A stretch of 64,000 nt of DNA. Source: Candidatus Rokuibacteriota bacterium. GTDB taxonomy: Bacteria > Methylomirabilota > Methylomirabilia > Rokubacteriales > CSP1-6. This document shows positions 1 to 64,000 of this stretch, in pieces. Each line of letters begins with the position of its first letter. The first letter of the stretch is position 1. The stretch is taken from contig JAUSJX010000065.1 in NCBI GenBank assembly GCA_030647435.1, positions 1-64,000 on the forward strand, written 5' to 3'. The notes under the pieces were generated by a model, which was not told the DNA's origin, did not search any database, and was given only the letters and a program-made list of their open reading frames with translations. The translations under genes and the position numbers were made by a program.

Positions 1-681
1 ACGCGTGTTCCGCGTCCTATGCGCCCCCTCACCCTGTCCCTCTCCGGGGGCGAGGGGATCGAAACGGCTCCCTCTCCCTCGGAGAGGGAGAGGGTCGGGG
101 TGAGGGTGGCGCATGTGTTCACGCATAATCCGGGCTAGGCCGCGCGTGAGACGGATATAGGTCGGCGTCGCGGCGACGCCGATTGCCACCGTGGCGTTGG
201 TGAGCGACGGGCCCAGGATCGTGACGAGCCCGATGGCCAGGATGAGGAAGGGGAACGAGAGCCACGCGTCCGTCAGCCGCATGATCAGCTGGTCGAAGAC
301 GCCTCGGTAGAAGCCGGCCACGAGACCCGCGGGCACACCGATCGCCATGGCCAGGAAGATGGAGAAGACGCCGGCCTGCATGGAGATGCGCGTCCCGTAC
401 ACCACCCGCGAAAGAATGTCGCGCCCGAGGTCGTCGGTACCGAACGGGTGCGCGGCGCTCGGGGCTTTCCGGATCTGGCCCCAGTCGGTGCGCAGCGGGT
501 CGTCCGGGGCGATCCACGGCGCGCCAAGGGCCAGCAGGAGGTAGAGAAACACCACCGCGGCGCCGGCCAGCGCCGGCGGTCGCCGCGCCGCGCGCCGCCA
601 CGCCAGCTGGAGGCGCGTCGCTGGCGCGTCCGGAGCCACGACGGCGCTCGGGGCCGCGACCGCACCGCCGTTACCGGGCAT
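1..681 (-). pseudogene. Peptide ABC transporter permease (DppC type), 3' part replaced by repeat; incomplete at window edge
   Basis: The reading frame starts with ATG at 681 and overlaps the end of the dppB-like gene by 11 bp. It encodes a DppC-type permease: a first membrane helix around residues 38-55, the conserved HPFGTDDLGRD motif at about 79-89, then helices to about residue 187. Homology should continue into the EAA loop (EAARALGA type), which contacts the ATPase. Instead the frame enters the palindromic repeat at 20-112 and codes low-complexity Pro/Gly/Arg sequence to the window edge with no stop. Either the repeat has inserted and destroyed the gene, or the window starts at an assembly break in a repeat. 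The complete homologue at 55023-55853 shows what is missing. The family is clear; whether the gene is broken in the cell is uncertain. Confidence 0.7.
20..112. repeat. Palindromic GC-rich dispersed repeat (CCCTCTCC/GGAGAGGG type)
   Basis: The arms at about 20-45 and 81-112 are imperfect reverse complements (GCGCC, CCTCACCC and CCTCTCC blocks). A smaller hairpin, CCCTCTCC-ctc-GGAGAGGG, lies inside the right half. The same CTCACCCT...CCCTCTCC wording recurs at 4928-4964, so this is a dispersed family within the window. The copy lies inside the dppC-like frame. Confidence 0.7.
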
Positions 682-1633
682 TGGCCGCTCCCTTGATCCG
701 GATGCGCGGGTTGAGCAGCGAGTACGACAGGTCCACGAGCAGGTTGATCAGGACATATGCGCCTGCCGTGATCAGGACGACGCCCTGGACCAGCGGGTAG
801 TCCCGGGTGAAGACCGACTCCACGATGAGCCGGCCGAAGCCCGGCACCACGAAGATCTGCTCGGTCACGACGGCCCCGCCCATGAGCGCGCCCATCTGCA
901 GTCCCAGGATGGTGACGACGGGGATGAGGCCGTTCCGGATCGCGTGGCGGAAGACGACCACGCGTCCCGCCAGCCCCTTGCTGTACGCGGTCCGGATGTA
1001 GTCCGCGCTCAGCACCTCGATCATGCTGTTGCGGGTCTGGCGCATGAGCACCGCCGCCAGCGCGGTTCCCAGGACGAAGGCCGGCATGATCATGCGCGTG
1101 AGGTTCGCGACGGGGTCCTGGAAGAACGAGACGAAGCCGGAGGCCGGGAGCCAGCCGAGCCGCACCGAGAAGAACAGGATCAGCATGATCCCGAGCCAGA
1201 AGCTCGGCACCGAGAGACCGCAGAGCGAGAGCCCGTTGGCCACGTAGTCCCAGAGCGTGTTGCGGCGGACGGCGGAGAGGACGCCGACCGGGATGGCGAT
1301 CGTGAGGGCGACCAGGATGGAGAGGCAGGCCAGCTCGAGGGTGATCGGCAGCTTCTTCGCCACCGTCTTTGTCACGGTCTCGCGGGTGCGGATGGACTCG
1401 CCGAGGTCGCCCCGGATCGCCAGGCCGACCCACCGGAAGTACTGGACCGGGATCGGGTCGTTGAGGCCGTACTTCTCGCGGATCTCCGCCAGGCCCGCCT
1501 CGTCGGCTTCGGTGCCGGCCATCACGCGCGCGGGGTCGCCCGGGATCATGCGCACGCCAGTGAAGACGATGAGGCTGATCACGGCGAGCGTGACCGCCGA
1601 GATGGCGAGGCGCTGGATCAGGTACTCGAGCAC
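671..1633 (-). CDS. Peptide/nickel ABC transporter permease, DppB type
   Basis: This 320-residue inner-membrane permease belongs to the oligopeptide/dipeptide family. It starts with the typical MLEYLIQRL N-terminus and a first helix at about 9-30, followed by the periplasmic segment with GLNDPIPVQYF and five more helices. The cytoplasmic EAA-type loop (ADYIRTAYSKGL) is present near residue 215, and the C-terminus is the usual LLNPRIRI. It would form a heterodimer with the DppC-type partner encoded immediately downstream and receive substrate from the binding protein encoded upstream. The substrate cannot be read from the sequence; peptides, opines or glutathione are all possible for this family. 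No ATPase gene is in the window; it may lie beyond the left edge. Confidence 0.92.
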   Translation of the reverse strand: MLEYLIQRLAISAVTLAVISLIVFTGVRMIPGDPARVMAGTEADEAGLAEIREKYGLNDPIPVQYFRWVGLAIRGDLGESIRTRETVTKTVAKKLPITLELACLSILVALTIAIPVGVLSAVRRNTLWDYVANGLSLCGLSVPSFWLGIMLILFFSVRLGWLPASGFVSFFQDPVANLTRMIMPAFVLGTALAAVLMRQTRNSMIEVLSADYIRTAYSKGLAGRVVVFRHAIRNGLIPVVTILGLQMGALMGGAVVTEQIFVVPGFGRLIVESVFTRDYPLVQGVVLITAGAYVLINLLVDLSYSLLNPRIRIKGAANAR

Positions 1634-1641
1634 GGCGTATC

Positions 1642-1686
1642 AGGCGGCCGGCGCCGCCACCGTCTGGTGAGCGCGGCCGGCCGCCT
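1642..1686 (-). promoter_or_regulatory. Intercistronic stem-loop between binding-protein and permease genes
   Basis: AGGCGGCCGG at 1642-1651 pairs perfectly with CCGGCCGCCT at 1677-1686 in the 61-bp gap after the binding-protein stop. There is no T-tract. In ABC transporter operons such a hairpin often stabilises the binding-protein message or attenuates the permease genes; that role is inferred. Confidence 0.45.
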
Positions 1687-1694
1687 CATTCCGG

Positions 1695-3251
1695 CTACTG
1701 CCAGGTCGCGCCCTTGATGCGGATGAGGCCGTCCGGCACGGCCTTGTAGCCCTTGAGGCTCTTCGGGTACGCGACGATATAGTTCGCGTGATAGATGTAG
1801 ATGATGTTGCGGCGGGCGAAGGCGAACTTGTCCACGGCCTGGCGGTACAGAGACGTGCGCTGGGTCAGGTCGCTGACCTCGCGCGCCCGGTTCAGGATCA
1901 CGTCCACGCCCTCGTCGCACGATTGCGTGCTGTTGAGGGTGGCGCCGCAGGTGTGGAACTGGAAGATGTTTGCGTCCGGGTCTACCCGCCCGCTCCAGCC
2001 GATGAGGAAGGCCTGGTCCTTGCCCGCGTCATTGTCGTTGAGCGCCGAGGCGAACTCGGAGGGCTTGAGGCTGATGTTGAAGCCCGCTTCCTTGGCCATA
2101 CCCTGGATGACCTCGCCGACCCGCCGCTGCTGGGGATCGTTGACGATGACCATCTCGAAGCTGTAGCCGCCCGCCAAGCCCGCGTCGGCCAGGAGTTTCT
2201 TTGCCTTGGCGACGTCGCGTGTCGGGCACTTGCGGCTCTTGTCGTAGAACGGGCTCACGGGGGAGATCGGCGTGCAGCCGACGGTGTTTTGGCCGTCCCA
2301 CACCACCTTGTTGAGGGCCTCGCGATCGATGCTGAGATCGAACGCCTCGCGTACCCGCGGGTCGTTGGCCAACGGCGTGCCGAGATCGCCCGGTGGCTTG
2401 GGGGGCTTGCCGGTCTTGTTGCGGAGGTTGATGGTGATGCCCGAATACGCGATGCCGGTCACGCTCGAGACTTCGAACTTCGCCTCCTTGCGGAGGTTGG
2501 CGGCGTCCGTCGGTCCGACGAGGTGCATCATGTCGATGTCACCCGAGCGCAGATTCGCCAGCCGCACATTGTCGTCGGGGATGATGCGGAAGATCAGGCG
2601 GTCGAATTTCGCGGCGCCCTTGTCGAAGTAGTGGGGCGATTTCTCGAGCACGATGCGGTCCTGGGAGATGCGCTCCACGAACTGCCACGGCCCCACGCAG
2701 ACCGGCGCGGTGCCGAACTTGTCGCCAAGCTTGTTCGCCGCGGCCGGCGAGACGGGCATCCCCGAGCGGTCGGCCAGGATCGCCACGAGCGGGGAGAAGG
2801 GCGTCTTGAGCTTGAGCCGCACCGTCAGCGGATCCACGGCTTCGATGCTATTGACCGACTCGAGCTCGCTGCGCCGGTTGGAGCCCTTCATATTGAGATG
2901 GCGGTCCAGCGAGTAGCGGACGGACTCCGCGTTCATGGGGGTGCCGTCGTTGAACGTGACGCCCGGACGCAGCTTGATCGTGACGGTCTTCCCGCCGTCA
3001 GTGAAGGCGGGCATGTCAGCGGCAAGCTGGGGGAAGATCTTCAGGTTCTCGTCGATCTCATACAGCTTCTCGCACATCTGGGCAAAGATGATGCGCCCGA
3101 CATAGGTGCGGGACGGGGTGGGATCGAGGATGTCGGGGTCCTGGTTGAGCGCTACCACCAGGGTCTTCTTCTGGGCCTGGGCCGGCTCCGCCGCCAGCGT
3201 AAGGGCGATGAGGAGAGCCGTGAGCGTCGTCAGCGCGCGCCGCATGAGCAT
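1695..3251 (-). CDS. Extracellular peptide-binding protein of ABC transporter (SBP family 5)
   Basis: I choose the ATG at 3251 because GGAGG lies 8 nt upstream and a Sec signal peptide follows at once (MLMRRALTTL..., hydrophobic core, cleavage near AEPAQA-Q). This gives 518 residues, normal for DppA/OppA-type proteins. The mature part begins with LVVALNQDPDILDPT, the usual first strand, and contains family blocks such as YSLDRHLN and DPRVREAFDLSIDREALNKVVW. The frame stays open 87 bp further upstream, but that stretch does not look like a signal peptide. It is the first gene of the minus-strand transporter operon, with the two permeases behind it. Two cysteines (about residues 185 and 326) may form a disulphide; the ligand is unknown. 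Confidence 0.9.
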   Translation of the reverse strand: MLMRRALTTLTALLIALTLAAEPAQAQKKTLVVALNQDPDILDPTPSRTYVGRIIFAQMCEKLYEIDENLKIFPQLAADMPAFTDGGKTVTIKLRPGVTFNDGTPMNAESVRYSLDRHLNMKGSNRRSELESVNSIEAVDPLTVRLKLKTPFSPLVAILADRSGMPVSPAAANKLGDKFGTAPVCVGPWQFVERISQDRIVLEKSPHYFDKGAAKFDRLIFRIIPDDNVRLANLRSGDIDMMHLVGPTDAANLRKEAKFEVSSVTGIAYSGITINLRNKTGKPPKPPGDLGTPLANDPRVREAFDLSIDREALNKVVWDGQNTVGCTPISPVSPFYDKSRKCPTRDVAKAKKLLADAGLAGGYSFEMVIVNDPQQRRVGEVIQGMAKEAGFNISLKPSEFASALNDNDAGKDQAFLIGWSGRVDPDANIFQFHTCGATLNSTQSCDEGVDVILNRAREVSDLTQRTSLYRQAVDKFAFARRNIIYIYHANYIVAYPKSLKGYKAVPDGLIRIKGATWQ

Positions 3252-3273
3252 GGGCACTGCCTCCATCTCTTGA

Positions 3274-3335
3274 TGGTTGACCGCCGGGGGTGGTTGACCG
3301 CCAGGTGACCTGGCCGCGAAACCGCGCCCATCATA
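3274..3335 (-). promoter_or_regulatory. Leader of binding-protein gene: 12-bp direct repeats and possible -10
   Basis: TGGTTGACCGCC occurs twice, at 3274-3285 and 3291-3302 (17-bp period), just upstream of the binding-protein start. A -10-like TATGAT, reading on the minus strand, lies at 3335-3330. I see no good -35. The repeats would sit in the 5' leader and could be a regulator or RNA-level site; the function is inferred. Confidence 0.35.
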
Positions 3336-3408
3336 CATCTGCTAAGGTAGGCGCGAAAAGGAGGGAATCATCACGGAGTCACGGCAGCACCAGGTGGAGC
3401 TGGCAAAC

Positions 3409-3528
3409 ATGGCGGGCATCATCGAGCGCCTGGCGGGCGAGCTCGCGCTGGGCGAGGAGCCCGCGCGATTCATCGCCGCCCTCGAGGGCCTGGGCGAAGA
3501 TGAGGTCGAGGCGTCGCGGGATGAGTGA
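3409..3528 (+). CDS. Small GatC/AtzG-like partner of the amidase, start uncertain
   Basis: The reading frame overlaps the amidase start by 8 bp and encodes an acidic, helical peptide (MAGIIERLAGELALGEEPA... ending EASRDE). Amidases of the AtzE/GatA kind are commonly preceded by such a small GatC- or AtzG-like subunit, and the coupling here fits that. From ATG 3409 the product is 39 residues. An excellent ribosome-binding site (AAAAGGAGGG) lies much earlier, at about 3357-3365, and the open frame reaches back to it, but only ATC or ACG codons lie at proper spacing. The next usable starts are GTG 3394 and ATG 3409. The true N-terminus may be about 12 residues longer through a rare start codon or a base error. 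Confidence 0.5.
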   Translation: MAGIIERLAGELALGEEPARFIAALEGLGEDEVEASRDE

Positions 3529-4924
3529 GGAGAGCCTCGCGGGCCTCGCTGCGGGCATCAGGGCGCGGCGGATCTCCCCGGTCGAGGCTGTCGAGCGCTG
3601 CCTGGCCAGGATCCGGAAGTGGGACAGTCGCCTCCACGCCTTCATCCGCCTCGACGAGGAGGGCGCGCTCGAGGCGGCGCGCTCTCTCGAGGCCGACGCC
3701 GCGGTCGGGCGCTGGCGCGGGCCGCTCCACGGCGTGCCGCTGGGCTTCAAGGACCTCTGCCACCTCCGAGGCCTGCCGACCTCGTGCGGCACGCGCATGC
3801 CCGAGTACTTCGTCGCCGCGGGAGAGTGCTCGGCGGCGCGGCGGCTCCTTGAGGCCGGCGCCATCAGCCTGGGCAAGCTCAACATGACGGAGCTCGCGAT
3901 GGGCGCCTACGGCGACAACGCCCACCACGGTGATGTCGACAATCCGTGGCTCGCGGGGAATGCGGCCGGCGGCTCATCGAGCGGCTCGGCCGCGGGGGTA
4001 GCGGCGGGGTTCTTCGCGGGCGCCGTCGGATCGGACACTGGCGGCTCCATCCGGCTCCCCGCCGGCTGCTGCGGCGTCGTCGGCCTGAAGCCGACGTACG
4101 GCCGCGTCAGTCGCGCGGGCGCCATGGTGCTGTCATGGTCCATGGACCACCTGGGCCCGCTCGCCTGGACCGCGCGGGATGCCGCGCTGATGTTGAAGGT
4201 GATGGCCGGGCGCGACCCGGCCGACGCGACCGCGAGCCGCCGCGCGGTGCCCGATTACGCGGCCGGGCTCGAGGGCGGCATCGCCGGGGTGCGGATCGGC
4301 CTGCCGGAGAATTACTTCTTCGAGGGGGTGGACGAGGAGATCGCCGCGGGCGTGCGGCAAGCCGCGCGCCAGCTCGAGGGGCTGGGCGCGCGGGTCAGCG
4401 AGATCCGCCTCCCCGATCCCAGGGCCATGACGGACGTGGCCATGCTGATCACGCGCGCGGAGGCCTCGACGATCCACGCCCGGGTGTTCCGGGAGCGGCC
4501 GCAGGATCTCCAGCCCATGGTGCGAGCGCGCCTCCAGGTGGGCTTCGGCATCTCCGCGTACGATTATCTCCAGGCGCTTCGCCTGCGCGCGAAGCTGACG
4601 CGGGCCTTCGTGCGCGAGGTCTTCGCGGAGGTGGACGTGCTGCTTACACCCGTGATCCCCGAGTCGCCGCCCGCGCTGGCCGCGCTGAAGACCGCCACGG
4701 TGGACGAGTTCAACGCGCGGGCGGGGCGCTTCTCACGCTTGACGCGGCCGTTCAACGGCTTGGGGCTGCCCGCGATCTCCGTGCCGTGCGGCTTCACGGC
4801 CGCGGGCCTGCCGCTCGGCTTCCAAGCGGTGGGGCGGCCCTTCGACGAGGCGCTCTTGCTGAGGCTGGGCCATACGTACCAGGAAGCCGCCGGCTGGCAT
4901 CACAAGCGACCGTCGTTGGATTGA
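3521..4924 (+). CDS. Amidase signature family hydrolase (GatA/AtzE-like)
   Basis: The 467-residue protein hydrolyses a carboxamide bond using the Ser-cisSer-Lys triad. The catalytic Lys is in the LGFKDL block (about residue 75). The Gly/Ser-rich segment NAAGGSSSGSAAGVAAG carries the cis-Ser, and SDTGGSIRLPAGCCG carries the nucleophile. These are followed by the family block GLKPTYGRVSR. The ATG at 3521 is chosen because homology starts there; the frame is open 230 bp upstream without coding character. The overlap with the small GatC-like gene suggests a two-subunit enzyme. Glutamyl-tRNA amidotransferase is possible but less likely, because no gatB is adjacent; a catabolic amidase next to a peptide transporter is the better reading. 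Confidence 0.88.
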   Translation: MSEESLAGLAAGIRARRISPVEAVERCLARIRKWDSRLHAFIRLDEEGALEAARSLEADAAVGRWRGPLHGVPLGFKDLCHLRGLPTSCGTRMPEYFVAAGECSAARRLLEAGAISLGKLNMTELAMGAYGDNAHHGDVDNPWLAGNAAGGSSSGSAAGVAAGFFAGAVGSDTGGSIRLPAGCCGVVGLKPTYGRVSRAGAMVLSWSMDHLGPLAWTARDAALMLKVMAGRDPADATASRRAVPDYAAGLEGGIAGVRIGLPENYFFEGVDEEIAAGVRQAARQLEGLGARVSEIRLPDPRAMTDVAMLITRAEASTIHARVFRERPQDLQPMVRARLQVGFGISAYDYLQALRLRAKLTRAFVREVFAEVDVLLTPVIPESPPALAALKTATVDEFNARAGRFSRLTRPFNGLGLPAISVPCGFTAAGLPLGFQAVGRPFDEALLLRLGHTYQEAAGWHHKRPSLD

Positions 4925-4941
4925 ACCACCCCTCACCCTAG

Positions 4942-4964
4942 CCCTCTCCCCTGAGGGGAGAGGG
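4942..4964. terminator. Perfect 11-bp hairpin after the amidase gene, part of a dispersed repeat
   Basis: CCCTCTCCCCT (4942-4952) and AGGGGAGAGGG (4954-4964) are perfect reverse complements around one base, and lie 18 bp after the amidase stop. There is no T-run. The same motif family occurs at 20-112. It may act as a bidirectional transcription or RNA-stability element between convergent genes. Confidence 0.5.
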
Positions 4965-4997
4965 GACGGGGGGCCTACCAGGCTGCTGAAATACCCA

Positions 4998-5122
4998 CAG
5001 GCTGCTCAAAAAGGTCCAGATGCAAGGCGGCGCCCGACGGCCGCACGCGAGGCGTACTCCCTGTACGTTGAGCGTGCGGCCGAGGGCGCCAACGAAGCAG
5101 ATGGGCCTTTTTCAGCAACCTG
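4998..5122. repeat. 125-bp palindromic element, family A copy 1
   Basis: The ends CAGGCTGCTCAAAAAGG (4998-5014) and CCTTTTTCAGCAACCTG (5106-5122) are near-perfect inverted repeats. The pairing continues inward (GGCGCC, CGGCCGCACGC, GTAC blocks) to a centre near GTACTCCCTGTAC. It lies between convergent genes. A 10-bp direct repeat, GGGGGCCTAC, brackets it at 4969-4978 and 5134-5143, as a target-site duplication might. A related copy is at 40899-41066. It has no coding capacity, so it resembles a non-autonomous MITE-like or REP-like element. Confidence 0.72.
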
Positions 5123-5139
5123 CTAGAGGGTGAGGGGGC

Positions 5140-5811
5140 CTACAGCACGTAGTGCAGTAGGTAGACGCCGGTGATGGCGCCCGGCTCGGCTCCCCGGCGC
5201 TCGAGCGCGGCCGCGCCGAGAGCGTCCGCGCACGCGCGCTGGACGGTCTCGGCGTCGATCCCTTCCACGAGCAGCACCCAGCGCGCCACCTCGTCGGGCT
5301 TGTCGCGGATCGATTTCTCCGCCGTCTTGACCGTGGTCGTCTCGACGTCCGCCTCGCAGAGGTGCGCCGCCGAGATGCCGGGCCACTCGAGGAACTTGGG
5401 CAGGGCCTCGCCCGTCAGCCACTGGCGCAGCGCCTGCTCGCGCCCCGCCGACGGGCCCAGGCGGATGGTCGCCATCGCGCCGCCGATGCCGCGCCCGATC
5501 GACAGCGTGTTGCGGCAGGCCGTGCGGTTCGAGTTCCTGAAGAGCGCGAGGCACTTCCGGGTCCACGGCGTCGGGTTGTTGAGGCGCTCGACGTAGGCGG
5601 GGCTCGCCAGCGTCTCGAGCGTCTCGGTCTCGTATATCATGAAATACTTGGGCGCCCCCGCGACAGCGACGTAGCGCCGGCCCCGCAGGAACCCGGGCAC
5701 GCCGCACCGCTCCGGCATGTGCTCGCGGGTGTGCCAGTCGTTGTAGTCGGCCTCTCCGGAGGCCTCCACGTCGGCCCAGAACGCAAGAATCGCTTTGCCA
5801 AGGAAGCTCAT
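5140..5811 (-). CDS. EthD-like dimeric alpha/beta-barrel protein
   Basis: The 223-residue protein starts at ATG 5811 (MSFLGKAILAFWADVE); the in-frame ATG 87 bp further upstream gives a low-complexity leader. The segment DYNDWHTREHMPERCGVPGF followed by LRGRRY is the signature of EthD-like and stress-responsive alpha+beta barrel proteins, which bind small ligands or degrade aromatics. A second half with the same rhythm (WLTGEALPKFLEWPGISAAHL) suggests two barrel repeats in one chain. It is transcribed divergently from the histidine kinase at 5892. The substrate is unknown. Confidence 0.65.
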   Translation of the reverse strand: MSFLGKAILAFWADVEASGEADYNDWHTREHMPERCGVPGFLRGRRYVAVAGAPKYFMIYETETLETLASPAYVERLNNPTPWTRKCLALFRNSNRTACRNTLSIGRGIGGAMATIRLGPSAGREQALRQWLTGEALPKFLEWPGISAAHLCEADVETTTVKTAEKSIRDKPDEVARWVLLVEGIDAETVQRACADALGAAALERRGAEPGAITGVYLLHYVL

Positions 5812-5878
5812 GCGGCCGACCCTACCCGCGCGGCGGCCGTGCGTCAAGAGGGCGGCGGCCGCCGGGGGGAGGTTGGGA

Positions 5879-5884
5879 TACACT
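5879..5884 (+). promoter_or_regulatory. -10 element TACACT for a probably leaderless kinase mRNA
   Basis: TACACT lies 7 bp before the ATG at 5892, so transcription would start at or next to the start codon. There is no Shine-Dalgarno sequence at usable distance and no clear -35. Confidence 0.35.
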
Positions 5885-5891
5885 AGCGACA

Positions 5892-7182
5892 ATGTCAACC
5901 CCGGCGCGCCGGACCAGGGCCGCGATCGTCCGCCTCCTCGAGCGGGACGAGCGCGTCTTCGCGTTCCTGCTGGCCGTGGTCATGGTCGGCGGCCTCGCCA
6001 CGCTGGGCCTGGTGCCGCTCCGCCCTCGCTACCGCATCGACCTGCCCTCGCTCGTCTTCTGGTTCGCCATGTACAAGGTCGGCATCCTCGCCCTCGTCAG
6101 CGTCAACCCGCGTTCGACGAGCGTGGTCTTCTTCGGCGCCCTCGCGGTGGATCTCTCGCTGATCTTCGCCCTCCTCTATCTCACCGGGGGAGGCGACAGT
6201 CCGTTCGTCAACCTCTTCTACCCGCTCGTGGCCGTCAACGCGTACTACTTCGGCCGCTGGGTCGGGCTGGGCCTGGCTCTCCTCGCGGGCCTCATCTATT
6301 GGGCGGCGGCCCGGTTGGCGCCGCCCGAGGCCGCGTGGACCGCGGTCGTGAACCTCATCGGGCTGGTCGGGCTGCCCGCCTTCGCGCTCGGGCACGTTGC
6401 TGACCGCGAGCGGCGGGCCCGGAGCGAGGTGGAGCGGCTCTACGCGGACCTGACCGGTACGCTCACGCGGCTCCAGGCCGCTCAGGCCGAGCTGCTCGTC
6501 GCGGAGCGGATGGCGACGGTCGGCCGGCTGTCGCTCAAGGTCGCTCACGAGGTGCGCAACCCCATCGCGGCCATCGAGCTGAACGCCGAGCTCGTGGGCG
6601 ATCTCGTCAAGGAGCGCGGCGGCGCGGACATGGAGGAGGCAGCCACGCTCGTGATGGCCATTCGCGAGCAGGTCAGCGCGCTCGACGCGCTGACAGAGGA
6701 GTATCTCGCTTTCGCTCGGTTCCCGCGCCCGCAGTACGACGAGGACTCGGTCAACGAGATGGTGGCGGCGCTCGTCGAGTTCGTGCGGCCGGTGGCCGCG
6801 CGACAGGGCAGCGCGGTCGAGGCGACGACGGATCAGGCCGTGCCGCCCATGGCCATCGACCGGACGCTGCTGCGGCAGGCCATCCTGAACCTAGTCAAGA
6901 ACGGGCTCGAGGCGCTGGACCGCGGCGGGAAGCTCACGGTGGGCACCCGGCGCGTGGACGACCAGGTGGAGATCGCCATCCGCGATACCGGCCCCGGCAT
7001 CCCGCCCGACGTGGACAAGCGCCTCTTCGAGCAGTTCTTCACCACGAAGCCCCAGGGCACGGGGCTGGGCCTCTACATCTCGCGGCAGATCATCGAGGAG
7101 CACGGCGGCACGCTTCGCTGGGAGAGCGCGCCGGGTGCGGGCACGACTTTCACCGCGAGCCTGCCCATCAAGAGGGCCGAGC

Positions 7183-7190
<8 letters not shown>
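5892..7190 (+). CDS. Membrane sensor histidine kinase, PilS/NtrB-like
   Basis: The 432-residue kinase has about six hydrophobic helices between residues 22 and 168, the layout of PilS-type sensors. A short linker helix (about 170-205) leads to the dimerisation domain with phospho-acceptor His219 in VAHEVRNPIAAI. The ATPase domain has the N-box NLVKNGLEAL (about 333-342), the G1 box DTGPGIP (365-371) and the G2 box GTGLGLY (389-395). It autophosphorylates and should pass phosphate to the NtrC-family regulator, whose gene overlaps its 3' end by 8 bp. The signal is unknown. Because a sigma54 promoter precedes the pilin operon at 56 kb, a PilSR role is plausible but is an inference. Confidence 0.9.
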
Positions 7191-8625
<1,435 letters not shown>

Positions 8626-8628
8626 CCA

Positions 8629-9489
8629 GTGGCCTTCGAGCAGATCCGCTACGACTCGGTCGACGGCGTCGCGACCGTCACGCTCAACCGGCCCGAGAAG
8701 CTCAATGCCGTTACGAGCGCGCTGCTGCGCGAGCTGATCGCGGCTTTCGATGAGGCCGACGCGGACGACACCGTCCGCGCGGTGATCGTGACGGGCGCCG
8801 GGCGGGCCTTCTGCGCCGGCGCGGACCTGTCCGCCGGAACCCAGACTTTTGACCGCTCCAAGGGGGAGCGCCCGGAGACCGAGGGCGAGCACCGTGACGG
8901 CGGCGGGCTCGTAGCGCTCCGGATCTACGACATGAAGAAGCCGGTGATCGCCGCCATCAACGGCCCGGCCGTCGGCTTCGGCGTCACGATGACGCTTCCC
9001 ATGGATATCCGCATCGCCTCGTCGGCGGCGCGCATGGGCTTCGTCTTCGCGCGGCGCGGCGTCGTGCCGGAAGCCTGCAGCACGTGGTTCCTGCCTAGGC
9101 TCGTCGGGATGCAGCGCGCCGCCGAGTGGGTGTACACGGGGCGGGTCTTCGGGGCGGAGGAGGCGCTCGCCGGCGGGCTCGTGAGCCGCGTCGTGCCGCC
9201 CGAAGCGCTCCTGCCCACGGCGCTCGCCCTGGCGCGAGAGATTGCGGACAACACCTCCGCCGTCTCAGTAGCGCTGGCCAGGCAGATGATGTGGAAGCTC
9301 CTGGGCACGGATCACCCGATGGAAGGGCACCGCCTCGACTCGCGCGGCATGGCCTGGACCGGAAGCTCCGCGGACGCCCGCGAAGGCATCGCCTCCTTTC
9401 TCGAGAAGCGCCCACCTCGCTTCACTCTCAAGCCCAGCCGGGACATGCCGCCCTTCTACCCGTGGTGGAGCGAGCGCTCCTTTAAGTGA
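8629..9489 (+). CDS. Enoyl-CoA hydratase/isomerase family protein (crotonase fold)
   Basis: The gene begins at GTG 8629, 3 bp after the regulator stop, and encodes 286 residues. The crotonase motif is complete at the N-terminus: VTLNRPEKLNAV, then VTGAGRAFCAGADLSA with the first oxyanion-hole strand. The second oxyanion block is NGPAVGFGVTMTLPMDIRIAS. A Glu in RRGVVPEACSTW matches the general acid/base (Glu164 in rat hydratase). The other hydratase Glu (Glu144 position) is not evident, so isomerase or another crotonase chemistry on an acyl-CoA is possible. It is probably co-transcribed with the two-component genes and the MFS gene behind it. Confidence 0.85.
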   Translation: MAFEQIRYDSVDGVATVTLNRPEKLNAVTSALLRELIAAFDEADADDTVRAVIVTGAGRAFCAGADLSAGTQTFDRSKGERPETEGEHRDGGGLVALRIYDMKKPVIAAINGPAVGFGVTMTLPMDIRIASSAARMGFVFARRGVVPEACSTWFLPRLVGMQRAAEWVYTGRVFGAEEALAGGLVSRVVPPEALLPTALALAREIADNTSAVSVALARQMMWKLLGTDHPMEGHRLDSRGMAWTGSSADAREGIASFLEKRPPRFTLKPSRDMPPFYPWWSERSFK

Positions 9490-9502
9490 GGGGCCCAGGG
9501 AC

Positions 9503-10672
9503 GTGAGGGGCCCGGGGCGCCTCTTCCGGCTCGACCGGACGCGCCTCCTGTGCGTCCTCCTCTTCTGCAACACCTTCAGCCTGGGCGCCTTCGGCCCCCT
9601 CCTGCCGGAAATCGGCCGCACGCAGTCGCTCGCCGACTGGCAGCTTGGGATGGCGGCCGCCGCTTTTGGCTTTGCGCGCATGGCCGCGGCCATGCCCACA
9701 GGGCTGCTGGTCGCCCGGCGCCTTGCGGCGACGCTCATGGCCGCGCCCGTAGTCCTCATTGCGGGGCTCCTGCTCCTCGTGAGCGCCGGGCCGTTCCCCA
9801 TATTGCTGGCGGGGCGCTTCCTGCTCGGCGTCGCGCACACGCTGACCATGGTGGGCGGGCTCACCGCGATTCTCCTCGAAGACCAGGGTCCGGGCGCCTC
9901 GCTCAGGCTCAACACCTTCGAGTTCTCGGGCATGCTGGGCATCCTGGGCGGGCTGGGCGTGGTCGGCATCATGCCGGCGGCCTGGGGATGGAAGGTCTCG
10001 CTCGTCCTTGCCTCGACGCCGGCGCTGATCCCGCTCTTCCTGACTCCCGCCATGGGGCGCGCGTTTCCCGAGGTGCCCCGCGCCGAGCGCGGCTCCGCGC
10101 CGGCGGAGGAGCGCCTGACCGAGCGGCGGGGAGACACGGGCGTGGTCGCCCTCATGTTCAGCGCCGGCGTGGTCTTCGCGCTCTCCTGGTCGGCGGTGAG
10201 CGCGTTCGTGATCCCGATCCGCGGCACGCGCGAGTTCGGGCTGTCGCGCACCGGCATCTCCTGGCTCCTCGCGATGGCGCAGGTCATCGACCTCGCGGTC
10301 CTGATCCCGGTGGGGCGGCTCGCCGACCGCGTGGGACGCGGCCTCGTGTTGGGCGCCGTCTGCGTCGCGCTCGGCCTCGGCACGCTCGGCGTGGGGCTCG
10401 GCTCCTTCCCGTGGTTTGCGCTCGGCTGCGCCTGCTTCGGCCTGGGGCTCGGGGGGTGGATGCTGCCGCTCGGCGTGATCCGGGAGCACACCCCGGTCTC
10501 GCGGATCGCGTGGCGGACTGGGCTCTATCGCGTCGGCGTGGACTCGGCGATCTTCTTGGGACCGCTCGTGGCCGGTGTCCTCGAAGGCGCCGGGCAGCGG
10601 GTCTTCCTCGCGGCCATCGGCGGCGGGGCCTTGCTGCTCGGCGCGCGATTCATCTGGCGCCCGAGCCCTTGA
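9503..10672 (+). CDS. MFS transporter
   Basis: The 389-residue protein (GTG start at 9503) has about twelve hydrophobic segments in two halves, separated by a charged loop at about 190-215 (PEVPRAERGSAPAEERLTER). The cytoplasmic loop motif GRLADRVGRGLVLG after the eighth helix is the duplicated MFS motif A. No substrate signature is recognisable. It lies 13 bp after the crotonase gene, so it may move the acid handled by that enzyme or a degradation product; that link is contextual only. Confidence 0.82.
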   Translation: MRGPGRLFRLDRTRLLCVLLFCNTFSLGAFGPLLPEIGRTQSLADWQLGMAAAAFGFARMAAAMPTGLLVARRLAATLMAAPVVLIAGLLLLVSAGPFPILLAGRFLLGVAHTLTMVGGLTAILLEDQGPGASLRLNTFEFSGMLGILGGLGVVGIMPAAWGWKVSLVLASTPALIPLFLTPAMGRAFPEVPRAERGSAPAEERLTERRGDTGVVALMFSAGVVFALSWSAVSAFVIPIRGTREFGLSRTGISWLLAMAQVIDLAVLIPVGRLADRVGRGLVLGAVCVALGLGTLGVGLGSFPWFALGCACFGLGLGGWMLPLGVIREHTPVSRIAWRTGLYRVGVDSAIFLGPLVAGVLEGAGQRVFLAAIGGGALLLGARFIWRPSP

Positions 10673-10694
10673 TCTGCGGGACCGATGTTATGCT
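10669..10694 (+). promoter_or_regulatory. Possible promoter of the amidohydrolase gene (extended -10)
   Basis: TGTTATGCT at 10686-10694 reads as an extended -10 (TG-N-TATGCT). TTGATC at 10669-10674 is a short-spaced -35 candidate (14 bp). The start codon at 10719 follows a good GAGAGGAGGG ribosome-binding site. Confidence 0.3.
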
Positions 10695-10718
10695 ACCGCT
10701 CACCTGAGAGGAGGGTTC

Positions 10719-11558
10719 ATGGTCATCACGGATTCGCAGGTCCACGTCTGGGGCGCCGACACACCCGATCGACCGTGGCCGCCGGGCCGAGCGCACCAGG
10801 CGCAGAAGCCGTATCCCGTCACCAAAGACATGCTGCGGAACGCCATGGACGAGGCGGGAGTCGCGCGCGTCGTCATCGTACCGCCCTCGTGGGAAGGGGA
10901 TAGGAACGACCTTGCCCTCGAGGCCGCGCGCCTGCACCCCGACCGCTTCGCCGTGATGGGGCGGCTCGCCGTCGAGAAGCCCGAGAGCCGGGCGCTCGTC
11001 GCGGGATGGCGAAAGCAGCCGGGCATGCTCGGCTTGCGCTTCACCTTCCACACCGATCTCCAGAAGCCGTGGCTCACCGACGGTACGGCGGACTGGCTTT
11101 GGCCCGCCGCCGAGAAGGCGGGCGTTCCGGTGATGGTCTTCGTGCCGGGCTCGCTGCCCGTCGTGGACGGCATCGCTGCCCAGTATCCCGGGCTCAAGCT
11201 CGTCATCGACCACCTCGCGATCCGGGGCGATCTGCGGGACGGGGCAGCCTTCGAGCACCTGCCCGATCTCGTCAAGCTTGCCAAGCGGCCGAACGTCGCG
11301 GTCAAGTCGTCCGCGCTGCCGTGCTATTCGACGGAGCCGTACCCGTTCCGCGCGTTCCACGAGCCTCTCCACCGGATCTTCGACGCCTTCGGCCCCGAGC
11401 GCATGTTCTGGGGCACCGACTGGACACGGCTCCAGTGCTCATACCGCCAGGCCGTGACCATGTTCACCGAGGAGCTGGCGTGGCTCAAGGGCGCCGACCT
11501 CGAGGGCGTCATGGGGCGGGGACTCTCGTCGTGGCTCGGCTGGCCGCAGGGCGCGTAA
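10719..11558 (+). CDS. Amidohydrolase 2 family (TIM-barrel lactonase/decarboxylase type)
   Basis: The ATG at 10719 lies 5 bp after AGGAGGG; the product has 279 residues. It shows the amidohydrolase-2 pattern: [10 protein letters not shown] at the first strand (QVH replaces the usual HxH), a central region with [10 protein letters not shown], and FWGTDWTR with the conserved Asp near the C-terminus. Members such as 4-sulfomuconolactone hydrolase and 2-pyrone-4,6-dicarboxylate hydrolase act on lactones or carboxylates in aromatic breakdown. The exact substrate is not identifiable. It is followed at once by fumarase, so both may serve the end of a ring-cleavage route. Confidence 0.75.
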
Positions 11559-11559
11559 C

Positions 11560-12959
<1,400 letters not shown>

Positions 12960-12963
<4 letters not shown>

Positions 12964-13829
12964 CCCCGCTCAAGTTCGGCGACGTCACCGTCAGCAAGGT
13001 GGTCGAGCTCGACCGCTCGGCCACTCCCGTCGGCTTCATGCTGCCGGACGCGACCCCCGAGCGGATCACCGCGCAGCGCGAGTGGCTCGGGCCCGAGCTG
13101 CTCGACCCCGCCACGGGGAACCACAGGGCGACCATCCACTCCTACATCGTCCGCACGCCCTGGCACACCATCGTCATCGACACCTGCGTCGGCAACGACA
13201 AGCCGCGCAACGGCGTCCAGCCCTGGCACATGCGCAGCGGGTCCTTCATGGCGGACCTGTCGGCTTCCGGCCTCAAGCCCGAGGACGTAGACCTCGTGGT
13301 CTGCACGCACCTGCACGTGGACCACGTCGGCTGGAACACGCGGCTCGAGGGCGGCCGTTGGGTGCCGACCTTCCCCAAGGCGAAGTACATTTTCGCGCGC
13401 GACGAGTTCGAGTTCTGGAAGAAGGAGAGCGAGACGGGCAAGGAAGAGTTCGGGCTGATCGACGACAGCGTCATGCCCATCGTCAAGGCCGGTCTCGCCG
13501 AGCTGGTGCCGAGCGACTACGTCATCGACGACAGGCTCCAGCTCGAGCCCTCGCCGGGACATACGCCGGGGCACGTCAACGTGCGCCTCCGTACCAAGGC
13601 GGGCGAGGCCGTGTTCACGGGCGACATGATGCACCGGCCCATCCAGGTCGCCGAGACCGACTGGAACAGCCGCTTCTGCAGCGACGGCCCGCTGGCGCGA
13701 AAGACGCGGCGCGCCTTCGTCGAGAAGCACGCCGATGCCGACGTCACGATCCTGGCCGCCCACTTCCCCGTGCCCGGGCGCATCGTCGCCCCCGGCGGCA
13801 AGGCGCGCTTCCGGCCGCTCGCCTCTTAG
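12960..13829 (+). CDS. Metallo-beta-lactamase-fold hydrolase (lactonase-like)
   Basis: ATG 12960 overlaps the fumarase stop (ATGA), giving 289 residues. Metal ligands are seen in [12 protein letters not shown] (HxHxDH), [11 protein letters not shown] (third His), FTGDMMH (bridging Asp) and LAAHFP near the C-terminus, so two metal ions are expected. The early part ([22 protein letters not shown]) resembles the quorum-quenching lactonase / MBL lineage. The substrate is unknown. The stop overlaps that of the convergent CDGSH gene within TTAG. Confidence 0.85.
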
Positions 13830-14014
13830 CCTTTGAAGCTTATTTTCTTGTGCCCGCCGTCGCAGAAGGGCTTGTTGGCCGAGGCGCCGCAGCGGCAGAG
13901 GTGAATGGTGTCGCCGCCCTTGCCGGGGATCGGGTTGCCCTGCGCGTCCTCTACCTTGCACTCGCCCTTGACCATCAGGGGGCCATCCGTGAGCACTTTG
14001 ACCGTCACCGACAT
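13826..14014 (-). CDS. CDGSH iron-sulfur domain protein
   Basis: The 62-residue protein starts at ATG 14014 behind AAGGAG; a longer open frame upstream is not coding. It contains the iron-sulfur motif CRCGASANKPFCDGGH: three Cys and one His in the C-X-C-X2-(S/T)-X3-P-X-C-D-G-(S/T/A/G)-H arrangement, which binds a redox-active [2Fe-2S] cluster. The N-terminal half has short strands (VKVLTDGPLMVKGE) typical of bacterial single-CDGSH proteins. It is divergent from the small gene at 14075. Its role is probably electron transfer or cluster donation. Confidence 0.9.
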   Translation of the reverse strand: MSVTVKVLTDGPLMVKGECKVEDAQGNPIPGKGGDTIHLCRCGASANKPFCDGGHKKISFKG

Positions 14015-14061
14015 GCGCGTCTCCTTTTCGCCTGGTGGATGATGGACCGACGGAGCCAAAG

Positions 14062-14067
14062 TATACT
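14062..14067 (+). promoter_or_regulatory. -10 element TATACT for a leaderless small gene
   Basis: TATACT ends 7 bp before ATG 14075, and no ribosome-binding site is present. Transcription would begin at or next to the start codon. Confidence 0.45.
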
Positions 14068-14074
14068 CCATGAC

Positions 14075-14299
14075 ATGACGACCATGGCAGACCGGCTGCT
14101 GGAGGCGATGAAGCAGTCCGCCGCCCGCCAGTACGGCGGCGACGCCGTCACCGAGCTGGCGCACGCGCTCCAGTGCGGCGACCTGGCCGAGGTCGGCGGC
14201 GCCGACGAGGCCAAGGTGATCGGCAAGAAGACGCGCCCGCTCAACGCCTGGCAGCCGCTCCTCGAGAAGTACTTCAGCGCGGCCCGCGCCGCGCGCTAG
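14075..14299 (+). CDS. Small hypothetical protein, 74 aa (possible HD-domain N-terminal remnant)
   Basis: ATG 14075 follows a -10 element directly, which decides the start. The protein is helical and ends 7 bp before the thioesterase start. The stretch ARQYGGDAVTELAHALQCGD resembles the first helices of PhnZ/inositol-oxygenase-like HD proteins (pattern Y-G-x-x-V-T-x-L-x-H-A-L-Q). The downstream His-Asp metal-binding core is absent, so it would be a truncated relative or a chance match. I do not recognise a function. Confidence 0.6.
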   Translation: MTTMADRLLEAMKQSAARQYGGDAVTELAHALQCGDLAEVGGADEAKVIGKKTRPLNAWQPLLEKYFSAARAAR

Positions 14300-14306
14300 G
14301 GAGTCC

Positions 14307-14798
14307 ATGCCCGATCCCGCTCTGCCCGCGCCCTTCGAGTCGCGCTTCGCCGGTCTCCAGGAGCTCGCGTACACCGGCCCCGGCACCCGTTTCCACGAGT
14401 GCTTCGGCTGCGGCCCCAACCACGACATCGGCTTGCGTGTGCGCACCTTCCGCGGCGCCGGCGAGGTGCTGTCGCCCATTGTCATTCCCACGCGCTTCGA
14501 GGGGCCGCCCAAGGGCGCGCACGGCGGCATCGTCGCGGCGTATCTCGACGAGGTGATGTCGGGGGCGGCGGTCAATCACACCGGCCGCATCCACGTGACC
14601 GGGGAGTTCAGCGTGCGCTACGTCAGGCCCACGCCGGTCGAGCGCCCGCTCCTCGGCCGCGGCCGCGCCGTCAAGCAGGCCGAGAAGTATCTGGACCTCG
14701 AAGCCACGCTCGAGGACTTGGAGACGGGCGAGGTCGTGGCGAAGGCGACCGGCCGTTTCTTTCCAATGCCCGACGGGCCGACGCCCGACGTGCGCTAG
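14307..14798 (+). CDS. Hotdog-fold thioesterase, PaaI-like
   Basis: The 163-residue protein has a Cys-bearing N-terminal segment (FHECFGCGPNHDIGLRV) and the hotdog active-site region PPKGAHGGIVAAYLDEVMSG. There HGG and the following helix bind the acyl-CoA thioester; a conserved Asp is present. The strand FSVRYVRPTPVERPLL is typical of the family. It probably hydrolyses an acyl-CoA of unknown chain. Its stop overlaps that of the convergent NHL gene in the tetranucleotide CTAG. Confidence 0.85.
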   Translation: MPDPALPAPFESRFAGLQELAYTGPGTRFHECFGCGPNHDIGLRVRTFRGAGEVLSPIVIPTRFEGPPKGAHGGIVAAYLDEVMSGAAVNHTGRIHVTGEFSVRYVRPTPVERPLLGRGRAVKQAEKYLDLEATLEDLETGEVVAKATGRFFPMPDGPTPDVR

Positions 14799-15724
14799 GC
14801 GACGCGCGCGAACTTCTGGAGGCTGCGGATCTCGCGCGGCGGCTTCTCGTGCTGGCCCGTGTTGGTCCAGGAGACCTCCGAGACGTAGACGTCGCCGCGC
14901 GAGTCGGTGACGACGCTGTGCGGGGCGATGAACTCGCCCGGCTTCTCGCCGGCGAACTGCCCGCCGAAGCGCGCGATCTTCTGCCCCTTGGCGTCCAGCA
15001 CCGTCACGCGCGGCCCGAGATTGGCCACCGACGCGTTGACCGGCAGGGCGTGCCCCAGCTCGCCGACGTAGAAGGTCCCGCCGTTCTGGGTGCGGTCCAC
15101 GAAGAGCCCGCACGGGCGGTGGAGGTTGTTCCACTGGCCCTGGTACGTGCCCTTGCCGTCGAAGATCTGGACGCGGTGGTTCTCGCGGTCGGCGACATAG
15201 ACGAGGCCGTTGCGGTCCGTGACGAGGTTGTGCGGCAGGTTGAAGTGGCCCGGGTCGGTGCCCGGCTCGCCCCAGGACATGACGTGCTTGCCGTCGGGCG
15301 AGTACTTGTGCACGCGCGAGTTGCCGTAGCCGTCGGAGATGAAGAGGTAGCCGCTCTTCGGGCAGATGGCGACGTGCGTCGGGCGGTTGAAGGGCTTGCC
15401 GCCCTGGAGCGTGGACGGCGTGTCGGGGTTGCCGATGACGAGCAGGCACTTGCCGTCGGGCGTGAACTTTCGGACCGTATGGTGGAGATCGTCGGTCAGC
15501 CACACCATGCCGTCGGCGTCGATCGTGATGCCGTGCGCCCGGCGCACTAGGCCCTCGCCCCACGAGCGGAGGAACTTGCCGTCGCGGTCGAAGACGATGA
15601 CGGGGTGCTCACCCCGCGTGAAGCAGAAGACGTTGTCCTTGGCATCCACGGCGACCCCCGCCACCTCGACGTAGTGCCAGCCGTCGGGCAGCTTGCCCCA
15701 GCCCTCGATAACCTTGAAGTTCAT
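14795..15724 (-). CDS. NHL-repeat beta-propeller protein (peptidyl-alpha-hydroxyglycine lyase-like)
   Basis: ATG 15724 overlaps the SDR stop (ATGA), giving 309 residues with no signal peptide. Repeats of about 45-50 residues follow the NHL pattern: VAVDAKDNVFCF, ITIDADGMVWLTD, VAICPKSGYLFISDGYGNSRV, LVTDRNGLVYVADRENHRVQ and VVTDSRGDVYVSEVSW. These indicate a six-bladed propeller. Close relatives are annotated as peptidyl-alpha-hydroxyglycine alpha-amidating lyase or SMP-30-like, but catalysis cannot be read from the repeats. It is translationally coupled to the dehydrogenase, which suggests a shared pathway. Confidence 0.82.
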   Translation of the reverse strand: MNFKVIEGWGKLPDGWHYVEVAGVAVDAKDNVFCFTRGEHPVIVFDRDGKFLRSWGEGLVRRAHGITIDADGMVWLTDDLHHTVRKFTPDGKCLLVIGNPDTPSTLQGGKPFNRPTHVAICPKSGYLFISDGYGNSRVHKYSPDGKHVMSWGEPGTDPGHFNLPHNLVTDRNGLVYVADRENHRVQIFDGKGTYQGQWNNLHRPCGLFVDRTQNGGTFYVGELGHALPVNASVANLGPRVTVLDAKGQKIARFGGQFAGEKPGEFIAPHSVVTDSRGDVYVSEVSWTNTGQHEKPPREIRSLQKFARVA

Positions 15725-16527
15725 GCGGACTCCTCGAAGGCCTTGTCCATGCGGTCGAAGCGTCGGCGCAGGGGCTCGCGGGCCTCTTCGTGGGTGATGA
15801 CGTAGAGCCGGTTGGCCTTGACGGCGCGGAGCACGCGCCCCGCGACGTGCTCCGGCGTGAGATAGCGGCCGATCAGCTCGATCCCGTCGGTCTTCGGCGG
15901 GCCGCCCGGATTCTTGAGATCGGATGGCCGGCTGCGCTCGCTGGTCCGGATGTTGGTGGTCACGCCCATCGGGCAGAGCACGGAGACGCCGATGTTGTAC
16001 TGGCGCAGGTCCTTCTGGAGCGTCTCGCTGAGACCGACGACGGCGTACTTGCTCGTGTTGTAGACGCCGAGGCCCTGCGAGGCGATCAGCCCCGCCATGG
16101 AGGCCGTGTTGACGATGTGGCCGGGTTGCTTCTGGGCGATCATGCGCGGCACGAAAGCTTCGACGCCGTGGATGACGCCCCAGAGGTTGACGCCAAGCAC
16201 CCACTCCCAGTCATGGTGAGTCGCGGACTCGAGCGAGCCGTGGACCGCGACGCCGGCGTTGTTGCAGAGGACGTGGGCCCCGCCGAGCTCCTTCCATGCC
16301 CGCTCGGCGAGCGCCTGGACGGAGGCGAGCCTGGTCACGTCCGTCTTGACGGTGACCGCCTTGGCACCCGCCTTCAGGACGCCCGCGGCGGTCTCGGCCA
16401 TGCCGGTCTCGTCCAGATCCGCCACGACGACGTTGGCGCCCTCGCCCGCGAATGCGAGGCAGAGCGCGCGGCCGATGCCGCTGGCTCCGCCGGTGACGAC
16501 GGCGACCTTGCCCTTGAGATTCTCCAT
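15721..16527 (-). CDS. Short-chain dehydrogenase/reductase
   Basis: The 268-residue enzyme begins at ATG 16527 with GGGGAGA upstream; 57 bp of open frame before it is not homologous. The NAD(P)-binding motif TGGASGIG is at residues 12-19, and Asp36 after the second strand (VVVADLDE) suggests NAD preference. NNAG follows at about 89-92. The catalytic residues are Ser143, Tyr156 and Lys160 (YNTSK). The C-terminal region with NIRTSERSRP is the substrate loop. The substrate is unknown. Confidence 0.9.
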   Translation of the reverse strand: MENLKGKVAVVTGGASGIGRALCLAFAGEGANVVVADLDETGMAETAAGVLKAGAKAVTVKTDVTRLASVQALAERAWKELGGAHVLCNNAGVAVHGSLESATHHDWEWVLGVNLWGVIHGVEAFVPRMIAQKQPGHIVNTASMAGLIASQGLGVYNTSKYAVVGLSETLQKDLRQYNIGVSVLCPMGVTTNIRTSERSRPSDLKNPGGPPKTDGIELIGRYLTPEHVAGRVLRAVKANRLYVITHEEAREPLRRRFDRMDKAFEESA

Positions 16528-16621
16528 GTGGTCTCCCCGTGATTGGACCCGGTGAGTGTCGCGCCGGGGGCGAAGGGATGTCAAGTGTCACCGCGCCGCG
16601 ACGGTGGTAATATCTGCGGGC

Positions 16622-19174
16622 ATGGACTACCGCCTGCCCACGACCGTGGTGCCCAAGCGCTACGATCTCAGGCTCGAGCCCGACCTGGCGGCCGCCACCT
16701 TCTTGGGCGAGGCCGTCATCACGGTGGACGTCGAGACGACGCTCACCGAGATCACGCTCAACGCGGCCGAGCTCCTGATCCAGAGCGCGTCGGTCGCCCG
16801 GGAGGGCGGCGTGCCCATCCACGGCTCCATCACCCTGGACGAGGCGGCCGAGCGCGCCCGGCTCGTCTTCCCCGCGGCGATCGCGCCGGGGGAGTGGCGG
16901 CTGACCCTCCGGTTCACTGGAACGTTGAACGATCGGCTCCACGGCTTCTACCGGAGCACGTACAAGGACGCCGCGGGCCAGCCGCACACCCTCGCCGCCA
17001 CGCAGTTCGAAGCCACCGACGCGAGACGGGGCTTCCCGTGCTGGGACGAGCCCGCGTTCAAGGCGGTCTTCGGCGTCACGCTGGTGGTGGCCGGGAACCT
17101 GGCCGCGGTCTCGAACACCGCGGTGGTCAGGGAAGAGCCGCTCGGCGACGGGCGCAAGCGTGTCGCGTTCGCCGACAGCATCAGAATGTCCACCTATCTC
17201 GTGGCCTTCGTGGTCGGCGAGCTGGAGGCGACGGAGACGGTCATGGTCGGGCAGACGCCGCTCCGGGTCTGGTGCGTGCCGGGCAAGAAGCACCTCGCGC
17301 GCTTCGCGCTCGAGATCGGCGCCTTCTCGCTCGACTTCTTCGAGCGCTATTACGGGCTGCCGTACCCGGGCGACAAGGTCGATCTCCTCGCCATCCCGGA
17401 CTTCGCCGCCGGCGCCATGGAGAACCTGGGCGCCATCACTTTTCGCGAGAACGCGCTGCTCGTGGACGAGGCGGCGGCCTCGCACTCCGAGCTCGAGCGC
17501 ATCGCGGACGTGGTCGCGCACGAGGTCGCCCACATGTGGTTCGGCGACCTGGTGACCATGACGTGGTGGAACGGCATCTGGCTCAACGAGGCCTTCGCCA
17601 CCTTCATGGAGCTGGTGGCGGTGGACGCCTGGAAGCCCGAGTGGAAGCGCTGGGTCACCTTCGGCGTCTCGCGCGCCGCGGCCATGGGCGTGGACGGTCT
17701 CGAGGCGACGCGGCCCATCGAGTTCGAGGTGCGCAACCCGCACGACTGCGTCGCCATGTTCGACCTCCTCACGTACGAGAAGGGCGCGTCCGTGCTGCGG
17801 ATGCTCGAACAGCACCTGGGCGCCGACGTCTTCCGCGATGGTGTCCGCCTCTACCTCGAGCGGCACCGGTACGCGAACGCCGAGACCACCGATCTCTGGA
17901 AGGCGCTCGGGGACGCGGCCCGCCAGCCCATACCCGCGGTCATGGACGGCTGGATCTTCAAGCCGGGCTATCCGCTCATCACCGTCGAGCCCGACGGCAC
18001 GGGGTTCAAGGTCTCGCAGCGCCGCTTCAGCTACCTGGGCGGTGAGGCCGACGGCGGGCAGCGCTGGCGCATCCCGGTCGTGCTGCGCGCCTCCGTCAAG
18101 CACGGCTACGTTGAGCGGCGGCTGCTGCTCGACGGCGACGCGGCGGCCGTCGCGCTGCCGGCCAAGGCGGACTGGGTCGTGGGCAACTCCGGCGGCACCG
18201 GCTTCTACCGCGTGCGGTACGCTCCCGCGCTCCTCAAGAAGCTTGCCGGCGCCGTCGCCAAGATCGCGCCGATCGAGCGCTTCAACCTTCTGAGCGACAG
18301 CTTCGCGCTGGTCCAGGCCGGGCTCATGCCCTCCGCGGATTTTTTCGACCTGACGGCCCGCTTCACCGCCGAAACCGACCGCAACGTCTGGACCGCGCTG
18401 ACCTCCTCGCTCGCCTACGTCAACCGCGTGATCGCTGACGACCAGCGCAGAGCGCTCGAGGCGCTCGTGCGGCATCGCGTGGCGGAGGCCGCGGCTCTCA
18501 TCGGCTGGGAGCCGCAGGAGGAGGAGACCGAGCTGGACAGGCAGCTGCGCGGGGATCTCCTGCGCGCGCTCGGCACGCTCGGGAACGACCCGGCGGTGCA
18601 GGCGCGCGCGCGCGTCGCCTACGCCCGCTACCGCGAGGACGAAGGATCCGTGGACGCCAACGTGCTGCCTGCCGTCATCGCCATCCTGGCCGCATCGGGC
18701 GGGGAGGGCGAGTATGCGGAGTTCCGCGACCGCTTCAAGCGTGCCCGCACGCCGCAGGAAGAGCAGCGGTACCTCTACGCGCTGGCCGGCTTCCGCCAGC
18801 CGGATCTCTTGCGGCAGACGCTCGAGATGACCGTGAACGGCGAGGTGCGGAGCCAGGACGCGCCTTTCCTGATCCGGACCCTGCTGACGAGCGTGTACGC
18901 GCGCGGGCTGGCGTGGGACTTCGTCAAGGGACACTGGGAGGTCATGGCGCGGCAGTATCCGGAGAGCGCGTACCGCCGCATGTACGAGGGCGTGCCCGCG
19001 CTCGTGAGCCCCGAGTGGGAGCAGGACGTGCGCGCGTTCTTCGCCGACAACAAGATCGATCTCGGCGGCAGGACGCTCCAGCAGTATCTCGAGCAGCTCC
19101 GCGTGGCGGTGGCCTTTCAGCAGCGCGAGGCCGAGGCGCTCGCGGCGTACCTCTCCCGGCAGAAGCCGCGCTAG
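16622..19174 (+). CDS. M1 family metallo-aminopeptidase
   Basis: The 850-residue zinc peptidase removes N-terminal residues from peptides. ATG 16622 (MDYRLPTTVVPKRYDL) is the usual family start. The N-terminal beta domain carries the exopeptidase motif GAMEN at 264-268. The catalytic domain has HEVAHMWFG with zinc ligands His300 and His304, and catalytic Glu301. The third ligand is Glu323 in NEAFATFME, 19 residues after His304. An ERAP1-like helical C-terminal domain follows from about 500. No signal peptide is seen, so it is probably cytoplasmic and may recycle peptides imported by the ABC transporters. The selenoprotein gene starts 5 bp after its stop. Confidence 0.95.
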   Translation: MDYRLPTTVVPKRYDLRLEPDLAAATFLGEAVITVDVETTLTEITLNAAELLIQSASVAREGGVPIHGSITLDEAAERARLVFPAAIAPGEWRLTLRFTGTLNDRLHGFYRSTYKDAAGQPHTLAATQFEATDARRGFPCWDEPAFKAVFGVTLVVAGNLAAVSNTAVVREEPLGDGRKRVAFADSIRMSTYLVAFVVGELEATETVMVGQTPLRVWCVPGKKHLARFALEIGAFSLDFFERYYGLPYPGDKVDLLAIPDFAAGAMENLGAITFRENALLVDEAAASHSELERIADVVAHEVAHMWFGDLVTMTWWNGIWLNEAFATFMELVAVDAWKPEWKRWVTFGVSRAAAMGVDGLEATRPIEFEVRNPHDCVAMFDLLTYEKGASVLRMLEQHLGADVFRDGVRLYLERHRYANAETTDLWKALGDAARQPIPAVMDGWIFKPGYPLITVEPDGTGFKVSQRRFSYLGGEADGGQRWRIPVVLRASVKHGYVERRLLLDGDAAAVALPAKADWVVGNSGGTGFYRVRYAPALLKKLAGAVAKIAPIERFNLLSDSFALVQAGLMPSADFFDLTARFTAETDRNVWTALTSSLAYVNRVIADDQRRALEALVRHRVAEAAALIGWEPQEEETELDRQLRGDLLRALGTLGNDPAVQARARVAYARYREDEGSVDANVLPAVIAILAASGGEGEYAEFRDRFKRARTPQEEQRYLYALAGFRQPDLLRQTLEMTVNGEVRSQDAPFLIRTLLTSVYARGLAWDFVKGHWEVMARQYPESAYRRMYEGVPALVSPEWEQDVRAFFADNKIDLGGRTLQQYLEQLRVAVAFQQREAEALAAYLSRQKPR

Positions 19175-19179
19175 CGTCC

Positions 19180-20250
19180 ATGGCCGCGGCGACCGCCACG
19201 ATCCTCTTCCCAGCAGGCAAAGTCGCCGTCACGGGCGAGGCCGACGCGGAAGCGTTGTGGCTGGCGCCCGCCGAGCTCGCCAAGGCCGGGGGCTGGGAAT
19301 TGAAGCCGGAGGGGCTCTGCCGCGGTCCGCTCTGTGTTCCGGTGCCGCCGGGAGCGTCGTGGATGCGCGGCCGGGGCGCGGATGTCCGCGTGGACGTAAG
19401 CGGGCTCTCGCGCCACATGGGCCAGCCCGTGGCCGCGAGCCCCGAGCACGCCGCCTGGTCCATCGGCCTAGCGGCCGAGGACGTGGCGGACCGGCTGCTG
19501 GCTCTCGACGCGCCCGACTTCACGCTTCCCGACCTCGACGGGCGGATGCACGCGCTCTCGTCTTTCCGTGGCCGCAAGGTCTTCCTGCTTGCCTGGGCTT
19601 CGTGGTGAGGGTGCCGCTTCGACCTGCCCGGGTGGCAGGCGCTGCACGCCCTACTCGAGCCCAAGGGCTTGACCGTCATCACGGTGGCGCTGGACAGCGC
19701 GGGCGCCGCCGCGGCCGGGGAGTTCATCCTCGCCGCCAACCCCACTCATCCGTCGCTGATCGACGCCCACTATGAAGTCGCGCGGGCCTACAACATGGTC
19801 AACGTACCGACGGCCGTCTGGATCGACGAGGAGGGGCGCATCGTCCGCCCCAATGAGACGGCCTTCGCCGACAACCGCTGGATCGAGTACACGAAGTTCG
19901 ACATGACGCGGTACCTGGAGGCCGTGCGCGATTGGGCTCTGCGGGGCCCGCAGAGCCCGTACGTGCCCGCCGCGAAGGAGCGGCGCCGACGCCTGTCGGT
20001 GCCGACCGCCGAGCACGCGCTGGCTGCCGCCACCTTCCGCCTCGCCGAGCACCTCCACGAGACCGGCCACCCCGAGGCGGCCGTGCCTCTGTTCAAGCGC
20101 GCGCAGGCGCTCCAGCCGGAGTCGTGGTGCTTCAAGCGCCAGGCCTGGGCGCTGACCGACGCCGAGAAATTCTACGGCACGAATTTCCAGAAAGAGGTCG
20201 CAGCCCTCGCCGGCCGCCCGTACTACACCCCCCTCGATCTCGGAGGATAA
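19180..20250 (+). CDS. Probable selenoprotein: thioredoxin-fold (TlpA/ResA-like) protein with in-frame TGA as Sec143
   Basis: Reading from ATG 19180, the frame meets TGA at 19606-19608 and continues open to TAA 20248-20250, for 356 residues in all. The TGA sits exactly at the redox site: residues before it read LLAWASW and after it GCRFDLPGW. The product therefore has WASW-Sec143-Gly-Cys145, where TlpA/ResA proteins have WASWCGPC. The flanks are typical: APDFTLPDLDGRMHALSSFRGRKVF before, and VPTAVWIDEEGRIVRP (cis-Pro strand) after. An N-terminal domain (1-110) is unrecognised. The C-terminal part (about 265-340) looks like a TPR helix pair. A SECIS-like hairpin follows the TGA. The alternative is a nonsense pseudogene, but both halves are undamaged and Sec explains the exact position. 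No sel genes are in the window. Confidence 0.82.
19609..19650 (+). promoter_or_regulatory. Bacterial SECIS-like hairpin downstream of the TGA codon
   Basis: CCTGCC (19623-19628) and GGCAGG (19634-19639) form a perfect 6-bp upper stem with a 5-nt loop CGGGT. GTGC (19611-19614) pairs with GCAC (19644-19647) as a lower stem. The apical loop begins 20 nt after the TGA and has G at its second position followed by GGT, which fits the SelB-binding bacterial SECIS layout. No folding energy was computed. Confidence 0.65.
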
Positions 20251-20254
20251 GCCG

Positions 20255-21106
20255 ATGAAGTACGGCATCGCGATGTTTCCGACGGACTATGCTATCCAGG
20301 CCGATGCGCTCGCGCGCGAGCTCGAGGCGCGCGGCTTCGAGTCGCTGTGGCTGCCCGAGCACACCCACATCCCGGCGAGCCGCAAAAGCCCGTGGCCCGC
20401 CGGCGCCGACCTGCCGCGCGAGTACTGGCACACGCTCGATCCCTTCGTGGCCCTCGGCGCCGCCGCCGCGGTGACCAAGACCCTCATGCTCGGCACCGGT
20501 ATCTGCCTCGTCATCGAGCGCGATCCCATCACGCTCGCCAAGGAAGTGGCGAGCCTCGACCACATCTCGCGCGGCCGCGTGCTCTTCGGGATCGGCGGAG
20601 GCTGGAACGCGGAGGAGATGGAGCACCACGGCACCCCGTTTGCCGAGCGCTGGAAGATCCTGCGCGAGCGGATCGCGGCCATGAAGGCGATCTGGACCCA
20701 GGATGAAGTCGAGTTCCACGGCAAGTACGTCAACTTCGACAAGCTGTGGTCCTACCCCAAGCCCGTCCAGAAGCCGTACCCGCCCATCCTCATGGGTGGC
20801 GCCGGCCCGCACGCGCGACAGCGCGCCGCGGACTTCGACGGCCACTGGATGCCCATCGGCGGCCGGGCTTACAGCGAGCCGATCGCCGAGTCCATGGCGG
20901 ACTTCCGCGCCCGGGCCGAGAAGGCCGGGCGCGACCCGGCGGCCGTGACCGTGTCCATCTTCGGCGTCCCGCCGGACGCGGACAAGCTGGCCGGCCTGCG
21001 CGACGCGGGCGTGGCGCGCGTGGTCTTCTTCGTCCCATCGGCGACCGCGGACACGGTGCTGCCGCTCCTGGACGGGTACGCCGCCGTCGCGAAGAAAGTC
21101 GGCTGA
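20255..21106 (+). CDS. LLM class F420/flavin-dependent oxidoreductase
   Basis: The 283-residue TIM-barrel protein starts 4 bp after the selenoprotein stop. It has the luciferase-like pattern: MKYGIAMFPTDYAIQ, then ARGFESLWLPEHTHIP, the nonprolyl cis-peptide region TGICLVIERDPITLAKEVASLDHISRGRV split over strands 3-4, and GIGGGWNAEEMEHHG. These match the F420-dependent subgroup known from actinobacteria and many uncultivated soil lineages. The substrate is unknown. Tight linkage to the thioredoxin-fold selenoprotein may reflect a shared redox role. Confidence 0.88.
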   Translation: MKYGIAMFPTDYAIQADALARELEARGFESLWLPEHTHIPASRKSPWPAGADLPREYWHTLDPFVALGAAAAVTKTLMLGTGICLVIERDPITLAKEVASLDHISRGRVLFGIGGGWNAEEMEHHGTPFAERWKILRERIAAMKAIWTQDEVEFHGKYVNFDKLWSYPKPVQKPYPPILMGGAGPHARQRAADFDGHWMPIGGRAYSEPIAESMADFRARAEKAGRDPAAVTVSIFGVPPDADKLAGLRDAGVARVVFFVPSATADTVLPLLDGYAAVAKKVG

Positions 21107-21119
21107 GCGTCGCCGCGCT

Positions 21120-22330
21120 TCAGCCGCGCTGGCGCGATGTCAGCAGGAAGACCGCAAGCGCGCAGAGCCCGGCCGCGGCGAAGCCGAGCGTGGTGAGGTA
21201 GAGCGTCAGGTACGAGTGGGTGCGGTCGAAGATCGCGCCCGAGAGCCACGGTCCCGCCGCCGCTCCCAGGCTGTTGCCGATGCCGATTAAGCCGAAGACC
21301 GGCCCGTAGTTCCGCGGTCCGGCGATGCGACTCAGGAGGACCGAGACGATGGTCGCCCGGGAGCCGAGCGGCATGAAGAGGAACAGCACGTAGCCGTAGG
21401 CGAAGAGGCGGGCCGGCCACGTCTCCATCGCGAGCAGGCAGAGCACGCCGGTCACCGACACGCTGAATGAGACGAGCCCGGCCACGGGCGCCCCGAAGCG
21501 GTCCGCCAGGATGCCCGCAAGCACGCGTCCGCTTGCCGCCAGCACTCCGCCGATTCCGAGCATCACCGAGGCCTCCTCCGGCGAGATGCCGCGCGCCGGG
21601 AAGTAGAGGGCGTGCTGGGTCGTGGCGAGATAGCCGAAGAGCGGCGGCACGGTGAAGACCACGAGAAGGCTCCAGAAGGGCACGGAGAGTACGATCCGGC
21701 CGACGGGCGGCTCAGGGGGGAAAAGGCGCGCGAGGGTTCCGAAGCCCTGGCGACCCCGCCCAGCCGCGTCGGCAGGACGCGCCACGCCACGGGGACCAGC
21801 GCCAGGACCGCGGCCGCGTAGCAGGCGAAAGCGGCCCGCCAGCCGAAGGCAGCGATGACGCGCTGGGTGAGCGGGCCCACGACATAGGCCGCCATCGAGC
21901 CCGAGAACGCTATGCCCATCGCCACGCCGCGACGGCGGCTGTACGTGTCGGCCAGCAGGGTGGCCTGGGCTGAGAGGCTCGTGAGGCCGAGGCCCACGCC
22001 GCCCGCTATGCCGACCGACGCCACGAGGATAGGCAAGGTCGGGGCCGCGATGCCGGCGCCCAACCCGGCCGCCGCGGCGAGGAGGCCGACGATGATCACC
22101 AAGCGGGGATTGCGCCGCGCCACGAGCCAACCCGCCACAGGGCCCAGCGCCGCGCCTCCGAGCCACATGAAGGACATCGGCAGGGCTGTTGTCGCGCGGG
22201 AGGCGTGGAACTCGGCCAGGAGCGCCGGCAGGAACAGGACGAAGACGTTGGGAAAGCCCGAAACCAGGAGCATGGTGGTGAAGGCGAGCCAAAGACGCGG
22301 ATTCGCCAGGCTCTCCGGCGGGCGGGTCAC
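21120..22330 (-). pseudogene. MFS transporter split by a single frameshift at a G6 tract
   Basis: One MFS protein is encoded in two frames. The N-terminal half (GTG 22330, MTRPPESLANPRLWLAF) runs through six helices to about GGVARASEPSRAF. The C-terminal half continues from EPPVGRIVLSVPFWSLL through six more helices to LLTSRQRG. The frame changes at the G6 tract 21715-21720 (C6 in the coding sense); one extra base there would restore a single protein of about 403 residues. Everything else is intact, so a sequencing or assembly error in the homopolymer is as likely as a real mutation. GTG 22330 is favoured because a perfect -10 lies just upstream. The substrate is unknown; the two-lobed layout resembles monocarboxylate/oxalate-formate carriers. 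Confidence 0.8.
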
Positions 22331-22336
22331 CGACGC

Positions 22337-22342
22337 ATTATA
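22337..22342 (-). promoter_or_regulatory. Perfect -10 TATAAT, leaderless MFS gene
   Basis: On the minus strand TATAAT (22342-22337) is followed by 6 nt and then GTG 22330, so the transcript would begin at the start codon. The region also serves the divergent gene at 22395, but no clear plus-strand hexamers are seen. Confidence 0.5.
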
Positions 22343-22394
22343 TGTTACGTTGCGGATGCGCTCCCGCTCCCTAACCTCGCTCCAGGAGGATGGC

Positions 22395-22706
22395 ATGCCC
22401 GATTCCGGCCACGTGATGCTGACAGTGCTGCTCCACCACGACCAGTCCAAGACCCTCGACGAGATCATGGCGCACCTGAAGAAGACGGGCTTCTACCGCG
22501 ACTTCCCTCCGGAGGGCTCGGAACTCGTGTCCTGGGTCGTGGCGATGTCTTTCGGCTTCGTGATCAACCTCAAGGTCGAGGCCGACAAAGCCCGAAGCGT
22601 CAACCGGTACATGGAGCAGAAGGCCTGGGGCGCATTCCGCTACCAGGTTTTTCCGTCTTACGACTTCGCCCCCATCGCCGCCGATTTGAAGAAGCAGCAT
22701 GGGTGA
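22395..22706 (+). CDS. Conserved-looking hypothetical protein, 103 aa
   Basis: ATG 22395 lies 5 bp after AGGAGGATGG-type ribosome-binding sequence. The product is a compact soluble alpha/beta protein: a strand VMLTVLLHHDQ, a helix KTLDEIMAHLKKTGFY, a hydrophobic strand VVAMSFGFVINLKVEA and a helix DKARSVNRYMEQKAWG. This order suggests a ferredoxin-like or dimeric alpha+beta barrel fold. I do not recognise a family or function. It is divergent from the MFS gene. Confidence 0.7.
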   Translation: MPDSGHVMLTVLLHHDQSKTLDEIMAHLKKTGFYRDFPPEGSELVSWVVAMSFGFVINLKVEADKARSVNRYMEQKAWGAFRYQVFPSYDFAPIAADLKKQHG

Positions 22707-22714
22707 GAAGTAGT

Positions 22715-22830
22715 TCGAGCTGAGGCATGGCCCGCCGTTCGAGGCGAGGGGCGGTACGTCGCGAGCCGAGAGCTGAGAAGATTCCGCAGGCGAGGAGCAT
22801 GACGAGGCGAGGGCTGGGCGATGATACGAT
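22715..22830 (+). promoter_or_regulatory. Intergenic spacer with repeat-like sequence and extended -10 for the PLP enzyme gene
   Basis: The spacer is rich in CGAGGCGAGGG-type words, and GTTCGAGCTGAGG matches the complement of the centre of the repeat at 40899-41066, so it may be a decayed relative. At its end TGATACGAT (22822-22830) reads as an extended -10 that ends 6 bp before ATG 22837, again leaderless. No gene is seen in the gap. Confidence 0.35.
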
Positions 22831-22836
22831 GAGCGT

Positions 22837-23826
22837 ATGAAACCCCCGGCGCGCATCGAGCTTGCCCTGGCGCCCACGCCCATCATGAAGCTCGAACGCC
22901 TGTCGCGCCGTCTGGGCGTCGAGCTGTACATGAAGCGCGACGATCTGACGGGCCTGCTGGAGTCCGGCAACAAGATCCGCAAGCTCGAGTTCCTGGTCGG
23001 CGACGCCTTGGCGCAGGGCGCCGACACCCTTATCACCGTCGGCACGCTCCAGTCCAACTGCTGCCGCGCGGTCTCGGCCGTGGCCGCGCGGCTCGGGCTG
23101 CGGGCCGTCGTCGCGGTGAAGGGAGAGCGTCCCGCCGCCTACGACGGCAACCTCCTCCTGAACAGGGTGCTCGGCGCCGAGGTCCGCTATCTCACCGACG
23201 AGGAGTTCAAGCGCTATCCCGTCGCCCTCGAGGCTATCGCCGAGGACGTCCGCCGCCGCGGCGGCAAGCCGTACATCATCCCCGAGAGCGGCTCCAACGA
23301 GATCGGCGCGCTGGGCTATCTCGAGTGCGCCGTCGAGCTGGCCGAGCAGATCAGCCACGGCGCCCCGCGATTCGACACGATCGCGGTCACGGCGTTCAGC
23401 GGCGGCAGCCAGGCGGGGCTCCTCATGGGCAAGCAGCTGGCGGGGCTGCCGTCCGAGATCGTCGGCGTGCCGATCGCGTTTTCGGCGGACCACGTTCGCA
23501 GCTACGTCGCCGACACCATCGGTAAGGCCGTCGGCCGCTTCGGCTTCGCCATCGACGTGCCCAAGACGATCCACCTCCTCGACGGCTATCAGGGCGCGGG
23601 ACGGGCGGGGGTCGACGACGCCGAGCTCTCACTCTTGATCAGCCTGGCGCGCGAGGAAGGGATCATCCTCGATCCCGTCTATACCGCCAAGGCCTTCGGC
23701 GGCCTCCTCGACACGCTCCAGCGCGACCCCAAGGCGCTCGGCCAGCGCGTCTGCTTCATCCACACCGGCGGCATCTTCAGCCTCTTCCCGCTCCGAGAGT
23801 CGCTGACGCGCCTGCTCGATTCCTGA
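22837..23826 (+). CDS. PLP-dependent D-cysteine desulfhydrase / ACC deaminase family enzyme
   Basis: The 329-residue fold-type II PLP enzyme has the Schiff-base lysine in SGNKIRKLEFL (about residue 50). It has the upstream block YMKRDDLTGLLE and the phosphate-binding loop in AFSGGSQAGLLMG. The TLQSNCCRA segment follows the Lys region as in D-cysteine desulfhydrases, where ACC deaminases have SIQSNQTR. Members release pyruvate, ammonia and sulfide from D-cysteine or deaminate related amino acids. Ser/Cys choice at the catalytic position cannot be settled by eye. The hydrolase gene follows 1 bp later. Confidence 0.85.
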   Translation: MKPPARIELALAPTPIMKLERLSRRLGVELYMKRDDLTGLLESGNKIRKLEFLVGDALAQGADTLITVGTLQSNCCRAVSAVAARLGLRAVVAVKGERPAAYDGNLLLNRVLGAEVRYLTDEEFKRYPVALEAIAEDVRRRGGKPYIIPESGSNEIGALGYLECAVELAEQISHGAPRFDTIAVTAFSGGSQAGLLMGKQLAGLPSEIVGVPIAFSADHVRSYVADTIGKAVGRFGFAIDVPKTIHLLDGYQGAGRAGVDDAELSLLISLAREEGIILDPVYTAKAFGGLLDTLQRDPKALGQRVCFIHTGGIFSLFPLRESLTRLLDS

Positions 23827-23827
23827 C

Positions 23828-24676
23828 ATGTCCGAGATCCGGCTCAGAGGCGGCGACCTCGACGGGCTCCTGCTCCACTATCTCGAAGAGGGGCGGGGGC
23901 CGGCCACCGTGCTTGTCCACGGTCTCGGCGGGTTCGCGGAGTCGTGGCGCCACAACATCCCAGAGCTGGCGCGCCACGGACGGGTGATCGCGCTCGACCT
24001 GCCGGGGTTCGGCCGCTCGGGCAAGCCGCGGCGCGCGTACACGCTGGACTTCCTGGCCCAGGCGCTCCACGGGCTCCTCCGCGGGCTCGGCGTCGACACG
24101 GTGAGACTGGTCGGCCATTCGCTCGGAGGCGCAGTCGCCGCCCGCTTCGCCATCGAGCACCCTGGGCGCGTGGAGCGGCTCGCCTTCCTGGGGGCCGCCG
24201 TGCCGGGCTTCCACCTGCGCCCGTCGTGGATCTACCGGACGCTGTCGCTGCCGGGACTGGGCGAGATGCTCTCGAGCCTGATCACTCCCGGCATCTGCGC
24301 GACCGGACTCGAGCGCTGCTTCGCCCACCCCGACGCCGAGGAGATCCGCTTCTTCGTCGAGCACGAGTACGCGGCGCGCGCGTCCCGCGCCGGCCGCGCG
24401 GCCTATCTTTCGCTCCTGCGCTCGGCAAAGGGCGACTTCACGGTGGACGCGGACGCGTACCGCGCCGCTCTCTCGCGCCTGGGCCGGGGCGTGCTGGTGG
24501 TCCACGGGCGGGAGGACCGGGTCGTCCCGCTGGCCCACGCGCGGCAGGTCGCCGACGGCCTCGGCGTCGCGCAGCCGCGCTGGCTCGACCGCTGCGGCCA
24601 CTTTCCCCAGATCGAGCACGCGGCCGCCGTCAACGCCTACCTGACCGAGTTTTTGTTCGCTCCGGCGTCTCGGTAG
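23828..24676 (+). CDS. Alpha/beta hydrolase
   Basis: The 282-residue protein has the oxyanion region VHGLGGFAESW, the nucleophile elbow GHSLGGAVA (Ser about residue 100), the acid residue in VVHGREDRVVPLAHAR and the catalytic His in DRCGHFPQIEH. A mobile helical lid lies at about 125-195. It resembles esterases and meta-cleavage-product (MhpC-like) hydrolases. The substrate is not identifiable. It ends before a long palindrome in the convergent gap. Confidence 0.87.
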   Translation: MSEIRLRGGDLDGLLLHYLEEGRGPATVLVHGLGGFAESWRHNIPELARHGRVIALDLPGFGRSGKPRRAYTLDFLAQALHGLLRGLGVDTVRLVGHSLGGAVAARFAIEHPGRVERLAFLGAAVPGFHLRPSWIYRTLSLPGLGEMLSSLITPGICATGLERCFAHPDAEEIRFFVEHEYAARASRAGRAAYLSLLRSAKGDFTVDADAYRAALSRLGRGVLVVHGREDRVVPLAHARQVADGLGVAQPRWLDRCGHFPQIEHAAAVNAYLTEFLFAPASR

Positions 24677-24683
24677 AACTCTT

Positions 24684-24956
24684 TCCGCTGGGCCGGGGCC
24701 GGGAGCCGGGGGTGCCCTCGTCCGCTCAACCTCCTCGCCTAGACGCGCCTCCTCGCTCGGGCGCCTCCGCCTGCCCCCCATCCCCCGAGACGGGGGTGCG
24801 CTCGCCGCCCCGCTTCGCGGGGACGGCTCGCGCGGCGGAGGCGCCCTGCGCTTCGGGGCGCGCTACGGCTCGTCGGATTCGCTCCCGATGGCACCCCCGG
24901 CTCCCGGCCCCTGACATGGGAGTGCGCTCGAGGTCGGAATCCAGGCCCAGCGGAAT
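24684..24956. repeat. Long imperfect palindrome (about 270 bp) in a convergent gap, family B
   Basis: A 22-bp arm at 24695-24716 recurs exactly as its reverse complement at 24890-24911. GGGCGCCTCCGCC (24759-24771) matches its complement at 24834-24846. Outer arms TTCCGCTGGGCC (24684-24694 region) pair with GGCCCAGCGGAA (24944-24955). The centre holds a small CCCCGC-tt-GCGGGG hairpin near 24800. It contains no gene and fills most of the 310-bp gap between the hydrolase and the MBL gene. It is not the same sequence as the elements at 4998 or 40899. Confidence 0.75.
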
Positions 24957-24986
24957 ATCGCGACGACTGCGGCGGAACAGTAAGGA

Positions 24987-25751
24987 CTACAGCGTGTAGG
25001 TCTTGCCCTGCTCGAGGATGTGGATGCGGGTGGAGTCGATCTTGGCGAGCTCTTCAGCGGTCTCCTGGTACAGCTGCGGCTTGACGTGGTAGATCCATAC
25101 CGGCACGTCGGGCGGCGCCTTGTCGAGCTCGCGCTTGAGCATCTCCGGCGTCAGGTGCCCAGAGGCCTTCGCCAGGCCGTCCATGCGGTTCGGAAATGAC
25201 GTCTCGACGATGACCGCCTTGAGCCCGCGCATCTCCCGCGCCGCCTTCCAGATCTTCCGTGTCGGCCCCGTGTCGCCGCTGAAGACGAAGCCCGTCTCGC
25301 CGTCGTGGACGATGAAGCCCGAGGTCGGGATGGTGTGCTCGACCTCGATCGGCGTCACCCACAGCTCACCCACTCGCGCCTCGCCCTCCTCGGCCAACGA
25401 ACGGAAGGCCAGCACCGGGTTCTTCGGGTTCGGGATATTGGCGAAGTTGGGCCAGACGATGTCGTTGAAGACGTGGGTGCGGAGGCTGTCGAGCACAGGT
25501 CCAAGGCCGCAGGCCGTCACCTGTCGCTCCGGGGCGAGCATGGCCAGCGTGTCGGTGAGGAAGCACAGCCCGGCGATGTGGTCGAAATGGGCGTGGCTGA
25601 TCAAGGCGTACTCGACCGTGACCTGCTCGGCGGCGGAGAGGGCTCCGCCGACCGTGCCTGCATCCACCAGGACCCGATCGTCCACGAGGAGGGCCGTTGG
25701 CCGCTGTCCCTGCCCCTCGCTCCCGTACGAGCCGAGGACCTTGATCTTCAT
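24987..25751 (-). CDS. MBL-fold cyclic-nucleotide phosphodiesterase-like protein (class II type)
   Basis: The 254-residue protein starts MKIKVLGSYGSEGQGQRPTA and has the zinc motif SHAHFDHIAGL (HxHxDH), the bridging Asp in FVFSGDTGPTRK and a C-terminal HVKP. The SHAHFDHIAGLCFLTD pattern and the ETSFPNRMDGLAKASGHLTP segment (Glu, then His) are those of class II cAMP phosphodiesterases and related MBL proteins. It probably hydrolyses a cyclic nucleotide or another phosphodiester. It is divergent from the MBL-rhodanese gene, with 145 bp between them. Confidence 0.82.
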   Translation of the reverse strand: MKIKVLGSYGSEGQGQRPTALLVDDRVLVDAGTVGGALSAAEQVTVEYALISHAHFDHIAGLCFLTDTLAMLAPERQVTACGLGPVLDSLRTHVFNDIVWPNFANIPNPKNPVLAFRSLAEEGEARVGELWVTPIEVEHTIPTSGFIVHDGETGFVFSGDTGPTRKIWKAAREMRGLKAVIVETSFPNRMDGLAKASGHLTPEMLKRELDKAPPDVPVWIYHVKPQLYQETAEELAKIDSTRIHILEQGKTYTL

Positions 25752-25896
25752 GCGACCCCTGGGGGCCTCCGATCGGGTCAGTTTAAACTTCGCGATTTTA
25801 GTCTACCAGCGAAGGGGCGGTCAAGCAGCGTGAGATCGGCGGGGCTCGAGCCCTTATCTTGGGCGGCCTTGCGAAGCACGGAGCCAGTGTGGGAAG

Positions 25897-27318
25897 ATGC
25901 GGGTGATGATCTTCCAGCAGATCGTCAACGAGGACGCTGGCTGCATCGCCTACCTGATCGGGTGCGGCCAGGCGGGGGAGGCCCTCGTCGTGGACCCCGG
26001 GCGGGACCGCGTGGACGACTACCTTGCCTGGGCGCGACGCAAGGATCTCAGCCTCACCCGCATCGTCGACACCCACATCCACGCCGACCACCTCTCGGGC
26101 AACCAGGCCCTGGCGGCCAAGACCGGCGCGCGCATCCACATCCATCCAGCAGCAGAGGCGGCTTTTTCTCATGCGCCGATCGCCCACGGGGACGAGATCA
26201 GGATCGGCACGGTGCGCATCCAGGTCATCCACACGCCGGGCCACACGCCCGACAGCATCTGCCTCCTCGTGACCGATCTCTCGCGCGGTGAGGAGCCGTG
26301 GTTCGTCCTGACGGGCGACACGCTCTTCGTGGGCGACGTGGGACGGCCCGACTTCGGGGGCGAGCGCGCGGCCGCCAACCTCTACGAGAGCCTCACGACC
26401 CGCGTGCTGACGCTGCCCGACAGCGTCGAGGTCTACCCGGCCCACGGCGCCGGATCTTCATGTGGCCGCGCCATGTCCTCCAAGCCCGGCTCCACCATCG
26501 GCTTCGAGCGGCGATTCAACCCGGCGCTCCAGGCCCACACGGCCGACGCCTTCGTGAGCGCGCTCATGACCGGGCTGCCGCCCAAGCCGCCCGGCTTCGA
26601 CCGCATCATCGCCAAGAACCGCTCGCAGGCGCTGCCATCGTCGGGTGATCCCGAGCCGCTGTCGGTCGCCCAGGCGCGCGAGGCCATGGCCAAGGGCGCG
26701 GTCGTGCTCGACGTGCGCAGCCCCGCGGAGTACGGCGAGGGGCACATCCCCGGCGCCGTCAACGTGTGGATCGAGAGCAACCCCTTCGCGGCCCGCGTGG
26801 CGATGATGACGCCGCCCGACAGCCGTTTCGTGCTCCTGGCGACGGGGCCCTCGGATCTCACCCGCGCGGTGCAGGGGCTGGGGCGCGCCGGCATGGACGA
26901 CATCGCCGGGTATCTCCAGCGCGGGATGACGGACTGGAAGAGCGAGGGGCTGCCGGAAGGACGGGTGCCGCAGATCACCGTGCACGATCTGGCGACCATG
27001 CGCGAAGAGCGGCCCGAGCTCGTGGTGGTGGACGTGCGTGAGCCCTTCGAGTGGGACGAGGGCCACATCGCGGGAGCGGTCAACGTGCCCATGGGCCAGG
27101 CCGTCGAGCGCATGGGTGAGCTTCCCGCCGACCGCCCCAAGGCGGTGCTCTGCGCAGGAGGCCTCCGCTCGAGCTCGGTGATCAGCGCGCTCCAGCGGGC
27201 TGGAATGTCCGACTGGTACAATGTAGCCGGCGGCATGCGCGAGTGGGTCAAGGCGGGGTATCCCGCGGTCACGTCCGCCCGCGGTCACGTCCCAGAAGGA
27301 AGCCAGAACGAGGCATGA
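25897..27318 (+). CDS. MBL-fold persulfide dioxygenase-like protein with two rhodanese domains
   Basis: The 473-residue fusion has an ETHE1-like MBL domain (1-235) with THIHADHLSGN, HTPGHTPDS, LTGDTLFVGDVGRPDF and YPAHG, which holds one iron in persulfide dioxygenases. Two rhodanese modules follow at about 255-355 and 360-465. The first lacks the active-site Cys (FVLLATGPSD in its place), so it is structural. The second has a typical loop, VLCAGGLRSSS, with the sulfur-accepting Cys. It should oxidise or transfer sulfane sulfur. It heads the methyl-transfer operon and overlaps the corrinoid gene by 4 bp; methionine/cysteine sulfur chemistry is the obvious link. Confidence 0.9.
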   Translation: MRVMIFQQIVNEDAGCIAYLIGCGQAGEALVVDPGRDRVDDYLAWARRKDLSLTRIVDTHIHADHLSGNQALAAKTGARIHIHPAAEAAFSHAPIAHGDEIRIGTVRIQVIHTPGHTPDSICLLVTDLSRGEEPWFVLTGDTLFVGDVGRPDFGGERAAANLYESLTTRVLTLPDSVEVYPAHGAGSSCGRAMSSKPGSTIGFERRFNPALQAHTADAFVSALMTGLPPKPPGFDRIIAKNRSQALPSSGDPEPLSVAQAREAMAKGAVVLDVRSPAEYGEGHIPGAVNVWIESNPFAARVAMMTPPDSRFVLLATGPSDLTRAVQGLGRAGMDDIAGYLQRGMTDWKSEGLPEGRVPQITVHDLATMREERPELVVVDVREPFEWDEGHIAGAVNVPMGQAVERMGELPADRPKAVLCAGGLRSSSVISALQRAGMSDWYNVAGGMREWVKAGYPAVTSARGHVPEGSQNEA

Positions 27319-27977
27319 ACGACGACTTCGACTACCCCATCATGTCGAGGGCGGTGATCCTGGGCGACAAGGACACCGTCGCCCGGAAGACGCAGGAAGG
27401 TCTCGCCCTCGAGATGGATCCCAAGGAGCTGATCTTTCGCGGTCTGATCCCGGGCATGGACGTCGTGGGCGAGAAGTTCAGGCGCAACGAGTACTACGTG
27501 CCCCAGGTGCTGCTCTCGGCGCGCGCCATGTACGCCGGGCTCGACCTCCTCAAGCCCCTCATCACCAAGGCGGGCGGCGCCGAGCAGTCGCTCGGCGTGG
27601 TCGTCATCGGCACGGCGCAGGGCGACCTCCACGACATCGGCAAGAACCTCGTCGCCATGATGCTCGAGGGCGCGGGCTTCAAGGTGCACAACCTCGGCCG
27701 CGACGTCTCGCCTGAGAAGTTCGTCGCGGCGGTCGAGGAGCACGGCGCGCAGATCGTGGGCATCTCGGCGCTCATGACCACGACCATGCCCGCCATGAAG
27801 CGCACGATCGACGCGCTGGAGAAGGCGGGCGTCCGCGGCCGCGTCAAGGTGATGATCGGCGGCGCCCCCGTAAGCCAGGCCTATGCCGACGAGATCGGCG
27901 CCGACGGCTACGCGCGGGACTCGACCATTGCGGTGGTGCGCGCCAAGGAGCTCCTCGGCGTGGCGGTGGCGACCTGA
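27315..27977 (+). CDS. Corrinoid (cobalamin-binding) methyltransferase subunit, MtbC/MetH-like
   Basis: The 220-residue protein starts at ATG 27315, inside the previous stop. The helical cap (about 1-85) includes IPGMDVVGEKFRRNEYYVPQ, the region that shields the methyl-cobalt bond. The Rossmann-like domain has GDLHDIGKN with the DxHxxG motif, so His106 is the lower cobalt ligand. SALMTTTMPAM and GGAPV are further corrin-tail contacts. It carries the methyl group between partner enzymes. With the adjacent homocysteine methyltransferase and reactivation protein it recreates three of the four modules of MetH as separate polypeptides. Confidence 0.93.
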   Translation: MNDDFDYPIMSRAVILGDKDTVARKTQEGLALEMDPKELIFRGLIPGMDVVGEKFRRNEYYVPQVLLSARAMYAGLDLLKPLITKAGGAEQSLGVVVIGTAQGDLHDIGKNLVAMMLEGAGFKVHNLGRDVSPEKFVAAVEEHGAQIVGISALMTTTMPAMKRTIDALEKAGVRGRVKVMIGGAPVSQAYADEIGADGYARDSTIAVVRAKELLGVAVAT

Positions 27978-28897
27978 TGGCGCGCCCGCGCGGCTGGGAG
28001 ATCGTCGAGCGCGCGAAGGCGGGAGAGCGCCTGGTCTTCGACGGCGGCTACGGCACGGCGCTCTTCGCGGCGGGGCTCCTCAACGGCGCCTGCCCCGAGC
28101 TCTGGAACGACACGCACCCGGAGGTCGTCCGCGGCATCCACAAGGGCTACTTCGACGCGGGCTCGGACTTCGTCGAGACCAACACCTTTGGCGGCACCCG
28201 GCTCAAGCTCAACGAGTACCAGATCGGCGACCGGACGAGGGAGCTGAACGACAAAGGCGCGCGGCTGGCGCGCTCGGTCTGCCCGCCCGGCGGCTACGTC
28301 GCGGGCTCGATCGGCCCGACGAGCCGGCTGCCGGTCGAGTACGAGCCCCTCGGTGACACCAGCGACGAGGAGTACGTCGCCACCTTTAAAGAGCAGGCCC
28401 TCGCGCTGGCCGAGGGCGGGGTGGACATCTTCGCCGTCGAGACCATGATGTTCCCCCAGGAGGCCACCGCCGCGATCAAGGCGTGCAAGGCGGTCGCCGA
28501 CCTGCCGGTGATGGCGACCATGTTCTTCCAGTACGAGGAAATGCACGATCGGGACCGGACCATGTGGGGCGAGAGCCCGGCCGACGTGGCGAAGAGCCTG
28601 CTGGGCGCGGGCGCCGACATCGTCGGCATGAACTGCGGCCGCGGCCCCGACCGGGCGATCGTCATCATCCGCGAGATGCGGGCGGTGACCGACGCTCCGC
28701 TCATCGCGTATCCCAACGCGGGGCTGCCCATCACCAAGGGCGACACCACGACCTACGAGCTCGGGCCCGAGGCCATGGCCAAGGACTACCCGGCGCTGCT
28801 GGACGCCGGCTGCAACATCGTCGGCGCCTGCTGCGGCTCGGATCCGGCCCACATCCGCCTCATCGCCGAGGTCGCGCGCTCCCGCCGCAGCAAGTGA
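27977..28897 (+). CDS. Homocysteine S-methyltransferase family protein
   Basis: The 306-residue TIM-barrel enzyme starts at ATG 27977, sharing one base with the previous stop. It has the family entry LVFDGGYGTALFAAG, the ETNTFGGTRLKL block, and zinc ligands: one Cys in GMNCGRG and a Cys pair in GACCGSDP near the C-terminus. It should bind homocysteine through zinc and take a methyl group from the corrinoid protein encoded just upstream, forming methionine. The N-terminus is closer to MetH module 1 than to betaine-homocysteine methyltransferase. A different thiol acceptor cannot be excluded. Confidence 0.9.
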   Translation: MARPRGWEIVERAKAGERLVFDGGYGTALFAAGLLNGACPELWNDTHPEVVRGIHKGYFDAGSDFVETNTFGGTRLKLNEYQIGDRTRELNDKGARLARSVCPPGGYVAGSIGPTSRLPVEYEPLGDTSDEEYVATFKEQALALAEGGVDIFAVETMMFPQEATAAIKACKAVADLPVMATMFFQYEEMHDRDRTMWGESPADVAKSLLGAGADIVGMNCGRGPDRAIVIIREMRAVTDAPLIAYPNAGLPITKGDTTTYELGPEAMAKDYPALLDAGCNIVGACCGSDPAHIRLIAEVARSRRSK

Positions 28898-29628
28898 GCG
28901 CGGCGCTCGACGTCCGCTCGCCCTTCCCCGCCGTCTTCCAGGATGTCCCGCTGCGCGTGGACCGCGACGAGGTCTTGCGCTTCCAGGGCTACAAGAAAGG
29001 CGTCGATATCCCGGATGCCGCCGTGCTCTCGCTCTTCGACGAGGCGCTCGCGCTCGGCGAATCACTGATCGAGCCCCGCGTCGTCTACCGCGGCAGCCGC
29101 GTGACGGGGCAGGGACCGGATGTCATAGAAACCGCCGGCCAGCGGCTCCATATCCCCGAGATCGGCAGGCTCTGGGGCTCGCTCGAGGCGATCGGCGCGG
29201 GCGTCTGCACCGTGGGGTCTGCAATCGAGGCGCGAGTGCGCGATCTGTGGGATCGACGTGAGCTGCCGCTGGCGGGCATGCTCGACAGCGTCGGCTCGGC
29301 GGCGGTCGAGAGTCTCGCCGAGTACGCCAACGATCTCCTGTGCCAGGCGGCGATTCCCGCCGGGCTCAAGGTGACGAACCGGGTCAGCCCGGGCTATGCC
29401 GGGTGGGATACGGCCGAACAGGCGGCCCTCTTCCGCATCTGCCACGGCGGGCCCATCGGCGTGACGCTCAATGACTCCTGCGTGATGAGCCCTGGCAAGA
29501 GCATCTCCTTCCTGGTCGGCGTCGGCCCCGAGGCGCGGGTGGACCACTACTTCACCCAGTGCCGCCGCTGCTGGATGCCCGACTGCGCCTATCGCCGCGC
29601 CCCCGCCGCCGCCACGGTGCGCCGGTAG
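28894..29628 (+). CDS. Stand-alone MetH activation-domain-like protein
   Basis: GTG 28894 overlaps the previous stop (GTGA), giving 244 residues. The sequence matches the AdoMet-binding reactivation domain of methionine synthase: an N-terminal helical part with LRFQGYKKG, and the conserved RVSPGYAGWDTAEQAALF segment that contacts AdoMet. The C-terminus carries a cysteine-rich tail, CRRCWMPDCAYRR, absent from classical MetH. Such proteins reductively methylate inactive cob(II)alamin. The Cys tail may bind metal or a small iron-sulfur centre, which is an inference. It completes a split MetH with the two genes before it. Confidence 0.85.
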   Translation: MSAALDVRSPFPAVFQDVPLRVDRDEVLRFQGYKKGVDIPDAAVLSLFDEALALGESLIEPRVVYRGSRVTGQGPDVIETAGQRLHIPEIGRLWGSLEAIGAGVCTVGSAIEARVRDLWDRRELPLAGMLDSVGSAAVESLAEYANDLLCQAAIPAGLKVTNRVSPGYAGWDTAEQAALFRICHGGPIGVTLNDSCVMSPGKSISFLVGVGPEARVDHYFTQCRRCWMPDCAYRRAPAAATVRR

Positions 29629-29653
29629 GGTTCCGCCGTGTCCTGGTGATACG

Positions 29654-30187
29654 ATGGCCGGTGAGATGGTGGACAACGTGATCCTCGTGGGCTTCATGGG
29701 GGCGGGCAAGTCGTCGGTCGGACGCATCCTGGCCGCGCGGCTCGGGCGCTGCTTCGTCGAGACGGACGAGATGATTACCGCCACGGAGGGCCGGCCCATC
29801 CCGGAGATCTTCGCCGAGAAGGGAGAGGCGCGCTTCCGCGCGCTCGAGGACGAGGCGGTTCGACTGCTCGCTCTCAAGCGGGGCGACGTCATCGCCACGG
29901 GCGGCGGGCTGCCGTGCGGAGCCGGTCGCGCCGAAGCGCTTCGCGCCATCGGCACCGTGGTGTGGCTCTCGGGCGACTTCGGGGCGCTGTACGAGCGCGC
30001 CCTGCGTGGCGGCGACCGCCCGATGCTCAGCGGCAAGACGCGCGAACAGGCCGAGGCCCTCTACGCGGCGCGCAAGCCCTTCTATGCCAAGGCGGACCTC
30101 GCGGTGGACACGACGGAGCTCAACCCCGGCCAGGTCGCGGCGCGAGTGGCCGCGGCGCTGGCGGAGCGTCAGAGGCAGGCGGTCTGA
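29654..30187 (+). CDS. aroK: Shikimate kinase
   Basis: The 177-residue enzyme phosphorylates shikimate in aromatic amino acid synthesis. It has Walker A GFMGAGKSS, the shikimate-binding DEMITATEGRPIPEIF block, the GGG loop (IATGGGLP), and the lid region GGDRPMLSGKTR with the conserved RP. The sequence is complete. It lies inside the methyl-transfer run and overlaps the next gene by one base (TGATG), an unusual neighbour for this pathway. Confidence 0.93.
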   Translation: MAGEMVDNVILVGFMGAGKSSVGRILAARLGRCFVETDEMITATEGRPIPEIFAEKGEARFRALEDEAVRLLALKRGDVIATGGGLPCGAGRAEALRAIGTVVWLSGDFGALYERALRGGDRPMLSGKTREQAEALYAARKPFYAKADLAVDTTELNPGQVAARVAAALAERQRQAV

Positions 30188-32034
30188 TGCCCGCGCCCTT
30201 CCTCGAGCGCCTCAGCGAGCGGCCGCTCCTGGGCGACGGCGCCATGGGCACGATGCTCTACGCCCGCGGCGTGCCGCTCGACGCGTGCTTCGACGTGCTC
30301 AACGTCAACGAGCCCAAGATCGTCCAGGGCATCCACGCCGAGTACATCCAGGCCGGCTCCGACTGGATCGAGACGAACACGTTCGGCGCCAACCGCTTCA
30401 AGCTCGGGGTACACGGCCTGTCGGCGGCGGTGCGCGAGGTCAACCTCCGCGGCGCCAAGTTGGCGCGCGACGTGCGCGAGACCATGGGGCGAGACGTCTT
30501 CGTGCTGGGTTCGATGGGCCCGCTCGGCAAGTACCTGGCCCCGCTCGGGTCGGTCACGCAAGAGGAGGCGCGCGCGGCATTCCTCGAGCAGGCCGAGGGG
30601 CTGCTCGAAGGCGGGGTGGACGCCTTTGTCGTCGAGACCTTCTCGGATCTCGTCGAGCTGCGGCTGGCCGTGGAGGCGATCCGCGCCGTCACCGATCTGC
30701 CGGTCATCGCCTCGGTCGCCTTCACCCAGGACCACGTGACCTTTCTCGGCCACACGCCGGTCGAGGTGGCGAGGACGCTCCGCGCGCTGCCCATCCAGGG
30801 GCTCGGCGCCAACTGCTCCGTCGGCTCGAGCACGCTCTACGACGTCCTGGAGCAGATGCTGCCCGAGGCCGCCGGCCTGCCGGTGATCATCCAGCCGAAC
30901 GCCGGTCTGCCGAGCCGCGTGGGCGATCGTCTGATCTACATCTCGTCGCCGGCATACATGGCCGAGTACGCGGCGCGGATGATCGGGGCGGGCGCCCGCC
31001 TCGTCGGCGGCTGCTGCGGCACCACGGCCGACCACATCCGCGCCATGCGCGAGGTAGTGGACCGTCACGTGCCGCGCTCCGGCGCCGGGAAGGCGGCCGA
31101 GCCTCGGCGCGCGCGCGTCGAGGCGAGCCCGGCGCCGACACTGCCGACAACCGCGGCGCCGACCTTGCTCCAGCGCAAGCTCGCGGCGCGCGAGTTCCTG
31201 GTCACCGTCGAGCTGGATCCGCCGCGCGGCCACAACATCGAGAAGCTCGTCCAGGGCGCCAAGCTCCTCAAGGAGCGGGGCGTCGAGATCGTGGACATCA
31301 ACGACGGCTCGCTCGGACGGGTGCGCATGTCGGTGCTGCCCACGGCCATCCTGGTCCGCGAGGCGACGGGGCTCGACATCAACATGCACTTCACCTGCCG
31401 CGACCGGAACCTCATGGGTATCCAGGCCGACGTGCTCGGCGCCCACGCGCTGGAGGTCCGCAACATCCTGGCGATGACGGGCGACCCGCCCCGCACGGGC
31501 GACTACGTCGATGCCACCGCCGTGTTCGACGTGGACGCCATCGGGCTCATCCGCATTTTGAAGGGTATGAACGAAGGGCGCGACGCCACCGGCAACTCCG
31601 TCGGCGAGCCGACGGCCTTCTGCGTGGGCGCGGCGCTCGACCCCGCGGCGGCCGATCCCGGGCGCGAGATGGAGCGCCTCCTCGCCAAGGCGGAGGCGGG
31701 CGCGCGCTGGTGCCAGACCCAGCCGGTCTACGACCTCGAGGTGCTGGAGCGCTTCTTCGCGCGCACCCGCTCACCCATCCCGGTCGTCGTCGGCGTGCTG
31801 CCGCTGCACTCGTCCCGCCACGCCGAGTTCCTCCACAACGAGGTGCCCGGCATCACCGTCCCCGACGCCGTGCGCACGCGCATGAAGGACGCGGGTGACC
31901 GCGGCCTGCGCGCGGGGATCGAGACGGCCCAGGCGCTGGTCCGGCAGATCCGCGGCCACTATGCCGGCGTGTATCTCATGCCCTCGTTCGGCCGCTTCGA
32001 GGTTGTCGCGGAAGTGCTCGACGCGCTCCAGTAG
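30187..32034 (+). CDS. Bifunctional homocysteine S-methyltransferase / 5,10-methylene-THF reductase
   Basis: The 615-residue fusion has a zinc homocysteine methyltransferase at about 1-300 (LGDGAMGTMLYARG, ETNTFGANRFKL, GANCSVGSS, GGCCGTT). An Ala/Pro linker at about 305-330 (PAPTLPTTAAPTLL) leads to a MetF domain at about 331-615 (FLVTVELDPPRGHN, DINDGSLGRVRMS, ILAMTGDPPRTGDY, QTQPVYDLE). MetF reduces methylene-THF with NAD(P)H and FAD to methyl-THF. One chain thus makes methyl-THF and holds homocysteine. This domain pair is known in several bacteria (YitJ-like). No methyl-THF:corrinoid (pterin-binding) module is seen nearby. Confidence 0.92.
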   Translation: MPAPFLERLSERPLLGDGAMGTMLYARGVPLDACFDVLNVNEPKIVQGIHAEYIQAGSDWIETNTFGANRFKLGVHGLSAAVREVNLRGAKLARDVRETMGRDVFVLGSMGPLGKYLAPLGSVTQEEARAAFLEQAEGLLEGGVDAFVVETFSDLVELRLAVEAIRAVTDLPVIASVAFTQDHVTFLGHTPVEVARTLRALPIQGLGANCSVGSSTLYDVLEQMLPEAAGLPVIIQPNAGLPSRVGDRLIYISSPAYMAEYAARMIGAGARLVGGCCGTTADHIRAMREVVDRHVPRSGAGKAAEPRRARVEASPAPTLPTTAAPTLLQRKLAAREFLVTVELDPPRGHNIEKLVQGAKLLKERGVEIVDINDGSLGRVRMSVLPTAILVREATGLDINMHFTCRDRNLMGIQADVLGAHALEVRNILAMTGDPPRTGDYVDATAVFDVDAIGLIRILKGMNEGRDATGNSVGEPTAFCVGAALDPAAADPGREMERLLAKAEAGARWCQTQPVYDLEVLERFFARTRSPIPVVVGVLPLHSSRHAEFLHNEVPGITVPDAVRTRMKDAGDRGLRAGIETAQALVRQIRGHYAGVYLMPSFGRFEVVAEVLDALQ

Positions 32035-32052
32035 TCTTCCCGGGGGACTCCG

Positions 32053-33399
32053 ATGGCCGATCTCCACGACGTCACCGCAGCCGAGGCCGCCCGCCGCATC
32101 CGTGCTGGCGCGCTGTCGCCCTCCAACTTATTGGCCTCCTGTCTTAAGCGAATTGACGCGGTCGAGCCCGTCCTCAAGGCCTGGGTGTACCTCGACCGCG
32201 ATGCTGCCTCCCGCGTCGCCGTCCAGCGGGACATCGAGGCGCGCGAGGGACGATTCATGGGACCGCTCCACGGCGTGCCCGTCGCGCTCAAGGACATCTA
32301 CGACGCCGCCGGGCTCGTGACCACGTCCGGGGTGGGGGCCTGGGGGCACCGCCGTCCGACCGTGGACGCGGTGTCCGTCGCGCGGTTGCGGGCCGCGGGA
32401 GCCGTCATCCTGGGCAAGGTCACGACGACGCCGTTCGCGCTCCGCGACCCGACAGCGACATGCAACCCGTGGAATCCCGGCCATACGCCGGGCGGCTCGT
32501 CGAGCGGCTCGGGCGCGGCGGTCGGCTCGCGCATGGTGCCGCTGGCGCTCGGCACGCAGACCGTCGGCTCGGTGCTGCGCCCGGCCGCCTACTGCGGCGC
32601 GGTCGGCTTCAAGCCGACTCACGGGCGCATCAGCGCGGTCGGCGTGACGCCGCTGGCGTGGAGCCTGGACCACGTGGGCGTGCTCTGCCGCTCCGTCGAG
32701 GACGCGGCGCTGGCGCTCACGGTCATGGCCGGTCACGATCCCGCGGACCCTTTCTCGGCGGCGATGCCCGTGGAGGATTACCTCGCCGCGCTGGCGGCGC
32801 CGGCGGCTCCGCGGATCGGGGTGCTGCGGCCGCTGATCGGGCGCGCCGAGCCCGCCAACGCGGCGCAGATCGAGGCGATTCTCGAGACGCTCCGCGCGGC
32901 GGGCGCGCAGGTCGAGGAGGCTCCACTCGCGGCTTCGTTCGAGGGTCTTCATGCGGCGGGAGACACCGTCTCGCGCGCCGAGGCGGCCGCCTTCCACCGC
33001 GACCTCTACGTGCGGCATTCGGCCGAGTACCCGAAGCACATCGGCGAGGCCGTCAAGGCCGGTCACGGCATCGCCGCCGTGGACTACATCGCCGCCCAGG
33101 CCCACCGGCGCGCGTTCAGCAAAGACATGGGCGCGGTCGCGGCGCGCTACGACGCGCTCGTCTCGCCGACGGCGGCCGGCCCGGCGCCGAAGGGGCTCGA
33201 GTCCACGGGCGATCCGTACTACTGCGCGCCGTGGAGCTTCGCCGGCATGCCGTCGATCTCGCTGCCCACCGGGCTCGCACCCGACGGGCTGCCGTTCGCG
33301 GTCCAACTGAGCGGGGCGCCGTGGTGCGAGGCGCGGCTGCTGGCCGCGGCGGTCTGGTGCGAGCGGGTCATCGGCTTCAAAGAGATCCCGCGTGCTTGA
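32053..33399 (+). CDS. Amidase signature family hydrolase
   Basis: The 448-residue protein has the Ser-cisSer-Lys triad: Lys in VALKDIYDAA (about residue 78), cis-Ser in TPGGSSSGSGAAV, and nucleophile Ser in TQTVGSVLRPAAYCG. The latter resembles AtzF/allophanate-hydrolase-like enzymes more than GatA. FKPTHGRISAVG follows. It lies 18 bp after the MTHFR fusion and overlaps the D-aminoacylase gene by 8 bp; the two hydrolases could act on N-acyl amino acids or carbamoyl compounds. It is a different subgroup from the amidase at 3521. Confidence 0.88.
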   Translation: MADLHDVTAAEAARRIRAGALSPSNLLASCLKRIDAVEPVLKAWVYLDRDAASRVAVQRDIEAREGRFMGPLHGVPVALKDIYDAAGLVTTSGVGAWGHRRPTVDAVSVARLRAAGAVILGKVTTTPFALRDPTATCNPWNPGHTPGGSSSGSGAAVGSRMVPLALGTQTVGSVLRPAAYCGAVGFKPTHGRISAVGVTPLAWSLDHVGVLCRSVEDAALALTVMAGHDPADPFSAAMPVEDYLAALAAPAAPRIGVLRPLIGRAEPANAAQIEAILETLRAAGAQVEEAPLAASFEGLHAAGDTVSRAEAAAFHRDLYVRHSAEYPKHIGEAVKAGHGIAAVDYIAAQAHRRAFSKDMGAVAARYDALVSPTAAGPAPKGLESTGDPYYCAPWSFAGMPSISLPTGLAPDGLPFAVQLSGAPWCEARLLAAAVWCERVIGFKEIPRA

Positions 33400-34981
33400 C
33401 CTCAAGATCTCGGGCGGGCAGGTGCTGGACGGCACGGGCGCGCCCGCGGTGCGGGCCGATGTCGGTGTCACGGGAGACAGCATCACGGCGGTCGGCGATC
33501 TCTCGCGCGAGCCCGCGGGAGAGACCGTGGACGCGGCGGAGCTGATAGTCGCGCCGGGCTTCATCGACATGCACTCCCACTCGGATTGGCGACTCTTCGC
33601 CAACCGCCGCGCCGAGTCCAAGATCCGCCAGGGCGTGACGACGGAGGTCGTCGGCAACTGCGGCTTCTCGCCCGCGCCCGTGTCCGACGAGTTCAGGGAG
33701 GACATGCAGGGTTTCGCGCTCTACGTTGGGCCCGGCATGGACTTCTCCTGGCGCTCGGTCAAGGACTACCTCCGCCGCTACGAGGACGACGGGCTTGCCC
33801 TCAACGTGGCGCAGCTCATCGGCCACGGCACGCTGAGGCTCGCGGTCATGGGCTTCGCCCGGCGAGCGCCCTCGGCGAAGGAGCTCGCCCGGATGCGGAG
33901 CCTCATGGAGTCGGCCATGGCCGAGGGCGCCTGCGGCCTGTCCACGGGACTGATCTACGCTCCTGGCTCCTATTCGGAGACGCCGGAGATCGTCGAGATC
34001 GCGCGCGGCGCCGCGCGCGGGGGCTTCTACGCGAGCCACATCCGCGGCGAAGGCGCGACGCTCCTCGACTCGGTCGCCGAGGCCATCCGCGTCGGTGAAG
34101 AGGGCGGCTTGCCGGTGCAGGTGAGCCACATCAAGACGGCGGGCCGGCCCCACTGGGGCAGGGTGAAGGACGCCCTCGCCCTGATCGACGCCGCGCGCGC
34201 GAGAGGGCTCGACGTTATGGCCGATGTCTACCCGTACACGGCCTCGAGCACGACGATCCGGACTCTCCTGCCGGACTCGGCGCTCGAGGGCGGTATCGGG
34301 GCGATGCTGGGCCGTCTCCGCGACCCGGCGGCGCGCGCGCGGATCCGCGACGAGATGGCGCACGGCGCGGTCCTGGCGCGCGGCGTCGGCTGGGGCGACA
34401 TCATGATCGCGTATGCGCCGTCGAAGCCCGAGGTCCAGGGGCTGCGTCTCGACGAGATCGGCAGGCGCTGGGGCAAGGACCCGGTCGAGTGCGCCTTCGA
34501 CATCATCGAGGCCGAGAAGGGGAAGGGCTACGTCATCCTCTTCCAGCTCGACGAGGCGGACCTCCGGAAGGCACTCGTCCACCCCCACGTGATGATCGGC
34601 TCCGACGGCTCGTCGCTGGCGGCGACTGGGCCGCTCTCCGAGGGCAAGCCCCATCCGCGCAGCTACGGGACGTTTCCGCGCGTGCTCGGCCGCTACGCCC
34701 GCGACGAGGGCGTGCTGACCCTGCCCGCCGCCATCCACAAGATGACGGGGATGCCTGCGGCGCGGCTCGGCTTGAAGGATCGCGGCGTCATCCGGCCCTG
34801 CGCCAAGGCCGACGTCGTCGCCTTCTCGCCAGGGCGCGTCGCCGATCTCGCGACGTATGAGGACCCGCACCGTTACGCCGCCGGCATCGAGCACGTGATC
34901 GTCAACGGCCGCGCCGTCGTGCGAGGCGGCGAGCATACCGGGAATCTTCCCGGGCGCGTGCTCCGGCCCGCGATGGGGTAG
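33392..34981 (+). CDS. N-acyl-D-amino-acid deacylase family amidohydrolase
   Basis: The 529-residue protein starts at GTG 33392 inside the amidase 3' end. It is an amidohydrolase with the metal motif APGFIDMHSHSD, the metal-bridging Cys region TTEVVGNCGFSPAP, GLSTGLIYAPGSYS, ASHIRGEG, VSHIKTAG and the catalytic Asp in MIGSDGSS. These are the D-aminoacylase signatures. It should release D-amino acids from N-acyl forms; some members act on dihydropyrimidine-like or N-acyl-glutamate substrates. The coupled amidase and upstream D-cysteine-type enzyme hint at D-amino acid use. Confidence 0.92.
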   Translation: MLDLKISGGQVLDGTGAPAVRADVGVTGDSITAVGDLSREPAGETVDAAELIVAPGFIDMHSHSDWRLFANRRAESKIRQGVTTEVVGNCGFSPAPVSDEFREDMQGFALYVGPGMDFSWRSVKDYLRRYEDDGLALNVAQLIGHGTLRLAVMGFARRAPSAKELARMRSLMESAMAEGACGLSTGLIYAPGSYSETPEIVEIARGAARGGFYASHIRGEGATLLDSVAEAIRVGEEGGLPVQVSHIKTAGRPHWGRVKDALALIDAARARGLDVMADVYPYTASSTTIRTLLPDSALEGGIGAMLGRLRDPAARARIRDEMAHGAVLARGVGWGDIMIAYAPSKPEVQGLRLDEIGRRWGKDPVECAFDIIEAEKGKGYVILFQLDEADLRKALVHPHVMIGSDGSSLAATGPLSEGKPHPRSYGTFPRVLGRYARDEGVLTLPAAIHKMTGMPAARLGLKDRGVIRPCAKADVVAFSPGRVADLATYEDPHRYAAGIEHVIVNGRAVVRGGEHTGNLPGRVLRPAMG

Positions 34982-34993
34982 GATCGGGCCGCG

Positions 34994-37900
34994 ATGAAGA
35001 TCGGCCGTCTCTTCCCCGATCTCCTGGCCACTCTCGGCCGCGCCTCCTCGCCGGAGATCGGCGTCGCCCGCGGGATCAAGCGCCTCGTCAGGCTCACCGG
35101 CGCCTCCGCCGGCCGCCTGACCTTCTCCGGGGGCCAGGGCCCCGCGATAGACCTCGTCGCCGGCGCGCGGCCGGGCTCGGCGCTGGCGGCGTGGCTCGGC
35201 GAGCTGGACGTCACGCCGCCGCGGAGGATGCGTGTCGAAACGCTGCGCGAGCAGCCGCCGGGGTGGAAGGGGCCGGGCCGGCCGCTCCTGCTGCGGGCGC
35301 CGCTCGGCCCGCCGGCGCGTCCCCTGGGCACGCTCCTCCTCCTGGGGCGCCGGTTTCGCGGCGGCCTGCTGCCGCCCTCTTTTCCGCTCGAGTTCGGAGT
35401 AGCGCTCGAGCAGGTCTGGCGGCTGCACTGGCGCACGCTCAGACTGACCGTGATCAACGAGGTGGCCCAGCTGACCACCGGCGCGCACGCGCTCGAGCAG
35501 ATCTACGAAGCCGTGGCGCGGGCGCTCGGCCGGCTGGTCCGCTTCGACCTGCTCTCGGTCACATTGATCGACACCGAGCGCGGAGAGTTTCAGCTGGTGA
35601 CCGTGTCCCCGCTTGCCGGGGTTCCGGAGACCAGGGCAGAGCGGATTCCGCTCGAGGGCACGCTCGCCCAGTGGGTCCTCGAGCAGCGGGCGCCGCGCCG
35701 CGTGGACGACCTCGACGATCCAGCCGTGCCGCCGGCCAGCCGTGAGCTGTTGTCGCGTCGCGGGCTCCGCTCGGCCATGCTGGCGCCGCTCGTCTCCCAG
35801 GGCGTGGTCATCGGCACGCTCAACGTCGGCCACCGCGCGGCCCGCGCCTTCACGGACGCCGACCTCGAGGCGCTGGGCGAGGTAGCGCGGCCGCTGGCCT
35901 CCGCTGTCGAGTACGCGCGTCTGCACGCGGAGACGGCGGAGCGCGCCGAGGCGCTGGCCGCGCTCAACCGGACCAGCCAGCTCATCACCTCGCGGCTCGA
36001 CTTGAGCGCGCTCCTCGAGACCGTCAGCCGCTCCGTGGCGGACCTCATCGGCAGCACCGGCTGCGGCATCGGCCTCCTCAATGCGGAGCGCACCGCCGTG
36101 GTGCACGTGGCCGCCCACGGCTTCAGGACGCCCGAGTGGAGCCGGCTCTCCATGCCTCTGGGCGAGGGGATCATCGGGCGCGCCGCGATGTCGGGAGCGG
36201 CGCTGCGCGTGGACGACGTCCGCACCGACCCGCGCTCGGCGCAGCGCGACGTCGACGAGAAGGAAGGCATCCGCTCGATGCTCTCCGTGCCGATGCGGGT
36301 GGGCGGCGAGCTGATCGGCGTCATCTCGGCCTTTTCGACGGGCATCGGCTTCTTCCGCCGGAGGCACCAGGCGCTCCTGGAGGGCTTCGCGGACCAGGCG
36401 GGCATCGCCATCCAGAACGCGCGCCTCTTCGAGGAGAGCCAGCGCCGCGGCCGTGAGCGCCAGGCGCTCCTCGAAGCGGGGCACGCCGTCAACCAGAGCC
36501 TGGACGTCGGCGAGACCATCCGCCTCATCCTTCAGCAGGCGCGCGAGGTGCTCGGCGTCCAGTCCTGCGGCCTCTTCACGCTCGACCCGGCCACGGGCGA
36601 GCTCGCATCGGCGGCGAGCCTCGATCTCGACCCCGAGACCGTGGGCCGGATCCGGCTCCGAGTGGGCGAGGGCATCACGGGCATGGCCGTGAAGGAGCGC
36701 CGGCCGCAGCAGAGCGCCGATCTGCAGCACGATCCGCGCGTCCGCTACCCGCAGCTGGTGGAGGCGAGCCCGCTCCGCTCCATGCTGGCCGCTCCGCTGG
36801 TGGTGGGCAACGAGGCGATCGGCGCGCTGACCGTGCTCCGCACCGACGTGCACCATTTCACGCCGGAGGAAGAGTCGCTCGTGGCCGCCTTCGCGGACCA
36901 GGCGGCCATGGCGCTCGAGCATGCGCGGCTCTTCAGCTCGGTCCGCACGTATTCCGAGCAGCTCGAGGAGATGGTCGCGAACCGCACCCGGGAGCTGGAC
37001 GAGCAGAAGCGCTTCGTCGAAGTGGTGCTGGAGACGCTTCCGCTCGGCCTCTACGTGCTCGATGCGGAGCTCAGGATCGTGCGCGCCAACCCGGAGGGCG
37101 CTGCCGCCTTCGCCGGTCCCTCGGGCGTGGGCTCCTCGTTTGTGGACCTCGTGCCGGCTGCTCAGGCCTCGACCGTCGGCGACTTTCTCCGCGCCGCCCT
37201 GGCGGCCCGGGAGGTCAGGCACCTCGAGGGCGAGGTGCCGGGCGGGGCGCAGCCCCGGACGCTCAGGCTGACGGCGGCGCCGCTGCCCGCGGCGGCCGGA
37301 GGCGCCGGGCGCCTGATCGTGCTCGTCGAGGACCTGACGCTCCAGAAGCGCCTCGAGCAGCAGATGTTGCTGACCGAGCGCCTGACGACCGCCGGGCGGC
37401 TCGCGGCCGGCGTGGCCCACGAGCTCAACAACCCGCTGGCGACCATCGCGGGCTGCGCCGAGGCCCTGAAAGAGCGCGCACGGGATCCACGGCTCGCCGA
37501 GCAGGACGGTTTCAAGGACTTCCCGTCCTATCTCTTGCTCATCGAGGAGGAGGCCTTCCGCTGCAAGGAGATCACGGGCAGCCTGCTCCAGTTCGTGCGC
37601 GAGCCGGGCGGGAGGCGCGAGGCGGTCGACCTCAACGTCCTCGTGGACAAGGTCCTCGAGCTCCTCGGCCACCAGTCGCGCTTTGTCGGGGCGGAGGTTA
37701 GGCGAGAGCTCGACCCGGCGCTGCCGGCGGTGGTCGTCAACGAGGGGCAGCTCCGTCAGGTCTTCCTCGGGCTCGCCGGCAATGCCCTCGAGGCCATGGA
37801 GGGGCGCGGCGTGCTGACGGTGACGACGCGCCGGCGCGGCACGGGTGACGTCGAGATCGTGTTCGCCGACCAGGGACCGGGCATTTCCGCCGACGCGCTG

Positions 37901-38079
37901 CCGCGCGTGTTCGACCCCTTCTTCACCACGAAGCCGCCCGGGCAGGGGACCGGGCTCGGGCTCGCGATCGCCCAGGGCATCGTCGCCGACCACGGCGGGC
38001 GCATCGAGTCGGAGTCTCGCGTCGGCCAGGGCGCGACCTTTCGCGTGATTCTGCCGTTGATCGGCGCAGGGGCTGCGTC

Positions 38080-38083
<4 letters not shown>
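34994..38083 (+). CDS. Multi-GAF/PAS sensor histidine kinase, 1029 aa
   Basis: This soluble kinase lacks transmembrane helices. The N-terminal 150 residues look like a degenerate GAF domain. GAF domains follow at about 155-310, 325-485 and 490-655. A coiled-coil (EQLEEMVANRTRELDEQKRF) leads to a PAS domain (about 675-790). The dimerisation domain has phospho-acceptor His809 in VAHELNNPLATIAG. The ATPase domain has GNALEAM (N-box), DQGPGIS and GTGLGLAI. Stacked GAF domains sense small molecules or redox state; the ligand is unknown. It is coupled by a 4-bp overlap to a sigma54 activator. Confidence 0.93.
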
Positions 38084-39453
<1,370 letters not shown>

Positions 39454-39583
39454 AGCCGTTCGGGCAGGGGACGATTCTTGTCGGGTACCGCGCCCGATCC
39501 CGTCACGCTCCTCGGCAGGTCCGTGAGGCCCGGCTCACGCTAAAGCCTCGCGCTCACTCGCATTTGTGCGCTTCCGCCCCATG

Positions 39584-39599
39584 TGGCATCACCTTTGCT
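39584..39599 (+). promoter_or_regulatory. Sigma54 promoter (-24/-12) upstream of the receiver-like gene
   Basis: TGGCATCACCTTTGCT has GG (39585-39586) and GC (39597-39598) separated by exactly 10 nt, plus the TGGCA and TTGC context. Transcription should begin near 39610, about 30 bp before ATG 39640. The dyad TCGGG...CCCGA (39481-39497), about 90 bp upstream, could be an activator site or a terminator for the regulator gene. The rest of the 186-bp gap shows nothing else. Confidence 0.75.
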
Positions 39600-39639
39600 G
39601 TCATTCCAGTGCTCTTAACTTTAACGGGAAAGGAATGCC

Positions 39640-40050
39640 ATGACACGTGTGCTGATGATCGATGAGAACCGGACGCTGACCGAGTCGGTCGGCATGCGAT
39701 GTTTCGAACAAGGCATCGCGGTCCGGATGGCCGATACCTTCTGCGAGGGAGTGCGTCACCTGCTCGAGACTCCCGTGTCGCTAATCATCCTGTCCTCCGC
39801 CCTGGTGCATCTGCCGGGGGCCGGGCTCGCGCGGCTCTTCGATACCGTAGCTCCCGGCGTGCCGGTGGTGGTGCGGGTCGAGGCCGGCCAGGGGATGGAC
39901 GAGCAGGTCCGCTTCGAGCTCCACGGCTTTCGCGCGGTGCGCGAGCCCTTCGATGTGCTCGACCTCGTCGCGAAGGCCGAGCGGCCCGCCCGTGTGGTGG
40001 CGCCGCGCCCCGCGGCGGCGGCCGCCGCCCTCGAGGCCGTGTGCGGGTAG
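39640..40050 (+). CDS. Degenerate response-regulator receiver-like protein, 136 aa
   Basis: ATG 39640 follows GGGAAAGGAATGCC. The fold reads as a receiver: VLMIDENRTL, a helix, RMADTFCEGVRHLL, LIILSSALVHLPG, PVVVRVEAGQGM and FRAVREPFDVLDLV. The acidic pair is reduced to DE, the phospho-acceptor Asp is replaced by Ser in LIILSSA, and the signalling Lys is not evident. It therefore cannot be phosphorylated in the normal way and may be a pseudo-receiver. An Ala/Pro tail ends the chain. The sigma54 promoter places it under the adjacent activator. Confidence 0.72.
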   Translation: MTRVLMIDENRTLTESVGMRCFEQGIAVRMADTFCEGVRHLLETPVSLIILSSALVHLPGAGLARLFDTVAPGVPVVVRVEAGQGMDEQVRFELHGFRAVREPFDVLDLVAKAERPARVVAPRPAAAAAALEAVCG

Positions 40051-40055
40051 ACGCG

Positions 40056-40271
40056 ATGGAATCCTTCGGCAGGAAGTTCCTCGCCTGGACCATCGCGCTG
40101 GGGCTCAGCCTGTGCCTGCTCGGTCTCCTGGTCGCGACGGGGGAGTCCATCCGCCACGCGGAGATCGCGTCCCCGCTTCCGGAAGCTGCGGAGCCGGAGC
40201 TGCCGATCAAGCACGCGCCTGTCGACGACACGTACCGTGATCCGGCCCTCGCGGCCTGGATGACGCCGTAA
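40056..40271 (+). CDS. Small single-pass membrane protein, 71 aa
   Basis: ATG 40056 lies 5 bp after the receiver-like gene, so it is probably in the same sigma54-driven transcript. One hydrophobic helix (about 8-28, FLAWTIALGLSLCLLGLLVA) is followed by an acidic, Pro-rich exported tail (SPLPEAAEPELPIKH...). No family is recognised. The organisation suggests an envelope accessory protein. Confidence 0.65.
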   Translation: MESFGRKFLAWTIALGLSLCLLGLLVATGESIRHAEIASPLPEAAEPELPIKHAPVDDTYRDPALAAWMTP

Positions 40272-40413
40272 CCGGTCGGCTGTAGCGGCGGCGCGGCCCC
40301 GCATGGTGTAGACTGGGTATATAGCGCCGCGGCCGGCGCCCTCGCCTCCGATATTGGCTCTTCCGAGTATTGGGGCGTGCATCAAGGCGGAAGAGCGACT
40401 GAAGGAGATCCAG

Positions 40414-40803
40414 ATGGCTTCGAAACTGTACGTAGGGGGGCTCTCGTATTCCACGACGAGCGAGACGCTGCGTGAGTACTTCGCCCAGTGCGGCACCGTG
40501 GAATCCGCGGCGGTGATCACCGACAAGTTCTCCGGCCAGTCGCGCGGTTTCGGCTTCGTCGAGATGACAACGGCTGAGGAGGCCCAGCGCGCCATCTCGG
40601 AGCTCAACGGCAAGGACCTCGACGGCCGCAAGCTGACCGTCAATCTCTCGACCCCGAAGGCGCCCGGCTCAGGCGGCGGCGGCCCGCGGGGCGGCGGCCG
40701 GCCGGGTGGACGCCCGGGCGGCGGTGGTCGCGGCGGCGGGTTCGGGGGCGGCGACCGGGGCGCGTACGGCGTCCCGCCCTCCAAGAAGCCCTTCAAGTGG
40801 TAG
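40414..40803 (+). CDS. RRM-type RNA-binding protein with glycine-rich tail
   Basis: ATG 40414 follows GAAGGAGATCC; the in-frame ATG 60 bp upstream has no ribosome-binding site. The 129-residue protein has one RNA recognition motif at 3-82 with RNP2 KLYVGGLS and RNP1 RGFGFVEM, then a Gly/Arg-rich tail (about 85-118) and PPSKKPFKW. This is the usual bacterial RRM protein layout, associated with cold or stress response and RNA chaperoning. A -10-like TATATA lies near 40319 in the leader. A strong hairpin follows the gene. Confidence 0.93.
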   Translation: MASKLYVGGLSYSTTSETLREYFAQCGTVESAAVITDKFSGQSRGFGFVEMTTAEEAQRAISELNGKDLDGRKLTVNLSTPKAPGSGGGGPRGGGRPGGRPGGGGRGGGFGGGDRGAYGVPPSKKPFKW

Positions 40804-40825
40804 CTGGATCTCGAGCTTAGGCGCC

Positions 40826-40857
40826 AAGGGCGCGAGGGCAGTTGCCCCCGCGCCCTT
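40826..40857 (+). terminator. Strong GC-rich hairpin after the RRM gene
   Basis: AAGGGCGCG (40826-40834) pairs with CGCGCCCTT (40849-40857), and inner GGGCA pairs with TGCCC around a 2-nt loop. This gives about 14 bp with one bulge on each side. No T-run follows, so it is a terminator-like or RNA-stability hairpin. Confidence 0.6.
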
Positions 40858-40898
40858 CGTGTGTCTGCACCCCCCGGTGCCCTCATGGTTGGGGCGCG

Positions 40899-41066
40899 CA
40901 GGCCGGCGAGAAGGGTCCAGATGCGAGGCGGCGAGGGAGGCGACGAGCGAGGCGTATGTCTGTCTCAGCCCTCGCCTCGGGGCTGCGCCCTCAGCTCGAA
41001 CCTCCACGTACGTTACCCGGAGAGCGACCGCGCCAACGACGCCGCTGGGCCCTTATCGGCGGCCTG
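40899..41066. repeat. Palindromic element, family A copy 2 (interrupted centre)
   Basis: It shares with the element at 4998-5122 the blocks CAGG, GGGTCCAGATGCGAGGCGGCG, GCGAGGCGTA, TACGTT, GCGCCAACGA and the ending GGCCTG, in the same order. About 50 bp of different sequence sits in the centre (40957-41010). It ends immediately before the stop of the convergent DUF169-URO-D gene. Like copy 1 it occupies a convergent gap and codes for nothing. Confidence 0.65.
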
Positions 41067-42911
41067 CTACCCCAGGACCCGCTCGTAGCGGCCGTAGTCG
41101 TGCGCCGCGTCCATGAACCACTTCACGATCTCCGGGTTCGAGCGCGGTGGGATCTCGCACGAGGTCGACAGGATGAAGCCCGAGTGCTTCGCCGCCGTGT
41201 CGATGCAGCGGCGCACGTCCGCCTCCATCTCCGCCTTGGTCGTCTTCTCGAACTTGGTCGCGTCCACGTTGCCGATGCCGACGGCGCGTCCCTTGGCGAC
41301 CTCCATGAAGCGCTGCAGCTGGTCCACGTACAGCTTCGGGTCGCCCTGCTGGTCGAGGTCGAACGAGACCGTCGTGAAGCCGCAGCCGATGATGTCTTCG
41401 TAGATCGGGTAGGTCGTGCCGCAGATGTGCGTCGTGAGCCCGACCTTCTTGGCCTTGAAGTGGTCCACGAGATCCTTGTGGTACGGGGCGATGAACTCGC
41501 GATAGTTGTCGGGCGACACCAGGCTGATGGACGCTGTGGGCTCCGAGAAGCTGAGGCCGATCTTGGTCTTGACGATGGCGTCGCCCCAGGTCTTGCAGAA
41601 ATCGGTCGTGACGCGCATCAGGTCGTGGATGAACTGCGGGTCCTCGAAGGTGTCGAGCAGCATCATCTCCGGGTTGCGCAGCAGCATGGCGATGGTCCAT
41701 GGGCCGACCGCGACGGCGCCCATGGCGGCGGGGGGCGCGGCCTTGACGAGCGCCTCGCACTGCTCGAGGAAGCCCGGCAGCCTCGCCGCGCCGTACGGGT
41801 CCGGCATTTTCAGCTTCGCCAGGTTGGCCTTGTTCTCGAGCACGTGCCCTTCGATCGACGGCACGACGTAGTCGGAGTACTTGACCTTGCAGCCGAAGGC
41901 CTCGGCTTCCTTGGCGAGGTCGTTGTACGCCAGCACCACGTCCGGCTGGTAGCGCTCGAAGTAGTTCATCATGGCCGTGATGGCCTTGGTTGGGTTCGTG
42001 CAGTACTCCTCGATGGACTGCCCGTCGAGGGTGCCGGCGAACGAGGCGACGATCGGGTAGACCGGCACGCGGTCGGCGAAGGAGCGCTTGTAGGCGGCCA
42101 CGACGCGGTCGCGCGGGGTCAGCGCCACCTTGCCCTTCTCGGCGTCCCAGAGCCGGTTGACCTCCATGTAGCGCGGCGGCAGCTTGGCCTCGTACTCCAT
42201 GAACTGCGTGATCGGGTAGCGGATGCCGCCGTTATGCGTGCCGCGCAGGCCCTCGACGATCTCCTCCATCTTCGCCCACGGGATGGCGAACGCCATCTCG
42301 TGGTCCTGGGTCTGGCCGAAGATCCGGTCGCCGGAGCAGGGCAGGATGACCTGAGGCTCGCCCGTCTGCATCGTCGTCACGATGATGTCGGCGCACACCG
42401 CGCGCCCCTCGAACGAGGAGTGCAGGCGCCCGCCGCGCTTCCACAATGCCGCCTGGGTCAGCCGCATCACCTGCGCGGGGCTGGCGTAGACGCACACCAG
42501 ATGCGGCTCGAACGTCGCGCGGTCGAGCGGCGCGACGAGCAGCGTCTCGTACTCTCCCGGGGCGAACTTGTCGATGGCGGCCTCCGAGCGCTGACCGGCC
42601 TCCTTGGTCTCGGTGTACATGCCCTCGCAGAGCGTGCCGACGTTGTAGATGGGCAGCGGCTTGTCGAAGCCGATGGCGGTGATGCCGAGCGAGCAGATGT
42701 GGTCCTCTCGGGTGAGCGCGATCATCCAGCCGTAGCGCCGCGACATGTCGATAACCTGGCAGGCCATGCTGAGCTTCTTGAAGTCGCGTGCGGGGCGCTT
42801 CGCCCGCTCGGGGATGGGCTCGCCGGGCTTGAGCATCCGGATTGCCACGGGGAAGGTCTGCGGGCGGATATAGGTCTGCAGCTCCTTGTCCGCCGTCTTG
42901 ACGTCGATCAT
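41067..42911 (-). CDS. DUF169-URO-D fusion protein (corrinoid/methyltransferase-like)
   Basis: ATG 42911 has GGAGGG 8 nt upstream; 90 bp of open frame before it is not used. The 614-residue protein has an N-terminal DUF169 domain (about 15-245: PVAIRMLKPGEPIPE, LSMACQVIDMSRRYG, DHICSLGITAIGF) with several Cys. A uroporphyrinogen-decarboxylase-fold domain follows (about 265-614). The latter has zinc-type ligands HICGTTYP...GCG and STSCEIPP, as in MtaA/MtbA methylcobamide:CoM methyltransferases, rather than heme-pathway HemE residues. It probably moves a methyl group to or from a corrinoid. DUF169 is thought to bind a cofactor, but its role here is unknown. Confidence 0.87.
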   Translation of the reverse strand: MIDVKTADKELQTYIRPQTFPVAIRMLKPGEPIPERAKRPARDFKKLSMACQVIDMSRRYGWMIALTREDHICSLGITAIGFDKPLPIYNVGTLCEGMYTETKEAGQRSEAAIDKFAPGEYETLLVAPLDRATFEPHLVCVYASPAQVMRLTQAALWKRGGRLHSSFEGRAVCADIIVTTMQTGEPQVILPCSGDRIFGQTQDHEMAFAIPWAKMEEIVEGLRGTHNGGIRYPITQFMEYEAKLPPRYMEVNRLWDAEKGKVALTPRDRVVAAYKRSFADRVPVYPIVASFAGTLDGQSIEEYCTNPTKAITAMMNYFERYQPDVVLAYNDLAKEAEAFGCKVKYSDYVVPSIEGHVLENKANLAKLKMPDPYGAARLPGFLEQCEALVKAAPPAAMGAVAVGPWTIAMLLRNPEMMLLDTFEDPQFIHDLMRVTTDFCKTWGDAIVKTKIGLSFSEPTASISLVSPDNYREFIAPYHKDLVDHFKAKKVGLTTHICGTTYPIYEDIIGCGFTTVSFDLDQQGDPKLYVDQLQRFMEVAKGRAVGIGNVDATKFEKTTKAEMEADVRRCIDTAAKHSGFILSTSCEIPPRSNPEIVKWFMDAAHDYGRYERVLG

Positions 42912-42930
42912 GGCTAGCCCTCCGGCTGAG

Positions 42931-42959
42931 AGCGTAGGGGTGGGGTACACCTTTGTCAA
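42931..42959 (-). promoter_or_regulatory. Promoter of the DUF169-URO-D gene
   Basis: On the minus strand a perfect -35 TTGACA (42959-42954) is followed after 17 bp by TACGCT (42936-42931), a weak -10, 19 bp before the start codon. On the opposite strand TAGAAT at 42980-42985 may serve the gene at 43000. Confidence 0.5.
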
Positions 42960-42999
42960 GCAATCGCGCGCCGTTTCGATAGAATGTGCCGCAACGGAC

Positions 43000-43290
43000 A
43001 TGGCCCGCTACCGCATCGTCCACTGGAAGGAGATCCCGTCGCTGGTCGAAGCCGCCGACACCGACCGGACGGCTCGTCACCAGCTCTCGCAGAAGTTTCA
43101 GGACCTGATCGACGCTCTCGCCATGCGGGAAAACGCGACGGAGGGCGACGCCTACCTCGAGGGCTGGGGCCAGGGCGACTGGGTCGAGCGGCAGGGCTCG
43201 CCCGACGAAGTCGCGCAGGCCGTCGCCGCGGAGCTCGAGGACGGCTTCCAGGCCCTCCTCATGAAGCGCTTCTTGCCCCGGCCTGATTAG
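43000..43290 (+). CDS. Small virulence-factor-domain (PF13769-like) protein
   Basis: The 96-residue protein starts at ATG 43000, 14 bp after a TAGAAT -10. It begins ARYRIVHWKEIPSLVEAAD and continues with RTARHQLSQKFQDLIDALAM and DAYLEGWGQGDW. This is the pattern of a small family named virulence factor in Pfam, which occurs next to folate/methyl-transfer genes in many non-pathogens. Its divergent placement beside the DUF169-URO-D gene fits such a neighbourhood. The biochemical function is unknown. Confidence 0.7.
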   Translation: MARYRIVHWKEIPSLVEAADTDRTARHQLSQKFQDLIDALAMRENATEGDAYLEGWGQGDWVERQGSPDEVAQAVAAELEDGFQALLMKRFLPRPD

Positions 43291-43325
43291 GGAGCGTCGA
43301 ACCGGCCGCGGCCAAGTAGGCCGAC

Positions 43326-43418
43326 ATGGACCCGAAGAACTTCTCCGACAAGATGGGGCGCTACGGATTCCGTCGCCAAGCCGCGGAGCCCGGCGACGGC
43401 GGGACGCGCGCCACTTGA
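43326..43418 (+). CDS. Tiny ORF, 30 aa, possible
   Basis: ATG 43326 to TGA 43418 encodes a basic peptide beginning MDPKNFSDKMGRYGFRR. No clear ribosome-binding site is present and the tail is low-complexity. It may be the head of a decayed larger gene, or noise. The 213-bp gap before acs holds nothing else I can identify. Confidence 0.25.
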   Translation: MDPKNFSDKMGRYGFRRQAAEPGDGGTRAT

Positions 43419-43503
43419 AGTCGGCGGGGACTTGGTTTAGAAGATAGCGGGCGCGATGCCGCGCCGATCATCGACACCACCCATCACGCGAGGCACGTCT
43501 AAC

Positions 43504-45456
43504 ATGGCGACCAAGGCAGCGGGCGGCGGCACTCCCATCGAGGTCCTCCTGAAAGAGAAGCGCAAGTTCGCGCCACCGAAGGAGTTCGCCAAGCGGGCCA
43601 ACGCCAGGAGCGCCTCGATCTACGCCCAGGCCGCGAAGAACCCGGTCAAGTTCTGGGAAGGGTTCGCCCGGGAACTCGACTGGTTCAAGCCGTGGAAGAA
43701 GGGGCTCGAGTGGAAGGCGCCCTACGCCAAGTGGTTCGTCGGCGGCAAGCTCAACGTCTCCTACAACTGCCTCGACCGCCACATTAACACTGCCCGGCGC
43801 ACCAAGGCCGCCCTTATCTGGGAAGGCGAGCCGGGCGACACCCGGACGTTGACCTACTGGGATCTCTACCGCGAGGTCAACCACTTCGCCAGCGCGCTCA
43901 GGCGGGCCGGCGTCAAGCGGGGCGACCGCGTCACCATCTATATGCCCATGGTCCCGGAGACGGCGATCGCCATGCTGGCCTGCACGCGGATCGGTGCCCC
44001 TCACAGCGTCATCTTCGGGGGCTTCGCGCCGGACGCGATCCGCGAGCGGATCCACGACGCCCAGTCGACGGTGCTGCTCACGGCGGACGGCGGCTGGCGG
44101 CGCGGCGGCATCGTGCCGCTCAAGAAGAACGTCGACGAGGCACTCAAGGAGTGCCCCGACGTCGGGACCGTGGTCGTGCTCAAGCGCACCGGCCAGCCGG
44201 TCGACATGCAGGCCGGCCGCGACGTCTGGTGGGAGGACTTCGTCAAGGGGGCGGACGCCTACTGCGCGCCCGAGAAGATGGATGCCGAGGACATGCTCTA
44301 CTTGCTCTACACCTCGGGTTCGACGGGCAAGCCCAAGGGCATCCAGCACACCACCGGAGGCTATCTCACCGGGGTCTACGCCACGACCAAGTGGGTCTTC
44401 GACCTGCACGACACCGACGTCTTCTGGTGTACGGCCGACATCGGCTGGGTCACGGGCCACTCCTACGTCGTCTACGGCCCGCTCGCCAACGGCACGACCA
44501 CGGTCATGTACGAAGGGACGCCGGACACGCCCGACAAGGACCGCTTCTGGCGCATCATCGAGAAGCACGGCATCACCATCTGCTACACGGCGCCGACGGC
44601 CATCCGTACCTTCATGCGCTGGGGCGACCAGTATCCGGGTCGCTGCGACCTGTCGAGCCTGCGGCTGCTCGGCTCGGTCGGTGAGCCCATCAACCCCGAG
44701 GCCTGGGTCTGGTACTGGAAGGTGATCGGCGGTGGCCGCTGCCCCGTCGTGGACACCTGGTGGCAGACGGAGACCGGGCAGATCCTCATCACTCCGCTGC
44801 CGGGCCTGACCACGCTCAAGCCGGGCTCGGCGACCAGGCCCTTTCCCGGCATCGTGGCCGAGGTGGTCGACGACAAGGGCCTACCCGCCAAGGCCGGCTA
44901 CCTCGTGCTCAAGAAGCCATGGCCCGGCATGCTCCGCGGCATCTACCGCGACCCGGAGCGCTACCAAGCGCAGTACTGGAGCCGCTACCCTGGCATCTAT
45001 TTCACGGGTGATGGCGCCAAGGTCGACGAGGACGGCTACTTCTGGCTCCTCGGCCGCGTGGACGATGTGATGAACGTCTCGGGCCACCGCGTCTCGACCA
45101 TGGAGGTCGAGTCGGCGCTGGTGGACCACCCGCTGGTGGCCGAGGCCGCCGTCATCGGCCGCCCGCACGAGATCAAGGGGCAGGCCATCGCCGCCTTCGT
45201 CACCATCAAGGACGGCGCGACGGGCACGAAGGAGCTGATGGAGGAGCTCAAGGGGCACGTGACCAAGAAGATCGGCGCGCTGGCGCGCCCCGACGACCTC
45301 ATCTTCGCCTCCGATCTGCCGAAGACCCGCAGCGGGAAGATCATGCGCCGGCTCCTGCGTGACATTGCCGAGGGCAAGGCGCTCGGCGACACGACCACGC
45401 TGGCCGATCCCGCCGTGGTGGCCAAGCTCAAAGACCAGTACGGCGAGGAAGAGTAG
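43504..45456 (+). CDS. acs: Acetyl-CoA synthetase (acetate-CoA ligase, AMP-forming)
   Basis: I choose ATG 43504 (650 residues, the normal Acs length); an in-frame ATG 48 bp upstream adds a basic leader. The enzyme activates acetate through acetyl-AMP. Motifs: [12 protein letters not shown] (A3, ATP phosphate loop), the [20 protein letters not shown] block, [12 protein letters not shown] (A5, acetate pocket Trp), [23 protein letters not shown] (A7/A8 hinge) and [14 protein letters not shown] (A10 Lys, usual site of regulatory acetylation). The Trp in the pocket argues for acetate over longer acids. Confidence 0.95.
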
Positions 45457-45480
45457 AACCCCGGAAGGAGGTTCCTCGAT

Positions 45481-45645
45481 GGGCAAAGTCGGGCGTCTCA
45501 TCACCGGGGACAATCTCGTGAGATTTCACATCTAGGCCTGCCGATCAGCGGGGAGATCGTCCTCGTCCACGGGCGATCGCTGACTGCTCGAAGCGCCCCC
45601 GCCCAAGGCAGCTGCTTCCGGATGACGCTGCCCTTGGCCACCTAA
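45481..45645 (+). pseudogene. Remnant of a histidine kinase C-terminus
   Basis: In the frame ending at TAA 45643-45645 the sequence reads HLGLPISGEIVLVHG, then TARSAPAQGSCFRMTLPLAT. These are the G2 box and last strands of a histidine kinase ATPase domain. No start, phospho-acceptor box or N-box remains upstream, where acs ends. It is a gene fragment left after deletion. The rest of the 450-bp gap to the DksA gene holds only the sigma54 promoter. Confidence 0.6.
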
Positions 45646-45831
45646 GAGTCGACAGCCTGCGCCGGCCTCTCGTGGGAGCCTGACAGTTTTCGGGAGTCCG
45701 GCTTCACTATTTGGCGGTCCCGGTGAGCCTTTTTCCCACCCAATAGGGGCACTTTGCCCGACTGGCCTGGATCAAGCCCGTCTCGGACCCGAATATTCCC
45801 GATTTTCGAGCGTCTCTCTCCACGAAGCCTG

Positions 45832-45847
45832 CGGCACGAGGCTTGCA
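45832..45847 (+). promoter_or_regulatory. Sigma54 promoter (-24/-12) upstream of the DksA-like gene
   Basis: CGGCACGAGGCTTGCA has GG (45833-45834) and GC (45845-45846) exactly 10 nt apart, and matches GGCACG-N4-TTGCA fully. Transcription would start near 45858, about 50 bp before ATG 45907. Confidence 0.75.
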
Positions 45848-45906
45848 CCAGCCGGGGTAGCCGGGCTGGGACAGCCGTAGGGCGAACCGCCCAGGGGGAG
45901 ACCAAA

Positions 45907-46317
45907 ATGGAAGACGTCAAGAAGAAGCTGGAAGCGGAACTGAACCGGACGGTCGAGCGCATCCGCCACATGGGCGGGACGGCGATGTCCGTGCAGACCA
46001 TGAACGCGCTGGGCGACACGAGCCAGCTGGCCGACGAGGTCGACGTGATCCAGATCAACGAGGATCGCGAAATGAGCTTCGCCACGCGGAGCCTGCTCGT
46101 GGAGCGCGCCAACCGCCTGGCCGAGGCGCTCGAGCGGTTGCGGGACGGCGAGTACGGCGTCTGCCAGGAGTGCGACGAGGCCATCGCGCCCGCCCGCCTC
46201 AAGGCCATGCCCGAGGTGATGACCTGCGTGCGCTGCCAGGACCGCCTCGAGCGAATGACGCGTCACAGGGCGCTCGTCGGCGCGGGCGTTGACGAGGACG
46301 AGCCCGAGGACGACTAA
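45907..46317 (+). CDS. DksA/TraR-family zinc-finger protein
   Basis: The 136-residue protein starts at ATG 45907 behind CAGGGGGAGA. A helical coiled part (about 5-85) is followed by the C4 zinc finger CQEC...CVRC in YGVCQECDEAIAPARLKAMP and TCVRCQDRLE. DksA relatives insert into the RNA polymerase secondary channel and mediate ppGpp responses. The coiled-coil tip Asp pair of true DksA is not obvious, so a regulatory paralogue is likelier. Control by sigma54 would tie it to nitrogen, surface or stress signals. Confidence 0.85.
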   Translation: MEDVKKKLEAELNRTVERIRHMGGTAMSVQTMNALGDTSQLADEVDVIQINEDREMSFATRSLLVERANRLAEALERLRDGEYGVCQECDEAIAPARLKAMPEVMTCVRCQDRLERMTRHRALVGAGVDEDEPEDD

Positions 46318-46324
46318 GCGACGA

Positions 46325-47071
46325 CTACAGCCGGTCGACCCGAGCACGCACGAGCCCGGGCCGGTCGGTGAGGATACCGTCAACGCACCAGACGACGAGC
46401 CGGTCCGCGAGGGCCGGCTCGTTGACTGTCCAGACATAGCAGCCGAGCCACGCCGCCCGGATTGTCTCAACGTCCGCCGCTCGGAGCACCTCGACCGACG
46501 GGCATAGCGCATCAGCCGTTCCCGGTGCCGGCAGCGCCGCGTCGAGCGGGCCCGCGCTCCAGAGCGCGCCGAGCGGGACGGCGGGGTTGAGCGCCCGCAC
46601 GCGGCCGAGGGCCTCCCTGTCGGCCGACTGCACAAGCGAGCGCTCCACGGCCTCGTAGATCTCCAGCGTCGAGACGATGCGCTCCTCGATGCCGCTCCCG
46701 GCGGCGGCGCCGTCGGGCAGCTCGATCCAGAAGCGCGTGCGGTCGCGAAACCGCTCGAGCACCTCCTGAAGCGTCTGGATGCGCTGGCCGCCGAAGCGCG
46801 GCCCCTTCCACCCGCCGGCGTCGAGCCGCTTGAGCTCGCGGACGGTCAGCGCAGCCACGGGGCCGCGGCCATCGGTCGTCCGTTCGAGCGTGGCGTGGCC
46901 GAAGACCACGGGATGGCCGTCCTTCGACACTCGTACCCGCAGCGCGAGCGCGTCGGCACCCTCGGCCAGCGCCGCCTCAAAGGCTGCGATGGTGTGCTCG
47001 GGCGCTTCGGCCGACGCGCCGCCGCGCGCGATCACGATCGGCTTTCCGGCTGAGCGCTCCATTGTCTCCAT
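46325..47071 (-). CDS. Glycerophosphodiester phosphodiesterase-like protein, active site lost
   Basis: The 248-residue protein has the GDPD fold: an N-terminal strand, APEHTIAAFEAALAEGADAL, then VSKDGHPVVFGHATLERTTDGRG, QTLQEVLERF, and a C-terminal VWTVNEPALADRLVVWCVDGILTD. The catalytic residues are replaced. The HRG motif is RGG (IARGGAS), the metal-binding Glu-x-Asp is Leu-x-Val (ALALRVRV), and the HD pair is HA (GHATLERT). It should be unable to hydrolyse diesters and may be a binding or scaffold protein. It is divergent from the acyltransferase gene. Confidence 0.8.
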   Translation of the reverse strand: METMERSAGKPIVIARGGASAEAPEHTIAAFEAALAEGADALALRVRVSKDGHPVVFGHATLERTTDGRGPVAALTVRELKRLDAGGWKGPRFGGQRIQTLQEVLERFRDRTRFWIELPDGAAAGSGIEERIVSTLEIYEAVERSLVQSADREALGRVRALNPAVPLGALWSAGPLDAALPAPGTADALCPSVEVLRAADVETIRAAWLGCYVWTVNEPALADRLVVWCVDGILTDRPGLVRARVDRL

Positions 47072-47097
47072 CGCGATCTCCGTGGCACACTCTGGCC

Positions 47098-47730
47098 GTG
47101 CGCACTCCCGTCATGGACACCCTCCGTCCCTTCGTCCGGTTCGGGGCCCGGATCTACTGGCGGATCCAGCTCGAGGGCATCCAGCACATCCCGACGGACG
47201 GGCCGCTCATTATCGCGCCGAACCACGTCACGTACGCCGACCCCGTCCTGGTGTGGCTGCCCATCCATCTCCGCGTGCACTTCATGGCGTGGGATGCGCT
47301 GTTCGAGGTCCCGGGACTCTCCTGGGTGATCCGCCGGCTTCGCGCCTTCCCGGTACAGCTGGAATCGGCCGATCCCCGCTCGACTCGGGAGGCCGTCCGC
47401 CTGCTCCAGACGGGGCAAAGCGTGATGATCTTTCCCGAAGCCGCGCGCAGCCCCGACGGCCGGCTCCAGCGCTTCCGCCCCGGCGCCTTTCGCCTCGCTT
47501 CGTCGCTCCAGGTGCCGGTGCTGCCGGTGACCATCCGGGGTGGTCACGACTCGTGGCCCCCAGGACGCGTCCTGCCCCGACCCGGGAGGCTCAGCATCGT
47601 CTACCACCCGGTCATTTTACCGCCCAAGGAGCCCGACACGCGCGTGGCGGCCCGGGTGCTCGGGCGTCAAGTGCGCGACGCCATCGCCTCGCGTCTGCCG
47701 GCCGCGCACCAGCCCGAGGCCGATGCGTAG
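47098..47730 (+). CDS. 1-acyl-glycerol-3-phosphate acyltransferase-like (PlsC family)
   Basis: GTG 47098 is the likely start (210 residues); ATG 47113 is an alternative. Motifs: NHVTYADP with the catalytic HX4D pair (His43, Asp48), FPVQLESADPRSTREAV (glycerophosphate-binding region) and FPEAARSPDG (motif III, EGTRS variant with EAARS). RFRPGAFRLA and VPVLPVTIRG follow as usual. It should transfer an acyl chain to lysophosphatidate or a related glycerolipid at the membrane. The divergent GDPD-like gene fits a lipid theme. Confidence 0.88.
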   Translation: MRTPVMDTLRPFVRFGARIYWRIQLEGIQHIPTDGPLIIAPNHVTYADPVLVWLPIHLRVHFMAWDALFEVPGLSWVIRRLRAFPVQLESADPRSTREAVRLLQTGQSVMIFPEAARSPDGRLQRFRPGAFRLASSLQVPVLPVTIRGGHDSWPPGRVLPRPGRLSIVYHPVILPPKEPDTRVAARVLGRQVRDAIASRLPAAHQPEADA

Positions 47731-47739
47731 GGGCCAGTG

Positions 47740-47745
47740 TATACT
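47740..47745 (+). promoter_or_regulatory. -10 TATACT for aroQ, nearly leaderless
   Basis: TATACT ends 9 bp before ATG 47755, so at most a few leader bases are expected. No ribosome-binding site is present (CTCCCCGCC precedes the ATG). Confidence 0.4.
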
Positions 47746-47754
47746 CTCCCCGCC

Positions 47755-48234
47755 ATGGCACGTTCGTCGGCTGCCCTTGTCCTCGTACTCCACGGGCCAA
47801 ACCTCAATCTCTTGGGTACGCGGGAGCCTGCCGTCTACGGCCGCACGACCCTCGCACAGCTTGACGGCGAGATCCAGCGCCACGCCGCGCGCCGAGGCGC
47901 CAAGGCGGTCTGCCGCCAGTCGAACCACGAGGGCCAGCTCATCGACTGGATACAGGGCGCCGCCGGCGAGGGCTTCAGGGCCATCGTCATCAACCCCGGC
48001 GCGCTGACCCACTACTCCCTCGCGCTGCGCGACGCGGTCTCCGCCGTTTCCGTGCCCGTCGTCGAGGTCCACCTCTCGAACATCCACGGGCGGGAGGATT
48101 TCCGTCGCCATTCGGTGATCGCGGCCGTGGCGCGGGGACAGATCTCGGGCTTCGGCCCCGCCAGCTACCTCCTGGGCGTGGACGCGGCGCTCCAGTCGGC
48201 CACGGCGGGCCGGCCGAGCCGGCGCCCGCGGTGA
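47755..48234 (+). CDS. aroQ: Type II 3-dehydroquinate dehydratase
   Basis: The 159-residue enzyme makes 3-dehydroshikimate in aromatic amino acid synthesis. It has LHGPNLNLLGTREP with the catalytic Tyr loop following (AVYGRTTL), QSNHEGQLIDWI, NPGALTHYSLALRDA, and VEVHLSNIHGREDFRRHS with the catalytic His. This is the dodecameric type II enzyme. The C-terminal 12 residues are basic and variable. The aroK gene is 18 kb away. Confidence 0.95.
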   Translation: MARSSAALVLVLHGPNLNLLGTREPAVYGRTTLAQLDGEIQRHAARRGAKAVCRQSNHEGQLIDWIQGAAGEGFRAIVINPGALTHYSLALRDAVSAVSVPVVEVHLSNIHGREDFRRHSVIAAVARGQISGFGPASYLLGVDAALQSATAGRPSRRPR

Positions 48235-48302
48235 ATGTCGGTCCCCCTTCCGGCGTCTAATCCGCGTCGTGGCGGGAGGCGCGGGGGCCGCCACAGGCTC
48301 CT

Positions 48303-49472
48303 GTGACGCCGCCCGCGGATCCGCCGATGCTTCCCGACGGCGCAGGCTCTCCGGGTTCCGCGGACCTGGACGAGCGTCTCCTCATCGAGCGGTGTCGCGC
48401 GGGTGACATCGCGGCGTTCGAGCCCCTGGTGGAGAAGTACCGGCAGCGCGTGTGGCGCCTGGCCTTCCAGGTGCTGCGCGATCGCGAGGAGGCATGGGAT
48501 TGCGCTCAGGACGCCTTCGTGCGGGCATTCCAGTCGCTGGCGTCGTTCCGCGGCCAGTCGGCTTTCTACACCTGGCTCTTTCGCATCGCCATGAACGTGG
48601 CGACCGACCGGCTGCGCGCCCGGAGCGCCCAGGCACGCGCGTTCGGCAGCCAGCTTGTGCCGGCGGAGGAGTGGGAGCGCACCGCGCCGGATCACGGGGA
48701 GCGGCCAGACCAGGCCGCGCTGGGCGCCGAGCGGCGCCTGCGCATCCGCCAGGCGCTCGATACCTTGCCGCCCAACGCGCGAACCATTATCATGCTCAGT
48801 GACGTCGAGGGGCTCTCGTACCGCGAGATCGCATCCGTGCTCAACTGCCCAATCGGAACGGTGATGTCGAGGCTTCACAACGCGCGCAAGCGGCTGCGGA
48901 GCGTGCTCGGGCCCATGCTGCTCGTGCTCGTGTGTCTCGCGGCCGCGCTCGCGGGCGTTGCCGCATGGTCGCCGGCCTCGGGTCAGACGCCTCCGCCGGC
49001 CCCGGTCGCGGCGCCTCCAAAGGGCATGGTTCACTTCGAGGTCAGGGTCCTGCAGGCCTCGAACCCTCCCGCTCCTCAGCCCGCGCCGGCCGGCAAGCAG
49101 GCGCCGGCTCCCGCCGGCCCCGCCGTCAGCCAAATGGACGAGCGCCTCAAGCAGATCGTGCCGCGGCTGAGCAAGCTCTTCCGCTACAGCGACTACACGC
49201 CGCTCGAACATCACAATGTGGACGTCGAGTTCGGCGCCTCCAAGCGCCTGCCCGGCCCGGGCGACCGCTCGCTCGAAGTCACGCCGATGGACCTCCAGGG
49301 CAAGTCGGTCCGCATGCAGGTGCGGCTGCTCAAGAGCGAAAAATCCGTCATGACCTCGAACATCGTCGCCGCCCCGGGCGCGCCTGCCATCATCGGCGGC
49401 CCGCGCCACGGCACCGGTGTGCTCATCATCATCATTTGGGTCGATCCGATCACCGCGCCGCCGGCGAAGTGA
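48303..49472 (+). CDS. ECF sigma factor fused to a membrane helix and exported domain
   Basis: The 389-residue frame (GTG 48303, or ATG 48327) starts with an ECF sigma factor. Region 2 is at about 30-105 (AFEPLVEKYRQRVWRLA, DCAQDAFVRAFQSL, FYTWLFRIAMNVATDRLR). Region 4 is at about 145-202 (LPPNARTIIMLSDVEGLSY, EIASVLNCPIGTVMSRLHNARKRL). Without a stop it continues into a hydrophobic helix (about 205-221, LLVLVCLAAALAGVAAW), a Pro-rich linker and about 150 residues rich in beta strands (VHFEVRVLQASN, NVDVEFGASKRL, VRMQVRLLKSEKS). No zinc anti-sigma gene follows. The sigma factor is thus predicted to be membrane-tethered; alternatively two genes were joined by a lost stop. Confidence 0.82.
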   Translation: MTPPADPPMLPDGAGSPGSADLDERLLIERCRAGDIAAFEPLVEKYRQRVWRLAFQVLRDREEAWDCAQDAFVRAFQSLASFRGQSAFYTWLFRIAMNVATDRLRARSAQARAFGSQLVPAEEWERTAPDHGERPDQAALGAERRLRIRQALDTLPPNARTIIMLSDVEGLSYREIASVLNCPIGTVMSRLHNARKRLRSVLGPMLLVLVCLAAALAGVAAWSPASGQTPPPAPVAAPPKGMVHFEVRVLQASNPPAPQPAPAGKQAPAPAGPAVSQMDERLKQIVPRLSKLFRYSDYTPLEHHNVDVEFGASKRLPGPGDRSLEVTPMDLQGKSVRMQVRLLKSEKSVMTSNIVAAPGAPAIIGGPRHGTGVLIIIIWVDPITAPPAK

Positions 49473-49490
49473 GCGAGGCGAGGGCCGGCC

Positions 49491-51014
49491 GTGAGTGAGG
49501 AGCGCTACTTCCGGGAGCGCGCCCGCATCGAGCAGGGCCACGTCAAATACCGCGACAAGCTGAAGGACGAGGGCAAGCTCTTCGTCCGCGACCGCCTGAA
49601 GCTCCTCCTCGACCCGGGCTCTCCGTTCCAGGAGGACTTCCTCTTCGCGCGCAACCAGGAGGCCGATACGCCGGCCGACGGCGTGGTCACCGGTGTCGGC
49701 ACCGTGGGCGGGCGCACCGTCTGCATCATGGCCAACGACTACACGGTCAAGGCCGGCTCCTGGGGTGAGAAGACGGTGGCGAAGATCGTGCGCATCCAGG
49801 AGCGGGCCCAGCGGCTGCAGGTGCCGCTGCTCTACCTCGTGGACGCGGCGGGCGGGCGCATCTCGGAGCAGATCAAGATCTTCCCCGGCCGCTTCCACGC
49901 CGGGCGCATCTTCTACAATGAAGTCCAGCTCTCCGGTGTCGTCCCCCAAGTGTGCATCCTCTTCGGGCCCTCGCCGGCCGGGTCGGCCTACCTGCCCGCG
50001 CTGACCGACTGCGTGATCATGGTGGACGGCAAGGCGAGCCTGTACGTCGGCTCGCCCCGCATGGTCGAGATGGCCATCGGCGAGAAGGTTTCGCTCGAGG
50101 ACCTCGGCGGCGCGCGCATGCATTGCTCGGTGTCGGGCTGCGGCGACATCCTGGCGGGCTCCGACGAGGACGCGATCGAGCTCTGCAAGCGGTACCTGGC
50201 CTTCATGCCCCAGTCTTACCGCGAGCGGCCGGCGGGCACCGAAGCCCGCGAGGCCGTGCCGGGCCGGCCGATCGAGGAGATCGTCCCGTACGACCAGCGC
50301 AAGTGGTTCGACATGTACGAGGTCATCGACCGGGTCGTGGACGCGGGCTCCTTCTTCGAGATCAAGCGGCTCTTTGCCCAGGAGATCATTACCGGATTCG
50401 CCCGCATCGGCGGCCGCGCAGCCGGCATCGTCGCCAACCAGCCCAAGGTCAAGGGCGGCGTGCTGATGGTGGACTCCTCCGACAAGGGCGCGCGCTTCAT
50501 CTGGCTCTGCAACGCGTTCAACATCCCGCTCGTCTACCTGGCCGACGTCCCGGGCTTCATGGTCGGCGCCAAGGTGGAGCGCGCGGGCATCATCCGCCAC
50601 GGCGCCAAGATGGTCTTCGCCACCTCGCAGGCGACGGTGCCGAAGATCTCCGTGGTCGTGCGCAAGTGCTACGGCGCGGGGCTCTACGCGATGTGCGGCC
50701 CGGCCTTTGAGCCCGACGCGGCGCTATCCCTGCCGCAGGGGCAGGTGGCCATCATGGGGCCCGAGCCGGCGATCAACGCCGTCTACTACAACAAGATCAT
50801 GGAGCTGCCGGAAAGCGAGCGCGCGGCTTACGTCCGGGAGAAGCGCGAGGCGTACGTCCAGGACGTGGACATCTACAAGCTCGCCTCGGAGATGCTGGTG
50901 GATGGCATCATCGCGGGCTCGGAGCTGCGCGGCGAGCTCATCAAGCGGCTCGAGTACGCCCAGAGCAAGCAGCTCGAGTTCCCCCCGCGCAGGAATCCCG
51001 TTCTCCCCGTCTGA
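49491..51014 (+). CDS. Acyl-CoA carboxylase beta (carboxyltransferase) subunit
   Basis: The 507-residue protein (GTG 49491) is a biotin-dependent carboxyltransferase with two crotonase-like halves. The N-terminal half has KLKDEGKLFVRDRLKLLLD, DGVVTGVGTVGGR and LLYLVDAAGGRI. The C-terminal half has FARIGGRAAGIVANQPKVKGG, IPLVYLADVPGFMVG, RKCYGAGLYAMCGPA and a terminal AYVREKREAYVQD. Propionyl-, methylcrotonyl- and geranyl-CoA carboxylases share this layout; the acyl specificity is uncertain. No alpha or biotin-carrier gene is adjacent. Confidence 0.9.
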   Translation: MSEERYFRERARIEQGHVKYRDKLKDEGKLFVRDRLKLLLDPGSPFQEDFLFARNQEADTPADGVVTGVGTVGGRTVCIMANDYTVKAGSWGEKTVAKIVRIQERAQRLQVPLLYLVDAAGGRISEQIKIFPGRFHAGRIFYNEVQLSGVVPQVCILFGPSPAGSAYLPALTDCVIMVDGKASLYVGSPRMVEMAIGEKVSLEDLGGARMHCSVSGCGDILAGSDEDAIELCKRYLAFMPQSYRERPAGTEAREAVPGRPIEEIVPYDQRKWFDMYEVIDRVVDAGSFFEIKRLFAQEIITGFARIGGRAAGIVANQPKVKGGVLMVDSSDKGARFIWLCNAFNIPLVYLADVPGFMVGAKVERAGIIRHGAKMVFATSQATVPKISVVVRKCYGAGLYAMCGPAFEPDAALSLPQGQVAIMGPEPAINAVYYNKIMELPESERAAYVREKREAYVQDVDIYKLASEMLVDGIIAGSELRGELIKRLEYAQSKQLEFPPRRNPVLPV

Positions 51015-51036
51015 GTCCCTTCGCCTACGGCACGCG

Positions 51037-51786
51037 GTGGGCTACCTGATTCTTGCCGTCCGGTTTCTGACTATCGTGCCGGTGCCGGGGCGCGAGGCGA
51101 CGGGCGCGGGGGCGCTCGGACGGGCCGCGTGGTGGTTTCCCGCCGTGGGCCTGGCGCTCGGCGCCTGCCTCGTCGCTGCCGACCATCTCCTCGCGTTCGT
51201 GTTTCCGCCGCTGCTGGGAGCCATCCTGGTCATTGGGCTGTGGAAGGTTCTTACCGGCGGCATTCACCTCGACGGCCTCGCCGACGTTCTCGACGGCCTC
51301 GCGGGCCGCGACGCCGAGCGGCGGCTCGCCATCATGCGGGACAGCCGTATCGGGGTCTTCGGCGCCGGCGGCATCGTCCTCTGCTTCCTGATCTCGGCAG
51401 GCGCGCTCGACGCGCTGCCCGCGGGCCGCCACCCGGCGATGCTGTTCCTGGCGCCGGCGGCAGGCCGCCTCGTGCCGCTTCTGATCGGCCCGTTGTTCCC
51501 GGCGGCGAGCCCTGGTCAGGGGGTCGGCGCGGCCTTCCTCGAAGGTCTGTCGCCGTGGGCGGGGCCCGTGTCCGTCGCCGGCTTCTGGATCCTGGCAGCC
51601 GCGCTGCTCGGGCCGTGGGGCGGGCTCCTCTTGAGCCTCGCCCTTGCGACCGTGCTCCTCTGGGCGGTGTTTGTGGCCTCCCGCCTCGGCGGCCTCACGG
51701 GGGATGCGCTCGGCTCGTCAGTCGAGATCGGCGAGCTCGCGACGCTGGTGGCCGCTGCGGCCCTGATTCACCTGCGCGTCCTCTAA
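51037..51786 (+). CDS. cobS: Adenosylcobinamide-GDP ribazoletransferase
   Basis: GTG 51037 gives 249 residues, the usual length. It joins adenosylcobinamide-GDP with alpha-ribazole in the last part of cobalamin synthesis. Motifs are FLTIVPVP near the N-terminus, GGIHLDGLADVLDGLAG, RDSRIGVFGAGG and the C-terminal TGDALGSSVEIGE, amid several membrane helices. It is followed directly by the alpha-ribazole phosphatase gene. The product serves the corrinoid enzymes encoded at 27-32 kb. Confidence 0.93.
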   Translation: MGYLILAVRFLTIVPVPGREATGAGALGRAAWWFPAVGLALGACLVAADHLLAFVFPPLLGAILVIGLWKVLTGGIHLDGLADVLDGLAGRDAERRLAIMRDSRIGVFGAGGIVLCFLISAGALDALPAGRHPAMLFLAPAAGRLVPLLIGPLFPAASPGQGVGAAFLEGLSPWAGPVSVAGFWILAAALLGPWGGLLLSLALATVLLWAVFVASRLGGLTGDALGSSVEIGELATLVAAAALIHLRVL

Positions 51787-52395
51787 GTGCGGACGACCAT
51801 CTACCTCGTCCGGCACGGCAGCGTGGTGGGCGCCGAGACTCGGCGGTTCATCGGCCATCTCGACGTGCCACTTTCGCCGGTGGGCGAAGCCGAGGCGGCG
51901 GCGCTGGGGCGGCGGCTCGCGGGCGCCAAGCTCGCCGCGGCGTATTCCAGCGACCTCGCGCGCACGCGACGGACCGCCGAGATCCTGGCGGCGCCCCACG
52001 GGCTGGAGGCCGTCCCGCTGCCGGAGCTCCGGGAGTTCTCCATGGGGCGCTGGGAGGGCCTGACGGCGGATGAGATCCGGGCGCTCGACCCCGCGGCCTT
52101 CGAGGCGTGGATGGCCGACGTCGGCCGATTCCAGTTTCCCGGGGGAGAGAGCCTGCCGGACGTCTCGGCAAGGGCTTGGCCCGCGTTCGAGGGCATCGCC
52201 GCCCGCCACCCGGGCTCTCGCGTCCTCGTGGTCGCACACGGCGGTCCGAACCGCATCGTCATGTGCCGGGCGCTCGGCATTCGTCCCGAGCGCATCCTGG
52301 CGCTGGGCCAGGACTACGCGGCGCTGTCCGTGCTCGAGCGGGGCCCGTCGGGCTGGGCCCTCCGCCTGCTGAACCACCGCGAGCCTCTGCTATAA
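51787..52395 (+). CDS. cobC: Alpha-ribazole phosphatase / histidine phosphatase
   Basis: GTG 51787 follows the cobS stop without a gap; 202 residues. The phosphohistidine motif is LVRHGSVVG. Further family residues are YSSDLARTRRTAE, FSMGRWEGLTADEIR (Glu) and VAHGGPNRIVMC (second His). It removes phosphate from alpha-ribazole phosphate, or acts on adenosylcobalamin phosphate, as CobC. The linkage to cobS supports this rather than phosphoglycerate mutase. Confidence 0.88.
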   Translation: MRTTIYLVRHGSVVGAETRRFIGHLDVPLSPVGEAEAAALGRRLAGAKLAAAYSSDLARTRRTAEILAAPHGLEAVPLPELREFSMGRWEGLTADEIRALDPAAFEAWMADVGRFQFPGGESLPDVSARAWPAFEGIAARHPGSRVLVVAHGGPNRIVMCRALGIRPERILALGQDYAALSVLERGPSGWALRLLNHREPLL

Positions 52396-52396
52396 T
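52391..52396 (+). promoter_or_regulatory. Perfect -10 TATAAT overlapping the cobC stop codon
   Basis: TATAAT at 52391-52396 contains the TAA stop of cobC. CTGAAC at 52369-52374 is a -35 candidate at 16 bp. The transporter start codon is 43 bp downstream. Confidence 0.5.
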
Positions 52397-52439
52397 GGCG
52401 CCGGCCCGTAGCTTCCCCCGCACGCACCCGGAGGACATC

Positions 52440-54065
52440 ATGGACGCTCTCTCCATCGGCTCCGTTGGACGACGCGATTTCCTCAAGCTCGCGGGAAGCG
52501 TCGCCGCGATCGCCGCGGCGCCGGGAGAGGTCTTCGCGCAGGCCCAGCCCAAGCGCGGCGGCGTGCTCAAGCATATCGGCCTCGAGCCGCCGACCTTCGA
52601 CACGCACGCGACGATCTCCTACCAGACCCAGCTCATCTCGTCCTTCGTCAGGCGGACGCTGTTCAAGTTCGTCAACGGCGCCAAGTACGGCCCGTCGGAC
52701 TTCACGCCGGTGCCCGATCTTGCCCTCAAGGCCGACGTCTCCAAGGACGGGCGTGTCTACACCATCGCGCTTCGCCCCGGCGTGCGCTGGGAGTCCCGGG
52801 CGCCGGTCAACGGCCGCGAGCTGGTGGCCGCCGACGTTAAGTACTCCTTCGAGCGGGCGCTCAAGAAGTCGCCCGCGGCCAGCCTGCTGGGGCGGATCGA
52901 GGGCATCGAGACCCCGGACAAGCACACGGTCCGCGTTACCCTGGCCGACGCCTACGCGCCCTTCCTGCACAACCTGGCCGAGCCCTGGAACTGCATCCTG
53001 CCGCCCGAGGTCGAGGACAAGATGGGCGACTTCAAGGCGGCTGAGTCACTGATCGGCTGCGGACCGTTCGTCCTTGAGCGCTACGAGCCCGGCGTCAAGG
53101 CCGTCTTCGCGCGCAATCCCACGTACCACGCCAAGGGACTACCGTATCTCGACAAGGTCGAGTGGCTGTTCGTCAAGGACCGCTCGACCCAGCTCTCGCT
53201 CTTCCGCGCCGGGCAGGTGGACATCTCCTTCTACGATGGGCGCATCCCGCGGACGGACGTCGCCTCGTTCAAGAAGTCCAACCCGACCTACCCGGTGCAG
53301 TTCTGGGACTGGCTTGCCGTCCGCACACTCGCCTTCCGAACCGACAAGGCGCCCTTCAACGACCCGCGCGTGCGGCAGGCCTTCTCGCTGGCCGTGGACC
53401 GGAAGAAGTGGCTCGCCCAGTACCTCGAAGGGCAGGGGTGGGAAGACCCCGGCCCGGTGCCGGCGCCCATGCGCGAGTGGAAGCTCCCGACGAGCGAGCT
53501 GGGCGAGGGGGCGAAGTGGCTCCAGCACAACCCCGCGCTGGCGAGGAAGATGCTGGCCGAGGCGGGCTTCCCCAACGGCATGAAGGTCAAGTGCACGAAC
53601 TGGCCGGGCTACGGCCCGGAGTACGTCGAGGAGCTCGAGCTCCTGGCCTTCAGCCTCAAGCAGGTCGGCGTGGAGCTCCAGATCGTCAACGAGGAGTACG
53701 GCAACTACATCCGCGGCTCCTTCCTCGGCAAGTTCGACGAGGCGAGCTGGGGGCCGTCGTCGCTCTTCACGGAGGTGGACGCCTACCTCTACAACTTCTT
53801 CCGCTCCGGGCAGCCGAACAACCGCAGCCACGTCGCCGACACCCAGCTCGACGTGATGCTGGACGCCCAGCGCCGCTACACCTCGCGGTCGTCGCGCAAG
53901 AAGGTCATCGACGACATCCAGCGCTACGCGGCCGAGCGCGCCTACTACCTCTACACGCCGTACCCGAAGAACGTGTCGTCGTGGACGCCGTGGGTGAAGA
54001 ACTACGGATGCAAGAACTCCTTCGACCGGGGCGCGCAACTCGAGGTCGTGTGGCTCGATAAGTAG
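52440..54065 (+). CDS. Peptide-type ABC transporter substrate-binding protein with Tat signal
   Basis: ATG 52440 follows CCGGAGGACATC. The 541-residue protein has a twin-arginine signal (GRRDFLKLAGSVAAIAAAPG, cleavage near FAQA), so it is exported folded. The mature part has the SBP family 5 pattern: GGVLKHIGLEPPTFD, KDGRVYTIALRPGVRWE, VAADVKYSFERALK, ESLIGCGPFVLERYEPG, and DPRVRQAFSLAVDRKKWLAQ. It delivers a peptide or other solute to the two permeases encoded behind it. The ligand is unknown. It is not a close copy of the binding protein at 1695. Confidence 0.92.
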   Translation: MDALSIGSVGRRDFLKLAGSVAAIAAAPGEVFAQAQPKRGGVLKHIGLEPPTFDTHATISYQTQLISSFVRRTLFKFVNGAKYGPSDFTPVPDLALKADVSKDGRVYTIALRPGVRWESRAPVNGRELVAADVKYSFERALKKSPAASLLGRIEGIETPDKHTVRVTLADAYAPFLHNLAEPWNCILPPEVEDKMGDFKAAESLIGCGPFVLERYEPGVKAVFARNPTYHAKGLPYLDKVEWLFVKDRSTQLSLFRAGQVDISFYDGRIPRTDVASFKKSNPTYPVQFWDWLAVRTLAFRTDKAPFNDPRVRQAFSLAVDRKKWLAQYLEGQGWEDPGPVPAPMREWKLPTSELGEGAKWLQHNPALARKMLAEAGFPNGMKVKCTNWPGYGPEYVEELELLAFSLKQVGVELQIVNEEYGNYIRGSFLGKFDEASWGPSSLFTEVDAYLYNFFRSGQPNNRSHVADTQLDVMLDAQRRYTSRSSRKKVIDDIQRYAAERAYYLYTPYPKNVSSWTPWVKNYGCKNSFDRGAQLEVVWLDK

Positions 54066-54068
54066 CCG

Positions 54069-55016
54069 GTGTTTCGCTACTCGCTCCAGCGCCTGCTGCT
54101 CGTCCTGCCGACGCTGTTCCTGGTTTCGCTCTTCGTCTTCGCCATCGTCCGGGCCATTCCCGGCGACGTCGTGGACATGATGCTGGAGCAGTTCCAGTAC
54201 GGCAAGAGCGCCGACGAGCTGCGGGCGCGCCTGGGCCTCGACCGGCCGCTGGCGGCGCAGTACGTCACCTGGGCCTGGCAGGTCCTCCGCGGCGATCTCG
54301 GCACGAGCCTCTGGACCAACCGCCCTGCCGCCCTGGACATCGCCGCGCGCTTCCCCGTGACGATGACGCTGTCGCTCCTGTCCATCGCCATCTCGCTGGC
54401 GATCGCGCTGCCCGTCGGCATCCTCGCCGCCGTGCGCCAGGACTCCCGCGCCGACTACGCCGCCCGCTCCTTCGCCGTGGGCGCCCTGTCGGTGCCCAAC
54501 TTCTGGCTTGGGACGCTCATCGTCGTGCTGCCGTCCTACTACTTCCACTGGGCGCCGTCCATCGGCAGCTTCACGTCCTTCGCGGAGGGCTGGTACGCCT
54601 ACCTCGGCCAGTTCCTCCTGCCGGCCCTCTGTCTCGGCGTGGCGCAGGCGGGGATCATCATGCGCATGACGCGGGGGATGATGCTCGAGGTGCTGCGGCA
54701 GGACTACGTCCGCACGGCGCTCGCCAAGGGCCTGGGCGGGGCCGCGGTGGTGCTGGGACACGCGCTCCGCAACGCGGCGATCCCCATCGTCACCGTCATC
54801 GGCGGCCAGATGCCGTTCTACTTCGGCGGCTCCATCATCATGGAGCACATCTTCGGCCTGCCGGGCATGGGCAGCTTCGTGCTCGAGGCCATCAGCCGCC
54901 GCGACTACCCCGTCATCCAGGCCGTCAACCTCTTCGTCGCCGCCCTCGTGGTCCTCTCGAACCTTCTCGTGGATCTCTCGTATGGCGCGCTGGACCCGCG
55001 CGTCAGGCAGGACTAG
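54069..55016 (+). CDS. Peptide ABC transporter permease, DppB type
   Basis: The 315-residue permease starts at GTG 54069, 3 bp after the binding-protein stop. It has the N-terminal MFRYSLQRLLLVLPTLF helix, GLDRPLAAQYVTW, six helices, the EAA-type loop LRQDYVRTALAKGLG and the C-terminus ALDPRVRQD. It pairs with the DppC-type protein that follows. No ATPase gene is within the window. Confidence 0.93.
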   Translation: MFRYSLQRLLLVLPTLFLVSLFVFAIVRAIPGDVVDMMLEQFQYGKSADELRARLGLDRPLAAQYVTWAWQVLRGDLGTSLWTNRPAALDIAARFPVTMTLSLLSIAISLAIALPVGILAAVRQDSRADYAARSFAVGALSVPNFWLGTLIVVLPSYYFHWAPSIGSFTSFAEGWYAYLGQFLLPALCLGVAQAGIIMRMTRGMMLEVLRQDYVRTALAKGLGGAAVVLGHALRNAAIPIVTVIGGQMPFYFGGSIIMEHIFGLPGMGSFVLEAISRRDYPVIQAVNLFVAALVVLSNLLVDLSYGALDPRVRQD

Positions 55017-55022
55017 CGCGCC

Positions 55023-55853
55023 GTGTGGACCTTCGTCAGGCGGAAGCCGCTGGGAGCCGCGGGCGGGCTCGTGCTCGCCGGCATGCTCGCGCTGGCTCTC
55101 CTGGCCGAGCGCGTCACCCCGTACGGCTACGACGAAGCCGACATCTTCTCCCGGCTCAAGGCGCCGAGCCAAGCGCACTGGCTGGGCACGGACAATCTCG
55201 GCCGCGACCTCCTCTCGCGCGTGATCTACGGCGCCCGGGTCTCTATGGCGGTGGGCTTCGGCGGCGTGGTGGTGGGTCTCCTGCTCGGCACGGCCGTCGG
55301 GCTCGTGTCGGGCTACTTCGGAGGCCGACTCGATCTCGTCCTCCAGCGTGTCGTGGACGCCTTCATGTGCTTTCCGCTGCTCCTGGTGGCGCTCACCATC
55401 ATGGCGCTCCTGGGCCCCGGGCTCGGCAACGTGATCCTGACGCTCGGCCTGGTCCTGGGCGTCCGCGACTCGCGCGTCATCCGGAGCGCCGTGCTCTCGG
55501 TCAAGGCGCACCTCTACCTGGAAGCGGCGCGCGCGCTCGGCGCGGCGCACGCGGCCATGATCGGCCGCCACGTCCTGCCCAACATCCTTGCGCCGATCAT
55601 CATCCTGGGCACGGTGAATCTGGGCGCCATCATCCTCACCGAAGCGGCGCTGTCCTTCCTGGGTTTCGGCGTGCCGCCCCCGCGCCCGTCCTGGGGCGGC
55701 ATGCTCTCCGGGGCGGGCTTGGTCCACATGCTCCGCGCTCCCTGGCTTGCCCTCTGGCCCGGCGTCGCGCTCTCGCTCGCCGTCTTCGGCGCCAACATGC
55801 TGGGAGACGCTCTCAGGGATCTGCTCGACCCTCGGCTTCGGGGCAGCCGCTAA
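55023..55853 (+). CDS. Peptide ABC transporter permease, DppC type
   Basis: GTG 55023 gives 276 residues. It has the N-terminal helix, HWLGTDNLGRDLLSRVIYGARVS, the EAA loop LEAARALGAAHAAMIGRHVLPN, the last helix with LSFLGFGVPPPRPSWGGML and the ending DALRDLLDPRLRG. This is the full-length counterpart of the gene interrupted at 1-681. Confidence 0.94.
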   Translation: MWTFVRRKPLGAAGGLVLAGMLALALLAERVTPYGYDEADIFSRLKAPSQAHWLGTDNLGRDLLSRVIYGARVSMAVGFGGVVVGLLLGTAVGLVSGYFGGRLDLVLQRVVDAFMCFPLLLVALTIMALLGPGLGNVILTLGLVLGVRDSRVIRSAVLSVKAHLYLEAARALGAAHAAMIGRHVLPNILAPIIILGTVNLGAIILTEAALSFLGFGVPPPRPSWGGMLSGAGLVHMLRAPWLALWPGVALSLAVFGANMLGDALRDLLDPRLRGSR

Positions 55854-55863
55854 GCCCAGTCGG

Positions 55864-55891
55864 GTGACACACTCCGTCGCCGGGGTGTCGC
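55864..55891 (+). promoter_or_regulatory. Dyad upstream of the pilin sigma54 promoter, possible enhancer
   Basis: GTGACAC (55864-55870) and GTGTCGC (55885-55891) form an imperfect dyad about 120 bp before the sigma54 promoter, the position expected for a PilR/NtrC-type enhancer. The remaining part of the 197-bp gap has no gene. Confidence 0.35.
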
Positions 55892-56004
55892 GGGCGGTCC
55901 ACCCCCACAGGGATGGCGAGCCCCAGGCCGCGCTCCAGTTTTAGGGGGCCTTCTAGAACGGCCACTTACAGCTCGATTCCAGTGTCGGCTGGGGTGGTCC
56001 CGCG

Positions 56005-56020
56005 TGGCATCGGCCTTGCT
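56005..56020 (+). promoter_or_regulatory. Sigma54 promoter (-24/-12) of the type IV pilin operon
   Basis: TGGCATCGGCCTTGCT has GG (56006-56007) and GC (56018-56019) with 10 nt between. The same TGGCAT and TTGCT ends occur at 39584-39599. Transcription is expected near 56031, 20 bp before ATG 56051. Pilin genes under PilR and sigma54 are well known. Confidence 0.78.
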
Positions 56021-56040
56021 ATGTCTCCAGTAGGAGACAT
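56021..56040 (+). promoter_or_regulatory. Perfect inverted repeat at the predicted transcription start
   Basis: ATGTCTCC (56021-56028) and GGAGACAT (56033-56040) are exact inverted repeats around AGTA. The site starts directly after the -12 element and covers the predicted start point, so it could be a repressor operator or a 5'-end hairpin holding the GGAG. Confidence 0.5.
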
Positions 56041-56050
56041 ATAGATACCC

Positions 56051-56518
56051 ATGAACAGACTGATACGAGGCATCAGGATCTCCAGAAGCCAGGCGGGCTT
56101 TACCCTGGCCGAGCTCCTGGCCGCCGTCTTCGTCATCTCTCTCGGGCTGGTGGCGGTCGGGGCGGGCTTCGCCACGGCCATCCAGGGCGTCGAGACGAGC
56201 CGCCAGCAGACGACGGCGACCTTCCTGGCCGAGCAGCGCCTCGAGCAGGTCCGCGCGACGGCCCTCGGCAACTCGCTGGTCGCGTGCATGGGCTTCGCGA
56301 ACATCACGGCGGCGTGCTTCCCCGCCCAGGCGTACGCCAGCATCACCAACGCGCCCGGCTACCGCTCAACCGTCACGATCACCGACTACATCGTCAACGG
56401 CAATATCGCGCGCAAGCGGGTGGACGTCGAGGTCTTCTACCGGCCGATCGTGGCCTGGGGCGTGCTCACCGCCGAGCGCAGCGTGCGCCTGTCCACTCTC
56501 GTCGCGAACCACACATGA
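56051..56518 (+). CDS. Type IV minor pilin, PilV-like
   Basis: The 155-residue prepilin has a basic leader ending in Gly16 and the prepilin peptidase site G-FTLAELL, with Glu5 of the mature protein present. A hydrophobic helix (AAVFVISLGLVAVGAGFATAI) follows. Three Cys occur in the globular domain. It is the first gene of the operon and overlaps the PilW-like gene by 4 bp. It should be processed by PilD and join the pilus tip complex or a related secretion pseudopilus. Confidence 0.85.
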   Translation: MNRLIRGIRISRSQAGFTLAELLAAVFVISLGLVAVGAGFATAIQGVETSRQQTTATFLAEQRLEQVRATALGNSLVACMGFANITAACFPAQAYASITNAPGYRSTVTITDYIVNGNIARKRVDVEVFYRPIVAWGVLTAERSVRLSTLVANHT

Positions 56519-57165
56519 GCCCCCGCGTCGCGGTCTTGCGGGACGAGCGTGGCTTCACCCTGGCCGAGATGCTCGTGGTCTGCGCCCTCCTCGGGACCGT
56601 GATGGCCGGCGTGCTGAGCCTCGTGATGGTCGGCCAGCAGAGCGCCACGGCCACCGCGAACAAGGTCGACGCGCAGGCGAACGCGCGCATGGGCATCGAG
56701 CGCATCATCGGAGAGATTCGCGAGGCCGGCTATCTGCCGCAGGGGCCTCAGTGCCCCACGGCGCCGACGACGCCCTGCCCCCCCTACAACTACGCCTTCC
56801 CCGCGATCACCGCCCAGACCGCCACGGCGCTGACCGTCCAGAACGACTGGAACGCCGACAATGTGATCCAGGCGGCCGCCGTGACCGATCCGATCAGCGG
56901 GGCGACGCGGGGGGAGCAGGTCGTCTATTCCTTCGCCTCGGGCCAGCTGCGCCGGCAGGAGATCGGCGTCGATGGCGCGGCCGTCCCGCTGGCGGCCGGC
57001 ATCATCGGCCTGACCTACACCTATCTCGACCAGAACAACGCCGTCACGGCCACGGCCGCCAACATACGCACCGTGACGATCACGCTGACGACCCAGCAGA
57101 GCGCGGGCCAGCCGCAGGTGACGATGGTGCACCGCGTGCGCCTGCGCAACCGCCCGACCTCGTGA
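56515..57165 (+). CDS. Type IV minor pilin, PilW-like
   Basis: ATG 56515 overlaps the previous stop; 216 residues. The cleavage site is DERG-FTLAEMLVV with mature Glu5, followed by a hydrophobic helix. The segment NARMGIERIIGEIREAGY is typical of PilW. The globular domain is mostly beta (VVYSFASGQLRRQEIG, VTITLTTQQ). The last codons (MVHRVRLRNRPTS) are repeated at 58716-58757 as a duplication scar. Confidence 0.85.
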   Translation: MSPRVAVLRDERGFTLAEMLVVCALLGTVMAGVLSLVMVGQQSATATANKVDAQANARMGIERIIGEIREAGYLPQGPQCPTAPTTPCPPYNYAFPAITAQTATALTVQNDWNADNVIQAAAVTDPISGATRGEQVVYSFASGQLRRQEIGVDGAAVPLAAGIIGLTYTYLDQNNAVTATAANIRTVTITLTTQQSAGQPQVTMVHRVRLRNRPTS

Positions 57166-57175
57166 GGACCTGACC

Positions 57176-58669
57176 ATGACCCATCCGGGAACCGTGCTGC
57201 GCGACCAGCGAGGGGTGGCCCTGCCGCTCGCCCTGATCTCGCTGCTCATCCTGACCATGCTGGTGCTGACGGTGCTCAACCTGGGCGCCGTCGAGCCGCA
57301 GATATCCAAGAACCTCTCGGACACGGCGCGGGCGCGGCACATGGCCGAGGCCGGCATCGAGTGGGCCTTCGACTGCCTCGCCGACCAGGACCCGAATGCG
57401 TTCTTCGCCGGCCCCGACGGCATCCAGGACAACACCGACGACCAGCTGGCGACGCCGGTGGCGGGACAAAACGTGGCCGCCCGGATGGACGCCACCTTCT
57501 GTCTCAACTCGCCGCCTCCCGGCGCGCTCCCCGGGCTCACGACCGCCGCCGGCACGTTCGCGGTGGCGATTCGCAATGACTCGATCGCCGCCCAAGGGCC
57601 CTACGCGGGCGACCAGATCCTGACGGGCCAGGCGGTCGACGGCGGCGGCAAGTACGCCGACACCAACGGCATCGTCATTCTTACGGCGACCGGCACTTTT
57701 GGAACGGCCACGCGCCAGGTCACGGCGGTGATCCAGCGCAATACGCTGTCGATCAACGCCGCGGTAACCTTGCCGGGCTTCCAGGCCGACACCTACATCC
57801 AGAGCGTCGGCAACCAGACCATCGACGGCCGCGACTGGCTCCGGACCGACGACGACGACGACGCCCCGACCGGGACCGGGCCGATGCGCTTCGGGATCGT
57901 CACGCAGCCCGGCGTTCAGGCGAACCTCGGCGTCACCTACGAGTCACGGGCCGAGAGCGCCTTCAACAACGTGCCCAAGCAGGAAACAGTGCAGGGCAAG
58001 AGCCAGGTCAACGGCTTGCTCACCACGGGGCTGAGCGCCATCGCCCCGGACGGCTCCCTCACCCCGACCGCCATGCAGAACTTCCTCACCAAGCTGGCGG
58101 CCAACCCGGCCACGACGGTCATCCAGAGCAGCATGGCCTGCCCGCTGGTCCTGACCGGCGCCGTGGGCTCGCCCAGCGCTCCGACGCTCTCGACGGCCGG
58201 CAGTGGGTGCCCGGGGAACCCGCCGGTAGGGCAGACGCTCAACCTGGGCTCGCCCGCCGACCCCAAGCTCGTCTACTTCCGCGGCCAGCTGGACACCTCC
58301 TCGACCTTCACGGGGCTCCGCCTCAACGGCACGGTCAGGGGCGCGGGCATCCTCGTCGTCGAGGACGGCGACCTGTCGGTCAATACCTCGGGCGGCGGGC
58401 TCAACATCAACGGGCGCAACGTGAACTTCTACTGGGACGGCATCGTGATCGTGACGGGGCGCTATGTCGGCACGGGCTTCCGGCCCGGCAGCAAGACCGA
58501 GATCCGCGGGGCCTTCATCGCCAACGAGACCGTCGGGACCGAGGCCAATGGCTACTTCGAGTTCCTGACCCAGGCGAATAGCCTCGCGCTCAGGAACAGC
58601 ACCCAGAACATCAACATGGCGCTGCGTGCCGCCTACAACCAGCGCATCATCAGCTGGCGCGAGAACTGA
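57176..58669 (+). CDS. PilX-like minor pilin/adhesin, duplicate copy 1
   Basis: The 497-residue protein has a short N-terminus (RDQRGVALPLAL) and one hydrophobic helix (about 12-36, LALISLLILTMLVLTVLNLG). SDTARARHMAEAGIEWAFD follows. This is the class III signal-like entry of PilX proteins, which lack the Glu5 FTLxE pattern. The large C-terminal part is unusually long for PilX and rich in Gly, Thr and Asn strands (VGNQTIDGRDWL, GGGLNINGRNVNFYWDG, VTGRYVGTGF), suggesting a beta-helical surface domain. An Asp run (TDDDDDAP) could bind calcium. ATG 57176 is 10 bp after the PilW stop. Confidence 0.85.
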   Translation: MTHPGTVLRDQRGVALPLALISLLILTMLVLTVLNLGAVEPQISKNLSDTARARHMAEAGIEWAFDCLADQDPNAFFAGPDGIQDNTDDQLATPVAGQNVAARMDATFCLNSPPPGALPGLTTAAGTFAVAIRNDSIAAQGPYAGDQILTGQAVDGGGKYADTNGIVILTATGTFGTATRQVTAVIQRNTLSINAAVTLPGFQADTYIQSVGNQTIDGRDWLRTDDDDDAPTGTGPMRFGIVTQPGVQANLGVTYESRAESAFNNVPKQETVQGKSQVNGLLTTGLSAIAPDGSLTPTAMQNFLTKLAANPATTVIQSSMACPLVLTGAVGSPSAPTLSTAGSGCPGNPPVGQTLNLGSPADPKLVYFRGQLDTSSTFTGLRLNGTVRGAGILVVEDGDLSVNTSGGGLNINGRNVNFYWDGIVIVTGRYVGTGFRPGSKTEIRGAFIANETVGTEANGYFEFLTQANSLALRNSTQNINMALRAAYNQRIISWREN

Positions 58670-58670
58670 C

Positions 58671-58767
58671 GTGCGCGACTACTCGCTCCTCTTCGGTCTG
58701 GCCGCCCTGGGTTTGATGGTGCACCGCGTGCGGCTGCGCAACCGCCCGACCTCGTGAGGATCTGATC
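58671..58767 (+). pseudogene. Duplication scar: head of the lipoprotein gene joined to the tail of pilW
   Basis: From 58671 the sequence copies the start of the lipoprotein gene (GTGCGCGACTACTCGCTCC for ATGCGCGACTACTCGCTCC at 60263). At GAT (58715-58717) it switches to the pilW tail (ATGGTGCACCGCGTGCG, as at 57124) and ends with its TGA and spacer. Neither half is functional. It fixes the junction of the tandem duplication. Confidence 0.88.
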
Positions 58768-60261
58768 ATGACCCATCCGGGAACCGTGCTGCGCGACCAG
58801 CGAGGGGTGGCCCTGCCGCTCGCCCTGATCGCGCTGCTCATTCTGACCATGCTGGTGCTGACGGTGCTCAACTTGGGCGCCGTCGAGCCGCAGATATCCA
58901 AGAACCTCTCGGACACGGCGCGGGCGCGGCACATGGCCGAGGCCGGCATCGAGTGGGCCTTCGACTGCCTCGCCGACCAGGACCTGAATGCGTTCTTCGC
59001 CGGCCCCGACGGCATCCAGGGCAACACCGACGACCAGCTGGCGACGCCGGTGGCGGGACAAAACGTGGCCGCCCGGATGGACGCCACCTTCTGTCCCAAC
59101 TCGCCGCCTCCCGGTGCGCTTCCCGGCCTCACGACCTCCGCCGGCACGTTCGCGGTGACGATTCGTAACGACTCGATCGCCGCCCAAGGGCTCTACGCGG
59201 GCGACCAGATCCTGACGGGCCAGGCGATCGACGGCGGCGGCACGTACGCCGACACCAACGGCATCGTCATTCTCATGGCGACGGGCACTTTCGGGACGGC
59301 CACGCGCCAGGTCACGGCGGTGGTAAGCCGCAACAGCTTGTCGATCAACGCCCCGGTATCCTTGCCGGGATACCAGGCCGACACCTACATGCAGACCGTC
59401 GGCAACCAGACCATCGACGGCCGCGACTGGCTCCGGACCGACAACAACAGCGCCGCCCCGGCCGGGATCGGGCCGATGCGCTTCGGGATCGCCACCCAGC
59501 CCGGCGTTCAGACGAACCTCGGCGTCACCTACGAGTCACGGGTCGAGAGCGCCTTCGACACCGTGGCCAAGCAGAACACCGTGCAGGGCAAGAGCCAGGT
59601 CGACGGCTTGCTCACCACGGGGCTGCCCGCCATCGCCCCGGACGGCTCCCTCACCCCGACCGCCATGCAGAACTTCCTCAACAAGCTGGCAGCCAACCCG
59701 GCCACGACGGTCATCCAGAGCAGCATGACCTGCCCGCTGGTCCTGACCGGCGCCGTGGGCTCGCCCAGCGCTCCGACGCTCTCGACGGCCGGCAGTGGGT
59801 GTCCGGGAAACCCGCCGATAGGGCAGACGCTCAACCTGGGCTCGCCTGCCGACCCCAAGCTCATCTACTTCCGCGGCCAGCTGGACACTTCCTCGACCTT
59901 CACGGGGCTCCGCCTCAACGGCACGGTCAGGGGCGCGGGCATCCTCGTCGTCGAGGACGGCGACCTGTCGATCAATACCTCGGGCGGCGGTCTCAGCATC
60001 CAGGGCCGCAACGTGGACTTCTATTGGGACGGCATCGTGATCGTGACGGGGCGCTACATCGGCACCGGCTTCCGCGCCGGGAGCAACGTCGAGATCCGCG
60101 GCGCCTTCGTGGCCAACGAGGCGATCTGGAACGAGACCAACGGCTACTTTGAGTTCCTGACCCAGGCCAACACCCTGGCGCTCCGGAACAGCACCCAGAA
60201 CATCAACACCGCCCTCCGGGCGGCGTACAACCAGCGCATCATCAGCTGGCGCGAGAACTGA
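58768..60261 (+). CDS. PilX-like minor pilin/adhesin, duplicate copy 2
   Basis: The protein has the same length (497) as copy 1 with an almost identical first 75 residues. Differences cluster in the middle and C-terminal domain. TDDDDDAPTGTGPM becomes TDNNSAAPAGIGPM, so the Asp run is lost, and TVGTEANGYF becomes AIWNETNGYF. Both copies keep the helix and the MAEAGIEWAFD block, so both should be inserted. The divergence pattern suggests the exported domain has changed while the pilus-core part stayed constrained. The lipoprotein gene follows 1 bp later. Confidence 0.85.
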   Translation: MTHPGTVLRDQRGVALPLALIALLILTMLVLTVLNLGAVEPQISKNLSDTARARHMAEAGIEWAFDCLADQDLNAFFAGPDGIQGNTDDQLATPVAGQNVAARMDATFCPNSPPPGALPGLTTSAGTFAVTIRNDSIAAQGLYAGDQILTGQAIDGGGTYADTNGIVILMATGTFGTATRQVTAVVSRNSLSINAPVSLPGYQADTYMQTVGNQTIDGRDWLRTDNNSAAPAGIGPMRFGIATQPGVQTNLGVTYESRVESAFDTVAKQNTVQGKSQVDGLLTTGLPAIAPDGSLTPTAMQNFLNKLAANPATTVIQSSMTCPLVLTGAVGSPSAPTLSTAGSGCPGNPPIGQTLNLGSPADPKLIYFRGQLDTSSTFTGLRLNGTVRGAGILVVEDGDLSINTSGGGLSIQGRNVDFYWDGIVIVTGRYIGTGFRAGSNVEIRGAFVANEAIWNETNGYFEFLTQANTLALRNSTQNINTALRAAYNQRIISWREN

Positions 60262-60262
60262 C

Positions 60263-61018
60263 ATGCGCGACTACTCGCTCCTCTTCGGTCTTGCCGCGCT
60301 CGGTCTGATCGTCGGCTGCCAGCAGGCTCCGGCGCCCCAGCGGCCGGCCGCGACGCCGCAGGTGTCGCCGGCGGCGGTCGCGCGTGGGGAAGCCGACCAG
60401 CTCATGGAGCGCGGCGAATACGGGAAGGCGGCCGGCAAGTACCAGGATGCCGTCGCTCTCGAGCCCGACGACATGGCGCTGCGCTTCGCCCTCGGCACCG
60501 CGTACTCCCATCTCGGCAGGCGCGCCGAGGCGGCCGAGCAGTTCCAGTGGGTGGCGAAGCGCGGCGATCCTGGCCAAGACTACCACCGCGCCGCGCGCCA
60601 GTGGCTGGTCAGCGCCGGTATGCTCCCGGACGGGCGGACCGCGTCCACGGGGACGGATGGCGCCGGCGAGAGCCAGGCGCAGCAGCCGACCAAGGGCAAG
60701 GTCGCGGGCCCTCTCGAGTGGCCCGGCGTGAACTCGCGGGAGCGGCTGATCAAGGTGCGCGTCACGCTCACCGGTGACGACGATGCCACGAAGTCCGTGA
60801 ACCTCTCGCGACCATTCCGACTGGGCGAGCGCTACGAGTTCCGCGACTTGGCGCCCGGTAAGTACCGGCTCGTCGCCAAGGCCGAGGACGGCGCTCCCGC
60901 CCTGGAGTTGTGGAACCAGAACGTGACCGTCGAGGCTGGGCAGGTGACCCAGCTGCCGCTCTCGGCGACCAACAGCAAGGTCACGCCCGACCAGTTCCCG
61001 GGGCCCGCGCCGAAGTAG
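60263..61018 (+). CDS. TPR-containing lipoprotein, pilin operon
   Basis: The 251-residue protein has a lipoprotein signal with lipobox LIVG-C19. A Pro-rich spacer leads to a short TPR pair (about 38-105: ARGEADQLMERGEYGKAAGKY, ALRFALGTAYSHLGRRAEAAE). The C-terminal beta domain (about 150-235: LIKVRVTLTGDDD, YEFRDLAPGKYRLVAKAEDG) looks like a carboxypeptidase-regulatory or Ig-like fold. It is probably a periplasmic or outer-membrane partner of the pilus system, similar in place to PilF/PilW assembly lipoproteins. Confidence 0.8.
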   Translation: MRDYSLLFGLAALGLIVGCQQAPAPQRPAATPQVSPAAVARGEADQLMERGEYGKAAGKYQDAVALEPDDMALRFALGTAYSHLGRRAEAAEQFQWVAKRGDPGQDYHRAARQWLVSAGMLPDGRTASTGTDGAGESQAQQPTKGKVAGPLEWPGVNSRERLIKVRVTLTGDDDATKSVNLSRPFRLGERYEFRDLAPGKYRLVAKAEDGAPALELWNQNVTVEAGQVTQLPLSATNSKVTPDQFPGPAPK

Positions 61019-61060
61019 CGAGATTGCCCTTCCGGTGGGCCGGGGCTAAGATCGGGCCCC

Positions 61061-62044
61061 GTGAGCCCTCGTCCCGGCCCCGATCTGCTCCTCCAGATGT
61101 ACGCGACCATGCTGCGCATCCGCCGCGCCGAGGAGCGCGCGCGTGAGCTCTACGCGGCGGGGCGCATCCCGGGGTTCATCCACCTCTCGATCGGCCAGGA
61201 AGCCGTCGCCGCCGGCGTCTGCGCGCCGCTCCAGCGCGACGACTATCTGCTCTCGACCCACCGCGGCCACGGGCACCTCATCGCCAAGGGCGGCTCGCTG
61301 CGCGGTTTCATGGCGGAGCTCTACGGCAAGGCCACCGGCTGCTGCAAGGGCAAGGGTGGCTCTATGCACATCGCCGACGCGTCCGTGGGTTACCTGGGCG
61401 CCAACGGCGTCCTGACTTCGGGCTGCGTGCTGGCGCCCGGCGTGGGGCAGTCGATCCAGATGCGCGGGACAGACCAGGTCGCCGTGACGATCTTCGGCGA
61501 CGGCGCCGCCAACCGGGGGCCCTTCCACGAGGGCGTCAACCTTGCGGCCCTGTGGAAGGTGCCGGTGGTCTTCGTCTGCGAGAACAACTTCTGGGCGTCG
61601 ACGACCGCCCATGACCTGTCGACCGCCGGCGGCAGCATCGCGGCGCGGGCGGCGGGCTACGGCATCCCGGGCGCGACCGTGGACGGCAACGACGCGCTCG
61701 CCGTCTACCTTGCAATGGAAAGCGCGGTTGCTCGCGCCCGAGCCGGGGAGGGGCCGAGCCTGATCGAGGCACGCACCGTCCGCTTCATGGGTCACTTCGA
61801 AGGCGACCCTCAGGGCTACCGCTCGCGCGGTGAGGTCGAAGGCGGCCGCCAGCGCGATCCCATCGCGCGGCTGCGGGCCCACCTCGAGGAGGCAAAGCTC
61901 CTCGACGCCGCGCACGCGGCCCGCGTGGCGGCGGCCGTCGAGGCGGAAGTCCAGGACGCCGTGGACTTCGCCGAGTCGAGCCCGCTGCCCGCGCCGGAGG
62001 ACGCGCTCCAGGATCTCTTCGTCCACTATCCCTGGAGCGATTGA
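61061..62044 (+). CDS. Thiamine-diphosphate dehydrogenase E1 alpha subunit (PDH/acetoin type)
   Basis: GTG 61061 gives 327 residues. It has GRIPGFIHLSIGQEAVAAG, DYLLSTHRGHGHLIAKG, GKGGSMHIAD and the ThDP/Mg motif GDGAANRG...NN (ending CENNFWA). The phosphorylation-loop analogue is FMGHFEGDPQGYRS. The size and pairing with a separate beta subunit match acetoin or branched-chain type E1 rather than E. coli AceE. It decarboxylates a 2-oxoacid or acetoin. No E2 or E3 gene is seen before the next minus-strand gene. Confidence 0.92.
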   Translation: MSPRPGPDLLLQMYATMLRIRRAEERARELYAAGRIPGFIHLSIGQEAVAAGVCAPLQRDDYLLSTHRGHGHLIAKGGSLRGFMAELYGKATGCCKGKGGSMHIADASVGYLGANGVLTSGCVLAPGVGQSIQMRGTDQVAVTIFGDGAANRGPFHEGVNLAALWKVPVVFVCENNFWASTTAHDLSTAGGSIAARAAGYGIPGATVDGNDALAVYLAMESAVARARAGEGPSLIEARTVRFMGHFEGDPQGYRSRGEVEGGRQRDPIARLRAHLEEAKLLDAAHAARVAAAVEAEVQDAVDFAESSPLPAPEDALQDLFVHYPWSD

Positions 62045-63015
62045 TGCCGGTTCTCGATTTCGGTGACGCCCTGAACCTCGCACTGCGCGAAGAGATGCGG
62101 CGCGACCCGCGCGTCTACTGCATCGGCGAGGACATCGTCCTCGGCGTGCCCTTCGGCGTCACCAAGGGCCTGGCCGAGGAGTTCGGCCCGGCGCGCGTCC
62201 GGAACGCCCCGATCTCCGAGGCGGCCATCGTGGGCTCGGCCATGGGCGCGGCCATCACGGGTCTCGTGCCGGTGGTGGACATGCACTTCGCCGACTTCGT
62301 TACCTGCGCGATGGACGAGGTCGCCAACCAGATCGCCAAGAGCCGCTACATGTTCGGCGGCCAGATCTCGTGCCCGCTCACGCTCCGCATGCCCTACGGA
62401 ATTGGGAAGTCTGCCGGCGGGCACCATTCGAACTCCGTCGAGGCCTGGTTCGTCAACATCCCCGGCCTCAAGGTGTGCATCCCGTCCACTCCGGCGGATG
62501 CGCGCGGCCTGCTTAAGACGGCCATCCGCGATCCCGATCCCGTGCTGATCTTCGAGCACAGGGGGCTGTACCGCGTGACGGGCGAGGTGCCGGAGGCCGA
62601 GACCCTGGTGCCGCTCGGACTGGCCGATGTGAAGCGCCGCGGCATCGACGTCACCGTGATCGCGACAGCGCGCATGGTGGGCGAGAGCCTGGCGGCGGCC
62701 GACCGGCTGGCGGGCGAGGGGATCTCGGTCGAAGTCGTCGACCCGCGGAGCCTCGTGCCGCTCGACCGCGAGGGCCTGGCCGCGTCCGTGCGGAAGACCC
62801 ACCGCGTGGTCATCGCCGAGGAGGGGCCCATGCGCGGCAGCGTCGGGGCCTGGCTCGCGTGGGTGATCATGGAGGCCTGCTTCGACGACCTCGACGCGCC
62901 CATCGCGCGCGTGGCGGGCCCGAACATCCCCATTCCCTTCAGCCCGCCGCTCGAGGCCTTCGCGACTCCGGGGGCCGCGGACGTCGTCGACGCGATCCGG
63001 CGGGTCGTGAAGTAG
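62044..63015 (+). CDS. Thiamine-diphosphate dehydrogenase E1 beta subunit
   Basis: ATG 62044 overlaps the alpha stop (TGATG); 323 residues. It has CIGEDIVLGVPFGVTKGLAEEFG, NAPISEAAIVGSAMGAA, the ThDP-binding Glu region, MPYGIGKSAGGHHSNS and the C-terminal EVVDPRSLVPLDRE, TGK-like VIAEEGPMRGSVG and PFSPPLEAFATP. It forms the alpha2beta2 E1 with the previous product. Translational coupling assures equal amounts. Confidence 0.93.
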   Translation: MPVLDFGDALNLALREEMRRDPRVYCIGEDIVLGVPFGVTKGLAEEFGPARVRNAPISEAAIVGSAMGAAITGLVPVVDMHFADFVTCAMDEVANQIAKSRYMFGGQISCPLTLRMPYGIGKSAGGHHSNSVEAWFVNIPGLKVCIPSTPADARGLLKTAIRDPDPVLIFEHRGLYRVTGEVPEAETLVPLGLADVKRRGIDVTVIATARMVGESLAAADRLAGEGISVEVVDPRSLVPLDREGLAASVRKTHRVVIAEEGPMRGSVGAWLAWVIMEACFDDLDAPIARVAGPNIPIPFSPPLEAFATPGAADVVDAIRRVVK

Positions 63016-63017
63016 CG

Positions 63018-63416
63018 CTACTTCCGGAGCGTGAAGGCGCCCGCGCCCAGCAGCGCCTGGGCGATGGTCGCGCCCAGTAGGACGAGCACGTACTCGTAGC
63101 CGATCTTGCTGCCGAAGATGAAGAAGCCCTGCTGCAGGTGCACGAACCAGAGGGCGCCCGCAATGACCGGGATGTTCGCCAGGGCGGCCCAACGCACCAG
63201 GAGGCCCAGGATGAGCAGGATCCCGCCCAGGCCGTGCGCCACGATCAGGTACCAGACGCCGATCTCGGGTAGGGGGATGTGCATCGCGCGCTGGTACTCG
63301 ACCGCCTTGGCGAGGCCCATCACGACGAGTGCCAGGTAGGCGTGGGCGATGTAAACCACGCCGAGGACCACCCGCAGCACGAGCGCGCCGTACGGCTCGA
63401 GCCCGCCTCTCCCCAC
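63018..63416 (-). CDS. DoxX family membrane protein
   Basis: The 132-residue protein (GTG 63416) has four hydrophobic helices with the DoxX entry LRVVLGVVYIAHAYLAL, then WYLIVAHGLGGILLILGLLVRW, IPVIAGALWFVHLQQG, and a last helix YVLVLLGATIAQALLGAG. DoxX-like proteins take part in membrane redox or sulfur metabolism in some species; the exact role is open. It is convergent with the E1 beta gene, with a 2-bp gap. Confidence 0.85.
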   Translation of the reverse strand: MGRGGLEPYGALVLRVVLGVVYIAHAYLALVVMGLAKAVEYQRAMHIPLPEIGVWYLIVAHGLGGILLILGLLVRWAALANIPVIAGALWFVHLQQGFFIFGSKIGYEYVLVLLGATIAQALLGAGAFTLRK

Positions 63417-63444
63417 AGTCAGTCCTCTCTGTCCAGGTTGGCGT

Positions 63445-64000
63445 TCACGGCTTCCGGAAGAGGATCTCGCCGACGTAGCCCTCGGCCCGCGAGCGCGTGT
63501 CGTCCGAGTCGATGCCGATGGAGAGCGCCTCGACCTTCTCCTCTGGCTCCTCGCCGTAGATCTTCTTGTAGTCTTCGCAGACGTTGCGCGTCTCCGTCAC
63601 CCACTTGCCGATGTCGGCGTCGCCGGAGCGCATGACGACGTAGGTCACGAGCCCCGTCTTCTGGCTCTTGACGATCGTCCCGGCCGGGGCGGTCGTGTCC
63701 CAGATGTAGCCGATCACGCGCGAGCGCACGGCGTTCGGGAAGCGCGGGAAGGTGACGTAGAGCTGAAGCGCCTGGTCGTCCGTCGCCTTCTTGCGGGCGT
63801 CGCCGCCCTTGGGCAGCTCCACCACCTTCCAGCGCCACTGGAGGACCTGGTAGTCCTTGCAGTCGATCTTGATGTCCTTGTTGATGGTCGAGCTGTCGCC
63901 GTTGCTGACGAGGTGGAGGACTCGGGTCGGGCTCTCGCTCACGACCTCGAACTCGTACTTGGGGTTGCCCCAGCTCTGGGTGCGCCAGCCGTTGGGCACG
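63445..64000 (-). CDS. DUF3047 family protein, 5' end outside the window
   Basis: At least 184 residues remain; the frame is open at the right edge, and GTG 63999 is probably internal. It shows DUF3047 blocks: LQWRWKVVELPKGGDARKKATDD, ALQLYVTFPR, VIGYIWDTTAPAGTIVKS, and ISIGIDSDDTRSRAEGYVGEI-like ending (SIGIDSDDTRSRAEGYV). Such proteins are usually exported beta-sandwich proteins of unknown function. It is upstream of doxX on the same strand, with 28 bp between. Confidence 0.85.
   Translation of the reverse strand, partial: VPNGWRTQSWGNPKYEFEVVSESPTRVLHLVSNGDSSTINKDIKIDCKDYQVLQWRWKVVELPKGGDARKKATDDQALQLYVTFPRFPNAVRSRVIGYIWDTTAPAGTIVKSQKTGLVTYVVMRSGDADIGKWVTETRNVCEDYKKIYGEEPEEKVEALSIGIDSDDTRSRAEGYVGEILFRKP

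Follow-up and report, generated by a model that had tools for sequence, protein, structure and literature searches.

ECF sigma factors are a main route by which signals from the cell envelope reach the genome, and in most known cases they are controlled by anti-sigma factors. A sigma factor can also be held inactive at the membrane itself, as is pro-sigmaK of Bacillus, which is freed by an intramembrane protease; unlike the fusion described here, however, pro-sigmaK has an N-terminal pro-peptide, is specific to sporulation and carries no exported sensor domain. Membrane-fused sigma factors of the ECF type have already been described (ECF48, ECF52, ECF53 and IutY), each with an anti-sigma portion (PMC8999054, PMC5826349). 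In ECF52, ECF53 and ECF48 (e.g. SCO4117 of Streptomyces), as in the present case, the sigma factor is followed by a transmembrane helix, a Pro-rich stretch and an exported C-terminal domain, and proteolytic release has been proposed (PMC5826349, PMC8999054). These actinobacterial proteins nevertheless contain a zinc-finger anti-sigma domain between the sigma and transmembrane parts, whereas the fusion reported here has none, and ECF52 carries a carbohydrate-binding module, whereas no such family matches the exported domain found here, hereafter called X. In IutY of Pseudomonas putida (ECF243), the sigma factor likewise shares its chain with a partner that spans the membrane; IutY is released by stepwise proteolysis involving Prc and ending with RseP, and its truncation is activating (PMC8999054). 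Its extension is a membrane-bound anti-sigma factor that serves iron cell-surface signalling, whereas here the anti-sigma gene appears to have been dropped.

Two further systems offer parallels for the release step and for the genes involved. RsiV shares with the fusion an A-x-A site beside the transmembrane helix and an exported domain: upon ligand binding on the outside, signal peptidase acts as site-1 protease at this site, and the site-2 protease RasP follows (PMC9044953). RsiV, however, is an anti-sigma factor and sigmaV a separate protein, whereas here the sigma factor itself would be the tethered chain and cleavage is a prediction. In E. coli, RseP normally requires prior removal of a bulky exported part, and detached remnant signal peptides are likewise removed by it (PMC10470546). 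The RpoE-RseA-RseB system has the same order (sigma factor, membrane anti-sigma factor, periplasmic protein) as an operon found in sister lineages of the organism studied here; in the fusion the counterpart of RseA is missing, and there is no evidence that X is homologous to RseB.

A sigma factor fused straight onto a signal peptide, with the anti-sigma factor dropped, was not found in the literature searched, which left the ECF classification paper aside. Rokubacteriales, an order of uncultured bacteria from soil and groundwater, appear to have put a covalent tether, made of a signal peptide, in the place of the anti-sigma factor. If this is true, a membrane tether is enough by itself to keep a sigma factor under control, release can fall to the export machinery, and a compact one-protein transmembrane switch has been made by deleting the inhibitor from a sigma/anti-sigma/sensor operon; X, the third protein of the sister-lineage operon, would then be marked as a likely direct regulator.

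Layout of the fusion gene and its locus

The window, i.e. the whole stretch of DNA analysed, comprises 64,000 nucleotides of a Candidatus Rokuibacteriota genome. Its features of interest are as follows.

47737..48234, plus strand: aroQ-like gene (3-dehydroquinate dehydratase), upstream; an ORF named by sequence recognition, the stop codon of which overlaps the -35 element
48232..48260, plus strand: predicted ECF-type promoter TGAAT-N17-CGTCTAA, a conserved motif upstream of the fusion gene
48303..49472, plus strand: fusion gene, an ORF with a GTG start, 389 aa
48426..48626, plus strand: sigma region 2, residues 42-108 (Pfam PF04542 Sigma70_r2, E 5.5e-17; best structural match AlgU/sigmaE)
48738..48896, plus strand: sigma region 4, residues 146-198 (Pfam PF08281 Sigma70_r4_2, E 1.5e-19)
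48855..48866, plus strand: GGA ACG GTG ATG, internal ATG (Met188) with a purine-rich Gly codon, a possible internal start for secreted X; conserved, a weak lead
48915..48980, plus strand: hydrophobic helix and c-region, residues 205-226, with the site A-S-G^Q, from signal peptide anatomy and the (-3,-1) rule
48981..49139, plus strand: Pro/Ala-rich linker (~228-280) together with the first strand of X, residues 227-279, from sequence
49026..49448, plus strand: exported beta-rich domain X, residues 242-382 (AF2 pLDDT 87.6, pTM 0.78)
49491..51014, plus strand: acyl-CoA carboxylase subunit, the next gene downstream; an ORF named by sequence recognition

A complete RpoE/AlgU-like ECF sigma factor forms the N-terminal part of the product of the ORF at 48303-49472. 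Regions 2 and 4, described as intact in a preliminary description of this DNA, indeed both give strong Pfam matches, and their occurrence without region 3 corresponds to the ECF (group 4) layout. The sigma half maps onto the AlgU and sigmaE structures, with 39-40% identity to AlgU; among the NCBIfam models, the sigma70-ECF superfamily model scored above its cut-off and the RpoE equivalog beneath its own. Region 4 terminates in RKRLR, and some six residues later begins a hydrophobic segment (~205-221, maximum Kyte-Doolittle value 2.57 over 19 residues), so close that the AF2 model shows a single unbroken helix, 184-221, running from region 4 into the membrane segment. C-terminal to region 4, the Pfam scan of the fusion protein gave zero matches, zf-HC2 included, and neither FecR nor any other Pfam or NCBIfam family was found in this part. 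Tethering is the likely inhibitor, since region 4 continues as one helix into the membrane segment and the protein has no anti-sigma domain.

Nor does an anti-sigma gene adjoin the fusion gene: none is present among the ORFs on either side within the window, in keeping with the earlier claim that no such gene lies behind the fusion, and an overlooked adjacent one is ruled out. By tblastn, aroQ lies upstream at essentially all fused loci and the acyl-CoA carboxylase gene downstream at most of them. The genome has seven zf-HC2 matches, all away from the fusion locus; at least three of the seven adjoin other ECF genes, and some adjoin no ECF gene found.

The beta-rich character attributed to the C-terminal part was borne out by structure prediction. 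The AF2 model built on 42 aligned X sequences is confident, with one strand, a helix and then seven strands over residues ~242-382, while the Pro/Ala-rich linker is of low confidence except for the strand 242-253. X matched no Pfam or NCBIfam family and no PDB fold at E<=1e-3, the PDB and viral fold matches being weak. The domain had been called new, which holds insofar as no known family matches it but not in the sense of being unique to the fusion, as it stands alone in sister lineages (see below). A profile search of plasmids returned no match to X, the other search with X having covered the genomes of this phylum. Twelve of the 42 X domains gave a weak match to the Pfam Secretin family (best E 0.013), which may reflect remote kinship or chance resemblance between beta-rich sequences and is a lead only. 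PDZ-domain chains, picked up by the X profile at E 0.005, were set aside, being absent from the fold search results.

Conservation and separate-gene relatives

A scan of bacterial and archaeal genomes with the full-length query led to Rokubacteria loci with the identical, uninterrupted frame. The X profile matched 66 of the 95 genomes of the phylum and 53 of the 57 genomes of the window's family, and the fusion also occurs in two further families of the order (L061, L062); the X-negative genomes of the order (four in the family, one elsewhere) are 64-87% complete, so that absence there is uninformative. Forty distinct Rokubacteriales fused proteins were read directly, and a stop or frameshift at the junction was found in none of them. 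The same layout is thus conserved order-wide, with one open frame from the sigma factor through helix and Pro-rich linker into the beta-rich sequence, as the preliminary description had it for the single gene. Between closely related pairs, every part of the chain (sigma domain, helix, linker and X) has a dN/dS well below 1.

The fusion is neither an error nor a one-off. That an assembly or frame artefact joined two genes can practically be dismissed, given that the junction is open in each of 40 distinct proteins, which come from many MAGs of several genera and families, and that purifying selection acts across it; the sole frameshift case (L065:4318, G049), which probably reflects a misassembly or a copy in decay, falls inside X, away from the boundary. 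Since no Rokubacteriales fusion has a stop at the boundary, the fusion represents an ancient derived state.

In sister lineages (families f5 and f6; L050-L053, L055-L059), by contrast, X is a gene of its own with its own signal peptide, and the gene order is ECF sigma factor, single-pass protein with an N-terminal zinc-finger-type motif, secreted X. Two of three middle genes tested match zf-HC2 (L055, 3.5e-11; L051, 9e-4, under the curated cut-off) and that of L064 does not; from its layout, the middle gene is a predicted membrane anti-sigma factor. Separate genes for the two parts, which the preliminary description took as the finding that would count against the fusion, do therefore exist in sister lineages, but there with a third gene, the membrane anti-sigma gene, in between, and no fusion in Rokubacteriales has a stop at the boundary. 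Two Rokubacteriales genomes (L063, L064) have both the fusion and a separate sigma/anti-sigma/X set, the latter with a different ECF sigma factor.

In phylogenetic trees, the fused sigma domains group together in a single clade, as do the fused X domains in theirs (SH-aLRT 98 each). Because the separate-gene order is sigma/anti-sigma/X, the fusion looks like the outcome of losing the anti-sigma gene and linking sigma region 4 in frame to the X signal peptide, and the simplest history is that this happened in one event. Long branches separate the fused from the operon sigma domains, and it is not proven that the fused sigma factor derives from precisely the sigma gene found in these operons.

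The two halves of the fusion do not always diverge together. L003 and L013 have sigma domains that are 90% identical but X cores that are only 37% identical, and more generally L003/L020 differ from L012, L013, L014 and L018 by a strongly divergent X under a near-identical fused sigma factor; the sigma and X trees conflict over L020. On these comparisons, the sigma factor seems to have been conserved while its X was swapped for another, as expected of a sensor module.

Putative cleavage site, promoter-like motif and internal ATG

Signal peptides of stand-alone X proteins end in ...AYAQ, ...VAAQ or ...AHAQ, and the hydrophobic segments of the fusions have the same endings. The position of the putative site was counted in 40 distinct fusions under a single condition: that it be the first [AG]Q downstream of the helix or, where there was none, the first [AG]E. 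Position -1 is then Ala or Gly in 40/40 and position -3 small or aliphatic in 39/40, whereas position -2 is unconstrained, charged and aromatic residues included; [AG]Q itself is present in 37 of the 40, against ~20% expected from composition. Such residues at -3 and -1 constitute the classical rule for type I signal peptidase. Judged by this anatomy, what spans the membrane is the signal peptide that X had ancestrally, with its cleavage site retained, and the pattern suggests that signal peptidase cleavage is under selection. The hydrophobic segment previously described is therefore confirmed, but the plain transmembrane helix it was taken for is corrected to a signal peptide with a conserved cleavage site. 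For the same reason, the "permanent" fusion of the preliminary description is not established at the protein level.

As the helix would be a signal peptide with a retained site, signal peptidase is the candidate first protease. The genome encodes one S26 signal peptidase and an M50 RseP-like protease. In the fusions, 18-30 residues, almost entirely hydrophobic, separate the end of region 4 from the cleavage junction.

Upstream of the fusion gene, 29 distinct regions were aligned on CGTCTA, and in all of them AAT and the A that follows CGTCTA are invariant. The exact motif TGAAT-N17-CGTCTAA was matched 44 times across the family's 57 genomes, while the reversed control had 0 matches; 41 of these 44 sit on the contig of the fusion gene, just upstream of it, and the copy listed above is the sole exact one in this genome. 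In the window, the TGA of TGAAT doubles as the aroQ stop codon, which confounds its conservation; AAT, however, is preserved even in genomes that read ACAAT. The motif looks like an ECF promoter and would predict autoactivation; ECF sigma factors often recognise the promoter of their own gene. When it was used to search for a regulon, the strict match found essentially only the gene's own promoter, and a relaxed match gave noise.

The ATG within region 4 (48864) is found in all aligned fusions. It is preceded by GGA or GGG in 40 of 52 fused genes, compared with 18 of 47 when this motif is taken in other ECF genes (p 1e-4, a statistic that ignores relatedness).

Proposed release of the tethered sigma factor

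The tethered sigma factor of the preliminary description, with its exported domain and without an anti-sigma gene, is supported, whether it acts after proteolytic release or at the membrane, the two modes which that description named. Architecture, conservation, single origin, the separate genes of sister lineages, the cleavage motif and the promoter-like motif, all read from sequence, lead me to favour the following reading, to which I give a probability of roughly 0.5: the protein would be an ECF sigma factor tethered to the membrane, of single origin in a Rokubacteriales ancestor, and released by X-gated signal peptidase cleavage and then by RseP. The sigma domain would lie in the cytoplasm, the former signal peptide across the membrane and X outside, and tethering alone, without any anti-sigma domain, would keep the sigma factor inactive. 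X would sense an envelope condition and govern whether type I signal peptidase reaches the A-x-A^Q site that has been kept; once this cut is made, RseP would cleave the remnant helix and free the sigma factor, which would then activate its own TGAAT-N17-CGTCTAA promoter. The stricter version, in which the sigma factor is nothing but the cytoplasmic head of a signal peptide, both proteases, normally the housekeepers of protein export, effect its release, X gates the cut and no anti-sigma function enters the pathway at all, is put forward tentatively, as a possibility below even odds. Several points weigh against a gated tether: cutting by signal peptidase may be constitutive, and X would then be no gate; in strict form the promoter motif is found roughly once in each genome, and no regulon beyond the gene itself was found; an unlinked zf-HC2 anti-sigma factor could still act on the tethered protein; the internal start signal allows X to be produced separately as well; and long branches lie between the fused and operon sigma domains.

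Constitutive cutting is the main rival, albeit an improbable one. The fusion would then be a polyprotein, cut by signal peptidase as it is exported, with X left in the periplasm and the sigma stub trimmed by RseP without regulation, so that the fusion would do no more than couple synthesis 1:1. The cleavage site is indeed kept almost everywhere, X is an ordinary secreted protein in the sister lineages, and E. coli RseP does remove remnant signal peptides (PMC10470546); yet a sigma factor that is always free, activates itself and has no anti-sigma factor would be constitutively on, which is unusual, and the anti-sigma gene in the sister-lineage operons argues that control was needed. Less likely again is the production of two proteins, a tethered full-length sigma factor and a separately secreted X initiated at Met188. 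The conservation of the internal ATG and the enrichment of a purine-rich Gly codon before it in fused genes, relatedness being ignored in that comparison, fit this idea, but the ATG belongs to a GTVMSR motif that is common to unfused ECF genes, a full Shine-Dalgarno sequence is absent at this position, and the full-length frame is still open to translation.

Two explanations dispense with release. The layout might be of the ToxR/CadC kind, a tethered sigma factor that brings RNA polymerase to the membrane, X acting as the sensor and proteolysis playing no part. The fusion does combine a cytoplasmic transcription module, a single helix and an exported domain in one chain, and this arrangement needs no anti-sigma factor. 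Sigma factors, however, normally must reach promoters together with polymerase, region 4 passes into the membrane helix with next to no linker, and the cleavage motif has been retained, which makes this explanation slightly less plausible than that of two products. Very unlikely, finally, is that the tethered sigma factor is still inhibited by an unlinked zinc-finger anti-sigma factor, the fusion adding localisation only. The zf-HC2 matches that adjoin no ECF gene found would provide candidates; on the other hand, at least three of the seven belong beside other ECF genes, and none lies beside the window's fusion gene, aroQ and the carboxylase gene flanking most fused loci.

As for other genes of the neighbourhood, a zinc-finger protein of the DksA/TraR type (CQEC...CVRC) is encoded ~2 kb upstream of the fusion gene (45754-46317 in the window); its appearance is not that of an anti-sigma factor. 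Past the carboxylase gene, positions 51015-52395 hold a CobS-like gene followed by a phosphoglycerate-mutase/CobC-like gene (51787-52395), both of which resemble cobalamin synthesis genes.
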